64,000 nucleotides of DNA, taken from contig NZ_JAAAGB010000003.1 in assembly GCF_010586825.1 (NCBI RefSeq), forward strand, positions 62,001 to 126,000. Reading direction: 5' to 3'. The position numbers were made by a program, and so were the translations under genes. The stretch comes from Draconibacterium mangrovi. GTDB lineage: Bacteria; Bacteroidota; Bacteroidia; Bacteroidales; Prolixibacteraceae. How positions within the stretch are numbered: the stretch's first letter is position 1; each line of letters begins with the position of its first letter. The notes beneath the pieces were generated by a model. It was given only the letters and a program-made list of their open reading frames with translations. It ran no database searches and was not told the DNA's origin. This document shows positions 1 through 64,000 of this stretch, one piece after another.

Positions 1-1
1 T

Positions 2-649
2 TTTCCGCTGGCCATGCTAACGGATACTTTACAATATTATCAACCCAATATCGAAGGTCTGTATGGAAAAATTAGCTGGGACTGGGGCCATCAGAATGGT
101 TTTGTTGACTGGGTTGGCCGCCAAACCGAAACTCAACGCGAGCAGTTTATGGCCGGATTTTCTGGCGAGATCTTTTTTAAAAACCTGTTTTTACAGAATT
201 ACCTGTTGATGTTTCACAATGCCCACACACTGCACAACGATCCGCCATTACATATTGAAGATTATATGGGATTTGCCCTTCAGGCAGGAATCCGCACTCC
301 TGAAACCATTGCTGTTCAGGGAGATTTAAAAATGGGAATGCTTACATCGCAATATCGCGAGCGAAATGTTACCGATGGTTACGAAACAGCCACCAGCTTT
401 TTTGCCGAAGCCAATATGCGTTATAAAAACCTTGGAGTAAAATCGGTGATGAGTTTGGGTGCCGGACATAAATTTGCTTATGGCGATCCGTATTACCGGG
501 CAAAAAACTATTCGCGTACCGACCTAATCTGGTATTTTATCAATCACGAAAAGATAAAAGGAAAATTCAACGTGTCGATGCATTTTGTTGACTGGGATAC
601 ACTTGATCAACAGCAGCAACTTTCCATTATATACATTTTTGGCAATTAA
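2..649 (+). CDS. Probable outer-membrane beta-barrel protein, 5' truncated
   Basis: The frame is open from the first bases of the window, so the ATG at 14 is probably internal and the gene begins upstream. About 215 residues are visible. They alternate hydrophobic and polar residues, are rich in Tyr, Phe and Trp, and end in the strand-like SIIYIFGN, which suits a C-terminal outer-membrane barrel strand. I recognise no named family. It converges on the sensor kinase gene, with 28 nt between the stops. The barrel call is inferred from composition alone. Confidence 0.5.
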   Translation, partial: FPLAMLTDTLQYYQPNIEGLYGKISWDWGHQNGFVDWVGRQTETQREQFMAGFSGEIFFKNLFLQNYLLMFHNAHTLHNDPPLHIEDYMGFALQAGIRTPETIAVQGDLKMGMLTSQYRERNVTDGYETATSFFAEANMRYKNLGVKSVMSLGAGHKFAYGDPYYRAKNYSRTDLIWYFINHEKIKGKFNVSMHFVDWDTLDQQQQLSIIYIFGN

Positions 650-677
650 CTTACACAAGGAATTCGCAGACTTGATT

Positions 678-3600
678 TTACTGTTCCCCCTTAATTGTAA
701 AAAAGAAGGTACTTCCTTTTCCGGGTGCGCTTTCAACCCAAATGTCGCCGTTATAGTTGGTTATAAAATCTTTACATAAAGAAAGTCCGAGCCCAACCCC
801 TATCTCGCCGTTTGTGCCTTCTGCAACGTTTATATTCATGTCATCACTAAAAATTGCGGCTGCATAGTCGGGCTGCATTCCAACACCAAAATCTTTTACC
901 GAGAACTGTACTGTATTCTTCGCTGTTTGAACCGCATTTATAATTATACTGCTTTCTTTATTGCTAAATTTTATGGCATTCATCAACAGGTTTCGCAAAA
1001 TAAGCATAATCATGTTCCTGTCGAAGTATATTGCCAGCTCCTGATTCTCAAGCTTATTTTCAACTTTTATTTGTTTTTTCAATGCCGTTGACGAAACTTC
1101 AACCATAACATTTGAAAAGATTTCGGCTATGTTTAAACGCTCCGGTTTAAATTCAATTTTTTTGTCCTGGCTTCTGGCCCAGTGCAGCAAACTTTTCAGC
1201 AAATCAAAAGCATTGTGCGACGATTCGTGTATATGCTTTATTATCTCCATTCTGTTTTCCTCATCCATGCTTTGGTGCCCTTCTTTTAACACATCCGAGA
1301 AACCTAAAATTGCATTAAACGGGTTTATAAGATCATGGGCAATTATGGAGAAAAGTTTGTCTTTTGTAGCATTCGCCGTGGTTAGCTCAGTATTTAATTG
1401 AGAGAGGTTTGCTGCCACTTCAGCAATTTTATTTGCCTGTGTTTCAATTTGCTGTTTTTGCTGATTTAGTAAGGTGTTTTTTTCGTGGAGTTTCTCTTTC
1501 TGAAGCTCAAGCAAACGGTTTTTATCGTTTAGTACCTTGGTTCTGTTTTGCACTAATTCTTCCAGTTTGTGTTTTTCAGCCTTAAGCATAGCCACTCGAT
1601 ACCTGAAAATTACAATCACCAGAAAAACAAGAAATATAATTACGCCTGAAATAAACCACCAGGAAAACCACCATGGCGGTTGAATTTCCACTTTCACCGA
1701 TGCTCCCTCGTTATTCCATACACCGTCGTTATTTTCCGCTATAACCCTAAACACATAATTTCCATGTGGCAGGTAATTGTATGTTACATCAGGATGATTG
1801 GTTTCAATCCAATCATCTTCAAGACCCTCAAGTTTGTACTTAAATTTATTTTTTACGTTATCCACGTAGTTGGTCGATGAAAATTCAAAACCAATGGTGT
1901 TTTGGTTGTGTTTCAGATTTATTTCATCGATGAACAAGGGGCTCTTTTCCAGCATTTCATTTTCTCCAAACTTGTCCACTTTCTTATGCTGAAGGAAAAT
2001 TCCACTGATATATACATCGGGCACCTCTGTATTTAGTATCAGTTTCTCCGGATCAAAAGCGGCGATTCCTTCATCTCCTCCAAAAAACAGCACATTATCT
2101 GCATTTTTGGCACTACACCCCGGTTTAAATCTACCGGGAGGAAGTCCGTCCGCTTCATCAAGGTTGGTGATTAATTTTTCGGTATCAGGATTAAAACCAG
2201 TTACTCCGGTAACTGAACCCACCCATAAATTTCCTTTTCTGTCTTCTTCTACAGAACAAATATTCTGAACCGGAAACCCGGGATCGATCAGATAAAAATC
2301 GTCAGCTTCCGGGTTGTATTTGCACAATCCCGAGAATGTACCAATCCAGATACGCTTTTTTGAATCTTCGAACAAACAATTGATGTAATCGTTGGGAATT
2401 GTATTGGAATTTTCCGCTTCATAATAATAGACTGTAAATTTCTGTGCCCCTTTTTTCAAAACACTAATTCCACTGGGTGTTGCTACCCACAGATTTTCAT
2501 CCGAATCAAGCAAAAGCTGGAATGGCCAGTCACTCGACAGTCCGTTTTTTCTAACGTTGTAATTATAGAATTTTTGCTCCTTATAATTAAAATAATCAAT
2601 TCCCTTTCCATGCGTTATCACCCAGAAATTACCATCGGCATCTTCCTGTAGTCCCCTGATGTCGTTATTCGAAATTGACAATGAATCAGACGGATCGTTC
2701 ATATAAGTGATAAAATTGTCGTTCTCCGGGTCGCAGCACTGCAGGCCTCCGAGGTTGGTACCCACCCACATTCTGTTTTTACTGTCGTTGTATAAACACA
2801 GAACGGCTCCCAGCCCCAGGCTGTTGGCATAATTCAGGTTGGAATGATAAACCCTGTGCTGTTTATTCTTAAAATCAAAAACATCAACACCATCATTTCC
2901 ATTTCCAATCCAGCACATGTTATTCGCATCGAAAGCGATCACAGAAATATTATTATTGATCGTATGCCAGAAATTCGCCCGGTTTTCATCATAAACGCTT
3001 ATCCCCTTCGCCGGATATCTTAGTCCTACACCGCTGAGCGCATTTACCGTCCAGTAATTTCCCTGTTTGTCCTGAAGTATCTGAGAAGGAAATTCTTCAA
3101 TCAGTTCTCCTGAACTATTAAGGCTTTCTATTCTCACAAAAGTATCGGATGTTTTATCATACTTTCGCAATCCACCTAAATCGCAAACCCAAACATTTTT
3201 TTGATTGTCGATATAGGCCGACAACACATAATCAGAATAGGTATTATCTGTTCCATAACGCTTTATTTCAAGGGTTTTGGTGTTTAAAACATTAATACCG
3301 CCTTCATAGGTCGCTATCCACAGTTTCGAAGTTCGATCGTAAGAAATATCGTGAATACTGTTGTTACTTATACTTCTGCTATCTGTTTTTTCGGCAACAA
3401 AACTTTTACTTGTCCCATCCGTGGTGTTAAAATAAATCAAACCCCGGTTTTCTGAAGCAATCCAGATGTTATTGTTTTCGTCGAAAAGAAAGTCTGTAAT
3501 CCTGAGTTCAGGGTTGTGGTATATAATTTTGTGTGTATTTTGCTGCTGATCGATACTGTAAATTGATCTTTCTACTGCTATATAAATCGTGTTCTTTTGA

Positions 3601-4037
3601 TCCTGGTTTATAACCGAAATTTGATGAAACTCATCATCCTCCAATTCAAATCCATTCAGAATTCGGTTAAAGTTATCCAGGTACGGATTGTAAGTACAGA
3701 CTCCCCTCATTGATATCACCCAAAGCAAACCTGACTGATCGATAAACAGTTTCTGAATACGGTTATCGTATAAACTGGTACTATCAGTTCCTCCCGATAA
3801 ATAGCTGGTTAAATTGTTTCCTTTAAGGCAATACAATCCGTCGTTGGTTCCAATCCAGATAAAACCATTATCATCCTGCACAATACATGTACTGTTTTTG
3901 CTCTTAAATTCTTTATCCGGAATCGGATCTGCAAATATCAGGTCGATGTTTTCGGCAAACGAAACCACAGAAATAATGATTGTACAAAACAGAAGGAGAA
4001 TTTTAGCCCAATATTTTTTCTTAATCAGTTTTATCAT
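678..4037 (-). CDS. Periplasmic-sensing histidine kinase (two-component propeller type) without receiver or DNA-binding domain
   Basis: This 1119-residue membrane sensor kinase has an N-terminal signal/TM segment (about 10-28). A long region of repeats of the type 'D..G.LWIGT..GL' (about 50-690) matches the two-component regulator beta-propeller. A Y_Y_Y domain follows (about 715-790), ending in PPWWFSWWF before the TM helix (about 797-820). A coiled coil leads to HisKA with SIIAHDL (His901) and an HATPase domain with N box (LLMNAIKF) and G boxes (DFGVGM, GVGLGLSL). Classical Bacteroidetes hybrid systems continue into a receiver and an AraC-type HTH; this one stops after the ATPase, so it must signal to a separate regulator, none of which adjoins it. 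A possible -7 element (TATTTTTG on the minus strand) lies at 4182-4175. Ligand unknown. Confidence 0.9.
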   Translation of the reverse strand: MIKLIKKKYWAKILLLFCTIIISVVSFAENIDLIFADPIPDKEFKSKNSTCIVQDDNGFIWIGTNDGLYCLKGNNLTSYLSGGTDSTSLYDNRIQKLFIDQSGLLWVISMRGVCTYNPYLDNFNRILNGFELEDDEFHQISVINQDQKNTIYIAVERSIYSIDQQQNTHKIIYHNPELRITDFLFDENNNIWIASENRGLIYFNTTDGTSKSFVAEKTDSRSISNNSIHDISYDRTSKLWIATYEGGINVLNTKTLEIKRYGTDNTYSDYVLSAYIDNQKNVWVCDLGGLRKYDKTSDTFVRIESLNSSGELIEEFPSQILQDKQGNYWTVNALSGVGLRYPAKGISVYDENRANFWHTINNNISVIAFDANNMCWIGNGNDGVDVFDFKNKQHRVYHSNLNYANSLGLGAVLCLYNDSKNRMWVGTNLGGLQCCDPENDNFITYMNDPSDSLSISNNDIRGLQEDADGNFWVITHGKGIDYFNYKEQKFYNYNVRKNGLSSDWPFQLLLDSDENLWVATPSGISVLKKGAQKFTVYYYEAENSNTIPNDYINCLFEDSKKRIWIGTFSGLCKYNPEADDFYLIDPGFPVQNICSVEEDRKGNLWVGSVTGVTGFNPDTEKLITNLDEADGLPPGRFKPGCSAKNADNVLFFGGDEGIAAFDPEKLILNTEVPDVYISGIFLQHKKVDKFGENEMLEKSPLFIDEINLKHNQNTIGFEFSSTNYVDNVKNKFKYKLEGLEDDWIETNHPDVTYNYLPHGNYVFRVIAENNDGVWNNEGASVKVEIQPPWWFSWWFISGVIIFLVFLVIVIFRYRVAMLKAEKHKLEELVQNRTKVLNDKNRLLELQKEKLHEKNTLLNQQKQQIETQANKIAEVAANLSQLNTELTTANATKDKLFSIIAHDLINPFNAILGFSDVLKEGHQSMDEENRMEIIKHIHESSHNAFDLLKSLLHWARSQDKKIEFKPERLNIAEIFSNVMVEVSSTALKKQIKVENKLENQELAIYFDRNMIMLILRNLLMNAIKFSNKESSIIINAVQTAKNTVQFSVKDFGVGMQPDYAAAIFSDDMNINVAEGTNGEIGVGLGLSLCKDFITNYNGDIWVESAPGKGSTFFFTIKGEQ

Positions 4038-4279
4038 ATAAACCCCACTCTTAGCAATGTAAAAGTTAGCTGGTTTCGGCTTCTTTGTTGAAAGTCCCCT
4101 TCAAACATCCCGGTAATTTTTATCCCTTCCCGATTGAATAAAAATTTACCATCGATGTACACACAGGTCGAACACAAAAATATTCCATTTTTTAAAAGTC
4201 AGGAGGCTAAAACGGATGATATTGCCTTCAAAAAAGATTAAAAATTGGTGTTAGAGTCTAATCCAAAACGACTATTTAT

Positions 4280-6427
4280 TTATTTCACAATCTCCATTTC
4301 ATCCAGTAAATAACCCGCTCCGGCGAACTTATCGATAATAAAAAGAGCATACCGAATGTCGATTGAAATATTACGGCAGCGCTCCGGGTCGTACATGATG
4401 TCGCTCATGGTTCCTTCCCAGCAACGATCGAAGTTCACTCCGATCAACTCGCCATTACCATTTACAACAGGGCTGCCCGAGTTACCACCGGTGGTATGAT
4501 TTGAGGCTGTAAAACAAACCGGCACATCGCCGTTTACTTCATACTGGCCAAAGTCTTTTGTCTGATAAAGCTCTTTTAAACGATCCGGTACATCGTAGTC
4601 GTAAATCTCCGGATTGTCTTTTTCCATTATCCCGGTCAGCGTTGTATAGTATTTGTATTTCACGCCGTCTTTTGGCTCGTAACCTTCCACTTGTCCGTAG
4701 GCAACACGCAAGGTAAGGTTGGCATCCGGATAAAAGGCCTGTCCCTTTTTCATTTCCATCAATCCGGCCATGTACACTTTCATGTTGTCGTCGATTGATT
4801 TGCTGATCTTCCGCACCTCGGGAATGATATCCTTTTCGTAAATAAAGTTCAGTTGATTGTACATCGCAATCAACGGATCCTTGCGCAATTTCAACAATTG
4901 TTTTTCCGATCCGTTTTTCAGCAGGTCTTCCAGCTTTTCGCGATCGGTTAATATCGATTTCTGATAAACTTTTTTAATTAGTTTCTCCCGGTCGTTCTGC
5001 TTAATTGTTTCCACCACTTCGGCAGGTAAAAACGAGGCGTCGAGGCCATTAATCAGCTCGGGCATAAGTGCCGCAAACAAATCTTCGTCGGTTGGCTGGT
5101 TAAAATCCTTATAAAATCCGGGAAGCCCGTTAAGCATAGCCGAACGAATACTTTCGGCTCTTTCACCCTGGTCGTTCTCAATATTATTAATGATAGAATT
5201 GACGGTGCGCGCCTGCTTAAACACCTCTACTCCGCTCATTACGATTTCGCGGTAGTAATCGTATGCTTTTATGTAGGTTGCATAGTCGGTGTACAGCTCT
5301 TCAAATGCATTAAAAACCGGTTCGTATGTGTTATCCCAGGTGTTGTTGTGCTGTGCCCATTTTTTGAATTCTTCTTCGTAAGCCAGCTTTTTATTTACGG
5401 CATCGAGGCGTTTTAAACCTTTAATTTCGCCCTGCCATTTTTTCCACGAATTGCTTATCGACTGATATTTTGCCGCGTACTGAATACGAATTTTCGGATC
5501 CGATTCCATATCGCCGCCAATAATATCAAGCTTTATGTCGCGCAACATTATGCGGTCCGGATCGCGTTGGTTCATGGTTACATCAACCGCCTGGTGTGGC
5601 CAGTATTGCATGGTGGTTCCGGGGTTACCAAAAACCATTGTAAAATCGCCGGGCTGGATACCTTTCATCGAAACCGGGAACGATTTTTTGGGTTTAAACG
5701 GCACATTATCGGGCGAGTACTCTGCCGGTTCGTTGTTTTCATCGGCATAAATACGGAACAACGAAAAGTCGCCGGTATGGCGCGGCCACGTCCAGTTGTC
5801 GGTATCGCCACCAAACTTGCCAATGGCCGATGGTGGTGCACCTACCAAACGCACATCTTTATAAACTTTGTACACGTAAAGGAAATACTGGTTGCCATAA
5901 AAAAGCGGCTTTACCGACGCGGTAAATTTCCCGTCGTTGCGGGCTTCTTTAATAATACGATCGGTATTTTCATTTATCTTTTTGTCTGCTGCTTCGCCTT
6001 CCAGGTTTTCGGTTCCGGCCAGAACTTTGTCCGTTACATCTTCCATATACTCAAGAAAACTTACCGTTAATCGTTCGTTGGGCAGTTCTTCGTCGCGGCT
6101 CATGGCCCAAAAACCGTTGGTAAGGTAATCGTGTTCCACCGTACTGTGCGACTGAATCTGGCGGTATCCGCAGTGATGGTTGGTAATCAGCAAGCCTTCA
6201 TCCGATATCAGTTCTCCGGTACATCCGCCGCCAAAAATTACTACGGCATCTTTCATGCTCGAGTGGTTTACATCGTAAATATCGTTGGCAGTTAATTTAA
6301 AACCCATTTCCTGCATTTCTGCCAGGTTGTATTTTTCCAGCAGAATAGGAATCCACATTCCTTCTTTCGCCGAAAGTTGAAACAGACTTAAACCAAGTAT
6401 TACAAGCAAAAAACTCTTCTTTATCAT
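4280..6427 (-). CDS. dpp11: S46 family dipeptidyl-peptidase, DPP11 type (Asp/Glu-specific)
   Basis: This exported serine exopeptidase (715 aa, normal for S46) removes dipeptides from peptide N termini in the periplasm. A signal peptide covers residues 1-20 and is followed at once by the conserved KEGMW start of the mature family. The catalytic residues fit the family: His85 in TNHHC, probably Asp220 in HTGDFS, and Ser650 in GGNSGSP. The P1-specificity position lies 18 residues after the serine; it is Gly in DPP7 and Arg in DPP11. Here it is Arg668 in NFDRCWEG, which predicts cleavage after Asp or Glu. Such enzymes let Bacteroidota use proteins as a carbon source. It appears monocistronic. Confidence 0.93.
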   Translation of the reverse strand: MIKKSFLLVILGLSLFQLSAKEGMWIPILLEKYNLAEMQEMGFKLTANDIYDVNHSSMKDAVVIFGGGCTGELISDEGLLITNHHCGYRQIQSHSTVEHDYLTNGFWAMSRDEELPNERLTVSFLEYMEDVTDKVLAGTENLEGEAADKKINENTDRIIKEARNDGKFTASVKPLFYGNQYFLYVYKVYKDVRLVGAPPSAIGKFGGDTDNWTWPRHTGDFSLFRIYADENNEPAEYSPDNVPFKPKKSFPVSMKGIQPGDFTMVFGNPGTTMQYWPHQAVDVTMNQRDPDRIMLRDIKLDIIGGDMESDPKIRIQYAAKYQSISNSWKKWQGEIKGLKRLDAVNKKLAYEEEFKKWAQHNNTWDNTYEPVFNAFEELYTDYATYIKAYDYYREIVMSGVEVFKQARTVNSIINNIENDQGERAESIRSAMLNGLPGFYKDFNQPTDEDLFAALMPELINGLDASFLPAEVVETIKQNDREKLIKKVYQKSILTDREKLEDLLKNGSEKQLLKLRKDPLIAMYNQLNFIYEKDIIPEVRKISKSIDDNMKVYMAGLMEMKKGQAFYPDANLTLRVAYGQVEGYEPKDGVKYKYYTTLTGIMEKDNPEIYDYDVPDRLKELYQTKDFGQYEVNGDVPVCFTASNHTTGGNSGSPVVNGNGELIGVNFDRCWEGTMSDIMYDPERCRNISIDIRYALFIIDKFAGAGYLLDEMEIVK

Positions 6428-6578
6428 TCTTAAAAAATTTTAAAGCGCTAAAGAGAATAAAACCGCAGAAATAAAACAATGATTAATTACATTTTGACCG
6501 ATGGATTTTTATGAACTTTTCATGGGCAATCCTGTTTGCATAAAGAACCAAAATACCTGCACAATTTATAGAATTTTA

Positions 6579-6586
6579 TAAATTTG
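6579..6586 (+). promoter_or_regulatory. Bacteroidota -7 promoter element for the 7TM-type kinase gene
   Basis: TAAATTTG matches TAnnTTTG exactly. Its final TTG is the TTG that would otherwise extend the downstream frame, so translation should begin at the ATG at 6611, about 25 nt further on. No convincing -33 TTTG is seen at the usual spacing. Confidence 0.55.
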
Positions 6587-6610
6587 TACTACAAGCAACA
6601 GACGCTACCT

Positions 6611-8407
6611 ATGATTGACTTTATACCGAGTATCAGCAGTATTCAACTAATAACCGCCTTTACTGCAATCGGAACATGTATCCTTTTATGGAAATTCAGA
6701 AAAGCCACTGAGGTGCGCTTCCTTATTTTACTGGAAGTTTTTGTTGCTATCTGGGCTTTTAGTTACGCACTGGAGTTTGGTACTCCCCTGTTGGAAGAAA
6801 AAGTTTTCTACTCGCAAATGTCCTATTTAGGCATCGCATTTATCCCGGTTTCGTACTTCTTTTTTACCACCGCTTTTAGTCAGAAATTTCGTTTGGTAAA
6901 TAAACGTAATATTCTTTTCACGCTGATTGTTCCGATAATTACGCTGTTTCTGGTATTTACCAACGAAAAACACGGACTGATATGGAAAAATTACACTCTA
7001 AACAGCAGCACCAACATACTGCATTACCAACATGGTATTTGGTTTTGGATTTTCGACATCTATACTTTTACGCTAATCGCATGGGGGATTTTTAACCTGA
7101 TTAGTTCGATTTCGACTTTTACCAGTTTTTACAAAAAACAAATTCGCTTATTAATCATTGCCTCGCTTATTCCGGTAATGGCTAACCTGATGTACATTTT
7201 TAACATCAATCCGGTTCCGGGATTTGACTGGACTACCGTTTCGTTTGTTTTAACCGGTCTGATCATTGTGTTTGGCATATTCCGATACAAAATATTTGAG
7301 CTGATTCCGCTTGCCCGACAGAAACTGCTTGACACCATGAATGAAGGTGTTTTGGTAATAAATACAAATGGGGTAATAGAGGAAGCGAATCCGGCCCTGA
7401 TAAATACGTTTAGCCTCGATGCAACAACGACCATTCATTCCAACGTTTTTGATACACTTGAGAAATTTCCGAATATTATTGAGTTGCTTCAGTCGGCCGA
7501 CGACAGTTTTACCGACTTTGAACTTCAAAACAACAAACAAACCGACTATTACCAGATCAGGGTTTCAACACTTTACGACCAGCTGGGAAAACTTAGCGGA
7601 AAACTGATGGTTTTAAGCGATGTTTCGTCGATACGCCGAACAAAAAATCAGCTTACCAAAAAGAACGACCTGCTAAAGGAACAAAACAAACGTAACGAGA
7701 AACTGATCGACGACCTGGATGCCTATGCCCATACGCTTGCTCACGATCTGAAAAATTCGTTAGGCGTGATCTATTCATCAAGCGACATTATTCTGGAAGC
7801 GATTGAAGAGGGTGATATGGATACGATTAAGGAATTTTCGGCGGTAATAAAAGAATCGTCGTCGAAAACCATAAGCGTAACCAACGAGCTGCTTAAAATG
7901 GCCACTGCAGGGCACGAAGATGTTGAAATCGCACCGATTGAAATGCAGCAGGTTTATGCGGCGGCTATGGCGCAAATTACAGATATTGTTAGCGATTACA
8001 AGGCTACAATTGAAGTAGAAAACGGCTGGATAAATGCGCAGGCCTACGCACCGTGGATTGAGGAAATTTGGATAAACCTGTTATCGAATGCCATGAAATA
8101 CGGTGGCGTTCCGCCACAAATTAAAGTGGGTTGCGAGCTTAGCGGAAACGGGATGGTGAAATATTGGGTGAAAGACAATGGCGATGGTATTCCGAAAGAT
8201 CAGCACATAAACGTATTCCGGAAACATACGCGTTTGCAACCCGATAAAGCCGGCGGCTACGGACTTGGGCTATCGATTGTAAAACGTATTATCGAAAAGC
8301 TGGGTGGTAAAGTAGGTGTTGAAAGTAGCGGCGAAAAAGGCGGAGGCTCGCTGTTCTATTTTAAACTTCCGGTTGTACGGGTTGAAGCACTTAACGAGGT
8401 GCGTTAA
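6611..8407 (+). CDS. Membrane histidine kinase with N-terminal 7TM sensor, PAS, HisKA and HATPase domains
   Basis: The ATG start is preferred to the in-frame TTG at 6584, which falls inside a promoter element; this gives 598 aa. Seven hydrophobic helices (about 5-235) match the histidine-kinase N-terminal 7TM domain. A PAS domain follows (about 245-350, 'GVLVINTNGVIEEANPA'), then HisKA with TLAHDLKNSLG (His378), and an HATPase domain with N box (NLLSNAMKYGG) and G boxes (DNGDGIP, GYGLGLSI). It should sense a membrane or small-molecule cue and pass phosphate to an unlinked regulator. No response regulator lies beside it. Confidence 0.9.
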   Translation: MIDFIPSISSIQLITAFTAIGTCILLWKFRKATEVRFLILLEVFVAIWAFSYALEFGTPLLEEKVFYSQMSYLGIAFIPVSYFFFTTAFSQKFRLVNKRNILFTLIVPIITLFLVFTNEKHGLIWKNYTLNSSTNILHYQHGIWFWIFDIYTFTLIAWGIFNLISSISTFTSFYKKQIRLLIIASLIPVMANLMYIFNINPVPGFDWTTVSFVLTGLIIVFGIFRYKIFELIPLARQKLLDTMNEGVLVINTNGVIEEANPALINTFSLDATTTIHSNVFDTLEKFPNIIELLQSADDSFTDFELQNNKQTDYYQIRVSTLYDQLGKLSGKLMVLSDVSSIRRTKNQLTKKNDLLKEQNKRNEKLIDDLDAYAHTLAHDLKNSLGVIYSSSDIILEAIEEGDMDTIKEFSAVIKESSSKTISVTNELLKMATAGHEDVEIAPIEMQQVYAAAMAQITDIVSDYKATIEVENGWINAQAYAPWIEEIWINLLSNAMKYGGVPPQIKVGCELSGNGMVKYWVKDNGDGIPKDQHINVFRKHTRLQPDKAGGYGLGLSIVKRIIEKLGGKVGVESSGEKGGGSLFYFKLPVVRVEALNEVR

Positions 8408-8413
8408 AAAACC

Positions 8414-8437
8414 GGCCCACCCCAAAAAGGGCAGGCC
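8414..8437 (-). terminator. Terminator of the DUF6261-like gene
   Basis: Arms GGCC and CCC pair with GGG and GGCC around a CAAAAA loop, with one two-base internal mismatch. On the minus strand the hairpin is followed by TTTTTTAA. It sits between convergent gene ends and may also stop plus-strand transcripts. Confidence 0.6.
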
Positions 8438-8480
8438 TGAAAACCTCACAAATATCTGCCCACAGGCATTATAGTTTTAT

Positions 8481-9212
8481 TTATTCCGTGTCGTCGTTAT
8501 TTTCGTCGGCACTGTTATTACTCTGGCTTTGTTTCGCAGCTGCATTGGCTTCGGCAATGTATTGCGACACTTCGGCCACTACCTCGTCGATACCACGTGG
8601 GTCTTGCATGGCCTGCATTGTATTCAGAATATTTTGCAATAGTTCGAGCGTTGTTTTCAGCGCTTTAAAAGCCTCGGCGTCGCGTAGGGTATCGTCGCTC
8701 GAGCGTTCAGCACTGCGTTGTGCCGATGCCGTTACATATGCCTGGTTATCGTTATACAGCTCGGTAACCCAATCAGCAGTATGAGTAGTTGCCAGGTGCG
8801 GGGCGTTTTCAGGTTTGCGCAGGTCGGCCAGCAAACTCTCAGTAGCCGCAGTTTGTTTATCACGAGCGAGATAATACAGCTCCAGGTTGTTTTTTTCAAA
8901 TTCGGGCCAAAGTGCTTCGCAGGCACTACGATACGCTTCGTTTTGTCGGCGCAACCCTGCTTTAATTGTGTCGCGCAACGAACGAAATGTATTATCCCTT
9001 CGTAAATCGGCTGCTGTAACAGTTTGGGTAAGCGGAGTTTTTCTGGAGCTTCCAATAGCCTGAAGAGCTGTTTCAATCTGTGGCTGAATACGGTTAAGCA
9101 GTGAAATAACCATTGCATTTTCAGGGAGTTTTGCAGTTAAAAGAGCTACAATTTTTTGAACCAACGCAGTTAAAGCTGCAAGTGTGAAATAGGAGAAAAT
9201 AATTTTTTTCAT
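8481..9212 (-). CDS. Uncharacterised helical protein, DUF6261-like
   Basis: A 243-residue, almost entirely alpha-helical protein. It resembles the DUF6261 family of Bacteroidetes in its LTALVQKI start, the FRSLRDTIKAGLR segment near residue 80, and a C-terminal helix before an acidic low-complexity tail (NNSADENNDDTE). No catalytic motif is visible and the role of the family is unknown. The N terminus is mildly hydrophobic but not a clear signal peptide. The gene starts beside the 41-bp tandem array, which lies in its upstream region. The family assignment is from memory of sequence style, not a search. Confidence 0.6.
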   Translation of the reverse strand: MKKIIFSYFTLAALTALVQKIVALLTAKLPENAMVISLLNRIQPQIETALQAIGSSRKTPLTQTVTAADLRRDNTFRSLRDTIKAGLRRQNEAYRSACEALWPEFEKNNLELYYLARDKQTAATESLLADLRKPENAPHLATTHTADWVTELYNDNQAYVTASAQRSAERSSDDTLRDAEAFKALKTTLELLQNILNTMQAMQDPRGIDEVVAEVSQYIAEANAAAKQSQSNNSADENNDDTE

Positions 9213-9367
9213 GATTAAATATTTTATTGGTGATTAAAATTAGAAATACAAGTTAAGGTCATTTGTTCAAAAAGTCAATAGCTAACATAAATTTATCCAG
9301 AAGGATTCGCTAAAGTTTCCACCGCTTTAAATCTGCTAGAACGGCGAAAAACCTTTTTGTTTCTGTT

Positions 9368-9654
9368 CTCCGGTTTTTCGGAGTTCTGAATTGGAAGCTA
9401 ATTTTTGGCTCCGGTTTTTCGGAAATAAAAACTGGAGCTTGTTTTTCATCTCCGATTTTTCGGAAGTATAAATCAGCGCCTTTTATTGCCCTCCGGTTTT
9501 TCGGAAATCTGAATTGGAAACTAATTTTTATCTCCGGTTTTTCGGAAACAAAAACTAGAGCTTGTTTTTGGTCTCCGGTTTTTCGGAGGTATAAACCAAA
9601 GCCGATTTTTGCCTTCCGGTTTTCCGGAGAAACAAATTACCGGTTATTTTAATC
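9368..9654. repeat. 41-bp tandem array with a 123-bp higher-order period
   Basis: Seven copies of a core close to CTCCGGTTTTTCGGA start at 9368, 9409, 9450, 9491, 9532, 9573 and 9614, exactly 41 bp apart. Each core is an inverted repeat (TCCG/CGGA). The last copy has TCCGG-TTTT-CCGGA, a longer stem. The 26 bp between cores come in three kinds in order: unit 1 resembles 4, 2 resembles 5 and 3 resembles 6, so the real period is 123 bp. Stops occur in all plus frames. The array lies between divergent genes. Confidence 0.93.
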
Positions 9655-9708
9655 ATATAATTTATGATGAATTGATTTCCTGTGTTTGTTACCTGAAACA
9701 TAAAAAAT

Positions 9709-9858
9709 ATGTTTAGTTTTAACACCCTAAAACCGGTATTCGTGATGACGCGCCACGAAATAGCCACAATAAAAAGCATTTACAATTTTGAATATTATAC
9801 GCCTAACTCTGCTCGTGCCGATTTGCAATTGGTGTGCAATTCGATTGAATTGAAATGA
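9709..9858 (+). CDS. Possible 49-residue ORF between the 41-bp array and the next gene
   Basis: ATG to TGA encodes 49 residues beginning MFSFNTLKPVFVMTRHE and containing IYNFEYYTPNSARADL. Composition is protein-like, but there is no recognisable family, no clear ribosome-binding site and no repeat evidence for selection. It could be a small protein, a leader peptide or chance. The rest of 9655-9952 shows nothing else I can support. Confidence 0.25.
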   Translation: MFSFNTLKPVFVMTRHEIATIKSIYNFEYYTPNSARADLQLVCNSIELK

Positions 9859-9952
9859 GCTTGCAGTCCTGTGTCCGGGGTATGGGTTATCTGCGCCGGC
9901 GGTACAAAAATGAACCATTAATAATTAATTATAGCGAATAAATTTTTACATC

Positions 9953-11104
9953 ATGAAAAAACCATTGTTACTAACCATTTTAACCTTTGTTTCACTGTTA
10001 ACCCTACAGGCTCAAAACGTAGATAAGGAAAAGATCAGTTATACCTATTTGCGTAACCCCATTGAGAAATTGGATGCTTCAATAAAAAAATATAACGTTG
10101 AGGTTGATATTTTATGGATACAACACGAACAAGATAAGCTGGCCGAATATGAAATGGAGTTGGCCAAGGCAGAAGAAGAGTACCAGGCAGAGATGGAAAC
10201 CTACAACAACAAATCGCTGGGAAAAGTATTGGCAGAACGTGCATTGATTGGAGAAGGTAAAAAACCGGAAAAACGTCATGTTAAAAAGCCTGAAACATTA
10301 GCTATTCCTGAGCTTAGCATTTTAGAGTCGAAAATCGCGTTAGATGGGTATGATAAAGGAAATGACGATGCGGTTTTAATAAAAGTAACCTATAAAGAAA
10401 TTGCCTGCAGCGCACCTATTGATGCCCCCAAAGAGAAGAACGGAGAGAACTATAAGTTACGTAAAGTTAAGGTTCAGCAGCCTGTTGAAGTATCGCTTAT
10501 CACTTCTGATGGAAACGTTCTGTTTACTGAAGTCATAAAAAAGTCGAATTACGAACATGAAATTCTGGCTCCGCAAGGAATTAAAGATTCGGAATGGGAT
10601 AAATATGTTGAAAATACCTGGCCAGCTTATTTTAATTCGCAACTAAGTGCTTATCTGGAGAGTTTGGCTACGGAAGTGAATGAGCTAATCAATTACAAGT
10701 TTGGTTACTCGAATGTAAAGCGCTATACCGAGCTTTACAAAGGTGACGGCAAAAAATATTCTTATGATACACACCTGTTAACCTTAAGAAAAGCTCAGCG
10801 TTCCTACGAAGGGCTACTCACCGATAGTCAGGAATCAGTTAACCAACTGAAAGAGTCGATAGCAGAATGGAGTGAGGAATTAAAAGGCGCAGATCAATCG
10901 GATAAAAAAGCCCGGATAAACAGCGAGGTCGAACAAGCCTTATTGATCAACATTATTGAAGCGTATATAATGACAGGGAATTATAATGAAGCTACTGATA
11001 TTTGCGACAAAATTGAGCTAATGCCCGATGCAAAGAAAAAGTATTTAAAGGATGTAGAAAATCTGAGGGATTTTATAAAAGATGAGAAATTAAGAAATAG
11101 CTAA
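9953..11104 (+). CDS. Exported protein of unknown function with helical C-terminal half
   Basis: This 383-residue protein has a clean signal peptide (about 1-20, cleavage near LQAQ). A charged helical stretch (about 40-100, rich in Glu and Lys) is followed by a mixed region with short beta-like segments (about 115-215), then helices with TPR-like spacing (about 250-375). I recognise no family or catalytic motif. It probably lies in the periplasm. It is transcribed alone; the A/T-rich run just before the ATG (TAAATTTTT) is close to a -7 element but imperfect. Confidence 0.75.
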   Translation: MKKPLLLTILTFVSLLTLQAQNVDKEKISYTYLRNPIEKLDASIKKYNVEVDILWIQHEQDKLAEYEMELAKAEEEYQAEMETYNNKSLGKVLAERALIGEGKKPEKRHVKKPETLAIPELSILESKIALDGYDKGNDDAVLIKVTYKEIACSAPIDAPKEKNGENYKLRKVKVQQPVEVSLITSDGNVLFTEVIKKSNYEHEILAPQGIKDSEWDKYVENTWPAYFNSQLSAYLESLATEVNELINYKFGYSNVKRYTELYKGDGKKYSYDTHLLTLRKAQRSYEGLLTDSQESVNQLKESIAEWSEELKGADQSDKKARINSEVEQALLINIIEAYIMTGNYNEATDICDKIELMPDAKKKYLKDVENLRDFIKDEKLRNS

Positions 11105-11224
11105 ACTACACCAGACTTTGTATAAGTAGTGGCAGGTTTTATAATCTGCCATTACTTATACAATTGTTATTTTTACTAAAGTTAACCTTCGGCACAATTC
11201 AGGACAACAACAATACTCCGAAAA

Positions 11225-12355
11225 TTATTTAGTTGATTTAATTCTTGCTGCAAATTGAGCTGCGGCTATTTCCAGGTATTCACCCGCATTTTTTATTGAA
11301 TCTTCAACATCGGCAGCTTGCTCCATCATTTCAGCCAGATAATCGATTTTATGCGCTTTTATTTGTTGTTCGTTTAACTCACTTAAGCCGCAAAAAACAG
11401 CCAGTTGCTGGTTGGTTCTTGAATCGAGAACGCCTTTAATTACTTTCCCCGAAAATGTCTGTTCATCAAATTTGCCTTCGCCGGTAACAATCCACTCGGC
11501 ATCTTTTACCTGCTCATCAAAATCAGCAATTGCTTTTATGAGCTCGGTTCCCGATTTTAATTCGGCATTCAGAAACAACACACAACCTGCTCCCAGTCCA
11601 CCGGCAGCACCAGCCCCGGCAATGTTTTGCAGGATTTTACCAAATTGTGTTTCTACTTTTTTATTAAAATTTCTCAGACCGGCATCCAGCTCTTCCACTA
11701 CCCGCTTCGATGCTCCTTTTTGCGGCGCGTAAATATGTGCGGCACCATTTGGCCCATATAAGGGATTATCCACATCGCAGGCCACTTCAAATTTTATATT
11801 TCGCAACTCCGCGTTTACCATCGAAGTATCGATGCGCGCCAGCTGGTTTAAATCCTTTCCTTTCCCCTCCAGCAGAATGTCTTTGGCATCAAAAAAACGA
11901 AACCCGAGCGCACTGGCCATTCCCATTCCGGCATCGTTGGTTGAGCTGCCGCCAATTCCTAAAAGAATATGTTGGGCACCACGTTTTACGGCATCCAGTA
12001 TCAATTCACCGGTTCCGTATGTTGAGGTTTCCAGCGGATTCATCTCATCGTTTTCCAGTAAGCGAATTCCTGACGCTTCGGCCATTTCAATAAAAGCCAG
12101 CTTTTCTTTTTCGGCATACAAATAATTGGCTTTTATGGGGCGTAGTAAGGGATCGTGCACCTCTGCAGAAATCAACTTCCCACCGGTATAAAATTTCAGG
12201 GCATCAACTGTTCCGTCTCCTCCATCGGCAAGCGGCAGTTTTACTATCGTCACATTTTCGATGTGCTTTTTTATGCCACGTTCAACGGCATCGCAAAATT
12301 CAATTCCGGTTAACGATCCTTTAAACTTGTCGGGTGCGATTACAATCTTCTTCAT
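11225..12355 (-). CDS. Glycerate kinase (GlxK/GarK family)
   Basis: Phosphorylates D-glycerate with ATP, feeding sugar-acid or glyoxylate breakdown into glycolysis; cytosolic. The start was set at the ATG of MKKIVIAPDKFKGSL because this is the canonical N terminus of the family and gives 376 aa, the normal length. The longer frame begins with an unrelated hydrophobic stretch. Family signatures include LPLADGGDGTVDAL (about 48-61), GIGGSSTNDAGMGMASALG, and AGAAGGLGAGCVLFL. It follows the sugar-oxidoreductase cluster in the same direction but is separated from it by a terminator, so it is probably transcribed separately. Confidence 0.95.
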   Translation of the reverse strand: MKKIVIAPDKFKGSLTGIEFCDAVERGIKKHIENVTIVKLPLADGGDGTVDALKFYTGGKLISAEVHDPLLRPIKANYLYAEKEKLAFIEMAEASGIRLLENDEMNPLETSTYGTGELILDAVKRGAQHILLGIGGSSTNDAGMGMASALGFRFFDAKDILLEGKGKDLNQLARIDTSMVNAELRNIKFEVACDVDNPLYGPNGAAHIYAPQKGASKRVVEELDAGLRNFNKKVETQFGKILQNIAGAGAAGGLGAGCVLFLNAELKSGTELIKAIADFDEQVKDAEWIVTGEGKFDEQTFSGKVIKGVLDSRTNQQLAVFCGLSELNEQQIKAHKIDYLAEMMEQAADVEDSIKNAGEYLEIAAAQFAARIKSTK

Positions 12356-12593
12356 TTCCTGATTAATGGTTGATCCCATACAACTTATTGCTGTTAGTTT
12401 GCTTACTACAAAACTTATTACCACTAAGAACACAAAGACACAAAGTTGAATCATGTCCATCTTGTGCAAGCTTTGGATCTCTGTAGGTTTTCCTGCGAAA
12501 TTAATTCGCTTTTTTACTTCTGGATTTTCAGTCCAAAGGTCTTAAGTTCTCTAAAATAAGAATATTTATCAGGAATTGGCAGATAACAAAAAA

Positions 12594-12617
12594 CGGGAAG
12601 CCCAAATTGGCCTCCCG
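12594..12617 (-). terminator. Terminator after the first Gfo/Idh/MocA gene
   Basis: CGGGAAGCC and GGCCTCCCG pair (one mismatch) around a six-base loop. On the minus strand a T-rich run follows. It closes the minus-strand operon that contains the oxidoreductase, DUF6807 and ApbE-like genes. Confidence 0.8.
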
Positions 12618-12662
12618 CTTTAATTAAATATATAATCAGAAATCGTATCAATTGTATCCCCA

Positions 12663-13973
12663 CTAAACTTTTGGTAATTGCCAGTTTTTATTGTAATTCA
12701 ACTTCATCAGATCGTTGGCTGCTGCCTCGTTAAACAACTGCGTATCATTATTCCAGTGAATACGCTGCCCCACGCGATAAGCCATGTTTCCCATCTCGGA
12801 AACGATAGCCGTTTTTGCGCCAACTTCAACCGGAGCATTTAAGGTGCCGCCTTTTCGGATACACGACAGCAGGTTTTGCACGTGCTCATCCAAACCATCG
12901 CCGTAATTTTTCTGGGCCTTAGCTTCAAAGAAAGGACCTTTTAATTCCAGGCTGTGATCGGGTAATATTTCGTAACCGCTTCGTGTAACCACCAAAGTTC
13001 CTTTTTGCCCGACAAAAGCAATACCGTGTGCTTTTTGGTACGGTCCGATTCCCGGATTTAAACCACATTCCCAAATCATGGTATGCTTTGGGTATTGATA
13101 AATGGCCTGCTGAATGTCGGGTGTTTCAATGGCTCCCGGCTGGTGGTAAAAAATACCGCCACCCGGAGAAATCGACTCGGGCATACCGGCATCCATGGCG
13201 TACAATGCAAAATCGAGCAGGTGAACGCCCCAATCAGTCATTGCACCACCTGCATAATCCCACCACCAACGGAAATTATAATGAAAACGATTCATATTAA
13301 ACGGACGTTTTGGAGCTGGTCCCAGCCACATATCATAATCGACATAATCCGGTGCTGCAGAATCTTCCATTACCGGATACGCCGTATCGTAACCTTTATA
13401 AATCCAGGCTTTTACCAGGTGAACTTCACCCAGCATTCCTGACTTTACAATCTCAGACGCTTCAAACCAATGTTTTGAGCTGCGTTGCCACATGCCTACC
13501 TGGCAATAAAGTTCAGGGTGTTTTGCCTGGGCAGCCACCATTGCATTACACTCTTCAATGCTATGCCCCATTGGTTTTTCCACGTACACGTGTTTTCCCG
13601 CATCCAGCGCCATCATCATCATTAAAGCGTGCCAGTGGTCGGGTGTACCTATAATTACCGCATGTACATCTTTGTTGTCCAGCACATCTCTGAAATCGGC
13701 GTAAGTGAGTGGCCGTTTTCCCGTCATTTTTTCAACTTCGGCAGCTTTATCCTCCAATACTCTACTGTCAACATCGCAAAGCGCCACACAGGCTACATTA
13801 TTTTCCTTGCGCAAAAAACTACGGAGGTTGTTAAATCCCATCGAACGACAACCGATGAGCGCCACATTAACCTGCTCGGCAGGTGATGCACAAGCGTTTA
13901 AAAGCCCCGGTGCAACACCAACTGCTGCTGTGGCGATAGCCGATTGTTTTATAAAATTTCTTCGATCAGTCAT
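12663..13973 (-). CDS. Gfo/Idh/MocA family oxidoreductase with Tat-type leader
   Basis: This 436-residue NAD(P)-dependent sugar oxidoreductase has a twin-arginine-like leader (DRRNFIKQSA, residues 3-12), then ALIGCRSMG as the Rossmann dinucleotide loop and VEKPMGHS carrying the family Lys of the EKP motif. The C-terminal part is the usual alpha/beta substrate domain. Leadered Bacteroidota relatives oxidise sugars or open glycosides in the periplasm through redox chemistry at the ring. The next genes upstream are a DUF6807 protein and an ApbE-like protein; the 38-nt gap fits one operon. Substrate unknown. Confidence 0.9.
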   Translation of the reverse strand: MTDRRNFIKQSAIATAAVGVAPGLLNACASPAEQVNVALIGCRSMGFNNLRSFLRKENNVACVALCDVDSRVLEDKAAEVEKMTGKRPLTYADFRDVLDNKDVHAVIIGTPDHWHALMMMMALDAGKHVYVEKPMGHSIEECNAMVAAQAKHPELYCQVGMWQRSSKHWFEASEIVKSGMLGEVHLVKAWIYKGYDTAYPVMEDSAAPDYVDYDMWLGPAPKRPFNMNRFHYNFRWWWDYAGGAMTDWGVHLLDFALYAMDAGMPESISPGGGIFYHQPGAIETPDIQQAIYQYPKHTMIWECGLNPGIGPYQKAHGIAFVGQKGTLVVTRSGYEILPDHSLELKGPFFEAKAQKNYGDGLDEHVQNLLSCIRKGGTLNAPVEVGAKTAIVSEMGNMAYRVGQRIHWNNDTQLFNEAAANDLMKLNYNKNWQLPKV

Positions 13974-14011
13974 TGTATTAAAATCTTATGTATTCTGTTT
14001 TTACAATCGTT

Positions 14012-14935
14012 TTATTCATTAATCACTTTTGAAATTCTTTTTGCATTCATTTTGCCGGAATAAACAATAAGCGAATATTTTAAAATCAAAGGTTCGGTAG
14101 TTGACAACGCAACCGTTTCAGAGCCCGGCCAGGCGATATTTTGCATGCTGTTCTTTTCTCGTAAGATCAGATTCTGCGGATAACCGGGATTTTCCTTATT
14201 ATCAAGGATTACAATACCGGCCTGTGAATTTCCTTTTCCCAGCGATCCTGATATGTTAACAAATCCGTGCGACTCAACTGCAGTTTCCATAGGTTTTATA
14301 TTGCCATTTTTTCCAGAGAACTGAACATCGTCGGGTAAAATCATTCTAACAGAAAAACCACCGTAACCTTTTTCATCTTCGGAGCCTCCAAGTCTTAAAT
14401 TCTCTTCCAGTGCCAGCAGGCTGATTTCAAAATCAATTCTTCGGTATTTTAGCGCGCTTTTGTGTATGTGAATGGAAACGTTCTCCTGAATATAGGGCTT
14501 TGGTTTGCCATTCTTTTTCCACTTGTCGGACGACCAAAGCACCTCACTTTTTAGCCACACCGTTTCATCGGGTTCTTTCACAAATTCGATCTCCGTAACT
14601 TCCTGGTCAAAATCCTTTATTTCCCACGGATCGCCAATACGTTCATCGCCAATCCAAACCTGGTGCCAGGCCCAGAAAACGCCGCGATGATGTAAATGAT
14701 CGGCAGGAAAATCTTCGGTAAGCACCTTGCCGTTAAGTCCCCAAAGCGGGTGAATATAGTTGCAACGCTCGTAAGCGCCATCTTTGTTCAGCGGATGCAT
14801 CCGGTAAAACAAAACGTTTGAAGAACCATCAACGATTTTAATTCCATCCTGCTGCTTTTTCATGGTTAATTGTCCCCAAACCAATCCGTTGGTTAGCAGA
14901 ACCAGGAGTAGCGATATTACAAAAGATCTTTTCAT
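14012..14935 (-). CDS. DUF6807 (PmoA-annotated) exported protein
   Basis: A 307-residue protein with signal peptide (about 1-21) and the family hallmark HLHHRGVFWAWHQVW, rich in His and Trp, near residues 80-94. These proteins are often labelled 'methane oxygenase PmoA' in databases, but that name is not functional evidence. They occur with Gfo/Idh/MocA oxidoreductases and sugar enzymes, as here, so a role in carbohydrate processing is more plausible. The gene overlaps the ApbE-like gene by 4 nt (ATGA), indicating translational coupling. Confidence 0.85.
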   Translation of the reverse strand: MKRSFVISLLLVLLTNGLVWGQLTMKKQQDGIKIVDGSSNVLFYRMHPLNKDGAYERCNYIHPLWGLNGKVLTEDFPADHLHHRGVFWAWHQVWIGDERIGDPWEIKDFDQEVTEIEFVKEPDETVWLKSEVLWSSDKWKKNGKPKPYIQENVSIHIHKSALKYRRIDFEISLLALEENLRLGGSEDEKGYGGFSVRMILPDDVQFSGKNGNIKPMETAVESHGFVNISGSLGKGNSQAGIVILDNKENPGYPQNLILREKNSMQNIAWPGSETVALSTTEPLILKYSLIVYSGKMNAKRISKVINE

Positions 14936-15867
14936 GAAAGATCCTCCTTTTCTATTATCGTTGTCTTTGTTTTTACATCATCGTGGGTATATTCAACTTC
15001 CAGAATTTCAACATTACTCAGTTGGTTAGAGATGATGGCTTTATCGTTCTCCGGCAGGATGAGCCAAATATTGGCAATAAAGGCCCCCATGGTTGCGGAA
15101 TCGGCTTTTACCGAAACAGTTCGTTTGCCTTTAACAGGAAGACCGGTGGCCGGACTGATGATCTTTCGGGTTTTCATTCCTTCGCCATCGTCGCGAATGT
15201 AAACGGTTCCGGTTGTATAAACGCTTTGCCCCGATACCTCAAAAACATGTGCAAATTCGTTTGGCTGCTGCTGATTCCGGATTCCCAAAGGCCAGTCTGT
15301 TCCGGCCGGATGGTTTCCGAGTGCCAACACCACATCTTCCTCAAAACTGATTATGGCATTTTTAACACCCAGATCGAGTAACAGAGGTTTAACCAAATCA
15401 AGTGCAAATCCTTTTTCAATGGCACCAAAATCCAACTCAACACCATCCTCTTTAAAACGAAGTCGTTTGTTATCAAGGTCGAGTTCTATTTTATCAAAAC
15501 CACAATTTTGTCGTGCCTCCTCCAGTTCGTTTTTTTCAACATTTTCCTTTTCAACCCAAAGCGATTGCACCGGAAACATCGTTACATCGAAAGCGCCCTG
15601 ACTCATTTGGTTAAAATCGTCTGCAATAGTCAGAATTTCCCACAACTCGGCAGGAACTTCTATCCAAACGTCTTTTCCGGTTTGATTGAGCTCATGGATA
15701 TCAGACAATAAACTGAAACGGCTGATCGTACTTTCCAGCTGTTCAATATCGGCTTTAATCTGTTGAAATATGTTTTTTGCGGTACCGGCCTCAAGGTTTG
15801 GCAGCACTACGTCGCAATGACTGCCAAAGGCCAGAAAAGTATCACTAAAAATAGTAGGTTCCGTCAT
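14932..15867 (-). CDS. ApbE-like FAD:protein FMN transferase, probably degenerate
   Basis: The start at MTEPTIF was chosen over an upstream ATG because it aligns with the family start; this gives 311 aa. ApbE features include FSLLSDIHELNQ, the conserved DFGAIEKGFALD, and KIISPATGLPV where active relatives usually have HIIDP.TG. The final motif, normally with Asp and Thr that bind the catalytic metal, reads ATMGAFIANIW and lacks that Asp. The GG pair of the central motif is also missing. I infer loss of flavin transfer, or a changed role. No signal peptide is evident, although ApbE is usually exported. Confidence 0.8.
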   Translation of the reverse strand: MTEPTIFSDTFLAFGSHCDVVLPNLEAGTAKNIFQQIKADIEQLESTISRFSLLSDIHELNQTGKDVWIEVPAELWEILTIADDFNQMSQGAFDVTMFPVQSLWVEKENVEKNELEEARQNCGFDKIELDLDNKRLRFKEDGVELDFGAIEKGFALDLVKPLLLDLGVKNAIISFEEDVVLALGNHPAGTDWPLGIRNQQQPNEFAHVFEVSGQSVYTTGTVYIRDDGEGMKTRKIISPATGLPVKGKRTVSVKADSATMGAFIANIWLILPENDKAIISNQLSNVEILEVEYTHDDVKTKTTIIEKEDLS

Positions 15868-15999
15868 TCTCTTAGTTTTATGGTTCCAGTAGAGCACTAA
15901 ATTAAAAAAGTAAGTGATATTTACAGGCCTTCGCGCCTACAAATACAAACCCATGGTTAATTTATACTCCTTCTTTTTAAAAAAACGGAAACAAAAAAA

Positions 16000-16017
16000 G
16001 GCAGGGAAATCCCCGCC
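16000..16017 (-). terminator. Terminator after the second Gfo/Idh/MocA gene
   Basis: GGCAGGG and CCCCGCC pair with one mismatch around AAAT. T-runs flank it on both strands (AAAAAAAG before, CTTTTC after), so it is probably bidirectional, but only the minus-strand gene ends nearby. Confidence 0.7.
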
Positions 16018-16037
16018 TTTTCAATATTGTTGTATTT

Positions 16038-17381
16038 CTATAGTTTTGGCTCCCAATTTTTATCGTACTCTCTGCCCCACAATTTCATGGCGTCGCGGTC
16101 GTACATAATTCCGGTTTTATCGCAAATATCAAAACCGTGTCCGATTCGGTATGCAACATTTGAGTAATGCACCATTGTCTGGCTAATTGCGCCTTCCATA
16201 ATGTGTGAATTCAGTTTGCCCACACCACGAATTGCGCTAAACCAGTTTTGAACGTGAGCGGTTGACGTATCGCCACCACCACCAAGTGCGGTACCGGCTT
16301 CCTGCGAACCTGTTACGCTGTCTTTTACAACTTTTCCGTTACGATCGTACACAATATATTTTCCACGGTCGACAAAAACAGTTCCTTCGCTACCGTAAAT
16401 AATTGTTCCGCGGCCTCCCAAACCATACGTATCCTGACCGGAGCGGCTACGGCCGTCCCATTTAATTACTTTGTCTCCTCCGAAAAGGAAAGTTGCATCC
16501 ATGGTATCGTACATTTCCCAGCCATCCTCGAAGAAATGACGTTTACCGGCTTCAACATGCACATTGTTTGGTAAACCTACCTGCAGTGCCCAACGCGCTA
16601 CATCCAGCTCGTGAGTTGCATTGTTTCCGGTTTCTCCGGTTCCGTAATTCCAACCGTACCAGTGCCAGTTGTAATCCCATGTTTCTTCGGTATAGTCGCG
16701 GTGAATTGCAGGTCCCTGCCAGATTTCCCAGTCAAGGCCGGCAGGTACTGCAGCTTTTTTCTGCACAGGCACCTCACCTCTGTTGTTGATATAAAAGGCC
16801 ACTGCCCGATAAGGCACACCAATAATTCCGTTATGAATTTCTTTTATAATCTCGATGGTATGCTCCGACGAACGTTGCTGATTACCCATTTGAACAACCT
16901 TGTTGTATTTCTCGGCGGCTTTAACGATCATCTCATTTTCGGCCATGTTATGGCTGCATGGTTTCTCCACATAAACATGTTTTCCGGCCTGCATAGCCAT
17001 TACCGAACCCGGAGTATGCCAGTGGTCGGGAGTGGCATTGATAATACAATCCACATCCTTGTCATCGAGAATTTTTCGGAAATCGTTCTCAAGTTTAGGT
17101 TTGTAATCAATGTGTTTTGCAAACCTCTCGGCAGCACGATTACGCTGATGCTCCATTACATCGCACAGGTATTTTAGCTCAACGTTGCTTTCCTTTTCAG
17201 CAATTGGCTCGTAGTAAGCACCCAAACGGCGGCCCAGCCCCATAATGGCGACATTTAGCTTGTCGTTGGCACCTAAAATTTTACTGTAACTCTTTGCCGA
17301 CATACCCATGGCAGTTCCGCCAACTGCAACACCGGCTGCACCTGCCGACACCTTTTTTAAAAAATCTCTTCTGTTAGTCAT
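16038..17381 (-). CDS. Gfo/Idh/MocA family oxidoreductase with Tat-type leader
   Basis: A 447-residue paralogue of the oxidoreductase at 12.7-14.0 kb. The leader contains NRRDFLKKVS (about 3-12) followed by a glycine/alanine-rich hydrophobic stretch. The dinucleotide loop is IMGLGRRLG, and YVEKPCSHN carries the EKP Lys. The tail ends in WEPKL. It lies 3 nt downstream of the DUF1080 gene, so the two are surely cotranscribed and probably act on the same sugar. Confidence 0.92.
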   Translation of the reverse strand: MTNRRDFLKKVSAGAAGVAVGGTAMGMSAKSYSKILGANDKLNVAIMGLGRRLGAYYEPIAEKESNVELKYLCDVMEHQRNRAAERFAKHIDYKPKLENDFRKILDDKDVDCIINATPDHWHTPGSVMAMQAGKHVYVEKPCSHNMAENEMIVKAAEKYNKVVQMGNQQRSSEHTIEIIKEIHNGIIGVPYRAVAFYINNRGEVPVQKKAAVPAGLDWEIWQGPAIHRDYTEETWDYNWHWYGWNYGTGETGNNATHELDVARWALQVGLPNNVHVEAGKRHFFEDGWEMYDTMDATFLFGGDKVIKWDGRSRSGQDTYGLGGRGTIIYGSEGTVFVDRGKYIVYDRNGKVVKDSVTGSQEAGTALGGGGDTSTAHVQNWFSAIRGVGKLNSHIMEGAISQTMVHYSNVAYRIGHGFDICDKTGIMYDRDAMKLWGREYDKNWEPKL

Positions 17382-17384
17382 TGG

Positions 17385-18731
17385 TTATAAATTTCTTATT
17401 TTTAAACTTCTAAAGTGAACAGTATCGTTGTGATCCTGCAATAAAACAGGCCCCTTTTCAGCCATTCCAAAACCTTCAAACCCGGCATATTTACTGCGTG
17501 CCACAAGCGCTTTATAAATATTACTGCCACGCGTGTATTCCACAACTTTTCTTCCGTTTAACCAATGTTGCACTTTTCCGTCTGGGAAAACCACAATCCG
17601 ACCACGATTCCATTCGTTAGGTCCATTTGAAAAACGTCTTTCTTTGCTTGATGGAATGAGATCGTACAACGATGACATGGTGCGGTTACCTACAACTCCT
17701 TGTTTGGCATCAGGATGCTTTTCATCGTCCAGAATCTGATATTCCAAACCGATACCCGGGCCGTTGTTGCCAATTCCGTATTTAACACCACTGTTTGCTC
17801 CTTCGGTGTACATAAAATCAAACTTGAACTCAAATGGCCCAAACTCCTCTTTTGTAATAATATCGCCACCTCTTTTACCAGGATCATTTTGACTTGACAA
17901 TACCGATAAAATTCCATCTTTTACCTGCCAGCCTTTCTCCGGGAATTCACCTGTTTTTGCACTTTTCCAATTGTTGGTTGACTCACCATCAAAAAGCAAC
18001 CTAAAACCTTGTTTTCTTTCCAGTTCGCTCAAATCGTTAGCCACTAAATTTTCAACATGAATGTCGGTATAGATTGCCGGTTCCAAGTTATCAGTTTTTA
18101 TGCGGATATTGCGCCATTTAATTTGCTCACCTTCTTTTTCCTTGTTGTTGCCAATTCCATGTACCTGAAGAGCAATAAAACCTTCAGCGGTCATATCGTC
18201 GAATACATGAGCAACCGGAATATCATTTAACCATGTACGAATTGAGTTTCCGATACATTCGATGCGGTACTTATTCCACTGCCCCATTTTCAAGGCTTTT
18301 CGCGCTTCGGGATTAAGGTCGAGCGGGTACAGCCAGCCGCGTCTTGCTTCATCGTAGATACCGCCGCTCCAGGCTCTTTCCGACGGGTCAACCTCGCACT
18401 GGTAGCCATGTACGCGTCCGTTGTTGTATTCGGGCACACTTAAGCTTCTGAACTGAATACCCGAATTCATATTAGGCTCAACCAGCAATTCAACTTCAAA
18501 AACAAAATCGCTGTAATTTTTTTCGGTACACAAAAAGGAATTTGGTGTTCCGGCAACCGTTGTTCCAACAATTACCCCATCAACCACGTCGTATTTTGCT
18601 TCACCATTACGTTGTATCCACCCATCAAGGTTTTCACCATTAAAAAGGTTTACCCAGCCATCCTGGGCATTTACATTTGTTACTAAACTTAAAGAGATAG
18701 TAAGAAATAAGATTGAAATAAAGTTTTTCAC
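17385..18731 (-). CDS. Double DUF1080 (3-keto-disaccharide hydrolase-type) exported protein
   Basis: A 448-residue protein with signal peptide (about 1-22) and two concanavalin-like DUF1080 domains in tandem: about 25-215 (starts WVNLFNGENLDGWI) and about 238-447 (starts FRLLFDGESTNNWK). Each has the typical NSG(I/V) segment (NSGIQF, NSGVKY). Characterised DUF1080 proteins act on 3-keto-glycosides made by sugar dehydrogenases, which fits the directly coupled Gfo/Idh/MocA gene. It is the first gene of its operon and has its own promoter. The two domains differ, so one may be catalytic and the other binding; this is inference. Confidence 0.9.
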   Translation of the reverse strand: MKNFISILFLTISLSLVTNVNAQDGWVNLFNGENLDGWIQRNGEAKYDVVDGVIVGTTVAGTPNSFLCTEKNYSDFVFEVELLVEPNMNSGIQFRSLSVPEYNNGRVHGYQCEVDPSERAWSGGIYDEARRGWLYPLDLNPEARKALKMGQWNKYRIECIGNSIRTWLNDIPVAHVFDDMTAEGFIALQVHGIGNNKEKEGEQIKWRNIRIKTDNLEPAIYTDIHVENLVANDLSELERKQGFRLLFDGESTNNWKSAKTGEFPEKGWQVKDGILSVLSSQNDPGKRGGDIITKEEFGPFEFKFDFMYTEGANSGVKYGIGNNGPGIGLEYQILDDEKHPDAKQGVVGNRTMSSLYDLIPSSKERRFSNGPNEWNRGRIVVFPDGKVQHWLNGRKVVEYTRGSNIYKALVARSKYAGFEGFGMAEKGPVLLQDHNDTVHFRSLKIRNL

Positions 18732-18789
18732 TGTATTAGATTTACGTTTTAATTGGTTTATTTTCGACCGTGTACGAACACGGCACCAA

Positions 18790-18818
18790 CAAAATTAATC
18801 AAATTTTGGATTTTGCAA
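18790..18818 (-). promoter_or_regulatory. Promoter of the DUF1080-oxidoreductase operon
   Basis: On the minus strand a -33 TTG (18818-18816) is followed after 18 nt by TAATTTTG (18797-18790), which matches TAnnTTTG. It would give a leader of about 50 nt before the gene at 18731. Confidence 0.55.
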
Positions 18819-18863
18819 GGAAATAATGGTAGAATTCAAAAATAAATTTGAAGGAATAAAAAA

Positions 18864-18887
18864 GCCCCGGCAAACTAATGCCGGGGC
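18864..18887 (-). terminator. Strong terminator of the oligopeptidase gene
   Basis: GCCCCGGC and GCCGGGGC form a perfect 8-bp GC stem around AAACTAAT. On the minus strand TTTTTTATT follows directly. It lies 19 nt after the oligopeptidase stop. Confidence 0.92.
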
Positions 18888-18905
18888 CGATTATTTAGTG
18901 CTTCT

Positions 18906-21011
18906 CTATTCTATTCCTAACTGGTCGAAAATAAATGCATATTCCAATGCCGTTTCTTTTATCCACTCGAAGCGGCCGGATGCCCCTCCATGGCCGTATT
19001 CCATATTAATATGGAAGAGTAGCGGATTATCGTCGGTTTTTAACTCGCGCAATTTGGCTACCCACTTGGCGGGCTCCCAATACTGTACCTGCGAATCGTG
19101 CAGTCCGGTTGTAACCAGCAATGCCGGGTAATCTTTCGCTTCCACATTATCGTATGGCGAATAGGAAAGCATGTAATGATAATACTTTTCGATTTTTGGA
19201 TTTCCCCATTCGTCAAATTCGCTCGTGGTAAGCGGAATACTCTCGTCGAGCATTGTAGTTACCACATCAACAAAAGGTACGGCTGCGATTACTCCTTTAT
19301 ACAAGTCGGGGCGAAGATTGATGCAGGCGCCCATTAAAAGTCCGCCGGCACTTCCGCCCATCGCAAATAATTTTTCTGAGTTGGTGTATCCGTCGTCGAT
19401 CAGGAATTGCGCACAGTCGTTAAAATCGGTAAATGTGTTCATCTTTTTCAAGAGTTTACCGTCTTCGTACCACTGGCGACCATTGATCTGGCTTCCGCGA
19501 ATGTGTGCAATTGCATACACAAAACCACGATCGAGCAAAGGCAAACGAGCTAACGAAAAGCCTGGATTGTAAGTAATTCCGTATGAACCATAACCGTACA
19601 ACAAAGTAGGATTATCGCCATTCTTTTCCATTCCTTTTTTGTAAACGATCGATATAGGAATTTTTGTTCCGTCGCTGGCAGTTGCATAAATACGCTTGGT
19701 TTCGTAATCGTCTTTGTTAAAACCACCCAACACTTCATCCTGTTTCAATAAGATGCGTTCCTTTGTTTTCAGATTGTAATCAAAAATTGAATTAGGCGTA
19801 GTTAGCGAGGTATAGCTAAAACGGAAAACTTCGGTATCAAAATCGAGGTTTACATTCGGATTAACCGTATATACCTCTTCATCAAAATCGATGTAATATT
19901 CACCACCATTCCACGAAATAACGCGAAGTTGATTTATACCCTCTATACGTTCGGTAACAACCAGGTAATCTTTTAAAATTTCAAAATTATCGAAGAAAAC
20001 ATCGCTGCGATGTGGAATCACTTCCGTCCAGTTTTCTTTCTCGGTAGCTGTTACCGGAGTTTTCATTAAACGGAAGTTTAATGCATCAAGGTTGGTACGA
20101 ATATAAAAGTCGTTACCAAAATGATCAACCGAATATTCCAATCCTCTTACACGGGGCTGAATGATCTTAAATTCACCCTCCGGATTATTGGCATCCAGAA
20201 ACCGATATTCTGAAGTCAGTGTACTTTCACTTCCAATGATCAGATATTCTTGCGACTTGGTTTTAAAGATAAACACTGAGAATGTTTCATCGTCTTCATA
20301 AAACACTTCAACATCATCTTCAACCGGTGTTCCCACTACGTGCTTCATAATTTTTTCTGAGCGCAGCGTAACATCGTCTTTCAAAGTATAATACACCGTT
20401 TTATTGTCGTTGGCCCAAACTGCACTTCCTGTGGTTAAAGGAATGGCATCTTCCAGTATTTCGCCGGTTTCCAGGTTTTTAAAATGAATGGTGTATTTTC
20501 TGCGGCTAACGGTATCAACACCATATGCTATTAGTTTGTTATCGGGGCTTACCGACAGGCCGCCAAGCATAAAGAAATCCTGACCTTCTGCCAACACATT
20601 TTCGTCGAGCATAACTTCTTCTTCGGCATCGAGACTTCCCTTTTTCCGGCAATTTACATCGTATTCTTTACCGGGTAGTTGTTTGTAGTAATAGTAGTAC
20701 CCATTCTTTTTGTACGGAACCGACTTATTTTCCGGCTTAATTTTCGATTTAATCTCCTCAAACAACTTTTCCTGAAGCGGTTCGGTATGTTTCATCACAG
20801 CATCTTTGTAGGCATTTTCTGCCTCCAAATGTGCGATCACTTCAGGATTTTCGCGCTCGTTCATCCAGTAATAATTATCAACGCGCGTATGACCATGTAT
20901 CGTAAGTTCTTTCATTATCTTTTTTGCAACAGGTGGCTCTATCTTCTCTTTCGAAGTACATGCCACTAAAAATAATCCCCAAATAAAACTCAAATAAATT
21001 AACTTCTTCAT
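18906..21011 (-). CDS. Oligopeptidase B-like S9A serine peptidase, predicted lipoprotein
   Basis: A 701-residue prolyl-oligopeptidase-family enzyme. The N terminus has a lipobox-like LVACTS (Cys about 18), so it is likely membrane-anchored in the periplasm. A seven-blade propeller (about 75-420) gates an alpha/beta-hydrolase domain with GGSAGG (nucleophile Ser), GLHDSQV (Asp) and MEYGHGG (His). The propeller and HTRVDNYYWMN start resemble oligopeptidase B, which cuts short peptides after Lys or Arg, rather than a prolyl-specific enzyme; specificity is not proven. It is monocistronic with a strong terminator. Confidence 0.92.
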   Translation of the reverse strand: MKKLIYLSFIWGLFLVACTSKEKIEPPVAKKIMKELTIHGHTRVDNYYWMNERENPEVIAHLEAENAYKDAVMKHTEPLQEKLFEEIKSKIKPENKSVPYKKNGYYYYYKQLPGKEYDVNCRKKGSLDAEEEVMLDENVLAEGQDFFMLGGLSVSPDNKLIAYGVDTVSRRKYTIHFKNLETGEILEDAIPLTTGSAVWANDNKTVYYTLKDDVTLRSEKIMKHVVGTPVEDDVEVFYEDDETFSVFIFKTKSQEYLIIGSESTLTSEYRFLDANNPEGEFKIIQPRVRGLEYSVDHFGNDFYIRTNLDALNFRLMKTPVTATEKENWTEVIPHRSDVFFDNFEILKDYLVVTERIEGINQLRVISWNGGEYYIDFDEEVYTVNPNVNLDFDTEVFRFSYTSLTTPNSIFDYNLKTKERILLKQDEVLGGFNKDDYETKRIYATASDGTKIPISIVYKKGMEKNGDNPTLLYGYGSYGITYNPGFSLARLPLLDRGFVYAIAHIRGSQINGRQWYEDGKLLKKMNTFTDFNDCAQFLIDDGYTNSEKLFAMGGSAGGLLMGACINLRPDLYKGVIAAVPFVDVVTTMLDESIPLTTSEFDEWGNPKIEKYYHYMLSYSPYDNVEAKDYPALLVTTGLHDSQVQYWEPAKWVAKLRELKTDDNPLLFHINMEYGHGGASGRFEWIKETALEYAFIFDQLGIE

Positions 21012-21138
21012 GCTTTTGGTAATTAGTTGATATTCTTAATATTTTTTTCAGGAAGTTTTGAAATTACATTTAAACAACCAGCTTTCAAAATGAAAGTTCA
21101 TTCTATTATGATCAATCTTATAACCCCAATCAGGCGTT

Positions 21139-23100
21139 TTACTTATTTCTGAAATTTATCTTCTGAATATTTTTCGAAATTTCAATCCGGTTATAAATCG
21201 ATTCGATAACCTGATCATACAATTTATCTTTTAAAATGTAATCCTCAATATCCACATCGATGTTCGGATTATCATTCACTTCAACCACATAAACCTTATC
21301 GTTTACCAGCTTCAGGTCAACACCATACAATCCGTCGCCAATTAAAGCTGCTGCTTTTAAAGCTGTTTTTACCACTTCTTCAGGCACATCTTCGATGTTT
21401 ACTGTTTCCGAATCGCCCGAATACTCTTCAGCTTCTCCGGTCCAGTTGTAAATTTGCCAGTGCCCTTTCGACATGTAATATTTGCAGGCAAAAAGCGGCC
21501 GGTTATCAAGTATCCCGATTCTCCAGTCGAATTCAGAATAAAGAAACTCCTGGCATACGATCATATCCGATTTTTTGAACAGCTGGTTAATGGCATCAAA
21601 AGCTTCTTCCTTATTTTCCACTTTTGTTATTCCCAACGAAAATGCACTGTCGGGTTGTTTTAGCACGAGCGGAAAATTCATATCGTCAAGGTCTTTCTTT
21701 TCAAAAATGTTTTTGGTGAAAACAACCGTTTGCGGAGTTAGTATTTTGTGTTTTCTGAAAATCTCGTTCTGAAATATTTTATTGGAGCAACGAAGTATCG
21801 ACCACGGATCGTCAATAACCACCAACCCTTCGGCGTAGGCCATACGTGAAAATTCATAGGTATGGTCGTTTACATTTGTGGTTTCGCGGATAAAAAGTGC
21901 ATCGAATTCGTTTATTCTATCAAAATCGTTTTTGGTTATAAACTCGGCATACAAACCTTTACGGTTGGCCGCCGATTTAAACTTTTGAAGCGCCCGTTTG
22001 CACGATGGTGGCGTTTCTTCTTCAGGGTCAACCAAAATGGCAATGTCGTATTTATAATTGATAAGCGTGGTTTTATTAAAACGCCTTTTGCTAAAATATT
22101 TACGTGCAAACTCGTAAATAACCTCAATTTCACTTTCGGGTAATTTATTTAGAGTTAGAACTTTTATTCCCTTAATGATCCATTTCTCCTGTTTTACAAA
22201 TTCAATCTCGAAAAGCGGCGTTTCAAACAGCAGGTAAAGCCGGTTGGCAATTGCGTTAAACCCTTTTGTGGCTGTCTGTCCAAAATAGATTTTCAACTGA
22301 AATTTATCGTCTTTTACTTTTTGCAGCGCTTTGTTTATCAATTCATCAATATCGTACGATGTGGAATGGATTACCTTCAGCATTTTAAAATCGCGCAGTG
22401 TAACCGAACTGGGAATTACACGGTGCCCGCGAGCCGCTGCCAGCAACGACACATAATAACCGTAACTCTGGTATTTGTAAGAACTGCAGAGATTAAAAAC
22501 ACGTATGTCGGCACTGTTCTGGTAAACCGGGTTGCTAATGTATTCTTTTACCGAAATAACTTTAGCGTTTACATCGGTAAAAGTCCATTTGTGCGGTTGG
22601 TTGATTACGATAATATTTGTGGTCTTTTTCCGAACCTCTTCCGCTTCCAAACTCAATTCCATTTTTACAGCATCTTCCCCACTCGCGTAATAATCAGCAA
22701 TGGTATGCGACTCCTTAAATCCCTTTTTTTTATACCACTCAATCAGCTCGTTGTTTTTCGACTGAACCTCGATCAATATTTTTTGAAAATGATTTTCGAT
22801 TGCCAGGTTCTTCACATAATTCAACATGAAAGTACCTAAACCGAAATTTCGGTATTCTCCCACCACTGCAATCGAATAAATTCGTAATGCATGTTTATAC
22901 TTAAACAAAGTGAGTGCCCCGGCGGGAGTTACTTTTTTGCCTTCTTTCAACTCTACAATTAAAACATCCTGAAACGCGCTATCCAGGCTGTGTTTGATAC
23001 TTTTGCGAGAACTTTTTTGAAACTGCGGAAAAGATTCGTTTTCCAGCTTTTCAAGGAAATTAAAATCACCAGGCTGTGATTTTCTGATATTCAAATCCAT
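21139..23100 (-). CDS. GNAT acetyltransferase / RimK-like ATP-grasp fusion protein
   Basis: This 653-residue fusion begins with a GNAT fold (about 1-155; acetyl-CoA loop near GEYRNFGLGTFM and WYKKKGFKES). A linker leads to a RimK-like ATP-grasp N-terminal region (about 170-320), then an ATP-grasp ligase (about 405-640) with FPLVLKQPDSAFSLG and the metal/ATP signature VVEVNDNPNIDVDIED. ATP-grasp ligases join a carboxylate to an amine using ATP; RimK adds Glu to a ribosomal protein. This one probably modifies a peptide or amino-acid substrate and the GNAT domain may acetylate or recognise it. No biosynthetic partner genes are adjacent. A good promoter lies just upstream. Confidence 0.88.
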   Translation of the reverse strand: MDLNIRKSQPGDFNFLEKLENESFPQFQKSSRKSIKHSLDSAFQDVLIVELKEGKKVTPAGALTLFKYKHALRIYSIAVVGEYRNFGLGTFMLNYVKNLAIENHFQKILIEVQSKNNELIEWYKKKGFKESHTIADYYASGEDAVKMELSLEAEEVRKKTTNIIVINQPHKWTFTDVNAKVISVKEYISNPVYQNSADIRVFNLCSSYKYQSYGYYVSLLAAARGHRVIPSSVTLRDFKMLKVIHSTSYDIDELINKALQKVKDDKFQLKIYFGQTATKGFNAIANRLYLLFETPLFEIEFVKQEKWIIKGIKVLTLNKLPESEIEVIYEFARKYFSKRRFNKTTLINYKYDIAILVDPEEETPPSCKRALQKFKSAANRKGLYAEFITKNDFDRINEFDALFIRETTNVNDHTYEFSRMAYAEGLVVIDDPWSILRCSNKIFQNEIFRKHKILTPQTVVFTKNIFEKKDLDDMNFPLVLKQPDSAFSLGITKVENKEEAFDAINQLFKKSDMIVCQEFLYSEFDWRIGILDNRPLFACKYYMSKGHWQIYNWTGEAEEYSGDSETVNIEDVPEEVVKTALKAAALIGDGLYGVDLKLVNDKVYVVEVNDNPNIDVDIEDYILKDKLYDQVIESIYNRIEISKNIQKINFRNK

Positions 23101-23116
23101 TTATTGCGTTATAAAT

Positions 23117-23148
23117 CAAAACTAATTGAAACCTAATTAACACTTCAA
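23117..23148 (-). promoter_or_regulatory. Promoter of the GNAT/ATP-grasp gene
   Basis: On the minus strand TTG (23148-23146) is separated by 21 nt from TAGTTTTG (23124-23117). Both elements and their spacing match the Bacteroidota consensus. The leader would be only about 10 nt. Confidence 0.6.
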
Positions 23149-23286
23149 CCCCGTTAAGTTTTTTGTAGCATTAAATGCTATAACTTATTTTCGGGATCAA
23201 TAAAATGAATACGCTTTCCTATTTTATTTTATTGACAAGCAAAAATACAATATTGAAACATTAATTGCGATATTTGTCTGCGAATT

Positions 23287-24636
23287 ATGCAAACAGAAAT
23301 AACCATACTTATTTATTTTGTTTTTATAGTTGGGATTGGCGTTTATTCGGCCTTTCGGATCAAAAATCCATCAGATTATTATGTGGCCGGAAAGAAGGCC
23401 GGGTTACTGCCTGTATCAGGTAGTTTACTCGCCACAATTCTTGGCGGATCGGCATTAATGGGAACCATTGAATTAAGCCAAACCAGAGGTTGGGCAGCAT
23501 TGTGGTTTTTGTTCTCGGCAGCAATTGGCTTGTTTCTTCTGGCACCAATTTCAAAATATGTAAGCCGTTACGGAAATTATACTCTCCCTGAATTGTTGGG
23601 AAAGTTCTTTGGCCGTAAAGCCGAACGATTTTCAACAATTATCATTCCGTTGGCGTGGTTAGGAATTGTAGCAGCTCAAATAATTGCAGCAGCTCAAATA
23701 TTGCAGGGGCTTGGCTTTATTTCGTATCAGAACGCGGCCATTTTATCCGGACTGGTTTTTATTGCCTACACCTTATTGGGCGGCCAGTTAAGCATTCTGA
23801 AAACAGATACTTTGCAAGCCGTTTTAATTATCAGCGGCTTGGTGGCTCTACTGTTTTTTGCTATTCAGTCACCGGAACATACGCAGGTGGAACCTCTAAA
23901 ATTTTCAGCGTTGTTTAATTCCAAATTTTCGCTTGTTGATCTGATCGTTCTGTTAATGACTTATTCGGTAACATTTGTTGTGGGGCCTGATATTTACTCG
24001 CGCCTGTTTTGTGCCGAAAGTGAAAAAACAGCACGAAGAAGTATAATAATAGTGGCATCAATATTAATCCCTGTTTCATTAGCCCTCACCTATTTAGGTG
24101 TTTATTCAGGAAAAGAAAACGAAGGAATTATGGCATTTGCCGGCCACCTGCTTCCGAACTGGGCCTATGGTTTGTTTATTGCTGCATTGCTGTCTGCGGT
24201 AATGTCATCGGCCGATACTACATTGCTCACATCAAGTATGATTTTAAGCGAATTATTCAGCGGAAACCTTGAGAAAAAACAGGCGCTTCCTCTCACCCGC
24301 TGGCTGGTTGTTGTAATTGGGATTCTTAGTTTACTTATTGCATTGTACATCACCTCGGTAATTCAGGCTTTACTTCTGGCTCTCAGCTTTTTCTCAGGTG
24401 CTTTTGTAGTTCCTGTTTTATGCGGATTGCTGGGATTTAAAGTGAACAACAAAAACGTAATTTGGGCTATTGTTTTTGGAGGAGTTACCGCTTTGGCAGG
24501 CAAACTGTTAACCTTATTTGATAATCAAAGCCTGGGAAACGGTGTTATTATTCTTAGCTATTTTGTAAACGGCCTTTTTTTGTTTATCGGACGTAAATCA
24601 GGAAACACATCCGTATCAACATATCTTAAAGTTTAG
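23287..24636 (+). CDS. Sodium:solute symporter (SSS family)
   Basis: A 449-residue polytopic membrane protein with about 12-13 hydrophobic helices. Family features include FRIKNPSDYYVAGKKAG after the first helix, the glycine-rich LLATILGGSALMGT in the next helix, and the conserved FIAALLSAVMSSADTTLL in the eighth. The SSADT segment contributes to the sodium site in this family. It imports a small organic solute with Na+. Substrate cannot be read from the sequence, and no catabolic genes adjoin it. Confidence 0.93.
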   Translation: MQTEITILIYFVFIVGIGVYSAFRIKNPSDYYVAGKKAGLLPVSGSLLATILGGSALMGTIELSQTRGWAALWFLFSAAIGLFLLAPISKYVSRYGNYTLPELLGKFFGRKAERFSTIIIPLAWLGIVAAQIIAAAQILQGLGFISYQNAAILSGLVFIAYTLLGGQLSILKTDTLQAVLIISGLVALLFFAIQSPEHTQVEPLKFSALFNSKFSLVDLIVLLMTYSVTFVVGPDIYSRLFCAESEKTARRSIIIVASILIPVSLALTYLGVYSGKENEGIMAFAGHLLPNWAYGLFIAALLSAVMSSADTTLLTSSMILSELFSGNLEKKQALPLTRWLVVVIGILSLLIALYITSVIQALLLALSFFSGAFVVPVLCGLLGFKVNNKNVIWAIVFGGVTALAGKLLTLFDNQSLGNGVIILSYFVNGLFLFIGRKSGNTSVSTYLKV

Positions 24637-24815
24637 CAGATTTTAAATTCTTTATAATTTGATCTGAAATTGCTAATCTATATTCAATCTTCTTACAATT
24701 GTTTTTATTTTGTTGCCCATAAATAATTATCGTTACCATACGAAATTATTGTTTTAAACTGTCGGGAGGGGACATTCGACAATTTAAAGATGCTGGACTA
24801 AACAAGAGGGGGACT

Positions 24816-26228
24816 ATGAAATACAAGCAGCTTATTGAAAGCCTGGGAAACGAATATTTCTTTTATTCACATAACATAAATGGTGATTACCTTTATATTA
24901 GCCCATCGGTTAAAACCATTTTGGGTTACGAAGTTGAAGAGGCAAAACTTGGTCTTGTAAAACACATGACCGACAGCGAATTAAATAAAAAAACCATTGA
25001 AGTACTAAAAAAAAGTGCCACTGGTGAAAAGCAAAAAACATTTCAATTTGAATTGTTCACAAAAAGTGGCTCGATTAAAGTAATTGAAATTACCGAATCG
25101 CCCTTATACAATGAAAAGGGTGAGCTTATTTCGATTGAAGGCGTTGCCCACGATATTACAAGGCGTATTGAGCGCGAAAAAACCATTAAAGAACAAAACG
25201 AAAAACTTAAACAACAAACCGAGGAACTGGAGGCGACCATTGCCGATTTGAAACAAACCCAGTCGCAATTGGTACAGTCGGAAAAAATGCGCGCGCTCGG
25301 AAATCTGATTGCAGGTGTGGCACATGAAATAAACACGCCTATTGGAGCGATAAATGCCTCAATCGATAATATTTCGCGTTCTTTGGACGATATTTTGGCG
25401 AACATATATACTTTGTTTACACAAATATCGGAGCAACAATTATTGGCATTTCTTACCCTTTTGAAAATGATCCGCCGCGACAAACCACCACTCATTTCGA
25501 AAGAAAAACGCTATTATAAAAAACTGGTTAAAGAAAAGCTTGATAACGCCGGTTTTGAAGACACATACACCATTACCGATCACTTGATCTACCTGAACCT
25601 TTATGAAGACGCAGACCAGGTTATTCCGATATTACAGATTGAAGATCCCGTATTTATTCTAAAATCGCTTCACAATATCTATTCGGTCAGAAAAAATTCG
25701 GAGAACATAAAGATGGCTGTCGAAAAGGCGTCGAAAGTTGTATATGCCCTGAAACGTTTTACGCATAAAGATCAGGGAATGGCAAAAGAACTGAGCAACC
25801 TGAAAGAGAATATCGACATGGTGCTAACCTTGCATCATAATCGCATAAAACAAGGTATTGAGGTGGTGCAGAACTACGACGACAATATTCCGTTGATTAA
25901 CTGTTATCCCGACGAACTGGTTCAGGTGTGGACCAATCTGATATCCAACGCCATCCAGGCAATGGATAACACAGGACAACTTACCATTACCATTAGAAAC
26001 CTGCAGGAACGTATTCAGGTATCCATTGCCGACACGGGCTGTGGAATTCCTGAAGAGATTCACGAAAAGATTTTTGAACCATTTTTCACCACTAAAAAAG
26101 CAGGAGAAGGTACCGGAATTGGACTTGAGCTTGTTTTAAAGATTATTGAAAAACACCAGGGTAATTTAGAGTTCGAAAGCAAAGTTGGAGAAGGAACGAC
26201 CTTTACCATTACATTACCTGTTAACTAA
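24816..26228 (+). CDS. PAS-domain histidine kinase with long insert before the ATPase domain
   Basis: 470 aa, soluble. A PAS/PAC sensor domain (about 5-115) is followed by a coiled coil (about 115-155), HisKA with GVAHEINTPIG (His170), and HATPase with NLISNAIQAMD, DTGCGIP and GTGIGLELV. About 110 residues not typical of HisKA (about 195-305, including a run rich in Lys, Tyr and Leu) separate the phosphoacceptor helices from the ATPase. It is followed after 7 nt by a receiver protein and then a receiver-kinase, so the three probably form one relay. A purine-rich AGAGGGGG precedes the start. Confidence 0.92.
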   Translation: MKYKQLIESLGNEYFFYSHNINGDYLYISPSVKTILGYEVEEAKLGLVKHMTDSELNKKTIEVLKKSATGEKQKTFQFELFTKSGSIKVIEITESPLYNEKGELISIEGVAHDITRRIEREKTIKEQNEKLKQQTEELEATIADLKQTQSQLVQSEKMRALGNLIAGVAHEINTPIGAINASIDNISRSLDDILANIYTLFTQISEQQLLAFLTLLKMIRRDKPPLISKEKRYYKKLVKEKLDNAGFEDTYTITDHLIYLNLYEDADQVIPILQIEDPVFILKSLHNIYSVRKNSENIKMAVEKASKVVYALKRFTHKDQGMAKELSNLKENIDMVLTLHHNRIKQGIEVVQNYDDNIPLINCYPDELVQVWTNLISNAIQAMDNTGQLTITIRNLQERIQVSIADTGCGIPEEIHEKIFEPFFTTKKAGEGTGIGLELVLKIIEKHQGNLEFESKVGEGTTFTITLPVN

Positions 26229-26235
26229 TTCAGTT

Positions 26236-26643
26236 ATGAAAAAGAAGGCAATAGTTTGTGTTGATGATGAAAGCATAATTCTCGACAGTTTAGGCGAGCA
26301 GATAAAAAACATTTTCGGAGATGAATATCTGTATGAATCGGCAGAAAATGCAGAGGAAGGGCTGGAAGTAATTGAAGAACTGACGAAGGAAGAAATTGAC
26401 GTACTTGTAATTGTTTCCGACTGGCTAATGCCAGGTAAAAAAGGCGACGAATTTTTAATAGAGGTCCACAAGAAATTCCCCAGAATAATAAAAGTAATGT
26501 TAACCGGACAAGCTGATGAAGTGGCCATTAACAATGCAATTAAAAATGCCGAATTGCATGCTTATATTTCAAAACCATGGTCATCTGAAGATTTAGAAAG
26601 AGTAATAAAAACAGGTTTGTCTAAAATTGAAAATAAGGGGTAG
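26236..26643 (+). CDS. Single-domain response regulator
   Basis: 135 aa, a stand-alone receiver domain. The acidic pocket is CVDDE near the N terminus; the phosphoacceptor is Asp62 in VSDWLMPG, with TG in MLTGQ and the conserved Lys in SKPW. The ATG of MKKKAIVCVDDE was chosen because the longer frame would overlap the upstream kinase. It has no output domain, so it likely passes phosphate to or from the neighbouring kinases. Its stop and the next ATG are contiguous. Confidence 0.94.
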   Translation: MKKKAIVCVDDESIILDSLGEQIKNIFGDEYLYESAENAEEGLEVIEELTKEEIDVLVIVSDWLMPGKKGDEFLIEVHKKFPRIIKVMLTGQADEVAINNAIKNAELHAYISKPWSSEDLERVIKTGLSKIENKG

Positions 26644-27825
26644 ATGAAAAAACAAACAATCATTTGTGTTGACGATGAAGAGATAATCCTTGAGGCAATA
26701 CAGGAACAACTTCAGTCAACTTTTGGTGAAGAATACAATATTGAAACATCAGACAGCGGCGAGGATGCACTGGAATTTTTTAAAGAACTACTGGACGAAG
26801 GCCAGCAAATTCCGGTAATTATATCCGACTATATTATGCCGGGAATGAAGGGCGACGAATTATTGAAGGAAATACACAAACTTTCGCCCGAGTCGTTAAA
26901 AATACTGTTAACCGGTCAGGCCAGTATCGAAGGAATTAGCAATGCAATAAACAATGCACAACTTTATCGCTACATTGCAAAACCCTGGGATAAAGATGAC
27001 CTGGTATTAACCGTAAAAGAAGCGGTAAAAAGCTTTCTTCAGGAGATTAAAATTCGTAAGCAAAACAAAGAACTGTTGGAGCTGAATGCTTCGTTAGAGG
27101 AGCAGGTTGCCCAGCGAACCGAAGAATTAAGAGAGGCCAATGCCGCCAAAGATAAGTTCTTCTCTATCATAGCTCACGATTTGAAAAGCCCGTTTAATGC
27201 ACTATTGGGTTTAACAGATGCTATGCTCGAAAACTGGGAGGTATTTGAAGATGAAAACAAGCGCGAGTTTGTTCAGGATATTCACGATACTTCGAAAAAT
27301 ACCTATGCATTGTTGCAAAACCTTTTGGAATGGTCGCGTTCGCAGATCGGATGTTTAAAAATTAATCCTGAAGTTTTTAACCCCGAGAAGTTGGTTAGTG
27401 TAAATGTTGAGGTTTTAAAACAACATGCCGATACAAAACAGATCTCCATTACAAATAAAGTAGCTAATGAAGTTCTTTGTCATGCCGACAAAAACATGAT
27501 TTCAACGGTTTTCCGTAACCTTATTTCAAATGCCATTAAGTTTACTAATATTCAGGGAAATATCGAGATAACCTGTTGTACTCAAAAAGAATTTCATGAA
27601 TTCTGTATTACCGACAATGGTATTGGTATGAATGAAAAAACAAAGAATGAGCTGTTCAATCTGAATAGTAAAACGCAGCGCGCCGGTACGTCGAAAGAAA
27701 GCGGAACAGGCCTGGGGCTTCTTCTTTGTAAAGAATTCGTGGAAAAAAACGGCGGCGAAATATCGGTTACCAGTAAGGAAAATGAAGGCAGTACCTTCTG
27801 TTTTACCTTACCGGTAGCAAAATGA
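26644..27825 (+). CDS. Receiver-histidine kinase hybrid
   Basis: 393 aa in reversed hybrid order. An N-terminal receiver (about 1-125) has CVDDE, Asp62 in ISDYIMPG, and AKPWDK. A coiled coil follows, then HisKA with SIIAHDLKSPF (His178) and HATPase with NLISNAIKF, DNGIGM and GTGLGLLL. The receiver is closely similar to the preceding stand-alone receiver, which points to local duplication. It starts directly at the previous stop and presumably is regulated by the upstream kinase. Confidence 0.94.
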   Translation: MKKQTIICVDDEEIILEAIQEQLQSTFGEEYNIETSDSGEDALEFFKELLDEGQQIPVIISDYIMPGMKGDELLKEIHKLSPESLKILLTGQASIEGISNAINNAQLYRYIAKPWDKDDLVLTVKEAVKSFLQEIKIRKQNKELLELNASLEEQVAQRTEELREANAAKDKFFSIIAHDLKSPFNALLGLTDAMLENWEVFEDENKREFVQDIHDTSKNTYALLQNLLEWSRSQIGCLKINPEVFNPEKLVSVNVEVLKQHADTKQISITNKVANEVLCHADKNMISTVFRNLISNAIKFTNIQGNIEITCCTQKEFHEFCITDNGIGMNEKTKNELFNLNSKTQRAGTSKESGTGLGLLLCKEFVEKNGGEISVTSKENEGSTFCFTLPVAK

Positions 27826-27903
27826 ACTACCTCCTGACAAGCTACCAAGGTATTAAAAAGGGAATTCTTAAAATTGATCAAGCATCGGAGGATTAACTCA
27901 TTT

Positions 27904-27989
27904 ATCCCGATACGCCCCTGCTATCGGGATTAGTTCGACTATCTCATTACAGTTCGTTTCTCTCCGGTAATGAGAGTCTCACTGAACTA
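27904..27989. other. Two adjacent perfect hairpins between convergent genes
   Basis: ATCCCGATA (27904-27912) pairs with TATCGGGAT (27922-27930). TCTCATTAC (27942-27950) pairs with GTAATGAGA (27967-27975). An outer TAGTTC (27931-27936) and GAACTA (27984-27989) can enclose the second stem. The last bases overlap the stop of the aminopeptidase gene. Without T-runs these are weak as classical terminators. They might act as transcript-end structures or be a dispersed repeat. Confidence 0.6.
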
Positions 27990-29768
27990 AATTTCGGCTG
28001 TTAATTCATCCAGAAATTTGTGATACTTATCCTCCATCAGTGGCTTTAACTCAGCGTTTACCCACTGATGGTAACCGTTTAGCCATTTGCGTTCCTTATC
28101 GCTCAGCAAATCAAATTTTATCAACGAAGTGTCGATAGGGCAAAGTGTAAGCGTATCAAAACCAAGGAAACGCCCGAATTCTGTGGTTTCACGTTCTACA
28201 CAAACCATCATATTTTCGGTTCGAAGTCCGTATTGCCCTTCGCGGTAAAACGCCGGTTCATTCGATAACACCTGACCGGGCAGCATCAGGTTTTCGTTGT
28301 ATTCAAGGCGGATTGACATTGGCCCTTCGTGTACATTCAGAAAATGACCAACACCATGTCCGGTACCGTGGTCGTAATTCATTCCGTTTTCCCATAATGC
28401 CTGTCGCGCCAGAATATCGAGGTGACAACCCTTTACTCCGTAAGGGAATTTGGCTTGTGTCAAGCCAATCATTCCTTTCAGGGTAAGTGTAAAATCAGTT
28501 TTAAACTGATCAGAAACTGCTCCTAAAGCAACTGTGCGGGTAATATCGGTAGTTCCATCGATGTACTGACCACCGGAATCAAAAAGCACTACCCCATCGG
28601 CTTCCAACGGCAAAGCATCTTCGGCTCCAATATGAAGGTGAACAAGTGCTCCACGGCTTTTGTATCCAACGATAGGTGGAAAACTTTCGCCTTTAAAATC
28701 CTCTTGTTTAGCTCTGAATTCGGCCAGCTTTTTCCCGAATTCGTAATCTGTTATCGTTTCTTTTCCAATTGTCTGTTTTAGCCAGTGCAAACACTCTACC
28801 AATGCCACGCCATCTTTTTTCATAGCGCTTCTGAAACCTTCCAGCTCTGTTTCATTTTTTATGGCTTTTTGAATGGCCACCAGCGAAGTCCCTTCAACAA
28901 GCTCGTTTTTACCTGACAAGGCACTGTAAGCTGCAAAATTTAAAGTTGACGGATCGATATAAATCGTCTTCCCATTAATTTCGGATAGGTAGTTGTAAAA
29001 AGTAGTATAATCTTTCACCTCAACACCATCGGCTTCAAGTTTCGATTTCAGCTCTGAATCGATTTTGGCAGGATCGACAAAAAGAACACTTTCATTCTCG
29101 CCAATAACGGCAAAAGCAGTAAAAACCGGATTGTAAGGCACATCCGAACCACGCAAGTTATATAACCATGCCAGTTCGTCTAACATTGAAACGATATGAA
29201 AATCTGCGCCAAATTTCGCTAACTCAGCAGCAATTTTTTGTTGTTTTTCAGATCGTGCAACTCCGGCATATTTTACGTCCAACTCAAAAACTTTATCGTT
29301 TGGAACAGCTGGACGGTCTTCCCAAATGCCTTCCAATAAATCGGGTGTTTCCACCAGTTCGATATCTTTTTTCAAAAAGCCTTTTTGCAAACTCCTGAAA
29401 GCGTCAACTGTCAACGATTGCGCATCGAGCCCCACTTTGCTCCCGGCTGGCAAATTAAGGCTCAGCCAGCTGTCGGGCGATACAGCATCCGTAACGCGCA
29501 ACTTCTGCATTTCAATGCCGGTACCTTCCAACTCTTCCTTAGCCTGTAAGAAATAACGTGAATCGGTCCATAAAGCTGCTTTGTCAAGCGTTACTGCTAC
29601 CAAACCATACGAGCCTGTAAATCCCGAAATGTACTCGCGTGTCTCCCATCGTTTGGGTAAATATTCGCTCGAATGCGGATCGGTACCTGAAATGTACCAC
29701 GCATCAACATCATGCTTTTTCATTTCGGCGCGTAAGGCCGCCAGTCGTTGTTTTATTTCTGTCTTCAT
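27987..29768 (-). CDS. Xaa-Pro aminopeptidase (M24B)
   Basis: A 593-residue cytosolic metallopeptidase that removes an N-terminal residue before proline. Two creatinase-like N-terminal domains (about 1-310) precede the pita-bread catalytic domain (about 315-530). The metal ligands are visible: the two Asp of LFDSGGQYIDGTTDITR, the His of GTGHGVGHF, and Glu in SNEPAFY and GLRTENMM. The C-terminal extension fits the large, three-domain form of the family. Its start is 3 nt after the NUDIX stop, so the two genes form an operon. Confidence 0.95.
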   Translation of the reverse strand: MKTEIKQRLAALRAEMKKHDVDAWYISGTDPHSSEYLPKRWETREYISGFTGSYGLVAVTLDKAALWTDSRYFLQAKEELEGTGIEMQKLRVTDAVSPDSWLSLNLPAGSKVGLDAQSLTVDAFRSLQKGFLKKDIELVETPDLLEGIWEDRPAVPNDKVFELDVKYAGVARSEKQQKIAAELAKFGADFHIVSMLDELAWLYNLRGSDVPYNPVFTAFAVIGENESVLFVDPAKIDSELKSKLEADGVEVKDYTTFYNYLSEINGKTIYIDPSTLNFAAYSALSGKNELVEGTSLVAIQKAIKNETELEGFRSAMKKDGVALVECLHWLKQTIGKETITDYEFGKKLAEFRAKQEDFKGESFPPIVGYKSRGALVHLHIGAEDALPLEADGVVLFDSGGQYIDGTTDITRTVALGAVSDQFKTDFTLTLKGMIGLTQAKFPYGVKGCHLDILARQALWENGMNYDHGTGHGVGHFLNVHEGPMSIRLEYNENLMLPGQVLSNEPAFYREGQYGLRTENMMVCVERETTEFGRFLGFDTLTLCPIDTSLIKFDLLSDKERKWLNGYHQWVNAELKPLMEDKYHKFLDELTAEI

Positions 29769-29771
29769 TGT

Positions 29772-30302
29772 TTATGCCTTTGCGCCTTGAAAATAGTCTT
29801 TTACAAATTTCTTTATTGAGGGGGCAGGAATATCATCATAATTCAAATCTTCTTCAGCGTAAAACTTATAATCGAGAATATCGTCCATCGGTTTCAGTTC
29901 CTCAACCGAATCGGCTGTAACCTGAAATGCCATATCGAGCGTAAATACGCTGTACGCCGAAAAAACATATTCGTTTGGCGCTGAGCCCAGGTATTTTAAC
30001 GCTTTTACTTTTAAACCCAGCTCCTCTTTTAGTTCGCGTTTTACAGCATCTTCTGCCGATTCCATTGGGTCGATAAATCCGCCTGGCAGATCGAGTTTAC
30101 CGTAATTAGGTTCAACACCTCGTGTTACCAACATTAATTTTCCTTTATCATCGGTAACTAAAGCAGCCACAGCAGCCGCAGAGTTTATGAAGAAATGAAA
30201 CCCACAGCCAGCACATTTTAATGAACGCTCGCCTGATTTGTTAAACTCCGCCGAACCACATTTCGGACAATATTCTAAAACTTTTAAAGGATGGGTATTC
30301 AT
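29772..30302 (-). CDS. NUDIX hydrolase with N-terminal zinc ribbon
   Basis: 176 aa. An N-terminal zinc ribbon (CPKCG at 12-16 and CAGCG) precedes a NUDIX fold. The NUDIX box is clear: GGFIDPMESAEDAVKREL followed by KEELGL. It should hydrolyse a nucleoside diphosphate linked to another group; the substrate is unknown. The arrangement recalls zinc-containing NADH pyrophosphatases, but the protein is shorter and I do not assign that activity. It is cotranscribed with the aminopeptidase gene. Confidence 0.93.
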   Translation of the reverse strand: MNTHPLKVLEYCPKCGSAEFNKSGERSLKCAGCGFHFFINSAAAVAALVTDDKGKLMLVTRGVEPNYGKLDLPGGFIDPMESAEDAVKRELKEELGLKVKALKYLGSAPNEYVFSAYSVFTLDMAFQVTADSVEELKPMDDILDYKFYAEEDLNYDDIPAPSIKKFVKDYFQGAKA

Positions 30303-30317
30303 TTAATTCGATTTGCG

Positions 30318-30376
30318 AATGATGATTAACGATTTATGATTTAAGATCTTTCCTTCGTAAATCGTTAATCGTCATT
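30318..30376. repeat. Long inverted repeat (19-bp arms, one mismatch)
   Basis: AATGATGATTAACGATTTA (30318-30336) pairs with TAAATCGTTAATCGTCATT (30358-30376), with one mismatch in 19 and a 21-nt loop. CATCATTCATCATTC-type direct repeats follow to about 30398. It lies between the esterase stop and the NUDIX start. Such ATCATT-rich elements are often dispersed in Bacteroidota; no second copy of this one is in the window. Confidence 0.7.
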
Positions 30377-30392
30377 CTACATTCATCATTCA

Positions 30393-31295
30393 TCATTCTA
30401 TTATTTCTCTTGCTTTCAGCCAGTCGACAAATAAATTTGGCCAGTTATCAGCCGGAATTCCGTTTTTGCGAATACCAAAGCCGTGACCTCCTTTTTGAAA
30501 AATATGCATTTCTGCAGGTACGTCAAATTCTTTCAGTTTTGAATAAAAACTGATCGAATTTTTTGGCACCACACCTTTATCGTCGTCGGCCAAAACCAGA
30601 AATGTTGGAGGCGTTTCAGCACTTACATTTAACTCGTTCGAATATTTCCGGATCAACTCTTTATCATGTCCTTTGCCGATTAGGTTTCCGCGAGATCCCA
30701 AATGAGTAAATTCTTCATCCATGGTAATTACGGGATACAACAACAACATAAAATCGGGCCGACAACTTTGCTGTTCAACCTTATCTGAACTTTCTTTATT
30801 TCCATAATCGAAAACGGTTCCGGCAGTTGACGCCAGGTGACCACCCGCGGAAGAACCTGCAATGCCAATCTTTTCGGGATTGATGCCCCACTCATTTGCA
30901 TTGGCGCGCACAATTCGAATGGCTTGCCGAGCATCGCTCGACGGAACTTCGTGGTTTCCGTAAGGCAGGCGGTATTTTAAAACGATTCCGGTAATTCCTT
31001 TGGTCTGCAGAAAACGTGCAATGTCGTATCCCTCGTGGTCCATTGCTTCAACCCAATAACCACCGCCCGGACAAATTACCACGGCAGCGCCGGTATTAAT
31101 TTCGTCTTCCGGAGAGAAAACATACATTTCTGCTACCGACACTTTTCGTACACGCACTCCGTCGTATTTCTCTTCGGGCTCGGTCATCCCGTTGTCGTTT
31201 GGTGCGCCATTTGGCCACACTTTTAATGTTTTATTTTGTGCAATAACAATCACGGTTAGTAATGAAAATAGTAGGATTAGGTTGATTTTTTTCAT
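30393..31295 (-). CDS. Exported alpha/beta-hydrolase, acetylxylan esterase-like
   Basis: 300 aa with signal peptide (about 1-19). The alpha/beta-hydrolase core has the oxyanion segment VICPGGGYW, nucleophile GSSAGG, Asp in LADDDKGV and His in KGGHGFGI. The layout matches carbohydrate esterases that release acetyl groups from xylan or related glycans in the periplasm. No glycoside hydrolase is adjacent, so the glycan is not known. Confidence 0.9.
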   Translation of the reverse strand: MKKINLILLFSLLTVIVIAQNKTLKVWPNGAPNDNGMTEPEEKYDGVRVRKVSVAEMYVFSPEDEINTGAAVVICPGGGYWVEAMDHEGYDIARFLQTKGITGIVLKYRLPYGNHEVPSSDARQAIRIVRANANEWGINPEKIGIAGSSAGGHLASTAGTVFDYGNKESSDKVEQQSCRPDFMLLLYPVITMDEEFTHLGSRGNLIGKGHDKELIRKYSNELNVSAETPPTFLVLADDDKGVVPKNSISFYSKLKEFDVPAEMHIFQKGGHGFGIRKNGIPADNWPNLFVDWLKAREIIE

Positions 31296-31398
31296 TTCAT
31301 TAAAATTGTTTAGTTCATTTGTATTCGATGTAACTCCCGATAAATTTTAATTCTTTCTGTTTGCGATTTGAAGAATTAAATTCATGTTCGTTTCATAA

Positions 31399-31932
31399 TT
31401 ATTTAGTTTTTGCTCCGACAAAATAATGCTCCTTTTCGCCAAACAATACATTAAAAGTTGTTAGCGAACCATAGGCACGCGTTATATATTGCTGGATATT
31501 TACTTTTTCTTCGTCGGTAAGAGATTTGCTGCTGTTGATATTTTGCTCCAAAACACGCAGCCTGTCGCGCAACATTACAATTTTGTGAAAGAATATTTCA
31601 ATAGGAATTTCTTTTGGCTTAAGCTCAGGATTGGCAGGTTGTAACAATAGGGTTCCACCTTCCCATTTTTCGCCTAAGGGAACTACTTCGTTCAGCGCGG
31701 CATGTTTATCCAAAACATAGCTCAAAACCTTTTCAATTTCTCTGATTGATAGTCCTGATTTTGGAGCAGTTTCATTTGCTTTCAAAACGGTAAGGTCGGT
31801 ATTACGTTTTGTGATTTCTATTTTACCGCCTCGTTCAAAAAATATTTCGTAAGCAGTAAGGTTGTCTTTACTAATTATTCCTTCTCCGTACCGCGGATGT
31901 TCAACCCTTGTTCCAACAGTTAAATCTTCCAT
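31399..31932 (-). CDS. Uncharacterised protein with N-terminal tudor/SH3-like motif
   Basis: 177 aa. The first 50 residues contain VGTRVEHPRYGEGIIS, like the small beta-barrel found at the C terminus of UvrD-type helicases and in CarD-like proteins. Such motifs can bind RNA polymerase or nucleic acid. The helical C-terminal 120 residues are unrecognised and resemble other Bacteroidetes hypothetical proteins. No signal peptide. Function unknown; a transcription- or repair-related role is only suggested by the N-terminal motif. Confidence 0.75.
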   Translation of the reverse strand: MEDLTVGTRVEHPRYGEGIISKDNLTAYEIFFERGGKIEITKRNTDLTVLKANETAPKSGLSIREIEKVLSYVLDKHAALNEVVPLGEKWEGGTLLLQPANPELKPKEIPIEIFFHKIVMLRDRLRVLEQNINSSKSLTDEEKVNIQQYITRAYGSLTTFNVLFGEKEHYFVGAKTK

Positions 31933-32005
31933 TTCAGTTTAATTTATTGATCGGTTAAGATAAAATATTTTCAGGTATCAGTTTATGAGAAATGCCACCA
32001 ACTTA

Positions 32006-34429
32006 TTAATATTCTGAGGCCATAATCAAACGTGGCTGCCCTTTCACACGTTTACGTTTAACTTCGTAATCGCGGGTATACGAAATTACAGAAACCCCTT
32101 CGTTCATATAACCACCGAACTGCGTAAGTTGCCCGAAATGATAATTCCCCTGCATCTGGAATGTATGCATGTAAGGCAGACAGCCGGCAAAATCGTTACC
32201 GTAAGTTATTAATGCGGTTAAAAAATACATTGTTACATCATAACCCTGAAAACCAAAATTATCAGGTTCCGTTCCGAAGTTGCTCTTATATTTCTCAACG
32301 AAATTAATGGTTTGCTGATTCGTATAATCGGTATAATATGGTGCGATGTATTTCAGTTTCAGATTATGAAACTGCTCCAACTGAATGCTCGAATAATTCG
32401 GATAACGACTTGACCCAATCAGCGTAATCGAATACTCGTCAGAAAGGTTGTTTAAATTGGAAATGGCCACACTTAACTCACCCTCGTTTTCCGAAGGAAT
32501 GTAAACCACATTTTCTTTGGTTTTCGACATAATTCGACGTAACCCGAAGCTTCCTTCGTTTTCGAAATCGTAGATCGTAAAGCTAACGCCCTCGCTACTG
32601 CTTAACATCCCTGAATTGAAGAATTTTTCGCGCAAAAGTTCGACCAATTCTCCTTCAGGAGTACCCGAATAATCCGAGGTTTTTACAATTATAAAGTTAC
32701 TGTTGAAATGCTCTTCAGCCACCATTTCTGCCGTTTGACGAGTCAGGTAATCGCGCGACGGATTTACCTGGAAGTAATTGGAATTCGATTGTGTAATCGA
32801 AGTCTGCGAAGCCAATGGGGAAACTATCGGAATCCTATTCTTCGCTGCGTATGCTGCAATTTCCTGCTGCACCCTGGGGAAAATTGGTCCGATGATTAAA
32901 TCCGTCATGAAAAAATCGTTAGCCATAAAATACTGGCGAATCGAATCTTTGTTTCGCTGTGTATCAAAAACATTGAGTTTTACATTAAAACCAATATTCT
33001 GCAAGGAATCGACAGCTAAAAGTACACCTTCATAAAACTGCACGAAGTTTTCACTTCCGCCGTAAAACTGTTTAAACAATTCCTTACGCTCTTCCAGTTC
33101 AATGGTTGTATCCTGAGCAATTTCTGTTTCCTCACTTGTAAAAAGTGCTGTTGAATCAATTACCAGATCTTCACGGTTCAGCGTATCATTTGCTTCGTAA
33201 TAAAATGGCAAAAACAGGGCTACGTTGTATGTTTTCCCCGAAAACGAACCTGAAAAATCAGGCACACACGACTCGGGAATTTCTACCGGCATTTCTACCG
33301 CATAAAAATCTTCCAGCATATTCGCCGAATCAATGTCTTCAAATACAATATTGTCACTTTCCGGCTGGGCAAAAACTTCCTCAGGCTTTTTAGGAATTAA
33401 AATGATTTCGCCGTAAGCCAGATTTCGACGATCGAGTATCGGGTTATATTTTATAATATCGGGAATACTTACATTGTATTTTTTCGATAAACCGTATAAA
33501 GTCTCGCCCTTTTCCACCAAATGCTGATCAAAAGCTTCATCGTTTACCGGTTTAGCCATTGGTTCGCTGGCTTCAGCAACCGGAATTTTAATTACTGCTC
33601 CTGCCGGAAATCCCGTATTCAAAATCGGGTTAATCACTTTAAGTTCCTCTTCCGAAACATTGTATTTGCGCGTTAATCCCCACATGGTTTCACCCGATTC
33701 AATAATGTGTTCAATGTAATTTCGGTTACCTGCAAATTCAATTGGCTGAGGCTTATTTACATCCCCCTCCGATGCGCCGGTTTTTATTTTCAGGGTCATT
33801 CCTGTTTTTAGCTGCCTTGCTTCGGGATTTAAAGCGAGAATCTCCTGCTCGGTTGTTCCATATTTCCGGGCAAGCGAATACAAAGTTTCTCCTGAAACCA
33901 CCTGATGTAATATTGTCTGTTCCCCCGTTCCGGTTTTATTAGCTAAATCACCGGCTTCCGAAGATATCTCTTTTTCCCAGTATGGAATATTCAGTTCTGT
34001 CCGCTTTTTAAATTTCCTAACAGTTGGGTTGTAAGCATAAAGTTCCTCCACGGTTATTCCAAACTTTTTGGCAACGGAATAAGCCGTTTCTTTTTTCGAT
34101 TCGATTTTGTATTTAGTAAATCCTGAGGGGTCTCCCTTTTGGTCTGTTGTTGAATTCGGCATTATAATGCCTTCAACATAAGGAATTTTCAACATCTGCC
34201 CTATTGTTAGTCCTTTATCAATTCCCGGATTGTTTTCCTCAAGTGCAGCTTGAGTTACGCCAAACTTCTTGCTCAACGAGTAAATTGTTTCGCCTGTGCG
34301 CACCTGGTGCATAACGAACTTTTTGCCTTGAACAACAACAACCTCATTATCAGCAAAATTCTGCCCGAAAACCTGTTCGCTTGGTAACAACAGTAAAAAT
34401 GCCATGCATAGCAGCAAAAGACTTCTCAT
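32006..34429 (-). CDS. Exported protein with five LysM domains and a type 1 periplasmic-binding fold
   Basis: 807 aa. The ATG of MRSLLLLCMAF was chosen; an upstream in-frame TTG coincides with a promoter -7 element. A signal peptide (about 1-23) is followed by five LysM repeats (about 35-350), each with ETxxSLxKK-like cores (GETIYSLSKKFG, KETAYSVAKKFG, GETLYSLARKYG, GETMWGLTRKYN, GETLYGLSKKYN). The second half (about 395-800) looks like a type 1 periplasmic ligand-binding fold (VALFLPFYY, PIVSPLASQ, GFQGYDVTMYFL). It probably binds peptidoglycan and a ligand in the periplasm; no transporter is adjacent. Confidence 0.92.
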   Translation of the reverse strand: MRSLLLLCMAFLLLLPSEQVFGQNFADNEVVVVQGKKFVMHQVRTGETIYSLSKKFGVTQAALEENNPGIDKGLTIGQMLKIPYVEGIIMPNSTTDQKGDPSGFTKYKIESKKETAYSVAKKFGITVEELYAYNPTVRKFKKRTELNIPYWEKEISSEAGDLANKTGTGEQTILHQVVSGETLYSLARKYGTTEQEILALNPEARQLKTGMTLKIKTGASEGDVNKPQPIEFAGNRNYIEHIIESGETMWGLTRKYNVSEEELKVINPILNTGFPAGAVIKIPVAEASEPMAKPVNDEAFDQHLVEKGETLYGLSKKYNVSIPDIIKYNPILDRRNLAYGEIILIPKKPEEVFAQPESDNIVFEDIDSANMLEDFYAVEMPVEIPESCVPDFSGSFSGKTYNVALFLPFYYEANDTLNREDLVIDSTALFTSEETEIAQDTTIELEERKELFKQFYGGSENFVQFYEGVLLAVDSLQNIGFNVKLNVFDTQRNKDSIRQYFMANDFFMTDLIIGPIFPRVQQEIAAYAAKNRIPIVSPLASQTSITQSNSNYFQVNPSRDYLTRQTAEMVAEEHFNSNFIIVKTSDYSGTPEGELVELLREKFFNSGMLSSSEGVSFTIYDFENEGSFGLRRIMSKTKENVVYIPSENEGELSVAISNLNNLSDEYSITLIGSSRYPNYSSIQLEQFHNLKLKYIAPYYTDYTNQQTINFVEKYKSNFGTEPDNFGFQGYDVTMYFLTALITYGNDFAGCLPYMHTFQMQGNYHFGQLTQFGGYMNEGVSVISYTRDYEVKRKRVKGQPRLIMASEY

Positions 34430-34453
34430 TAAAAGTGGATTTAAAAATTCGCT

Positions 34454-34461
34454 CAAATTTA
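34454..34461 (-). promoter_or_regulatory. -7 promoter element of the LysM gene
   Basis: On the minus strand TAAATTTG at 34461-34454 matches TAnnTTTG. The leader to the ATG at 34429 is about 20 nt. No clear -33 element. Confidence 0.5.
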
Positions 34462-34596
34462 GTAATTCTGAAAGAACACTTAAATCTTAACGCATAGTTT
34501 CGGAATTAATTTTAATATTTTGGGGTAAACACAATCCTAATATTAACACGAACCTTAATTTCATTCACATTTGAAAAGATTTTGACACGTTATTAG

Positions 34597-34604
34597 TACT
34601 TTTG
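34597..34604 (+). promoter_or_regulatory. -7 promoter element of guaA
   Basis: TACTTTTG matches TAnnTTTG. TTTG tetramers upstream end at 34573 and 34584, but neither is at the usual spacing. The leader to the ATG is about 20 nt. Confidence 0.5.
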
Positions 34605-34631
34605 TGCTTTCATTAACAAAAGAAATTTTTC

Positions 34632-36161
34632 ATGCAGGAAAAGATTTTAATCCTTGATTTTGGTTCTCAATACACACAATTGATTGGACGTAAGGTCCGC
34701 GAACTAAATGTTTATTGCGAAATTCATCCGTTCAACCACTTTCCGGAAATTGATGAAAGTGTAAAAGGAGTGATACTTTCGGGTAGTCCTTTTTCGGTTC
34801 GCGACGAAGATGCACCACGTCCTGATCTATCAGAAATTAAAGGCAAACTTCCGGTATTGGGTGTTTGTTACGGAGCACAGTATATGGCTCATTTTTATGG
34901 TGGAGAAGTGGCTCCTTCGAATACACGCGAATACGGAAGAGCAAATCTGGGATTTATCGATCACGATAGTATTCTGTTTGAAAACATCAGTCTGCACTCG
35001 CAGGTTTGGATGTCGCATGGTGATACCATCGTAAAACTTCCGAAAAATTATAAGGTAATTGCATCAACCGAAGATGTAAACTTTGCAGCTTACAAAGTTG
35101 ATGACGAAAAAACCTGGGCAATACAGTTCCACCCCGAGGTTTACCACACCACAGAAGGAAAGCAGTTGCTGCAGAATTTTGTTACCACAATTTGTGGATG
35201 CGAACAAAACTGGACTCCGGATTCGTTTGTTGAAACAACGGTTCAGGAATTAAAGGATCAACTGGGTAACGACAAAGTTGTGCTTGGTCTTTCAGGTGGT
35301 GTTGATTCATCGGTTGCCGGCGTATTATTACATAAAGCCATTGGAAAAAATCTTACCTGCATTTTTGTTGACAACGGTCTGCTTCGCAAAAACGAATTTG
35401 AGGATGTTTTGCATTCGTACGAAGACATGGGACTAAATGTAATTGGTGTTGATGCCCGCAAAAAATTCTGGGACGATTTGGCCGGAGTTACTGATCCGGA
35501 ACAAAAACGAAAAATTATCGGTCGCAACTTTATCGAAGTTTTTGATGAAGAAGCGCACAAAATACAAGATGTAAAATGGTTGGCGCAAGGAACAATTTAT
35601 CCCGATGTAATTGAATCGGTATCGGTAAACGGACCTTCTGCAACTATCAAATCACACCACAATGTTGGCGGACTTCCTGAAAAAATGAAGTTAAAAGTGG
35701 TTGAGCCGCTTAAGCTTTTATTTAAAGATGAAGTGCGTCGAGTAGGTGCTGCTTTAAACATTAAAAAAGAATTGCTGGGCCGTCACCCATTCCCGGGACC
35801 AGGATTGGGAATTCGTATTCTTGGCGATGTAACTCCTGAAAAAGTTAGTATGCTACAGGAAGCTGATGCCATTTTTATTAACGGCCTAAAAAGCTGGGGG
35901 TTGTACGACGAAGTTTGGCAGGCTGGCGTAATGTTGCTTCCCGTTCAATCGGTAGGCGTTATGGGCGACGAACGTACCTATGAAAACACTGTTGCATTAC
36001 GTGCGGTTACTTCAACCGATGGAATGACAGCCGACTGGGTACACCTTCCCTACGATTTTATGGCAAAAATGTCGAACGAAATCATAAATAAAGTTCGTGG
36101 AATTAACCGGGTAGTTTACGATATTAGTTCGAAGCCACCTGCAACAATTGAGTGGGAATAG
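34632..36161 (+). CDS. guaA: GMP synthase (glutamine-hydrolysing)
   Basis: Converts XMP, ATP and glutamine to GMP in de novo purine synthesis; cytosolic. 509 aa, normal length. A class I glutamine amidotransferase (about 1-190) has the nucleophile Cys in [11 protein letters not shown] and HPEVYHT. The ATP pyrophosphatase domain has the P-loop GLSGGVDSS (about 219-227), and the C-terminal dimerisation domain has [12 protein letters not shown]. All key residues are present. Confidence 0.98.
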
Positions 36162-36229
36162 TTGTTGCAGAATGTAACGAAATCAAATTTGGCAGACTTA
36201 TTGCGTGATTGTTTCGTTATTAATCAAAA

Positions 36230-37864
36230 ATGAGAATTATGGCTGTAACAAAAATTCAACATATTAAAACAATTGGGTTAGGTATCTTTTTAGCATTCTT
36301 CCTGATTGAACCAGTTGCTACGCAGGCACAAAACGATGTGCAGGAAAATCAGGTAAAATTTGCCCGTTTACTGCGTTTAGTTGATGGTTACTATGTAGAC
36401 TCATCGGATATTAGCGACTTAACAGAAAAAGCGATTGTGCATTTGCTTGAGGAGCTTGATCCGCACTCTACATATATTTCAAAGGAGGAAGTGGATAAAA
36501 TGAACGAACCGCTTAAAGGAAACTTTGAGGGGATCGGCATTTCATTCAATATTTATAAAGATACCTTGCTGGTGACTACGATAATTGCCGAAGGTCCTTC
36601 TGAAAAAGTTGGGTTACGTGCCGGTGACCGGATTATTGAGGTTGACGGTGAAAACATAGCCGGAATTGGTTTAAAAAATTCGGATGTTTTTGATTTGTTA
36701 CGGGGCGAAAAAGGAAGTAAAGTCGATTTAACAGTTGCAAGAAAAGGTGAAACCGATCCCCTGGATTTTACAATTGAAAGAGATAAAATTCCAATTTTCA
36801 GTCTGGATGCATCGTACATGTTAGATGAATCTACTGGTTATATCAAGCTAAATAAATTTTCGGCAACAACAACCGATGAGTTTTTAGAGGCCATGTCGGA
36901 TTTAAAAAAGGAAGGAATACAAAACCTGGTTCTCGATTTACGAAACAATGGTGGCGGTTATCTAAAATCGGCCATTGAGTTAGCCGACCAATTTTTAACT
37001 GATGACCAGTTGATTGTTTACACCGATGGCACCAACGATCCGAAAAGAGACTATAAAGCAACAGCAAAAGGTTCCTTTGAAGACGGGAAAGTGGTTGTTT
37101 TGGTAAACGAAGGTTCAGCCTCTGCAAGTGAAATTGTTTCGGGTGCCGTTCAGGATTGGGACCGTGGAGTAATAATTGGCCGTCGCTCGTTTGGAAAAGG
37201 GTTAGTCCAAAAACCATTCTTCCTGAATGATGGGTCGATGATTCGTTTGACAACGGCACACTATTACACGCCAAGTGGCAGATGTATTCAAAAACCTTAT
37301 GAGGAAGGCATTAGCGAATACCGTAAAGATTACTCCAACAGAATTAGTAATGGGGAGATGTTTAGTGCCGACAGCATTCATTTTGATGATGAGTTAAAAC
37401 ACAAAACACTGGTTAGCGGCCGCGATGTTTATGGTGGTGGCGGTGTAATGCCTGATATTTTTGTTCCCATGGACACCTCTTCGCATTATGCCTACATCAA
37501 TAAACTAAGAAGAAAGCAGGTTACCTATAATTTTGTTTTGGATTATGTTGATCTTCACCGTGAAGACATCGCGAAACAATATCCGAAATTTGAAAAATTC
37601 AATGAGAAATTTGAGATTTCGGATGAGAATATTGAGCAGGTAGTTGCCAAAGGTATTGAAGAAGGTATTGAAAAAGACGAAGAAAGTTTGTCAATACTAA
37701 AAGATGACCTTAAACGGGAACTTAAAGCTTTGATAGCCCGAGACGTGTACTCACGTAACGACATGTACAAAGTTTTAAACGAAAATGACGATGCCATTTT
37801 AAAAGCTCTTGAAGTTTTTGATAATCAAGACAAATATGCAGCGCTTTTAGTTACAACTGATTAA
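36230..37864 (+). CDS. S41 C-terminal processing peptidase with PDZ domain
   Basis: 544 aa, exported (hydrophobic segment about 12-32, then ATQAQ). A PDZ domain (about 100-180, GIGISFNIY, GLRAGDRIIEVDG) regulates the protease domain, with EGSASASEIV (Ser nucleophile) and RRSFGKGLVQ (Lys general base). An alpha-helical C terminus follows. Such CtpA-like proteases trim or degrade periplasmic proteins by recognising C termini. A second ATG 9 nt downstream is also possible as start. An 8-bp inverted repeat (36175-36182/36212-36219) lies just upstream. Confidence 0.95.
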   Translation: MRIMAVTKIQHIKTIGLGIFLAFFLIEPVATQAQNDVQENQVKFARLLRLVDGYYVDSSDISDLTEKAIVHLLEELDPHSTYISKEEVDKMNEPLKGNFEGIGISFNIYKDTLLVTTIIAEGPSEKVGLRAGDRIIEVDGENIAGIGLKNSDVFDLLRGEKGSKVDLTVARKGETDPLDFTIERDKIPIFSLDASYMLDESTGYIKLNKFSATTTDEFLEAMSDLKKEGIQNLVLDLRNNGGGYLKSAIELADQFLTDDQLIVYTDGTNDPKRDYKATAKGSFEDGKVVVLVNEGSASASEIVSGAVQDWDRGVIIGRRSFGKGLVQKPFFLNDGSMIRLTTAHYYTPSGRCIQKPYEEGISEYRKDYSNRISNGEMFSADSIHFDDELKHKTLVSGRDVYGGGGVMPDIFVPMDTSSHYAYINKLRRKQVTYNFVLDYVDLHREDIAKQYPKFEKFNEKFEISDENIEQVVAKGIEEGIEKDEESLSILKDDLKRELKALIARDVYSRNDMYKVLNENDDAILKALEVFDNQDKYAALLVTTD

Positions 37865-37868
37865 TTTT

Positions 37869-38474
37869 ATGACTGATATAGTTTCGGAATGGCTCTTAGG
37901 TAATTATATTGAAATACTGGGAGCCATTCTTGGTTTAGCCTACATTTTCTTATCCATTAAACAACACATCTTAACGTGGCCAACAGGTTTATTAACCTCG
38001 GCACTTTATGTGCTTGTATTTTTCAATACCCGGTTATATGCCGACATGGGGCTTCAGGTCTATTATGTGGTAATTAGTATTTATGGCTGGTATTTCTGGA
38101 TTACCGGAAAAAAACAAAACGAAAAGAAAGTTGCCGTAAAAACCACCCGAAAAATATTGTGGCTAAAACTGGCAGTGGTTTCAATTGCTCTTTATGCCCT
38201 GATCCTTTTTATCCTGAGGAATTATACCAATTCCGACGTTCCGCACATGGATTCAGTAACAACAGCACTCAGCATTGTTGCCACATGGATGCTTGCAAGA
38301 AAATACATAGAACACTGGCTGCTATGGATATTTATCGATGCATTTAGCGCAGGTTTGTATGTATACAAAGGTTTATGGGCAACCGTAATTTTATTTATCG
38401 TTTACACCGTTATGGCTTTATTGGGCTATATTGAGTGGAAAAAAGATCTGAAAAGTATTGAAACAAACAACTAA
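37869..38474 (+). CDS. pnuC: PnuC-type nicotinamide riboside transporter
   Basis: 201 aa with about seven TM helices. Family motifs are KQHILTWPTGLLTS near residue 35, and YYVVISIYGWYFW near 70, which contains the W..Y.W type ligand-pocket residues. PnuC imports nicotinamide riboside, which a kinase then traps as NMN. The adjacent overlapping kinase-like gene supports that role. Confidence 0.93.
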   Translation: MTDIVSEWLLGNYIEILGAILGLAYIFLSIKQHILTWPTGLLTSALYVLVFFNTRLYADMGLQVYYVVISIYGWYFWITGKKQNEKKVAVKTTRKILWLKLAVVSIALYALILFILRNYTNSDVPHMDSVTTALSIVATWMLARKYIEHWLLWIFIDAFSAGLYVYKGLWATVILFIVYTVMALLGYIEWKKDLKSIETNN

Positions 38475-38982
38475 AATAATTGCCATTACCGGAGCCGAAT
38501 CAACCGGAAAAAGTACACTTGCCAAAGCCTTGGCAACGCATTATAAGGTACCGTTCGTACCCGAATTCGCAAGAAATTACGTAGAACAACTACATCGTTC
38601 GTACACTTATAACGATGTTATTCTGATAGCACAAAAGCAAGTTGAACAATACAACGAAATGGTTTTGCAGCAACCACCTCTGATTATTTTAGATACCTGG
38701 CTTCTCATTACAAAAATCTGGCTGGATGTTGTTTTCGGGAAAGTTCCTGCATGGATTGAAGAAACAATCAAAGAAACTCGTATTGACACTTTTTTGGTTT
38801 GTGATACTGATTTGCCCTGGGTCCCTGATAATGTTCGTGAGAATGGTGGAACTAATCGCGAAAAACTTCAGAAAACTTACATAGAGGAAATAAAAAATTA
38901 CCGATTCTCCTATCATTTAATAAAAGGGAATTACGAAGAGCGAAAAAAAGCTGCAATTCAAGTCATCTCAAGTTTAGATTAA
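38458..38982 (+). CDS. NadR-like nicotinamide riboside kinase (AAA_28 type)
   Basis: 174 aa. A P-loop GAESTGKST (about 11-19) and VPEFARNYVEQL match the kinase half of NadR, which phosphorylates nicotinamide riboside. The TTG start is used because no ATG precedes the P-loop and because it overlaps pnuC by 17 nt, implying coupling. Import by PnuC and phosphorylation here would form an NAD salvage unit. There is no NMN-adenylyltransferase domain, so another enzyme must finish NAD synthesis. Confidence 0.9.
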   Translation: MKQTTKIIAITGAESTGKSTLAKALATHYKVPFVPEFARNYVEQLHRSYTYNDVILIAQKQVEQYNEMVLQQPPLIILDTWLLITKIWLDVVFGKVPAWIEETIKETRIDTFLVCDTDLPWVPDNVRENGGTNREKLQKTYIEEIKNYRFSYHLIKGNYEERKKAAIQVISSLD

Positions 38983-39042
38983 AACCTTCAACAAGAAACT
39001 TCTTTTATATGTTATATGTTACAATTCTTAAATGAATGTAAT

Positions 39043-39050
39043 TAGTTTTG
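39043..39050 (+). promoter_or_regulatory. -7 promoter element of the serine acetyltransferase gene
   Basis: TAGTTTTG is an exact TAnnTTTG match, about 18 nt before the ATG. No clear -33 element. Confidence 0.5.
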
Positions 39051-39067
39051 TAATATAAATCAACGAT

Positions 39068-39994
39068 ATGACAAATAATACCGTAGACCAAAAAATTTTA
39101 GATACAGTAAGCAAACTGAGTAACCCTGAATCATACAAATTAGTTTGTCATAAACATATGATGGGAGATCCATTGCCATCAAATAAACAATTGAAACGAA
39201 TTATTAATCTGGTTCGCGAGATTCTTTTCCCCGGCTATTTTGGAACAACTACTTTAAAAACCACCATAACTCCACATTATATGGGAGTTTATGTTGATGA
39301 GTTGCTTGAAATGCTTACCCGTGAGATTTTGGCCGGACTGTGTTTTGAGTGTACCGACGAATCGGAACAAAGAGTTGAAAAACACAGAACAGGAGCCCAG
39401 GAAAAAGCGGTTGCTTTTATAGAGTTTCTGCCGGAGATCAGGCGCAGATTAGGTGCTGATGTTGAGGCTACATTTTTGAATGATCCGGCAGCAAAAAACT
39501 TTGGCGAAGTTATTTTTAGTTATCCGGGAATCCGGGCTATTACAAATTACCGTATTGCCCACAAACTTCTGGAACTGGATGTTCCTCTTATCCCGCGTTT
39601 TATTACCGAAATGGCGCACAGCGAAACCGGAATAGATATCCATCCGCGTGCTCAAATTGGCGAAAGTTTTACAATCGACCACGGTACTGGAGTTGTTATT
39701 GGATCGACATGTATTATTGGCGACAATGTAAAAATATACCAGGGCGTTACCTTAGGGGCAAAAAGTTTTCCTCTTGATGATAATGGCAACCCAATTAAAG
39801 GAATTCCACGCCACCCGATTTTGGAAAACAACGTAGTTATTTATGCAGGTGCAACTATTCTTGGCCGCGTAACAATTGGCGAAAACTCCGTTATTGGAGG
39901 TAATGTTTGGGTAACCAACGATCTTCCCGCCAATTCTCGTGTGGTGCAAAAACGCCCGAGAGATATTCCGTTTATGGACGGAGCAGGTATTTAA
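39068..39994 (+). CDS. cysE: Serine O-acetyltransferase
   Basis: Makes O-acetylserine from serine and acetyl-CoA, the first step of cysteine synthesis. 308 aa, the longer Bacteroidota form with an alpha-helical N-terminal region (about 1-180). The left-handed beta-helix has hexapeptide repeats and the catalytic pair in GIDIHPRAQIG and FTIDHGTGVVIG. The C-terminal tail is short and lacks the usual cysteine-sensitive extension by eye. The next gene begins about 20 nt downstream. Confidence 0.95.
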   Translation: MTNNTVDQKILDTVSKLSNPESYKLVCHKHMMGDPLPSNKQLKRIINLVREILFPGYFGTTTLKTTITPHYMGVYVDELLEMLTREILAGLCFECTDESEQRVEKHRTGAQEKAVAFIEFLPEIRRRLGADVEATFLNDPAAKNFGEVIFSYPGIRAITNYRIAHKLLELDVPLIPRFITEMAHSETGIDIHPRAQIGESFTIDHGTGVVIGSTCIIGDNVKIYQGVTLGAKSFPLDDNGNPIKGIPRHPILENNVVIYAGATILGRVTIGENSVIGGNVWVTNDLPANSRVVQKRPRDIPFMDGAGI

Positions 39995-40013
39995 GAAACA
40001 AAAAATCAAATCA

Positions 40014-41150
40014 TTGAAAGAGTATAAATTGATCGCTAAAACCTTTTCCGGTTTGGAAGATGTTTTGGCCAAAGAAGTGAAGCGTATTGGTGGTAAAAAC
40101 GTACGACGCGGAAAACGTGCTGTATTTTATGACGGTGACCTTGAAATCATCTATAAGTCAAACTATAACCTTCGTACAGCTTTACGTATTTTAAAAGAGA
40201 TTGAACATTTTAATTTTAAAACTGTCGATCAGTTTTACTTAAAATGTAAAAGAATAAAATGGCAAAACTATTTTAATGTCGATCAGAATTTTGTGATTAA
40301 CAGTGTTGTCATAGACTCACGAGATTTTAGAAACTCGATGTTTGCATCGCTTAAAGTGAAAGATGCCATAGCCGATTATTTTCGTGAGAATTTCGGGAAA
40401 CGCCCAAGTGTTGACACCGATAATCCGGATATTATTATAAATGTTCATATTTTTCAGGATAACTGTACTTTGTCGATTGACAGCTCGGGTGAATCGTTAC
40501 ACAAAAGAGGATATCGTGTAAAACAGGGAGACGCACCTTTAAACGAAGTACTTGCTGCCGGTATGATCTATCTCACAGGCTGGCTTGGAAATTCGGATTT
40601 TATGGATCCAATGTGTGGTTCGGGCACTATCCCCATTGAAGCGGCTATGATTGCCCAGAATATTCCTGCTGCCAAATTCCGAAAAGAATTTGCCTTTCAG
40701 CTCTGGAATGATTTTGATCCTTTGCTTTGGGAAAAAGTTACAGAACCGGTTGAAAAACGAGAGTTCAGGCATAAAATCTATGCATCGGATATTTCGGGAA
40801 GTAATTTGTTAAATGCACAAACCAATGCACGACGTGCTTTAGTATTTAATAAAATACAATTTGCCTGTACCGATTTTAAAAATCTGGATATTGAATTGAA
40901 TAACGCAACCATCGTAACAAATCCACCTTACGGAGAGAGGCTAAAGGAAAATGATCTGGATGGTCTTTATTCAATGATTGGAGAGCGTTTAAAACACCAG
41001 TATGCAGGAAACAGTGCCTGGATCTTAAGCTCTTCGATAGATAGCTTAAAATTTGTTGGGCTAAAACCGTCGCAACGAATCGATTTATTTAACGGGGCTT
41101 TAAAATGTAAGTATAATAATTACAGGCTATTTGAGGGAAAGGAAAAATAA
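40014..41150 (+). CDS. RlmL-like rRNA guanine-N2 methyltransferase (THUMP + UPF0020)
   Basis: The TTG start at 40014 was chosen because it lies downstream of the cysE stop and gives the normal family N terminus (KEYKLIAKTFSGLEDVLAKEV in parts); this gives 378 aa. A THUMP domain (about 45-155) precedes a Rossmann methyltransferase with MCGSGTIPIEAA (SAM loop, about 203-214) and NPPYGERL, the N2-guanine methylation motif. It methylates large-subunit rRNA, probably the 23S guanine-N2 site. The longer ORF would overlap cysE. Confidence 0.92.
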   Translation: MKEYKLIAKTFSGLEDVLAKEVKRIGGKNVRRGKRAVFYDGDLEIIYKSNYNLRTALRILKEIEHFNFKTVDQFYLKCKRIKWQNYFNVDQNFVINSVVIDSRDFRNSMFASLKVKDAIADYFRENFGKRPSVDTDNPDIIINVHIFQDNCTLSIDSSGESLHKRGYRVKQGDAPLNEVLAAGMIYLTGWLGNSDFMDPMCGSGTIPIEAAMIAQNIPAAKFRKEFAFQLWNDFDPLLWEKVTEPVEKREFRHKIYASDISGSNLLNAQTNARRALVFNKIQFACTDFKNLDIELNNATIVTNPPYGERLKENDLDGLYSMIGERLKHQYAGNSAWILSSSIDSLKFVGLKPSQRIDLFNGALKCKYNNYRLFEGKEK

Positions 41151-41163
41151 GGACATAAAAAAA

Positions 41164-41190
41164 GGGTTAAAACCGTCCTTGTTTTAACCC
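41164..41190 (-). terminator. Terminator of the three-peptide operon
   Basis: A perfect 10-bp stem (GGGTTAAAAC/GTTTTAACCC) with a 7-nt loop. On the minus strand TTTTTTTATG follows, so it ends the minus-strand peptide transcript rather than the plus-strand methyltransferase transcript. Confidence 0.93.
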
Positions 41191-41224
41191 CTGTACTAAC
41201 AACTCAATTGGTTCTGTATATAGG

Positions 41225-41368
41225 CTATTCTTCTTCAAAATCATAAATATCTTTATCTCTTGAATTTGGTGTTCCTCCACCTCTAACTTCATTTAGTTCT
41301 TCTTGAGATAGAACTTCAAAATCAAAATTGTCTGAATTGTATTGTGATATCATAGTTATAGCTTTCAT
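41225..41368 (-). CDS. GG-leader peptide, tandem copy 3 (promoter-distal)
   Basis: A 47-residue peptide that starts MKAITMISQY and has the leader pattern FEVLSQEELNEVRGG, followed by the 16-residue GTPNSRDKDIYDFEEE. Leaders of this LSxxELxxVxGG type mark secreted or modified natural-product precursors in Bacteroidota, where a peptidase cuts after GG. The C-terminal half is almost identical in all three copies while N-terminal parts vary. It is separated from copy 2 by 18 nt. An internal ATG at residue 6 is possible. No cysteine is present, so a simple lanthipeptide is unlikely. Function unknown. Confidence 0.8.
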   Translation of the reverse strand: MKAITMISQYNSDNFDFEVLSQEELNEVRGGGTPNSRDKDIYDFEEE

Positions 41369-41386
41369 TGTTTAAATTTTTTAGGC

Positions 41387-41524
41387 TTATTCTTCTTCGA
41401 AATCGTAAATATCTTTATCTCTTGATTTTGGTGTTCCTCCGCCGCGAACCTCGTTCATCGCGTCATTAGATAATACTTCAAAATCACTATTGCTCTCTGT
41501 GAAAAAATTTGCTATAACTTTCAT
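41387..41524 (-). CDS. GG-leader peptide, tandem copy 2
   Basis: A 45-residue peptide starting MKVIANFFTESN, with leader FEVLSNDAMNEVRGG and tail GTPKSRDKDIYDFEEE. It differs from copy 3 by Asn to Lys in the tail, and the nucleotide sequence shows synonymous differences (for example GATTTC versus GATTTT), which supports selection on protein. It is 37 nt from copy 1 and 18 nt from copy 3, so all three are one transcript. Codon differences argue against very recent duplication. Confidence 0.8.
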   Translation of the reverse strand: MKVIANFFTESNSDFEVLSNDAMNEVRGGGTPKSRDKDIYDFEEE

Positions 41525-41561
41525 ATCTTATAATCTTAACAGTAAATACTTTTTTTAATGA

Positions 41562-41705
41562 TTATTCATCAAAATCATAAATGTCTTTATCTCTTGAATT
41601 TGGAGTTCCACCACCACGAACTTCGCTCATTGCTTTTTCGTTGATTACTTCAAAACCAAAAACTTCGAAAGTATTTTCTGTTGATTCAAACTGTACTCTT
41701 TTCAT
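41562..41705 (-). CDS. GG-leader peptide, tandem copy 1 (promoter-proximal)
   Basis: A 47-residue peptide starting MKRVQFESTENTFEVFG, with leader FEVINEKAMSEVRGG and tail GTPNSRDKDIYDFDE. It lacks one Glu of the tail of the other copies. It is the first gene after the promoter region, about 95 nt from the divergent TPR-CHAT frame. The shared motif EVRGGGTPxSRDKDIYDF is the hallmark of the group. The peptide is acidic and has no signal sequence for the Sec pathway. Confidence 0.8.
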   Translation of the reverse strand: MKRVQFESTENTFEVFGFEVINEKAMSEVRGGGTPNSRDKDIYDFDE

Positions 41706-41769
41706 CGTATAATAAATTAATTCGTTAAACTTTTAAACACACATTCACTAATATATTCTGATAAGTAGA

Positions 41770-41781
41770 AAAAGGTAACCC
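41770..41781 (-). promoter_or_regulatory. Candidate sigma-recognition motif upstream of the peptide operon
   Basis: On the minus strand this reads GGGTTACCTTTT and is followed 12 nt later by AATATATTAG. The same 12-mer and the same AATATATTAG occur in the same orientation upstream of the ECF sigma gene at 46888-46899. It lies 65 nt before the first peptide ATG. The spacers to AATATATTAG differ by 3 nt, so the -10 partner is uncertain. Confidence 0.55.
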
Positions 41782-41784
41782 CCC

Positions 41785-41819
41785 TTTTTTGAAAAAAATT
41801 GAAAAAAGTTCTATTTTGG
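41785..41819 (+). promoter_or_regulatory. Possible promoter of the TPR-CHAT gene
   Basis: TTTTTTG ending at 41791 is followed, after 20 nt, by TATTTTGG (41812-41819), one mismatch from TAnnTTTG. It would start transcription near 41825, consistent with the ATG at 41841 and not with the TTG at 41799. Confidence 0.35.
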
Positions 41820-41840
41820 TGGAATAATTCACAACATCAG

Positions 41841-44732
41841 ATGACAATTTTCAAGCGGATAATCTTTGTTTTTTACCTACTATTCTTACCTAATTTTTTA
41901 CTTAGTCAAGAAGTCAACACAGACTCGTTAAGACTACTAACCAACAAGTTAGGACAAAATGGGGCCAGATTGGGCAACGAAGGTAAATACACTGAAGCTT
42001 TAGAGGCTTTTAAACTGTTTCTGCATGAACGAAAAAAAATTTACGGAGAAAAAGATTATTTTTTAACTCAGCCATATATGATGTTAGGTATTACCTACAA
42101 AAATTTAGGTGAAAACGATATGGCACTTAGAAGTTATGAGCTTGCTGAAACAAATTATTATTTGCGTTCAGACCCTCCGCAAGGTCTATTGGGAAGCATA
42201 TATTTAAATCTTGGCAATGTATATCGAGCCAAATTGGATTATAAAAATGCCATAACCTATTTTAGTCAAGCTTTAAACGTATACCAAAATCAAGATCCTA
42301 TTGATATTTATGATATTACAAATGCATATTATTCCATTGCGGAGGTTGAATTTGTTAGCAAAAACTACCAATCCGTTATTGACATTGCAGAAAAATGCTA
42401 TGCTTCGGCTGATACATCCAATCAAATATATTTTGATAACGTTATGGGAGGTAGTTACTATAACCTTAATGAAATCGAAAAAGCAGATTATCATTTTAAA
42501 CATGCCATTTCATTGTCAGAAGATTATTATGGTAAAGGTATAGACCTCGCCTACGCATACATGAGTTACGCAGAATTTCTTTCAGGTATAAATAATTTTG
42601 AAAAAGCAGTAGAAAATTTATCAGAAGCTTATAATATTTTAGAGTATTTCCAAAAAGATTTTGGCCCAGTACTCTCCAATTATTATGAATATGAAGGAAA
42701 TATTTACAGAAACCGTACAATAAAGACCCAGGAAATAAACCGGTTTAAAAGGGAAAAAAGGCAAAACCTACTCAAATCAATTGATTCCTACAAAAAAGGA
42801 CTAGCTGCATTGGAAGTAAGCCAAATTGATCCTGAAAGTTCCGATATTAAAATCCGACAAACACGTTCGCTAATGGATTGCCTTGACCTGATAAAAGCAA
42901 TTGGTGATGTATATCTTGAAATAGCCCTGCTTGATAATGAAAATAAAGGCATCGATTACAGCGAAAACCTTGATTATGCACTAAGCTGCTATAACAATAC
43001 GAGTAACCTTATTCAACAGGCGCGAAAAGAAATTTCAAACGATGAAAGTAAAATTCAGCTGTCGAACCTGCAATATCAGACTATAAGTAAAATTATTGAG
43101 ACAGCCTATCTTGCCTATAGTTATTCGGGAAATCAGGAATTCCTTGATATTGCTTTTAATAATTCAGAGCAACTAAAAAGTAGTGCGTTATTCGATAAAA
43201 TTGCCAATGAACTAGCGCAGGAAAATAGTTTAATCCCTGACAGCCTGCTGGAACTGGAGCGTAAATTAAATAATACTATTGCCAACTATTCCGAATTACA
43301 ATACGAGGAATTAAGCTACGATGAACCAGATAGTTCGTTATTGGACGAATTTAATGATAAGATTTTTAATGCATCGCGGCAAAGAGATGAGCTGAATCGG
43401 TTTATGGAAGAAAGTTACCCCGACTACTACCAATTAAAATATTCCAACTCGTCGCTTAGTTTAAATGAAATACAAGATAGGATTGACCGAAAGGAAGCAA
43501 TTGTTGAGTATTTTTTAGCTGAACCATCAACGGAAAACATTAAAAATAGTAGTGATGCCGATACATTAACTTCGTTGTATACGTTTTTTATTACCAACGA
43601 CAATATTGAATTTCACAAAAAAACGCTCGACAACGGAGAAATACAGGCTTTGGAAGAAACCTTTCGGTTTATTTCATCTACCGACTACATGTTTACACAC
43701 AACGAAGATGCAAAACAATACTGCGTTTCTTCGCACCGTTTATACAACATGCTGCTTGCCCCTTACGAGCAAGACATTACTGAAAAACACCTGACAATAA
43801 TACCTGACGGAAAACTAAATTACATTGCATTCGACGGACTATTAAAAACGCTGCCCGACACAAGTGAAACCATCCGTTTTAACGAATTGAACTATCTGGT
43901 AAAAGATGTAAATATTAACTACGCTAATTCGGTAAATATTTTCCTTAAAAACAAAGCTGCGAAACCCAAGCTGCGAAACCACACTCTGGCATTTGCTCCA
44001 GAATACAATTCGGAAGAATTCAAAATGACGGGAACAAGCTATAAACTTGCACCACTACCGGGCGTACAAAAAGAAGTTGATGATATAGCTAAATCAGTTA
44101 GTACTACTATTTTTAGAAGCAAAGATGCAACCGAGCAAAATTTCAGAGAAGAGAGTGGCAATTTTGATATTCTTCACCTGGCAATGCACGCGTACATAAA
44201 CGATTCGTTACCGGCGTATTCCCGTCTGGCATTTAGTCAAAATACAGATACAACGACTTTGGATAATGATGGCTGGCTAAATACCGCAGATATCTACAAT
44301 CTCGAATTAAATGCCAGCATGACGGTTCTAAGTGCATGTAACACAGGAGTTGGGAAACTTCAAAAAGGAGAAGGACTGATGAGTTTGGCAAGAGGTTTTT
44401 TATATGCCGGATGTCCATCGGTAATAATGTCGCTTTGGGAAGTTGAAGATGCTGCAGGCACAAAAATTATGACCTCCTTTTATAAATACTTAAAAGCAGG
44501 AAAAACAAAAGATGAAGCGCTTCGGCTTGCTAAACTGAAATACCTTGAAGAATCGAATTCAAGACTTGCTCACCCGCATTATTGGATGAGCTTTAAATGT
44601 ATTGGAGATAATTCTCCGGTATATACCAGTTATGATCTTTACTTTTTTGCAATTCTTATTCTTTTGATCATCGCTTTTTCAATCGACCAGGGAATTCGCA
44701 TAAAAAAAGCCCGTCGTAACCGACAGGCTTAA
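41841..44732 (+). CDS. Exported TPR-CHAT protease anchored by a C-terminal TM helix
   Basis: 963 aa from the ATG of MTIFKRIIFVF; the longer TTG frame lies in a likely promoter. A signal peptide (about 1-22) is followed by TPR repeats (about 25-450), a helical linker, and a CHAT domain (about 560-920). CHAT is a clan CD (caspase/separase-like) cysteine protease fold. The dyad is His783 in LHLAMHAYIN and Cys833 in LSACNTGVG, both conserved. A TM helix (about 935-955) and basic tail (KKARRNRQ) place the enzyme on the periplasmic face. It diverges from the peptide operon and faces the sigma/anti-sigma operon. Its substrate is unknown; the TPR array probably selects it. Confidence 0.95.
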   Translation: MTIFKRIIFVFYLLFLPNFLLSQEVNTDSLRLLTNKLGQNGARLGNEGKYTEALEAFKLFLHERKKIYGEKDYFLTQPYMMLGITYKNLGENDMALRSYELAETNYYLRSDPPQGLLGSIYLNLGNVYRAKLDYKNAITYFSQALNVYQNQDPIDIYDITNAYYSIAEVEFVSKNYQSVIDIAEKCYASADTSNQIYFDNVMGGSYYNLNEIEKADYHFKHAISLSEDYYGKGIDLAYAYMSYAEFLSGINNFEKAVENLSEAYNILEYFQKDFGPVLSNYYEYEGNIYRNRTIKTQEINRFKREKRQNLLKSIDSYKKGLAALEVSQIDPESSDIKIRQTRSLMDCLDLIKAIGDVYLEIALLDNENKGIDYSENLDYALSCYNNTSNLIQQARKEISNDESKIQLSNLQYQTISKIIETAYLAYSYSGNQEFLDIAFNNSEQLKSSALFDKIANELAQENSLIPDSLLELERKLNNTIANYSELQYEELSYDEPDSSLLDEFNDKIFNASRQRDELNRFMEESYPDYYQLKYSNSSLSLNEIQDRIDRKEAIVEYFLAEPSTENIKNSSDADTLTSLYTFFITNDNIEFHKKTLDNGEIQALEETFRFISSTDYMFTHNEDAKQYCVSSHRLYNMLLAPYEQDITEKHLTIIPDGKLNYIAFDGLLKTLPDTSETIRFNELNYLVKDVNINYANSVNIFLKNKAAKPKLRNHTLAFAPEYNSEEFKMTGTSYKLAPLPGVQKEVDDIAKSVSTTIFRSKDATEQNFREESGNFDILHLAMHAYINDSLPAYSRLAFSQNTDTTTLDNDGWLNTADIYNLELNASMTVLSACNTGVGKLQKGEGLMSLARGFLYAGCPSVIMSLWEVEDAAGTKIMTSFYKYLKAGKTKDEALRLAKLKYLEESNSRLAHPHYWMSFKCIGDNSPVYTSYDLYFFAILILLIIAFSIDQGIRIKKARRNRQA
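44707..44730 (-). terminator. Terminator of the sigma/anti-sigma-like operon
   Basis: AAGCC and GTCG pair with CGAC and GGCTT across one mismatch, with loop TAAC. On the minus strand TTTTTTTAT follows. It overlaps the 3' end of the convergent TPR-CHAT gene. Confidence 0.7.
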
Positions 44733-44779
44733 TTGAATGTGTATATGTTTTCGAATTAATCTATTGGACGATTCTTCGA

Positions 44780-46288
44780 TTATTTGAAAGAGTACTTGAG
44801 CTTTCTTAGGATTGCCTTGGCATCTTTTTGGTAATGACCCTTACGATCAATAACTGCCAGCAATTCTTTCTTAGCCTCTGCTCTTTTATTCATTTTCAGG
44901 TAACAAAGTGCTTTATACCACTCGGCTTCCTCTATGAACATATTATTTCCGTGATCAATAACTTTAGTATACTCAGTTACCGCTTTCGGATATTTATTCA
45001 AATTCTGATAACTCAAACCTTTATAAAACTGCGGAACAAATTGCTCATCAGCTTTAACTGTTACATTATTCAGCAAATCAATAGTCTTTTGGTACTCATT
45101 CTGCTGAAAATACATTTGAGCCTGATGTATTACACTCACATCGCTGTCAACCGAACGTTCAGATGCCCAGGTTGTCGACTCAAAGTACTTGTCGTACGAA
45201 TTGTCCATTGTATTGGTATTCATTTGCATTGCACCAAGTAAACCTACCAATACCAAAACAACGGCTACGCTGCTGCGCCAGAATTTTGTGGTACCAATCT
45301 CTATACGAGGCATTATAATCGATTTCACCTCTTTCTTCTCGGATTCTTCTCTTGCGTCTTTTAGTTTCTGGCGTAAGCCCATGATATCCATCTCTGAGAC
45401 GGCAGAGTTTATATTCTCGCGAAGTGCCACTTCCGCCATCAGATCGGTATTTTCTTTTAATTCGGCACTGAATTCTTCTAATAAACTTTCCTCCAGTACT
45501 CCATCAATAAAGTCTTCAATGGCCTGTTCACTAACGTTCCACGATGTTTCAGACTCCATGATATTTCTCAATTCACTTCTCAGATCCATTACATCGGTTT
45601 CTGCAACAGCCATTTCAAGCTCTTTATGCAAACTAACTTCTGATTGTAACAGTTCATTTTGGTTCAACTCAACTTCAAATTCGGCCAAAATATCGTCACC
45701 CATTTCTCCCTCAAGATATGAGTCGATATCTTCAACTGAATACTGCGGTTCAACCGATTTTGCCACTTGCTGCAATGTTTCGCGCAAGTTCAGGATATCT
45801 GTTTCCAAAACAGCTTCTTCCAGGCCTTCCAGACCTTCCATATCAAAACCGTTCAGGTCATCTTCAATAACGACTTGCTCAGAACCGTTTTGCTCTTTGT
45901 AATAATGGTGAATGTTTTCGTTGCTGGTTCGTTCATGCTGATACACATGAACTTTTGGGAGCGATTCGAAACTTTCAATAAGTTCTTCGGGTGTTAACTC
46001 TGCAGTGGCTTCTTCAAATTCGCTGAAGTTGTCCAACAGCTCGAAAGAGCCATTTAACCTGCCATTTTTTGTACTGTTTGTTTGAATTTTTTCGAGTTTC
46101 CCTTTAAGATCAAGAATATCCATTTCCAAAACGGCTGACTGGATATTTTTGTGAAGTTCAACTTCATCTCTTAATTCCTGGTTTAATTCTAACTCTTTTT
46201 CAAATTCTTCTCTCTCTTGTTTGTTTAAAAGATCTAAACAGTAATCTTCAATGCGTCCAAATAATTCTGCTTTAGGTGTCATCTTCAA
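44780..46288 (-). CDS. Membrane protein with repeated anti-sigma-like modules and C-terminal TPRs
   Basis: 502 aa. Three similar helical modules (about 10-68, 184-243, 253-312) and one fragment (155-176) share the pattern EDY/DSY..L...EF..EL..N..L..EV.LH..I..AV.E.DI..LR..L. This resembles an anti-sigma cytoplasmic region repeated within one protein. A single TM helix (about 337-354) then leads to TPRs (about 385-500), which would be extracytoplasmic. The gene overlaps the sigma factor gene by 17 nt, as anti-sigma partners often do. No zinc-binding HxxxCxxC motif is present. Periplasmic TPRs could be a docking site for the neighbouring TPR-CHAT protease. Confidence 0.85.
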   Translation of the reverse strand: MKMTPKAELFGRIEDYCLDLLNKQEREEFEKELELNQELRDEVELHKNIQSAVLEMDILDLKGKLEKIQTNSTKNGRLNGSFELLDNFSEFEEATAELTPEELIESFESLPKVHVYQHERTSNENIHHYYKEQNGSEQVVIEDDLNGFDMEGLEGLEEAVLETDILNLRETLQQVAKSVEPQYSVEDIDSYLEGEMGDDILAEFEVELNQNELLQSEVSLHKELEMAVAETDVMDLRSELRNIMESETSWNVSEQAIEDFIDGVLEESLLEEFSAELKENTDLMAEVALRENINSAVSEMDIMGLRQKLKDAREESEKKEVKSIIMPRIEIGTTKFWRSSVAVVLVLVGLLGAMQMNTNTMDNSYDKYFESTTWASERSVDSDVSVIHQAQMYFQQNEYQKTIDLLNNVTVKADEQFVPQFYKGLSYQNLNKYPKAVTEYTKVIDHGNNMFIEEAEWYKALCYLKMNKRAEAKKELLAVIDRKGHYQKDAKAILRKLKYSFK

Positions 46289-46859
46289 GTATCTTTTTAA
46301 ATTCTGTATCTTGCTTAATGCGCTTTATCAACAGTTCTTTACATTTATACTTTCTTGTTTTAGCGTATTTTTCAGTTTTGTAGCCCATAATTCTCGCAAT
46401 TTCTTTTAGCGGGACCTTTTCAAAAAACATCTGTAATAGCTTCTGACAATCTGTACTCAAGGTTTTGAAATGCTTTTGATACAATCCGTATTTCTGGTTT
46501 TTATCGACCAATTCTACCAGGTTGTCATCGTAAACGTCTTCCTGGAACGGCAATGAATCGTTCAGCTTTTCTTTCTCAATCCGTCGTTTCTCTAATTGCT
46601 TTAACCACAAAAAACGACACACTGAGAATAAATATCCTTGAAAAGAACTCTTTTCGAAAATTAAATCGTTTTCTTTTAATTTCCTGTAAATTACGATAAT
46701 AGCTTCCTGAAAAACATCACTGGCATCGTCCTCACTTCCTTGGTTTTTCTTAATGAAATAATTTACTTTATAGTAGTACTGTTTGTATATGTACTGCAAA
46801 ATTAAATTATCGTGCCTTAAGATTCCTTTCAGGATTTGCGCATCCGTATAATTTATCAT
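46272..46859 (-). CDS. ECF-type RNA polymerase sigma factor
   Basis: 195 aa, a group 4 sigma factor. Region 2 (about 20-90) contains DASDVFQEAIIVIYRKL and FQGYLFSVCRFLWL; region 4 (about 125-185) has the HTH KEIARIMGYKTEKYAKTRKYKCKE. It recruits RNA polymerase to a small regulon. It is cotranscribed with the anti-sigma-like gene. The motif GGGTTACCTTTT lies about 30 nt upstream of its own ATG, which suggests autoregulation. Confidence 0.95.
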   Translation of the reverse strand: MINYTDAQILKGILRHDNLILQYIYKQYYYKVNYFIKKNQGSEDDASDVFQEAIIVIYRKLKENDLIFEKSSFQGYLFSVCRFLWLKQLEKRRIEKEKLNDSLPFQEDVYDDNLVELVDKNQKYGLYQKHFKTLSTDCQKLLQMFFEKVPLKEIARIMGYKTEKYAKTRKYKCKELLIKRIKQDTEFKKILEDDT

Positions 46860-46887
46860 CTTCTAATATATTATTCGATTATTGGTC

Positions 46888-46899
46888 AAAAGGTAACCC
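46888..46899 (-). promoter_or_regulatory. Candidate sigma-recognition motif upstream of the sigma gene
   Basis: On the minus strand this reads GGGTTACCTTTT. AATATATTAG follows 15 nt later and ends 3 nt before the ATG. The 12-mer is identical to that upstream of the three-peptide operon. Confidence 0.55.
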
Positions 46900-47060
46900 T
46901 CTATTTAAATTTATTCTATACACAACTTAATAACCGCCTTGTTGGCAAACGTGTAATTTCGCTTATTAACAAGCCGTTACAAGATTTGATAAAGATAAAA
47001 ATTTAATTAAAAAAAGAAGAAAACTTTTGGATTTAATGTTGGGGAGGGTCTATAAAAACA
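46900..47060. other. Intergenic tract between the sigma gene and tonB-like gene
   Basis: No gene is recognised in this part of the 364-nt gap. It is A/T-rich, with no repeat or convincing ORF. Beyond the terminator at 47061-47090 the plus strand reads CTAACTAACCTAACTAAACC and then ATGAAAATAAACGTACCACA, which would encode only eight residues before a stop; this may be a gene relic. Confidence 0.4.
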
Positions 47061-47090
47061 AAAAGGACAGGTTCAACAACCCATCCTTTT
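47061..47090 (-). terminator. Terminator of the tonB-like gene
   Basis: AAAAGGA and GGTT pair with AACC and TCCTTTT with a two-base internal mismatch. On the minus strand TTTTTGTTTTT follows. It is about 135 nt downstream of the TonB stop. Confidence 0.75.
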
Positions 47091-47223
47091 CTCATTAAAC
47101 TAACTAACCTAACTAAACCTAAACTTATGAAAATAAACGTACCACAAAGATAAAGGCATATTGTAAATCCGACAAGAAAAAGATGTTAAATGGTGTTAAA
47201 CCTTTCAACAATTAACATTTTAT

Positions 47224-47964
47224 TTACTGTGCTACGAATGTGTATTGGATTGTTCCTTTTTGGCGGGTGGGCGCTGAGTTGTCGCTGTTAAAAACAGTAC
47301 GGCTTGCAGCTTCTTTGGCATAGGCAAAAAGTTGCTTATCGCGGATAGAACTATCGTCGCGAGGTTCTGCTTCAACAACCCTGCCCTGCCGGTTAACAGC
47401 AATATCCACGATAACAGTTCCTCCGCCCTGACTCAGATACACCGGCACGGGCAAACTTATGTGGTAACGATTTTCCAGGTAGTAAACGATATTACTTTCA
47501 CCGACATATATTACGTTCTTTATCGAGTCGCGATCCATGCCTTCAGTAGTTTCAACCGGCATTTCTATATCACTCAAATCAACTATTTCCTTAGCAAGAT
47601 TTTTATTTACATTGGATACAAGTTGCTGGGCAGCTTCCACTTCCTTTAAATAGTCATCGTCAAAAAACTCGTCGGTTGAAGTGGTGGTGTTTTCTGTAGC
47701 AGATTGATTCGAAGCAACATTTGTTCGAGTATTGGTAGTTTGTTCGATATTGGGTTGATCTGTACTTTCTTCCTCCACCGTTTCGGGTTCATTAATTTCG
47801 GGTTCCAGCATTTCTGCCGGAAATTCAATTAAGATTTCCTCTTCTTTTACATTGCCTTTCATATCTACATCGGCCAGTAAAAACGCAGAAAATAACAGAA
47901 TATGAAATACCAGCGTACCGATTACTCCATAAACATTTCTTCTGTATAACTCTCCTATCTTCAT
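47224..47964 (-). CDS. TonB-like energy transducer
   Basis: 246 aa from the ATG MKIGELYRRN (a TTG 9 nt upstream lies in a TAnnTTTG-like element). An N-terminal TM helix (about 14-32), an acidic, Glu/Thr-rich linker (about 38-100), and a C-terminal domain (about 165-246) with YLSQGGGTVIVDIAVNRQGRVV and a final GTIQYTFVAQ match TonB-family C termini. It would couple the proton-motive force to outer-membrane receptors. ExbB/ExbD and receptors are not adjacent. Confidence 0.85.
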   Translation of the reverse strand: MKIGELYRRNVYGVIGTLVFHILLFSAFLLADVDMKGNVKEEEILIEFPAEMLEPEINEPETVEEESTDQPNIEQTTNTRTNVASNQSATENTTTSTDEFFDDDYLKEVEAAQQLVSNVNKNLAKEIVDLSDIEMPVETTEGMDRDSIKNVIYVGESNIVYYLENRYHISLPVPVYLSQGGGTVIVDIAVNRQGRVVEAEPRDDSSIRDKQLFAYAKEAASRTVFNSDNSAPTRQKGTIQYTFVAQ

Positions 47965-48060
47965 TTGCAGCAAAAATATAAAATTAGCAACGATATAAGC
48001 CCGAAATCAAAGAGAATACTAATTTATTTATGTTGAACATTATCCGGGATATGCACATAA

Positions 48061-48094
48061 AAAAAGAGTTTCCCAATCATGGAAAACTCTTTTC
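48061..48094 (-). terminator. Terminator of the sugar isomerase-like gene
   Basis: AAAAGAGTTT and AAACTCTTTT arms pair with short mismatches around CCATGATTGG. On the minus strand TTTTTTTATG follows, about 20 nt after the stop. Confidence 0.85.
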
Positions 48095-48111
48095 TGTATA
48101 CTGTCTTAAAT

Positions 48112-48948
48112 CTATTTTGTTGCTGCGACCATTGCCCTGAAATAACCTATTGATTCGGCAATTCCCATAAACGGATCATCCATATTTCGTTCGTGTTCCA
48201 AACTTACGGTTCCGGTATAATTCACTTCGCGAAGCATATTTACAAAAGCCGGAAAATCAATTATTCCTCTTCCAACTTCAACCGAATAACCTTCTTTGCT
48301 GGGACCTGTAACATCTTTTAAATGAATATCAAAAACCCTCGATTTGTATTTTTTCAAATCGGCAACCGGATCTTTCCCATTTCTGGTATCGTGGCCAATA
48401 TCGAGACACATGCCAATTCGCGGATCAAGATCTTTTGTATGTTCCCAAACATCTTCAGCATCCGGATATACTGCGATATCCGGGCCATGTAAGTGAATGG
48501 CAAAAAATAAACCTGTTTCAGCTACTTTTTCATTTACATATGGAAGCAGTTCGTAATCGGGCACACCTACAATCGTGTTAACTCCAACTCGTTTTGCATA
48601 ATCGAAATATTTATCAATATCCTCTTTACTTTTCATATAAAGCGGTCCAACCGCATAACCGGTAACACCATACTCGGCACACTTTTTATGAAATGCCTCT
48701 ATTTCTTCAGCAGTACTGTTAACAGGTAAATGGAAATCTTTTATACAAAGGTAATGTACATCACACCGTTTCATGGTTTCCAGCGTGGTTTGTAAATCGA
48801 AACGTACAAAAGTATATCCGGCCATCCCGAGCTTAAAAGATTCATTTGTTTCAGGTGCCGGCTGAGGATCGGGGCGTTTTACATCTTGCGCCGTTAGCGT
48901 AAACGTCAACAATAGTAATAACAGAATAGAAAGCGTTGATTTGTTCAT
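48112..48948 (-). CDS. Exported sugar phosphate isomerase/epimerase-like TIM barrel
   Basis: 278 aa with signal peptide (about 1-20). A xylose isomerase-like TIM barrel has GMCLDIGHDTRNG and VSLEHERNMDDPF, which carry the usual Asp/His/Glu metal ligands. An exported barrel of this type is unlike cytosolic sugar isomerases and resembles the partners of Gfo/Idh/MocA sugar oxidoreductases. It is not adjacent to the oxidoreductase clusters here, so a shared role is inference. Confidence 0.9.
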   Translation of the reverse strand: MNKSTLSILLLLLLTFTLTAQDVKRPDPQPAPETNESFKLGMAGYTFVRFDLQTTLETMKRCDVHYLCIKDFHLPVNSTAEEIEAFHKKCAEYGVTGYAVGPLYMKSKEDIDKYFDYAKRVGVNTIVGVPDYELLPYVNEKVAETGLFFAIHLHGPDIAVYPDAEDVWEHTKDLDPRIGMCLDIGHDTRNGKDPVADLKKYKSRVFDIHLKDVTGPSKEGYSVEVGRGIIDFPAFVNMLREVNYTGTVSLEHERNMDDPFMGIAESIGYFRAMVAATK

Positions 48949-48976
48949 CGTATTAAATTTAGTTGATATAGAAAAA

Positions 48977-48984
48977 CAAATGTA
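48977..48984 (-). promoter_or_regulatory. -7 promoter element of the TIM-barrel gene
   Basis: On the minus strand TACATTTG at 48984-48977 matches TAnnTTTG; the leader would be about 22 nt. Confidence 0.45.
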
Positions 48985-49124
48985 ACAATTAAACTAATAC
49001 GTAACTGACCTTACACGCGCGTGTTTGAGTAATTCTCAAGTTTAAATTCCGGGTAGCGATTTACAACCGCTAAACTAAAAAATAAACAATACAGCTTAAA
49101 ATTGAAGTAGAAGGTTGAAAGTAA

Positions 49125-49325
49125 TTATACCGTTTGCCAGCGGGTTGTTATATTATAATTCTGAGCATATTCTTCCCGCTCCTTCTCATCTGCGGTTAGT
49201 TTGCTTTCTGCTTCCAGATTTTGCAGCTCAACACATGCATGACTAATGTCATCCTTCTCCGCTTTAAAGAATTTTTTCTTTATTTTATCAGCCGCACATC
49301 TAAAGAATAAATTAACCTTTTTCAT
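49125..49325 (-). CDS. Small basic-to-acidic hypothetical protein downstream of rex
   Basis: 66 aa. The N-terminal half is basic and hydrophobic (KKVNLFFRCAADKIKKKFFK), the C-terminal half is acidic and helical (ELQNLEAESKLTADEKE). It starts 17 nt after rex, so it is probably cotranscribed. Single cysteines lie at positions 10 and near 31. No family is recognised. Confidence 0.55.
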   Translation of the reverse strand: MKKVNLFFRCAADKIKKKFFKAEKDDISHACVELQNLEAESKLTADEKEREEYAQNYNITTRWQTV

Positions 49326-49342
49326 GTTTTTGTTATTTTGAG

Positions 49343-50008
49343 TTATTTCTTTGAATCGTTCAACCGTTGCAACAAAACAGCGGCAAATGAACTCATCGAT
49401 GTATTCTGAATAATTACATCATCCGGCAAATCAAGTATTTCATGGGTAAAATTCCAGATCGCCTTTACACCACAGTTCACCAGGTCTTCAGCTACTTCTT
49501 GTGCCACATCATTGGGTGTAGTCAATATGGCAATCTCAACATCCAACCGGTTCGACAGATGAAACAGCTTGTTATATTCCAAAACCGGAGTATTTCCAAT
49601 GTGTTGCCCGATCTTCTTTTCATCTACATCAAATGCTGCTATTACTTTCAAACCCAGCGTTTGATGCTCCTGATAAGCCATTAATGCAGAACCTAAATTA
49701 CCGGCGCCAACCAAAAAAGCTTCGTTTACATGATTGAATCCCAAAAATTCTTCCAGTGCATGGCACAGCTCATAAGTATTGTACCCCACCCTGGGTTTTC
49801 CTTTAACACCGGTAAATGCCAAATCTTTTACCACTTGTGTAGGATCGCATTTTAGTTCCTTTCCAATTGATGGTGCTGAAATATTCATTACACCCTTTTC
49901 ACGAACTTTTTCAAGAAAAAATAAATAGCCCGGCAACCTTCTTAAAGTTGGTTCCGGAACTTGTTTTGTATTTTTCCTCACTGCGATCACTTTTGTAGTT
50001 TTTGCCAT
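49343..50008 (-). CDS. rex: Redox-sensing transcriptional repressor Rex
   Basis: 221 aa. An N-terminal winged helix (about 17-80, PSIGKELKCDPTQVVKDLAF and VGYNTYEL) binds DNA; a Rossmann domain with FLVGAGNLGSAL (about 98-109) binds NADH/NAD+. Rex derepresses fermentative and respiratory genes when the NADH/NAD+ ratio rises. The C-terminal helix ends FAAVLLQRLND. No clear Rex operator is seen nearby. Confidence 0.95.
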   Translation of the reverse strand: MAKTTKVIAVRKNTKQVPEPTLRRLPGYLFFLEKVREKGVMNISAPSIGKELKCDPTQVVKDLAFTGVKGKPRVGYNTYELCHALEEFLGFNHVNEAFLVGAGNLGSALMAYQEHQTLGLKVIAAFDVDEKKIGQHIGNTPVLEYNKLFHLSNRLDVEIAILTTPNDVAQEVAEDLVNCGVKAIWNFTHEILDLPDDVIIQNTSMSSFAAVLLQRLNDSKK

Positions 50009-50251
50009 TTAGTTCACTTTAAAAATACGAATAACTCAAATTAGAGAATTTTTTCTTTATTGCTGTTATATGAATATTCACTAAAAGTTAACATATAAAT
50101 CCTACTGATTTTCAATTGCAAAGAGCAGTTTACAATTTGCCAACAATGGTGCAAAATTCATTATACAGAATCTTCTAATCGCTGACAGGATAAGTAGACA
50201 ACTAAAAATTATGCAGAAACAAAAGATTAGCAAATTCCCAAACTACAGACT

Positions 50252-51256
50252 TTAGAAAAATAATTTCTCATCATGGTCCGGAAAGAAAATTCCTGCATCG
50301 ATACGGATCCTGTCAAGCGTTTGTATTAAATCCTCACTCATTTTCCAGGTCATCTTCGGGCTTTCTATCAACCCGGCATCTAAACACTCCATAACGTGTT
50401 TGGCTTCGTATTGGTATCCCGCTCCTTCTTTCGTTTCATTTGGAATTAACTTTCGCTCTTCGTCGCCTTTCCAAACCGTTAAATCGGTTGGAGTAAACCA
50501 GCGCGGATGCAAAATAACATAACCCTTCTCGCAACTAAATTCGGATTGTACCGGCGAATGCACCGCAAAACTTGAGGACAAACTGGCCATCTCTCCACCT
50601 TTGTATTTAAATATCATTTGGATGCTTTCCTCGCTTCCGGTGGAACTAAAATCGGCAGAAGTTTTTATGAGGTCAGGAACGCCAAGTGTTGACAGCGCCG
50701 CAAATACCGGGTAAATACCAATATCCAAAAGTGAGCCGCCCCCCAATTTAACATTGTACAGGCGCTTTTCCTCATTGAACTCGGCATTAAAAGCAAAATC
50801 CGACCGCACCATTTTCAATTTCCCCAATTCTCCGGAATAGATAATCTCAAGCGCTTTTTGAAAACTTGGCTGAAACATGGTCCAGAAAGCTTCCATAAGG
50901 AAAGTGTTGTTTTCCTTTGCACATTGTATCATTTGCGCCACTTCGTGCTGATTCATAGCAAAAGCCTTCTCACAAAGTACTGCCTTTTTATGCTCAAGAC
51001 ACAACATCGTATGCTCAAAATGGTGCGAGTGTGGCGTTGCAATATAAACTACATCAACGTTTGGGTCTTTAACCATTTCCGTATAACTGCCATAAGCCTT
51101 TTCAAATCCCAGTTCGTTGGCAAAATCCTGCGCACGGTTTAAGTCGCGCGATGCGGCTGCATACAGTTTCGCATTTGGCAACAATTTTAGGTCGTTAACA
51201 AACTTATTGGCAATTTTACCACATCCTAATACTGCCCAATTGTATATTTTACTCAT
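50252..51256 (-). CDS. Cytosolic Gfo/Idh/MocA family oxidoreductase
   Basis: 334 aa without leader, unlike the two Tat-type relatives. The dinucleotide loop is VLGCGKIANKF (about 9-19). The motif LCEKAFAMN places the catalytic Lys. It resembles dihydrodiol dehydrogenase-like members of the family. The C-terminal beta-sheet domain is intact. It stands alone, separated from rex by about 240 nt. Confidence 0.92.
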   Translation of the reverse strand: MSKIYNWAVLGCGKIANKFVNDLKLLPNAKLYAAASRDLNRAQDFANELGFEKAYGSYTEMVKDPNVDVVYIATPHSHHFEHTMLCLEHKKAVLCEKAFAMNQHEVAQMIQCAKENNTFLMEAFWTMFQPSFQKALEIIYSGELGKLKMVRSDFAFNAEFNEEKRLYNVKLGGGSLLDIGIYPVFAALSTLGVPDLIKTSADFSSTGSEESIQMIFKYKGGEMASLSSSFAVHSPVQSEFSCEKGYVILHPRWFTPTDLTVWKGDEERKLIPNETKEGAGYQYEAKHVMECLDAGLIESPKMTWKMSEDLIQTLDRIRIDAGIFFPDHDEKLFF

Positions 51257-51326
51257 GAATTCTCGATTTAGATTGAAGGCTAAATGTACAAACTAAATAA
51301 AGATTCAGAAAGCCTGAAGGTAGAAT

Positions 51327-52556
51327 TTACACTGCCATTTGCTTCGATTTTGGCATATCGAAATATTTTTGAAACAGTGCAAAGCGTTGCGACTTGCTTT
51401 GTGTACGCTTCTTTCGCAAATAAGAGAAATGCAAGGGCGATATTTTTTCTATCTCTTCTAAATACTCGCTACTATACCATGTTTCATTTAACCCTACCGA
51501 TTCAACAACCATCATTTCAATGCTCCGGTTCATCAAACCTAAAAAATCGTCGCTTTTTACGCCATTAAAACAGCGCATTTCTTCCAGTGCCATGCGCCCA
51601 AAATGAATGGTTTTATTTACAAACCGGCCCAAATCTTTTTCAGGCAAACAAGAGAAAATGGTTTTGGTAGATGCTAACGAATCCTCTTTTACATCCTGAA
51701 TATCGTCGAGCAGCTGCAAATAAATTCCGTAGCCAAAAAGCGCTTGTTCCTGTTCTCCGGTCATATCTCCGGCCACAAGGTAACCATCGGCTAAAACCGA
51801 TGCCCCGCCTTTTTCAAAACAAATGTTGCAGATCTCATCATCAGAGATTCCGTTCTGGGTTATCATTTTCAAACTATTGGTTTGCCCCTGCTGAATGGCA
51901 TATAAACTTTCATACACCCTTGGGAATTTGTGGCGTGGAAACTCTCCTTCAAACATACTTATTAAGTGGAACAGCTGTTTTTCCGTGTGATTCAAAGGAA
52001 TCTCCAGGATGCCGTGTAAACGACGATCGAAACGCGTTGAGAAGATTTGTTTTTGTTCGTTACTTATTTCAGGATTGTCCAGTAAATTATCGCTGTAGGG
52101 ATAGATCATGGAATATGCGAAGACCGATGGTGTAATTTTCACCGGTTTTTCAATCATCAGCTGCAGGCCATTCATTATCCACACATTTCGCATTCCCTGG
52201 TATATATCTTCCGGATCTAGTTCTGGACCGAATGCACGTGCCCGATAGAAAAAATCTTTTGAAACATCTTTGAAATCTTCCGAGAGGATAATTTCGAGGT
52301 GACCGGGATCAAAATCAAAAACAGTCTCCAGAAACGACCTGAACATGGGAAAAAACGACTTTGCGGGATCACTCTTCACCTGTTGTACTTTCCGAACATT
52401 TTGCAGCTCTTTTAACTTATTTTGAAAACCGTCGAAATTATGTTCGTGCGCAAATTTTTCTTCTGATGAATACGTTTTATGAAAATGCGGAAAAGAATCG
52501 GGGCTCCGCTCCCACATTTCTTTAAAATGGTTGATGTAATCCTGAACAGGTAGCAT
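51327..52556 (-). CDS. Class I isoprenoid-synthase-like protein
   Basis: 409 aa from the ATG of MLPVQDYINHF; the longer frame adds unrelated residues. The protein is all-helical and has two acidic motifs with isoprenoid-synthase spacing: SDNLLDNPE and LQLLDDIQDVKED. The second resembles the second aspartate motif of squalene/phytoene synthases. These residues bind Mg-diphosphate, so it may condense or cyclise prenyl diphosphates. The Bacteroidetes family is uncharacterised to my knowledge. No terpene genes adjoin it. Confidence 0.75.
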   Translation of the reverse strand: MLPVQDYINHFKEMWERSPDSFPHFHKTYSSEEKFAHEHNFDGFQNKLKELQNVRKVQQVKSDPAKSFFPMFRSFLETVFDFDPGHLEIILSEDFKDVSKDFFYRARAFGPELDPEDIYQGMRNVWIMNGLQLMIEKPVKITPSVFAYSMIYPYSDNLLDNPEISNEQKQIFSTRFDRRLHGILEIPLNHTEKQLFHLISMFEGEFPRHKFPRVYESLYAIQQGQTNSLKMITQNGISDDEICNICFEKGGASVLADGYLVAGDMTGEQEQALFGYGIYLQLLDDIQDVKEDSLASTKTIFSCLPEKDLGRFVNKTIHFGRMALEEMRCFNGVKSDDFLGLMNRSIEMMVVESVGLNETWYSSEYLEEIEKISPLHFSYLRKKRTQSKSQRFALFQKYFDMPKSKQMAV

Positions 52557-52657
52557 AAATCTTTGTTTTCCCCGAAAATAGGTGAAACAAAGCAAATGCA
52601 TACAATTTATTAGATAATCGTGGGAATTTTGAGGGTTAAATGGGTTTTTAAAACTGT

Positions 52658-52709
52658 AAGTATCATTTCAAACGCTGAATTGGATTCAGTACCGCCTGAA
52701 ATGATACTT
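52658..52709 (-). terminator. Nested stem-loop after yebC
   Basis: A perfect 13-bp outer stem (AAGTATCATTTCA/TGAAATGATACTT) encloses a 6-bp inner stem (CTGAAT/ATTCAG) with loop TGG. On the minus strand TTTTAAAAA follows after a few bases. It is 9 nt past the yebC stop. A plain terminator is likely. Confidence 0.7.
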
Positions 52710-52717
52710 GTAGTTTA

Positions 52718-53428
52718 TTATGCAATGTTGGTGTAAACAGCCTGAACGTCTTCGTCCTCTTCCATTTTATCCAACATCTTCTCAATTTCTTCCATTTGTT
52801 CTTCGGTAAACTCTACCGGAGTAGTAGGGATACGCTGAAGTTCTGCTTTTTTAACGTTAATTTCCAGCTCTTCAAATTTATGCGCCATGTCGCTAAAGCT
52901 GGTGTATTCGCCATAAGCGTAATATGTTCCTTCGTTCTCTTCAATTTCATCCAAACCGGCATCAATCAGCTCTAGTTCAATATCTTCCATCTCCATTCCT
53001 TCCGGCATATCAAACTCGAAAACAGCTTTTCGTGAAAACATAAATTCCAGCGAACCATTAGGCACCTGGCCTCCACCTGCCTTGTTAAAATAACTTTTAA
53101 CATTAGCCACTGTACGGGTTGTATTATCGGTTGCTGCTTCAACAAAAACCAATACGCCATGCGGGCCTTTTCCTTCGTAGGTGGTTTCAATATATGCCGC
53201 TGCATCTTTTCCCGATGCACGTTTAATCGCTGCTTCAATATTCGCCTTAGGCATGTTTTGTGCCTTCGCGTTCATGATAGCGGTGCGTAGTGCAGGATTC
53301 AAATCCGCTTCAGGGCCACCTTCTTTAGCTGCAATGGTTATTTTCTTCGAAAGTTTTGGAAAAACTCTCGACATTTTATCCCAGCGTTTCTCCTTCGCTG
53401 CCCTCCGGTATTCAAATGCTCTTCCCAT
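52718..53428 (-). CDS. yebC: YebC/PmpR-family DNA-binding protein (TACO1 family)
   Basis: 236 aa from [12 protein letters not shown]; the frame has an unneeded upstream extension. Conserved segments are [16 protein letters not shown] (about 31-46), [16 protein letters not shown] (about 56-71) and [18 protein letters not shown]. The family has three domains and members act as transcription regulators or help translation of proline-rich stretches. A recognised role in this organism is not known. The RapZ-fusion gene and the Cys-rich gene lie upstream in the same direction. Confidence 0.95.
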
Positions 53429-53564
53429 GAATAAGTCTGTTTTGAAAATTTGTGCGAAAATAAATACAGAAAACTTAATTACCAAAAACAGAGCTAGTGT
53501 TTTTACCTTTATATCACTACTGTTAGAATTTTCTGTAAGAAATGTGCAATATTAATGTAGCCGG

Positions 53565-53705
53565 TTATTCCACCTTCTGGATTGAAATTTTCTTCGGTTT
53601 ACAAACCTTGTCTTCCTTCTTTACTTTGGCTCCACATTTTTTGCAACTGTATTTTGGATCTTCTTTATCCTGAAAATCCTTTTTTTTACATGCCTTTTTA
53701 CTCAT
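53565..53705 (-). CDS. Small Cys-rich, putative zinc-binding protein
   Basis: 46 aa. Five cysteines: MSKKACKKK, YSCKKCGAK and KVCKPKK, the central pair being a CxxC. It is highly basic. Its ATG overlaps the stop of the RapZ-fusion gene by 4 nt (ATGA), which argues for a real, coupled gene. It probably forms a zinc knuckle; function unknown. Confidence 0.75.
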   Translation of the reverse strand: MSKKACKKKDFQDKEDPKYSCKKCGAKVKKEDKVCKPKKISIQKVE

Positions 53706-55135
53706 CTCCAATTTTCCTGTTCACGATGTACTACAACAACATTCACAGGATAATTGTTTTGCAAATACTCTCCAATTTTCTCGGCCGAATATACCGACCG
53801 GTGCTGTCCGCCGGTACAACCAAAACCAAGCGAAAGATGCGTAAATCCACGTTCAAGATAAACTTTCACCGATTGATCGACCAGCACTTTTACGGCATCG
53901 ATAAAAAGCCTGATCTCTGATTTTTGCTCCAGGAATTCCTGCACCGACATGTCCTTTCCACTTAACTTTTTGTACTCCTCGTAACGACCGGGGTTATTTA
54001 TAGCACGGCAATCAAATACATGGCCGCCACCATTACCCGAAGGATCTTCTGGGTAGCCTTTTTTATATGAAAAACTGGTAATTCGTACGGTAAGGTTCGA
54101 TTTTTTCTGTCCAATTTCCTTTAAAACCTCGGAATGAGTAAGCTGCTTTAATACGCTGGTTAGTTCAGGTAAATCAACCGGTAATCTTAAATCGGCAAGT
54201 AATACTTCCAGGTTTTTTAGCGCGTAAGGAATACTTTTCAGGAAATGTTCCTTTTTCTCGTAAAAGCCACGGAATCCGTAGGCGCCCATCGCCTGCATAA
54301 TACGAATGAGAACAAAACCTTTAAAGTAAGCTGAGAACTTCTCTTCATCAACTTTCATGTACTTCTTCAGTTCCGAAATGTAAAAGTCGTAAAGCTGAGC
54401 GCGTACACTTTCCGGGATATCGGCTTTTCCATCATATAGTAACGATGCCAAATCGTATTGCAATGCGCCTAAACGCCCACCCTGATAGTCGATGAAATAC
54501 ACATCATCATCTTTTAGCATTACGTTTCGCGACTGGAAATCGCGGTATAGAAAATAATTGGAACTCGCACTCAACAGGTAATTACTAAACAGCTGAAAAT
54601 CATCTTCAAGTGCCTGCTCGTCAAAATGTATTTTTGCCAACTTCAAGAAATAGTATTTGAAATAATTCAAATCCCACATCATCGACTGTTTATCGAATGC
54701 TTCGCGCGGATAACACACCGAATAATCCATTTCTTTTCCGGCAATGATCTGGATTTTAGGAAGCGCCTGGAGCACCTTTTTGTATACTGAAATTATATTT
54801 TCCGAAAATCCTTCCTCTTCGCGAGTTTTAGTAAGAAATTCAAAAAGTGTGGTGTTGCCCAGATCCTCCAGCAAATACTTTTTCAAATCGGAACTAACAG
54901 CGTACACTTTCGGCACTTTTATACCTTTATTATAAAAATGATTACTGAACGAAAGAAAAGCCGTATTCTCTTTTACATCGTTATTGATAGCGCCAATTAC
55001 GGTTCGGTGTTCGTTGCCCAAACGGCAATACTGGCGGTATGATCCCGACGGAGGCAGCAACTCAAAACGTTCAACTTTTTCGTTAAAATGACTCTCAAAG
55101 AGTTGGACTATTTCGTTTTTTTCTGTAGTCTTCAA
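53702..55135 (-). CDS. Aminoglycoside phosphotransferase-like kinase fused to RapZ C-terminal domain
   Basis: 477 aa. The N-terminal 340 residues form a choline/aminoglycoside kinase-like fold with YRDFQSRNVML (catalytic loop) and FIDYQGGRLG (metal-binding Asp). The C-terminal 130 residues match the RNA-binding domain of RapZ, with NGGGHVFDCRAINNPGR and GFGCTGGQHRSVY. In enterobacteria RapZ recruits RNase E to small RNAs. Here the kinase half replaces the usual P-loop NTPase. No ATG precedes the start, so TTG at 55135 was used. It overlaps the Cys-rich gene. Confidence 0.9.
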   Translation of the reverse strand: MKTTEKNEIVQLFESHFNEKVERFELLPPSGSYRQYCRLGNEHRTVIGAINNDVKENTAFLSFSNHFYNKGIKVPKVYAVSSDLKKYLLEDLGNTTLFEFLTKTREEEGFSENIISVYKKVLQALPKIQIIAGKEMDYSVCYPREAFDKQSMMWDLNYFKYYFLKLAKIHFDEQALEDDFQLFSNYLLSASSNYFLYRDFQSRNVMLKDDDVYFIDYQGGRLGALQYDLASLLYDGKADIPESVRAQLYDFYISELKKYMKVDEEKFSAYFKGFVLIRIMQAMGAYGFRGFYEKKEHFLKSIPYALKNLEVLLADLRLPVDLPELTSVLKQLTHSEVLKEIGQKKSNLTVRITSFSYKKGYPEDPSGNGGGHVFDCRAINNPGRYEEYKKLSGKDMSVQEFLEQKSEIRLFIDAVKVLVDQSVKVYLERGFTHLSLGFGCTGGQHRSVYSAEKIGEYLQNNYPVNVVVVHREQENWR

Positions 55136-55184
55136 TGATCTGATTTTTAAATTAAACTTACATTTATGGTCTTAAACGTGAGCT

Positions 55185-55907
55185 ATGTTTAAAACAAAAT
55201 TCAAAAGTATCCTTTTTTTGAGATTACTACGAAAATTCTTGGTACTGATTGGTATTTTCTTTGTTGTTTGCCTCGTATTTTCTTTTACCGAACAACCTTA
55301 CCGGGCTTACCACTGGCTGGGAACAAGCAAATCGGAACTAAAATGGGAACCTATGACTATTATTTTGCTGGGAGGCGGAGGTATGCCCAGCCAAAGTAAC
55401 CTGATGCGCAGCTGGTACACCGAAAAAGCGGCAAAATCTTTTCCCAAAACAAGAGTGGTTGTTGCCATGCCCGGCACGCTAAGCGACAGTTTAAGCACGC
55501 CTCAGTTAATGAAATCGGAACTCGAATTGAGAGGTATTTCTGCTGAACGCATAGCATTTGAAGCTGAGGGAACAAACACACGCTCGCAGGCATTGAAGTG
55601 CCAGGGAATAATAAAAATGCAGGATCCAATTTTATTGGTTACTTCTCCCGAGCATATGCGTCGTGCGGTTTTGGCGTTCAAAAAAGTTGGCTTTGAAAAA
55701 GTGAACGCCCTACCTGCTTTTGAAAATGCTGCCGAAGCTGATTTTTCGTTTACCGACGACGAACTGGGTGGCAACTCCATCCTGATTCCCGATGTTGGCC
55801 ATAACATTAATATGCGCTACCAAATGTGGAACCACTTAAAATATGAGATTCTGATTGCCCGCGAAATGGTTGCACTTACTTACTACAAACTTCGGGGTTG
55901 GGTTTAA
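55185..55907 (+). CDS. YdcF/SanA-like (DUF218) membrane protein
   Basis: 240 aa. One N-terminal TM helix (about 14-35) is followed by a DUF218 domain: TIILLGGGGMPS, TRSQALKC and LVTSPEHMRRAVLAFKK. Relatives (SanA, ElyC, YdcF) act in envelope integrity. The exact reaction is unknown. It is divergent from the RapZ fusion gene with a short spacer. Confidence 0.88.
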   Translation: MFKTKFKSILFLRLLRKFLVLIGIFFVVCLVFSFTEQPYRAYHWLGTSKSELKWEPMTIILLGGGGMPSQSNLMRSWYTEKAAKSFPKTRVVVAMPGTLSDSLSTPQLMKSELELRGISAERIAFEAEGTNTRSQALKCQGIIKMQDPILLVTSPEHMRRAVLAFKKVGFEKVNALPAFENAAEADFSFTDDELGGNSILIPDVGHNINMRYQMWNHLKYEILIAREMVALTYYKLRGWV

Positions 55908-55910
55908 TTA

Positions 55911-57674
55911 CTACAACTGTACAATTAAAACAGTAGGTTTTTCGTCTCGTAAAATATCAACAGAGATGGTTGCACCGGCTTCTAAATTTTGCAGACGATC
56001 CATGTACTCGTAAATATTACCCACCTTTTTACCGTCGATTGCGATAATAATGTCTCCCTTTTTCATTCCGGCAGCATACGCCGGTTTACCTTTTGAAACG
56101 GCATCAACGCGCATTCCACGTTTTTCCGCACCTGCAAAATCAGGCATCACGCCCAGCGTAACTTTAAATCGTCCTCCCCTGCTGCGCTGAAATTTACTTC
56201 CGGCTTCCTGAAACGTTAATTTCTCAGCACGGTTAACCACATCATCAAGCAAGGCAGCCGAATAGCTCATTACTTTTTGTGCGCCTTCAAAGTTGATCAG
56301 TTCGGCATCATCCTGCGGGGTGTGATAATCGGGGTGTGCACCGGTAGAAATATAAATTACAGGGATATTCTGCAGGTAAAACGAAGCATGATCCGATGGA
56401 CCGATTCCTTCGCCTGTAAATGCCAGGGTAAAATCCGGATTCAGATCATTTAACAAGTCTTCAGTTTCTTCAGCGGTTTTTGTTCCGCCGATACTCACGC
56501 TATTATCATCTTTTAAGCGGCCAATCATATCAAAATTGAACATAGCAACCATTTTGTCGGTTTCAACCGGAGATTTCATTGTGAACTCTTTCGAGCCCAG
56601 CAATCCCATTTCTTCGGCACCAAAGGCCACAAATAGCACACTGCGTTTGTTGCTTTTATCTCCTGCCAATTTCTCTGCCAGCTGAATAACTGCAGAAACT
56701 CCCGAGGCATTGTCATCCGCACCGTTGTGCACCGCAACAGTATCAATTGCACGCGATCCGGAACCGGGTCCACCCATACCCAAATGATCGAAATGGGCAC
56801 CTACAACTACATATTCATCCTTTAAGTTTTCGTCGTTGCCGGGTAACATTGCAACCACATTTCTTGTAGTTGTTTCCTTCAACCCAACATTTACAGCAGC
56901 ACTAACCGTTACCGGAACCTCCAGGTTTAAACCGGCATTTTGCTCCAGTATTTCAGCTTCCAGTTTTTCTATCGTCTGCTCTGTTCCTTTTAACATCTCA
57001 TTGGCCACCTTTCGCGTTACCTGGATAACAGGAATAGAAAAACGGCTGCTGTTTTTATCAAAAAACAATGACGACAATTCATCCGCTTCACTAAATTTTG
57101 TGCCGGCCACAAAAATTATCCCCGCAGCGCCTTTATCCGATGCTTTTAATGCTTTTGCACGTTCGCTCGAAAATTCGAGGTAAGGACTGTTTGGATTATC
57201 CAAATCCGGATCGCCCTGAAGCACCAACATCCATTTTCCAGTTACATCTGCGCCATCAAAATCGTTCCATTTTAACGAATCGCGGTTTACTTCAATACCA
57301 AAACCGGTAAAAACAACTTCGGCCGCTACTGTTGTGTTCGCAGAAAAAGCATAAGGCAAAAAGTCGGTTTCAACTTCGTATTCCGTATCGTTAACCTGTA
57401 ACTGATTTCCTTCGGCAATTTCTGCTGATGTCACCAAATTAAATTCCTGAAAACCGTTATCAAACAACAACTCCAAACCTGCAGCCTCAAATTTGCCGGC
57501 AATGTATTGTGCTGCCAACAAATCGCCCTGTTCGCCCGATTTTCGTCCTTTTAACGAATCGGAAGCCAGGTAGTCGATATTCTCACGAATATCATCAAGC
57601 GTTATTTCTTTATCGAATTTTGGCCCACAAGCCGCCACAAGAATTACAAGCGTAGCAAATACGAAATTCTTCAT
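55911..57674 (-). CDS. M28 zinc aminopeptidase lipoprotein with PA and PDZ domains
   Basis: 587 aa from the ATG of MKNFVFATLVIL, giving a lipobox LVAACGP (Cys about 17). A PA-type insert (about 120-230) sits before the M28 catalytic domain, with VGAHFDHLG, NGADDNASGVS, FGAEEMGLLGS and STGAHPDYHTPQDD giving the zinc ligands and catalytic Glu. A C-terminal PDZ (about 500-587, SKGKPAYAAGMKKGDIIIAIDG) follows. It probably digests peptides at the cell surface or periplasm. Specificity unknown. Confidence 0.95.
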   Translation of the reverse strand: MKNFVFATLVILVAACGPKFDKEITLDDIRENIDYLASDSLKGRKSGEQGDLLAAQYIAGKFEAAGLELLFDNGFQEFNLVTSAEIAEGNQLQVNDTEYEVETDFLPYAFSANTTVAAEVVFTGFGIEVNRDSLKWNDFDGADVTGKWMLVLQGDPDLDNPNSPYLEFSSERAKALKASDKGAAGIIFVAGTKFSEADELSSLFFDKNSSRFSIPVIQVTRKVANEMLKGTEQTIEKLEAEILEQNAGLNLEVPVTVSAAVNVGLKETTTRNVVAMLPGNDENLKDEYVVVGAHFDHLGMGGPGSGSRAIDTVAVHNGADDNASGVSAVIQLAEKLAGDKSNKRSVLFVAFGAEEMGLLGSKEFTMKSPVETDKMVAMFNFDMIGRLKDDNSVSIGGTKTAEETEDLLNDLNPDFTLAFTGEGIGPSDHASFYLQNIPVIYISTGAHPDYHTPQDDAELINFEGAQKVMSYSAALLDDVVNRAEKLTFQEAGSKFQRSRGGRFKVTLGVMPDFAGAEKRGMRVDAVSKGKPAYAAGMKKGDIIIAIDGKKVGNIYEYMDRLQNLEAGATISVDILRDEKPTVLIVQL

Positions 57675-57839
57675 AAACACGAAATTTATTTTTGGTTTTG
57701 AAAACATCGAGGAATATTTTTGGTTTTATGTTTTGTACACACTTCAACAGAGTTGACAAATGGATAGCAATAATAACCATAAAACGCGATATAAAAAAAG
57801 GAGATGTGTATATTTACCACTTCGTAAAAAACAAACAAT

Positions 57840-59927
57840 TTGATCTCATTTGGCATAAAATACTGGTTTATACTGTTGCTCTCCATCACCGTTGCATCGG
57901 TAGGTGTTGCAGTTTTACTTTACTACAAAAATAAAGCACTTAAAGAACTTTCGAAATTTCAGCGCAGCCTGTTAATAGCACTAAGGTTTCTGGCTTTCTT
58001 TCTTATTGCCTTTTTGCTTTTATCGCCTTTTATCCGAAACATGAAGAAGATTACTCAAAATCCTGTAATCATTGCTGCGTGGGATAATTCGGGATCGGTT
58101 GTATCGCATGCCGACTCCTTACAACTGGCCCAAACAATTAGCGATGAAAAAGCGCAGATAGAACGGCAATTGGAAGCCGATTTTGAGCTGGTGAGCTACA
58201 CTTTTGGCGAAGAAACCCAAAACGGTAACGATTTAAATTTTTCCGAAAAAGGATCGAACTACAGTGAATTAATTGCCACGATAACCAATAATCATTTTAA
58301 CCAAAACATCGGAGCGCTGATCGTTGCCGGAGACGGTATTTATAACCAGGGAAAAAATCCGCTCAACATGCTCGAACAGGTGAGCTTCCCGATTTACACC
58401 ATCGGACTTGGCGATACCACCGTAATTGCCGATGCCCGTGTTCAAAACATTCGCGTTAACCGCACGGCATTTTCGGGAAATAAATTTCCGGTTGAGGTGG
58501 ATCTGCTATTTTCGAAACTAAAAAACACGCCGCTTAAACTTTCGCTTTTGCAGGATGATGAAGAGTTACAAAGCGTGATGATCACCCCATCGAATGATAA
58601 CTATTTCGATACAAAAGAATTTGTTTTGGAGGCAGGTTCTGCAGGATTAAAACATTACACATTGCAGATTCAGGTTGCAGCCAACGAGCGAAATACCAAA
58701 AACAACAGCGCCGGTTTTGTGATCAACGTGCTGGAGAACAAACAAAAGATACTGATCATTTCCAATGGCTCACACCCCGATGTTGGTGCCATAAAAAATA
58801 CACTCGATCAGCAAAAAACATACGAGGTTTCGGTATTTACCGACGAACCTTATCCCAATGATCTGAGCGATTACAACCTGCTTATTTTAAACCAGCTGCC
58901 AAGTACCGGGAAGTCGATGGCCGAAGTCATGGAAAAAGCAGATAACAACCGTTTGCCGATCCTTTTTATCGTGGGAAACCAAACATTTTTACCGCAGCTG
59001 AATATTTTAAGCCCGGGAGCAAGCGTTGAACCACTGGCCGGAAGCGGAGAAGAAGCGCAACCGGTTTTTAATTCGAATTATGCAACGTTTAATTTGTCGG
59101 AAGAACTAATTGAAATTATTCCACAATTTCCTCCGGTACAGGTTCCGTTTGCCAATTACGAGTTGAATCCGGAATTCTCGCCACTGTTGTATCAAAAACT
59201 TAAAGGTATTACAACCGGAAAACCACTAATCGCCACCGGAAAACTGGAAGGCCGGAAACGAGGTTATATTTTCGGCGAAGGAATTTGGCGCTGGCGGCTG
59301 TTCGATTATTACCAAAACCAGGAACATACCCATTTTAACGAGTTGATCAATCAGATGGTACAATACCTTGCTTTGCGCGAAAACGAGGATAACTTTATTG
59401 TTGAATTCACCCCGGTTTACACCGAAGTAAATGACGTGGTTTTAACAGCCGAAGTATATAACGATGCTTTTGAGCGAATTGGTTCGGAAGAGGTAACCAT
59501 TAAATTGCAAAACGAAAACAACGAGGAATACAACCTGACTTTCGATGTGCAGGATAAAAATTATTACCTCAACGCGGGGCATTTGCCACTGGGCGATTAT
59601 ACGTTTACTGCCGAAGTAAGTATTGGTAACGAAACCTTTACCGAAACAGGCAGTTTTACAGTGGTTCCGGTTAATGTTGAGAATATTATTACGCAAGCCA
59701 ACCACACCCTGTTATACCAAATGGCCAACTTAAGCGGTGGAAAATTCTACCCGTCATCGCAAGCCAGCAATTTGGTTAACGAGCTGCAACAAACCAGTAA
59801 ATTAAAAGCAACAACATACTTTCAGGAGATGGTAAATCAACTCATAAACCTTCGTTGGTTATTTGTTGTTTTACTTGTGCTGTTAAGTACGGAATGGTTT
59901 TTGAGAAAGTACTGGGGAATTTACTAA
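57840..59927 (+). CDS. Membrane protein with von Willebrand A-like domain
   Basis: 695 aa from a TTG start; an in-frame stop at 57825 rules out earlier starts and no ATG follows in time. Two N-terminal TM helices (about 7-27, 40-60) are followed by a VWA-like region with the MIDAS-type DNSGS (about 81-85), then extended beta-rich regions and a C-terminal TM helix (about 665-685). Such proteins recur in Bacteroidota beside envelope genes. It precedes three related lipoprotein genes by 17 nt, so one operon is likely. Confidence 0.85.
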   Translation: MISFGIKYWFILLLSITVASVGVAVLLYYKNKALKELSKFQRSLLIALRFLAFFLIAFLLLSPFIRNMKKITQNPVIIAAWDNSGSVVSHADSLQLAQTISDEKAQIERQLEADFELVSYTFGEETQNGNDLNFSEKGSNYSELIATITNNHFNQNIGALIVAGDGIYNQGKNPLNMLEQVSFPIYTIGLGDTTVIADARVQNIRVNRTAFSGNKFPVEVDLLFSKLKNTPLKLSLLQDDEELQSVMITPSNDNYFDTKEFVLEAGSAGLKHYTLQIQVAANERNTKNNSAGFVINVLENKQKILIISNGSHPDVGAIKNTLDQQKTYEVSVFTDEPYPNDLSDYNLLILNQLPSTGKSMAEVMEKADNNRLPILFIVGNQTFLPQLNILSPGASVEPLAGSGEEAQPVFNSNYATFNLSEELIEIIPQFPPVQVPFANYELNPEFSPLLYQKLKGITTGKPLIATGKLEGRKRGYIFGEGIWRWRLFDYYQNQEHTHFNELINQMVQYLALRENEDNFIVEFTPVYTEVNDVVLTAEVYNDAFERIGSEEVTIKLQNENNEEYNLTFDVQDKNYYLNAGHLPLGDYTFTAEVSIGNETFTETGSFTVVPVNVENIITQANHTLLYQMANLSGGKFYPSSQASNLVNELQQTSKLKATTYFQEMVNQLINLRWLFVVLLVLLSTEWFLRKYWGIY

Positions 59928-59944
59928 ACAACATTCATTTTACG

Positions 59945-60997
59945 ATGAGCATTTTCAAACAAACAAATTACATACTACTTGTTAGCCTTGTTCTTTTGTC
60001 GTATGCTTGTAGCCCAACAAAGCGGATTATGGTTGAGTTTCCGCAAAAACCAAAAAACGAGATTTCGCAGGATATACAGAGCCTGCTTTTGGTTAACCGC
60101 ACTGTTGATGTTAGATACAACGATCTGCCCGCCGATTCGCTGCAAAAATTATTTTATCAAAAGGATTTTAAACTCGATACGACCATATACGACCTCACGG
60201 CAGTTGACACTTCGCTAAAAGCCTTGGGCGAATTACTTTTCGAATCCGGCAGGTTTGATTATGTAATTCCCGAAGACCGTTTCCTGAACGCCGAAAAAAA
60301 TGCATTCTTTGCCAGTTCAATGAGCTGGCAGGAGGCGAAGGAACTTTGCGACCTGTATCAAACCGATGCTGTTCTATCAATGGATCTGTTTAATACACAT
60401 GTGGCAACCGAACTCTCTGAAGAATCAGTTTTCGATCCGAATGAAGGATTTTTCAGAACGGCCGTTGGTGCAAAAATGGTTGTTGTTTACGACGCCCTGT
60501 TTCGTATTTACGATCCGCAACAGGAGAAAATTCTGGCACGCGAAGTATTTCAGGACACCCTGCTTTGGGAAAATTATGCACTGAGCATAAGAAATCTGTT
60601 CGAGGATTTTACACCCGTAAAACAAGCCCTTACTGAAGCCGGAATTGCCGTGGCACTTGATTTTTCGGAAACAATAAGTACCGGCTGGCAGAGTGAATAC
60701 CGGATAATATTTGATAAAGGAAGTACAACATTAAAAGAAACAGCCATACTTACCGATAGCGGAGATTGGGCAACAGCCATTGAAGCATGGCAAAAAATTG
60801 CCGCCGAATCGGGATCGAAAAGCGAAAAAAGCAAAGCATTATTTAATCTCGCCACCGCTTGCGAAATACAGGGAGATATCGACTGTGCGATACAATATGC
60901 ACTCGAATCGTATAATACAGCCTACCACCCCATCACTTATCAGTACCTCGAATTGCTTAAAAGCAAGAAAAAACAACCGAAAAACAACTTGAAATGA
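59945..60997 (+). CDS. DUF6340-like lipoprotein, tandem copy A
   Basis: 350 aa from MSIFKQTNYIL. The lipobox is LLSYACSP (Cys about 21). Mid-region features shared with copies B and C are the DxxLS segment (TDAVLSMDL), a W..Y.P-like second strand region, and a C-terminal pair of TPR-like helices (WATAIEAWQKIA, KALFNLATACEIQGD). The family lacks a known function. The last 4 nt overlap copy B. Confidence 0.8.
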   Translation: MSIFKQTNYILLVSLVLLSYACSPTKRIMVEFPQKPKNEISQDIQSLLLVNRTVDVRYNDLPADSLQKLFYQKDFKLDTTIYDLTAVDTSLKALGELLFESGRFDYVIPEDRFLNAEKNAFFASSMSWQEAKELCDLYQTDAVLSMDLFNTHVATELSEESVFDPNEGFFRTAVGAKMVVVYDALFRIYDPQQEKILAREVFQDTLLWENYALSIRNLFEDFTPVKQALTEAGIAVALDFSETISTGWQSEYRIIFDKGSTTLKETAILTDSGDWATAIEAWQKIAAESGSKSEKSKALFNLATACEIQGDIDCAIQYALESYNTAYHPITYQYLELLKSKKKQPKNNLK

Positions 60998-62013
60998 ACC
61001 GATTAATCTCATGGACTTTACTACTACTAAGCACGGTATCGTGCACCGTTTATAAAGATTACCCCATAGAAATTTATACACCCGGAGAAATTGCTTATCC
61101 GGCAAATGCAGAAAATGTAGCTATTGTTTACAGGAATTTCAAATACAGCAATGACACGCTGGTTCACTATTATCAAGACGATTTCCGCCTGAAAAAAGCC
61201 AGGAACGATCCGAAAAACCTCGACAGTATTTTGGTAAATATGTGCATGAGCGAACTGGCAGGGAAATTAAAAGAAAAAAATACGTTTAAAGAAATAAGAA
61301 TAATTCCCGAACTTTTCGAACCACATACGGGCGACAAACTTCCGGCATTAAATATGGAGATGGTTCAGCAACTCGCCCGGAAAACCAATACCGACCTGGT
61401 AATTTCGCTGGAGACCTATTCCAGTTTTTACTCCGAATATTCAACAACGGCCGAAATGCCAACAAAATCAAACGAAGTGATAACCGCCGCTGTCTGGGCC
61501 GTATACAGTCCTTTCGAACAGCGACTGATTGAGCGCAAAACAATGATCGATACCATTTTCTGGAACGGTTACGATGCAAACGGGAATTATAATCGGAAAG
61601 CCAAGTTGCCACCGCGTATCACTGCGCTGAAGATTGCTTCGCAAATGGTTGGCGAAAATTATTCAAAACGCTTTTTTGCCTCGTGGGAAAATGTGAACAG
61701 GATGTATTCTGTTCCGCCATTACCCGACTTTGCCATGGCCGACGAATACGTACAAAAAGGCGATTGGGACAATGCCATTATGCTTTGGAAACGTTATGCC
61801 GACGACAGTAACGGTAAAATGGCCATTAACGCACGATACAATCTGGCACTGGGTTACGAGATGAAAGACGATTTTGAAATGGCCGAAAAATGGTTAAATG
61901 CAGCCTTCCAAATTGCCACCGCCTACAACAGCAAGGAAGAACTGAAAATGATTTTTCAATACCGGCAGTTACTTGCTAAAAGAAAAAAAGATATCTTGCG
62001 TTTAAACCAATAG
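60994..62013 (+). CDS. DUF6340-like lipoprotein, tandem copy B
   Basis: 339 aa. Lipobox LLSTVSCTV (Cys about 14). It shares the layout of copy A: TDLVISLETYSSF in the middle, WAVYSPFEQRLIERK, then FMADEYVQKGDWDNAIMLW-type helices (GDWDNAIMLWKRYADD, INARYNLALGYEMKDD). The start overlaps the stop of copy A. Sequence divergence between copies is large, so the duplication is old. Confidence 0.82.
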   Translation: MNRLISWTLLLLSTVSCTVYKDYPIEIYTPGEIAYPANAENVAIVYRNFKYSNDTLVHYYQDDFRLKKARNDPKNLDSILVNMCMSELAGKLKEKNTFKEIRIIPELFEPHTGDKLPALNMEMVQQLARKTNTDLVISLETYSSFYSEYSTTAEMPTKSNEVITAAVWAVYSPFEQRLIERKTMIDTIFWNGYDANGNYNRKAKLPPRITALKIASQMVGENYSKRFFASWENVNRMYSVPPLPDFAMADEYVQKGDWDNAIMLWKRYADDSNGKMAINARYNLALGYEMKDDFEMAEKWLNAAFQIATAYNSKEELKMIFQYRQLLAKRKKDILRLNQ

Positions 62014-62016
62014 CAA

Positions 62017-63204
62017 ATGAAGAACCGTGCTGTTTTTTTGTTGGGCGTTTTAACACTTTTTGTTTTAGCAAGTTGTAATACGCTGTACAATACAAAAACC
62101 ATTGATATTGAAATTGTTGAACCTTCAACAATGACTATCGCGCCGAAATTCAAAAATATTGCGATCCAGTACAATAACGTTAATTGCTCGCCAAACGAGT
62201 ACTTAAACCAGTACGAAGAATTTGGGACGCAAAAAACAGAAAACGAAAACTCGGATAGTATTGCCTCGCATGTTTATTTCGAAAACTTTATTTCGGAGCT
62301 TAACAACCAGGCATTTTTCGATACCGTAATTACCTTAAACGAGCGTAATTATTCAACCATCCGAATTGTTGACACAATTGATTATACACCTTATTTTCGC
62401 GAAGATTCGGCCACCCGTGTATCAATGACGGCTGAACAGATTAATGTATTGAATTCGGGCTATTTTCTGCAGGCCAATACATCGTCGGTTCGTCCGAAAA
62501 GCGATACGCTGATTATACATCCGCAATTCGGGTTATATAGACCTGATCAACTCGAAAATATTCGGAATAACACCGGTACCGACCTCTTACTTTCGCTCGA
62601 TTATTTTGGAGCCAGCGATGGACGCTACTACCATCGTGAGCTTGAAATTGGCAGCGAACAGGCGATCAACTGGACACAATGGAGCTTTTATGACCTTATT
62701 GACATGAAATATTTGTTGGCCTATTCGAAACTCGACACGGTGAAGTGGATGGAGTACTCCCCGGGCATTAAGAACGCGGATGACGTTTTACCTCCGCGAA
62801 CCGATGCCATATACAATGCAGCCGAAATATCAGCTGAAAATTTTGCGCTAACAATTGTCCCTCATTGGGTGCAGGTACAACGAATGTACTACTCCTCGGG
62901 GCATGTGGAACTGCAGCAAGCCGATGAGCTTATTCAGAATGCCCAGTGGTTGGATGTGGCCGAATTGTGGCGCAAACAGCTTTATAACAAGAACAAGAAA
63001 ATTGTTGCAAAATGTATGTATAATCTTGGTTTGGCTTGTGAAATGGGAGGAGATCTTGAGGCAGCTTTGGCCTGGGTGGTAAAATCGTATCATATTTTCG
63101 GCCCCAAGAATGAACTTCATGCAGAAAATTGTATGGAATACATCAGGCTGCTGAGTACCCGGCAAGCCGATATGAAACTTCTGGAGAAACAATTTGGCCG
63201 GTAG
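62017..63204 (+). CDS. DUF6340-like lipoprotein, tandem copy C
   Basis: 395 aa. Lipobox LASCNT (Cys about 19). It is the longest copy, with an insert near residues 100-160 and the family TDLLLSLDYFGAS. The helical C terminus has WLDVAELWRKQL and MYNLGLACEMGGDLEAALAW. It starts 3 nt after copy B and is the last gene before the 42-bp array. Confidence 0.82.
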   Translation: MKNRAVFLLGVLTLFVLASCNTLYNTKTIDIEIVEPSTMTIAPKFKNIAIQYNNVNCSPNEYLNQYEEFGTQKTENENSDSIASHVYFENFISELNNQAFFDTVITLNERNYSTIRIVDTIDYTPYFREDSATRVSMTAEQINVLNSGYFLQANTSSVRPKSDTLIIHPQFGLYRPDQLENIRNNTGTDLLLSLDYFGASDGRYYHRELEIGSEQAINWTQWSFYDLIDMKYLLAYSKLDTVKWMEYSPGIKNADDVLPPRTDAIYNAAEISAENFALTIVPHWVQVQRMYYSSGHVELQQADELIQNAQWLDVAELWRKQLYNKNKKIVAKCMYNLGLACEMGGDLEAALAWVVKSYHIFGPKNELHAENCMEYIRLLSTRQADMKLLEKQFGR

Positions 63205-63260
63205 TGCCCGGGTATCGCTTATACACAACCAGCATTTTACTTTTTGCCTGTATAAGCGTT

Positions 63261-63533
63261 GTACTTTTTAGGAAAAAGTACATTTTCATTAAATATCAAT
63301 TTCAACTTTTTAGAAAAATGTACATTTTGATTAAATATCAGTTTCAACATTTTAGGAAAAGGGGATGTTTCATTAAATATGACAGTCGATATTTTAGGAA
63401 AATGAAACTTTTCATTAAATATAGTAGTTGACATTTTAGGATAATGTAACTTTTCATTAAATATAGTAGTTGACATTTTAGGAATATGTAACTTTTCATT
63501 AAATATTCGTTTGTATATTTTAGCAAAATATAC
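63261..63533. repeat. 42-bp tandem array of hairpin units
   Basis: Seven units start exactly 42 bp apart (63261, 63303, 63345, 63387, 63429, 63471, 63513). Each holds an imperfect palindrome centred on AGG followed by CATTAAATAT-like sequence. The first unit is a perfect 9-bp stem, GTACTTTTT-AGG-AAAAAGTAC, and the last a different perfect 9-bp stem, GTATATTTT-AGC-AAAATATAC. Units E and F (63429, 63471) have one-mismatch 7-bp stems; the units at 63303-63387 are degenerate. The unit is a multiple of three, so several frames look open but translate to meaningless 14-residue repeats. Confidence 0.93.
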
Positions 63534-63584
63534 CTTTTCCTAAAATTAACACCGCATTATTAATGCACCATTCCGATTTTCATA

Positions 63585-63604
63585 CAATTGTTGGCCAACA
63601 ATTG
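63585..63604. promoter_or_regulatory. Perfect 20-bp palindrome
   Basis: CAATTGTTGG/CCAACAATTG is a perfect inverted repeat with no loop. This form is typical of operator sites for dimeric regulators. It lies between convergent gene ends, which is unusual for an operator. The rest of 63534-63807 holds the terminator at 63685 and nothing else I can support. Confidence 0.55.
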
Positions 63605-63684
63605 CATGACCCGTCTTCGTTTTCCCTGAGAATCGAAACTTACGTGGCCTGAGATAATGTAAATGGAAGCTTGTTAAAAGAAAA

Positions 63685-63706
63685 GAGGGAAACCACTGTC
63701 TCCCTC
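63685..63706 (-). terminator. Terminator of the CvfB-like gene
   Basis: GAGGGA and TCCCTC pair around a 10-nt loop. On the minus strand TTTTCTTTT follows. It is about 100 nt past the CvfB-like stop. Confidence 0.65.
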
Positions 63707-63807
63707 CATATTTAACCAAAAATCACAACATGAAAATATTGTTGTTTTAAATTTAGAACTTTTAGTTGTAAAGTTCCAAATTCAAACCTATGTTTTAAAA
63801 AAGGAAT

Positions 63808-64000
63808 TTAGCTTTTTAACATTTTAATCCCGTCAGAAACGAAAGTAATCAGTCGCTTTTTATACAATCCGCCAATTGCTTTCTTAAAATTTTTCTTGCT
63901 GATACCAAACATCGCTTTAATTATTTCGGGTGATGATTTATCCGATACGGCCATAAAGCCACCACTGGCCTCCAGTTCCGCCAAAATCTTTTCCGATATG
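63808..64000 (-). CDS. C-terminal end of a CvfB-like S1 RNA-binding protein (partial)
   Basis: The last 63 residues of a gene that continues beyond the window. The winged-helix tail ISEKILAELEASGGF, MFGISKKNFKKAIGGLY and KRLITFVSDGIKML matches the C terminus of CvfB/YitL proteins, which carry S1-like RNA-binding domains in front. The rest, including the S1 domains, is off the window, so the call rests on the tail only. It ends in TAA at 63808. Confidence 0.75.
   Translation of the reverse strand, partial: ISEKILAELEASGGFMAVSDKSSPEIIKAMFGISKKNFKKAIGGLYKKRLITFVSDGIKMLKS

Follow-up and report, generated by a model that had tools for sequence, protein, structure and literature searches.

In the DegS–RseA–sigma E pathway, the protease DegS is activated by peptides. 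A reference title in the Craspase paper names OMP peptides as the activators, and the available part of that paper describes Craspase, or CASP, as a type III-E CRISPR system comprising Cas7-11, the TPR-CHAT protein Csx29, Csx30 and CASP-sigma, in which the protease cuts an inhibitor and the sigma sites lie within the system's own locus (PMC10028731). In the accessible text on ECF54-type sigma factors, CHAT or other peptidases are encoded nearby and control by proteolysis is proposed (PMC8999054). Here, we analyse a 64,000-nucleotide stretch of DNA from the marine bacterium Draconibacterium mangrovi (the window), which encodes an ECF sigma factor, a TPR membrane protein, an exported TPR-CHAT protein and three GG-leader peptides (Table 1). 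Comparative sequence analysis gives good support to the view that these components form one conserved unit, whose logic resembles that of Craspase and DegS–RseA, without CRISPR. In the literature, we found no description of a kit combining exported peptides, a CHAT protease and a sigma factor with a membrane partner.

Table 1 Predicted features of the locus, in window coordinates.
Feature	Position	Strand	Basis
Terminator-like hairpin, 12 pairs, with T run, after peptide 1	41162..41192	-	Fold and scan; no clear excess over shuffles
GG-leader peptide 1, 47 aa	41225..41368	-	ORF list, profile search, ortholog comparison
GG-leader peptide 2, 45 aa	41387..41524	-	ORF list, profile search, ortholog comparison
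GG-leader peptide 3, 47 aa, closest of the three to the shared promoter	41562..41705	-	ORF list, profile search, ortholog comparison
ECF-like promoter motif GGTTACC..GAATA, upstream of peptide genes	41754..41780	-	Motif search, control counts
Exported TPR-CHAT protein: signal-peptide-like N terminus, TPRs, CHAT domain, C-terminal membrane segment	41841..44732	+	Domain search, alignment
Terminator-like hairpin after sigma–TPR genes	44707..44730	-	Scan; no clear excess over shuffles
TPR membrane protein, weakly anti-sigma-like: N-terminal repeats, membrane segment ~335–354, C-terminal TPRs	44780..46288	-	Domain searches, alignment
ECF sigma factor, overlapping the TPR gene	46272..46859	-	ORF list, domain searches
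ECF-like promoter motif upstream of sigma operon, same as peptide motif	46872..46898	-	Motif search, control counts

As in Craspase (PMC10028731, in the part available), a TPR-CHAT protease is encoded beside an ECF sigma factor and a putative sigma inhibitor. The first-pass annotation had proposed an exported TPR-CHAT protein divergent from the peptide genes, and this is borne out by the CHAT domain (PF12770, E 9e-58), the TPRs and an N-terminal hydrophobic segment, to which the C-terminal membrane segment adds. The ORF opens with TTG at 41799; the first ATG follows at 41841. Candidate catalytic residues H780, H784 and C834 (numbered from the codon at 41838) are invariant in 44 of 44 sequences, so that the protein shares with the Craspase protease both the domain and a His–Cys dyad. 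The fastest-evolving part of the protein is its first 160 residues. A PDB sequence search with the CHAT-domain profile gave five matches up to E 10, the best being 8rot, a 'CHAT domain-containing protein' (E 0.018), with separases at 1.8 to 2.1; Csx29 was not among the five. Unlike in Craspase, the protease here is predicted to be exported and membrane-anchored, and its constant partner is a GG-leader peptide; the window holds no ORF of Cas7-11 size, the longest (1119 aa) encoding a sensor kinase. A PADLOC scan of four unit proteins returned one TPR model only.

The ORFs at 41225–41705 on the minus strand confirm the three adjacent short genes of 45–47 residues reported earlier, all ending in the near-invariant tail EVRGGGTPxSRDKDIYDF. 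They are the only good matches in a genome-wide peptide search, which gave one further match at E 0.99. In 18 of the 18 ortholog comparisons made, dN was below dS, in agreement with the coding status expected of these genes. A GG leader is recognized by hydrophobic residues at positions −4, −7 and −12 together with the GG, and each of these positions is hydrophobic in all 94 family peptides scored, a set chosen with a profile of these same peptides; the proposed GG-type export is thereby supported. The cores have a median length of 16 residues and are net negative in 85 of 94 cases (the 94 omit peptides of at least 70 residues, which include most of those from genus g9, all order peptides and the one of 95 without a readable core, and a few are shortened by contig ends). 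Cores agree to 96% within genomes versus 76% between them, a likeness that the leaders do not share and that none of 10,000 permutations equalled. An Arg in the linker is present in 88 of 89 peptides, whereas the frequency of Arg itself would predict roughly 68% by a hand estimate; as a cleavage site, this residue is only suggestive, a weak lead.

If the peptides were substrates or processed products of the CHAT protein, matured by it after export for example, the tight peptide–CHAT linkage would follow, and the SRDKD or TRDKD stretch common to same-genus cores could be cut by an Arg-specific protease. We nevertheless consider this reading, which the first-pass annotation had entertained, improbable and not supported in general, because the cores of many genera differ markedly from one another, Arg is missing from 32 of 94 and both Arg and Lys from eight, and because C39 exporters can account for leader removal. 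As a general rule, a peptide cut at Arg was rejected on the count of Arg-free cores.

Class II bacteriocins typically have GG leaders and exporters that contain a peptidase. The peptides might accordingly be antimicrobials, with the CHAT and sigma genes providing regulation or self-protection; this, too, has a low probability, given that no bacteriocin family exceeded its cut-off (the best sub-threshold match to a bacteriocin-leader family, E 0.018, is the other point in its favour), that the cores lack Cys and are mostly acidic, and that the within-genome core likeness and the promoter shared with the sigma factor fit a ligand better. Bacteroidetocins, as presented in the accessible text, are likewise Bacteroidota GG-leader peptides that come with an ABC exporter containing a peptidase, but they carry at least two Cys (PMC6671954), whereas 0 of the 94 family cores contains Cys and the partners here are CHAT, sigma and TPR genes. 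Against TIGR04149, the family of radical SAM (rSAM)-modified GG peptides, peptide 1 scored 13.7 bits (cut-off 25), and peptides 2 and 3 gave no match.

Among window ORFs of at least 150 aa, inspected by eye, there is no peptidase-containing exporter, as had been noted before; two full-length ones lie elsewhere in the genome, one of them in an orphan exporter–HlyD pair. Nearly every family genome (125 of 140) has a C39 exporter. An exporter adjoins the peptide in 10 of the 10 g9 loci listed, and lies inside the cluster in five loci of other families. There is no support for a simple transfer of the orphan exporter to the CHAT locus of g9, because the g9 exporters are more like the one in this genome's Cys-peptide cluster (68–72%) than the orphan (56–58%). 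Graspetide maturation was likewise set aside for this genome, which has no match at E 1e-8 to the g9 ATP-grasp enzyme; that enzyme was matched in 13 of 140 family genomes, 10 of them in genus g9.

The linkage of peptide and CHAT gene, the core of the original proposal, is strongly supported. Every family CHAT locus with readable upstream DNA has a GG-peptide ORF (79/79), a figure that is partly circular because the peptide profile was built from family peptides. In a fairer test, 12 of 12 loci (L115–L126) chosen for their CHAT gene, and without a peptide hit below E 0.02 in the earlier search, have a GG ORF, that of L116 recognized by eye. In the order loci, also a fairer test, the peptide was found in 24 of 38; at 10 bits the other 14 had none, and one of these was recovered by eye. 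Conversely, the peptide was matched at E 0.01 or better in 62 family genomes, and 59 of these also gave a CHAT match at E 1e-30 (hand count). In the remaining three (G021, G025 and G079), no more than some 600 bases separate the peptide from a contig end, on the side expected to carry the CHAT gene. Peptides mostly without a CHAT gene, which would have refuted the original proposal, are thus not the pattern found. Both the sigma and the TPR gene are present at 34 of 36 well-flanked family loci and 22 of 26 order loci. Since RlmL adjoins most same-genus loci, unrelated genes might simply have been kept together beside it by vertical descent. This is highly improbable and already largely refuted: the peptide–CHAT pair is kept in six loci without RlmL on the stretch (L040, L050, L051, L055, L056 and L087), which led us to reject synteny with RlmL alone, and it persists in other gene orders; the peptide and sigma genes share a motif; and peptide and TPR gene are duplicated together in L050, L051, L080 and L100.

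The peptide–CHAT pair was thus correctly recognized, but half of the unit had been missed, namely the sigma gene, the TPR membrane gene and the shared promoter. The sigma factor matches TIGR02937 at 51 bits (cut-off 42.9), and its gene is co-directional with the TPR gene, which it overlaps at 46272–46288. The single-pass TPR membrane protein matches the anti-sigma model NF052375 weakly (24.7 bits, cut-off 100), and among 28 relatives, 15 reach E 0.01 or better against this model; we infer that it is an anti-sigma factor. Its topology would place its C-terminal TPRs on the same side as the CHAT domain. It recalls Dma, an anti-sigma protein of Bacteroidota that likewise has a single membrane helix and is paired with an ECF sigma factor, but Dma has a disordered tether and a β-barrel where TPRs are found here, and the words CHAT and TPR do not occur in the Dma text.

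That the peptide genes and the sigma operon share a promoter motif is well supported by the motif counts. The full motif of this predicted ECF-like promoter, also written GGTTACCTTTT-n-GAATA, was found upstream of the first peptide in 60 of 82 family cases, of the sigma gene in 20 of 70 and of other genes in 0 of 412; it is lacking at 22 of the 82 peptides, at 50 of the 70 sigma genes and at all 24 order peptides. The motif occurs in 33 of 37 genus genomes, and the reversed control gave none. The bare core GGTTACC lies upstream of the CHAT gene in 9 of 88 regions and of RlmL in 5 of 50, none with the full motif. The g9 peptide loci examined lack the motif; another element, GGTAACA..CCTATTAA, precedes 9 of 9 g9 peptides examined by eye and was not seen before g9 sigma genes. 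Extra motif copies revealed no clear gene set, as a wider regulon might, among 10 loci inspected. The overlapping sigma–TPR pair is predicted to lie behind a promoter of the autoregulated type. The terminator described earlier as strong and shared exists as a hairpin with a T run, but 'strong' is generous, because the scan gave five terminator-like sites versus 3.7 in shuffles and the fold z-score of the hairpin is −1.35.

Taken with the shared promoter, the sigma and TPR genes point to a signalling circuit rather than a protease–substrate pair. We give about an even chance to a mechanism in which the exported peptide, itself under sigma control, gates cleavage of the anti-sigma protein by the CHAT protease in the periplasm, a cut that sets the sigma factor free. 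A C39-peptidase ABC exporter would cut the leader after the GG and export the core of about 16 residues. Once outside the cytoplasm, the core would gate proteolysis by binding to TPRs, either those in the fast-evolving half of the CHAT protein or those of the anti-sigma protein. The CHAT protease would then cut the anti-sigma protein outside the cytoplasm, and the released sigma factor would drive transcription of the sigma operon and of further peptide, so that the peptide circuit reinforces itself. Anti-sigma cleavage and the role of the peptide are the inferred steps here, and the peptide could inhibit instead. A sigma-driven peptide acting as inhibitor or decoy would switch the CHAT protease off and yield a pulse rather than amplification; the unit data (79/79) and promoter data (60/82, 20/70 and 0/412) fit this equally well, and short acidic cores could fill a TPR groove or the active site. 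We regard such negative feedback as unlikely, as inhibiting one's own protease through dedicated-leader export would, in our judgement, be unusual.

The favoured, activating circuit would share with DegS–RseA–sigma E a protease outside the cytoplasm, a single-pass anti-sigma factor and an ECF sigma factor; DegS, however, is a serine protease, whereas the protease here is caspase-like, and the peptide is a dedicated exported product that shares the sigma-operon motif. ECF54-type sigma factors also have CHAT proteins in their gene context but, in the available text, are described as acting without an anti-sigma factor and with no mention of a peptide (PMC8999054).

More tentatively, the unit may represent a Gram-negative pheromone circuit, extending across one Bacteroidota order and built on a membrane-anchored, caspase-like protease that cleaves an anti-sigma factor, gated by a peptide that the cell itself encodes and exports, with concerted evolution of the cores maintaining peptide specificity; it might be a CRISPR-free relative of the Craspase switch in logic, perhaps in ancestry. 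To our knowledge, both trigger and substrate have been established for only a few bacterial CHAT proteases. Here, one locus, conserved across many genera, offers both a candidate trigger and a candidate substrate, and would also supply the predicted promoter for the output of the circuit.

Three adjacent short genes with a near-invariant second half, described in the first-pass annotation, were confirmed as minus-strand ORFs spanning 41225–41705, and the divergent TPR-CHAT protein was likewise recovered (Table). That annotation identified the peptides and the CHAT protein of the unit and missed the sigma factor and TPR membrane protein genes beside the latter, which lie downstream of the CHAT gene and face it. 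Good peptide matches in the 5.9-Mb genome are confined to these three ORFs, and the named relatives found are Draconibacterium (three loci). Elsewhere in the window, at 59855–63204, three adjacent genes look alike by eye, the first being DUF6340.

Table. Peptide and CHAT genes of the unit
Feature	Position	Strand	Description
GG-leader peptide ORF	41225–41368	minus	second half near-invariant among three peptides
GG-leader peptide ORF	41387–41524	minus	second half near-invariant among three peptides
GG-leader peptide ORF	41562–41705	minus	second half near-invariant among three peptides
TPR-CHAT protein	first ATG 41841		PF12770, E 9e-58, with TPRs

Exporters read leader positions −4, −7 and −12. 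These are hydrophobic in all 94 peptides of the family (Prolixibacteraceae) with a readable core (the part after the GG), as expected of the GG-type leaders proposed earlier; position −8 is Glu in 78/94. The cores (median 16 residues) contain no cysteine (0/94), are net negative in 85/94 and diverge strongly between many genera; dN was below dS in 18 of the 18 peptide comparisons made. A tandem repeat of the core GKSEDVYVPLN (two copies) in one fetched locus (L105, 7383–7544) suggests that the core is the functional unit of the peptide.

We compared 44 peptides from 15 same-genus genomes, excluding the third copy of genome G068, which has an in-frame stop. Copies inside one genome share 96% core protein identity, a value that none of 10,000 permutations reached; for copies in the same slot of different genomes the figure is 76%. 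Leader identity is 46% and 68%, respectively. Likeness among the copies is thus maintained mainly in the segment that should be exported, as though every copy served the same partner. Core DNA identity is 91% within genomes and 84% between them; the former lies below the protein value, which means that synonymous differences between the copies have been retained. Gene conversion by itself may be a contributor.

A CHAT match at E 1e-30 is present in 106/140 family genomes. The co-occurrence that the first-pass annotation had proposed counting was found in 59 of the 62 family genomes that matched the peptide at E ≤0.01 (hand count); in the other three (G021, G025 and G079) the contig ends about 600 bases or less from the peptide on the CHAT side. 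Conversely, of the 79 family CHAT loci for which 300 bp or more of upstream sequence was available, all 79 gave a GG-peptide ORF at 10 bits (78 at 14 bits, 77 at 18 bits), and peptide matches are roughly 200 times denser upstream of CHAT than on the rest of the same family stretches. This is partly circular, since the same peptides served to train the profile and a peptide was the ground for retrieving many of the stretches. Two tests are fairer. CHAT-fetched loci having no earlier peptide match below E 0.02 gave 12/12, and in the order (Bacteroidales) outside the family the ORF was found in 24/38 loci at 10 bits (21 at 14, 15 at 18), with one further peptide seen by eye in L205. The peptide–CHAT pairing is kept where the usual neighbour RlmL is absent or gene order is altered, and 34/36 family and 22/26 order loci having 4.2 kb on each side contain a sigma gene as well as a TPR gene. 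Four loci (L050, L051, L080 and L100) carry a duplication that takes in the peptide and the TPR gene as a single piece. The CHAT lineage is common among the order genomes sampled (125/295, E 1e-60) and rare in the phylum (Bacteroidota) sample (7/296 including this genome, at the stricter E 1e-150), counts whose differing thresholds preclude direct comparison.

All 44 aligned CHAT relatives retain H780, H784, C834 and D871 unchanged (numbering starts at codon 41838); each of the 44 has a C-terminal membrane segment, and 35 have an N-terminal hydrophobic segment, by a simple hydropathy threshold. Identity to three other Draconibacterium is 51–57% over residues 1–160 and at least 90% in 10 of 12 40-residue windows over residues 481–960. 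In relatives (L049, 6549–9144; L071, 7142–10033) the CHAT gene is split in two, by frameshift or assembly error. The sigma factor scores 51 bits against TIGR02937 (cut-off 42.9), and its gene overlaps that of the 502-residue TPR membrane protein, in which N-terminal repeats (by eye) are followed by a single membrane segment and then by TPRs at the C terminus, and which shows weak likeness to an anti-sigma model (24.7 bits versus a cut-off of 100). The internal membrane segment recurs in 28/28 relatives, L046 having a second, N-terminal one. An Arg lies 14–37 residues past this segment in 88/89 relatives, the next residue being Ser, Gly or Ala in 73/88; in view of how frequent Arg is, this is only suggestive. 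From the topology, we infer that the repeats of the membrane protein are in the cytoplasm, and that its C-terminal TPRs, like the CHAT domain, are outside it.

Alignment of upstream regions revealed one element common to the first peptide gene and the sigma gene: GGTTACCTTTT, about 11 bases and then GAATA. The pattern GGTTACCTTT-N10–14-GAATA has three occurrences in this genome, one ahead of the peptides, one ahead of the sigma gene and a third at another site (L211:3023); read backwards, it gave no match. A stricter pattern occurs in 33/37 genus genomes (in 31/31 with CHAT and 2/6 without, by hand count), with exactly two copies in 20 of the 33; its control matched in none of the 37. Upstream of family genes, the full motif precedes 60/82 first peptides and 20/70 sigma genes, and none of 75 TPR, 88 CHAT, 50 RlmL or 412 other genes; for the bare core GGTTACC the corresponding counts are 62/82, 33/70, 0/75, 9/88, 5/50 and 2/412. 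In other families of the order, the full motif was found before 0/24 peptides and 0/32 sigma genes, and in genus g9, where it is missing, a different shared element precedes 9/9 peptides examined by eye. The common element at peptide and sigma genes suggests that the unit's own sigma factor may drive the peptide genes. Extra copies precede stretches lacking a clear ORF, possibly small RNAs, in L137, L139, L142, L151 and L166 and at L211:3023 in this genome, where the motif is directed at an argS-like gene on the opposite strand. Others precede similar ORFs of 122–153 residues with SYLPxAFPAxxYGMPNG in L150, L158 and L162.

As first noted, no peptidase-containing exporter is seen in the 64,000-nt window, among ORFs of at least 150 aa. 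The genome encodes two full-length C39-peptidase ABC transporters. One lies in a separate, bacteriocin-like cluster with four Cys-containing GG-leader-like ORFs (L210:2425–11452, contig C24). The other, an orphan accompanied by an HlyD-like gene, adjoins rpsL and is near what we take from sequence recognition to be rpsL-rpsG-fusA, a position common to three genomes of two genera (this one, D. orientale and a g2 genome; L209:7790–11304, L212:7144–10655, L213:3405–6989). The peptide profile had no match near it in this genome or D. orientale, and one weak match, inside another gene, in the g2 genome. In genus g9, a C39 exporter adjoins the peptide in 10/10 loci listed (the contig of L088 lacks CHAT, and L094 and L127 fall outside the ten), the exporter being recognised by a sequence pattern and its domains confirmed in L121; the orphan's closest relative is not this exporter. 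Five loci of other families have a C39 exporter inside the same cluster, three of them (L193, L203 and L205) next to the peptide. Since 125/140 family genomes have a C39 match, presence alone is little informative. In L040 (1554–2480), L056 (2414–3340) and other g9 loci, an ATP-grasp maturase (MvdC-like, E about 1e-25, below the curated cut-off) lies near exporter and peptide; g9 peptides may be graspetide-like.

No description of the peptide, CHAT, sigma and TPR combination was found among the matches listed in open-licence literature; in the available text of a Bacteroidales RiPP cluster survey, TPR and sigma are absent and the string CHAT, where shown, belongs to an author's name (PMC10352776). 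Craspase offers a comparison: its TPR-CHAT protease, Csx29, cuts Csx30, which in turn inhibits CASP-sigma, an ECF factor (PMC10028731). For ECF54 factors with CHAT neighbours, control by proteolysis has been proposed (PMC8999054). In the simplest account of the unit, the exported peptide would gate the CHAT protease by either activating or inhibiting it; the protease would cut the TPR membrane protein, the putative anti-sigma factor, and sigma would then amplify expression of the peptide and of itself.
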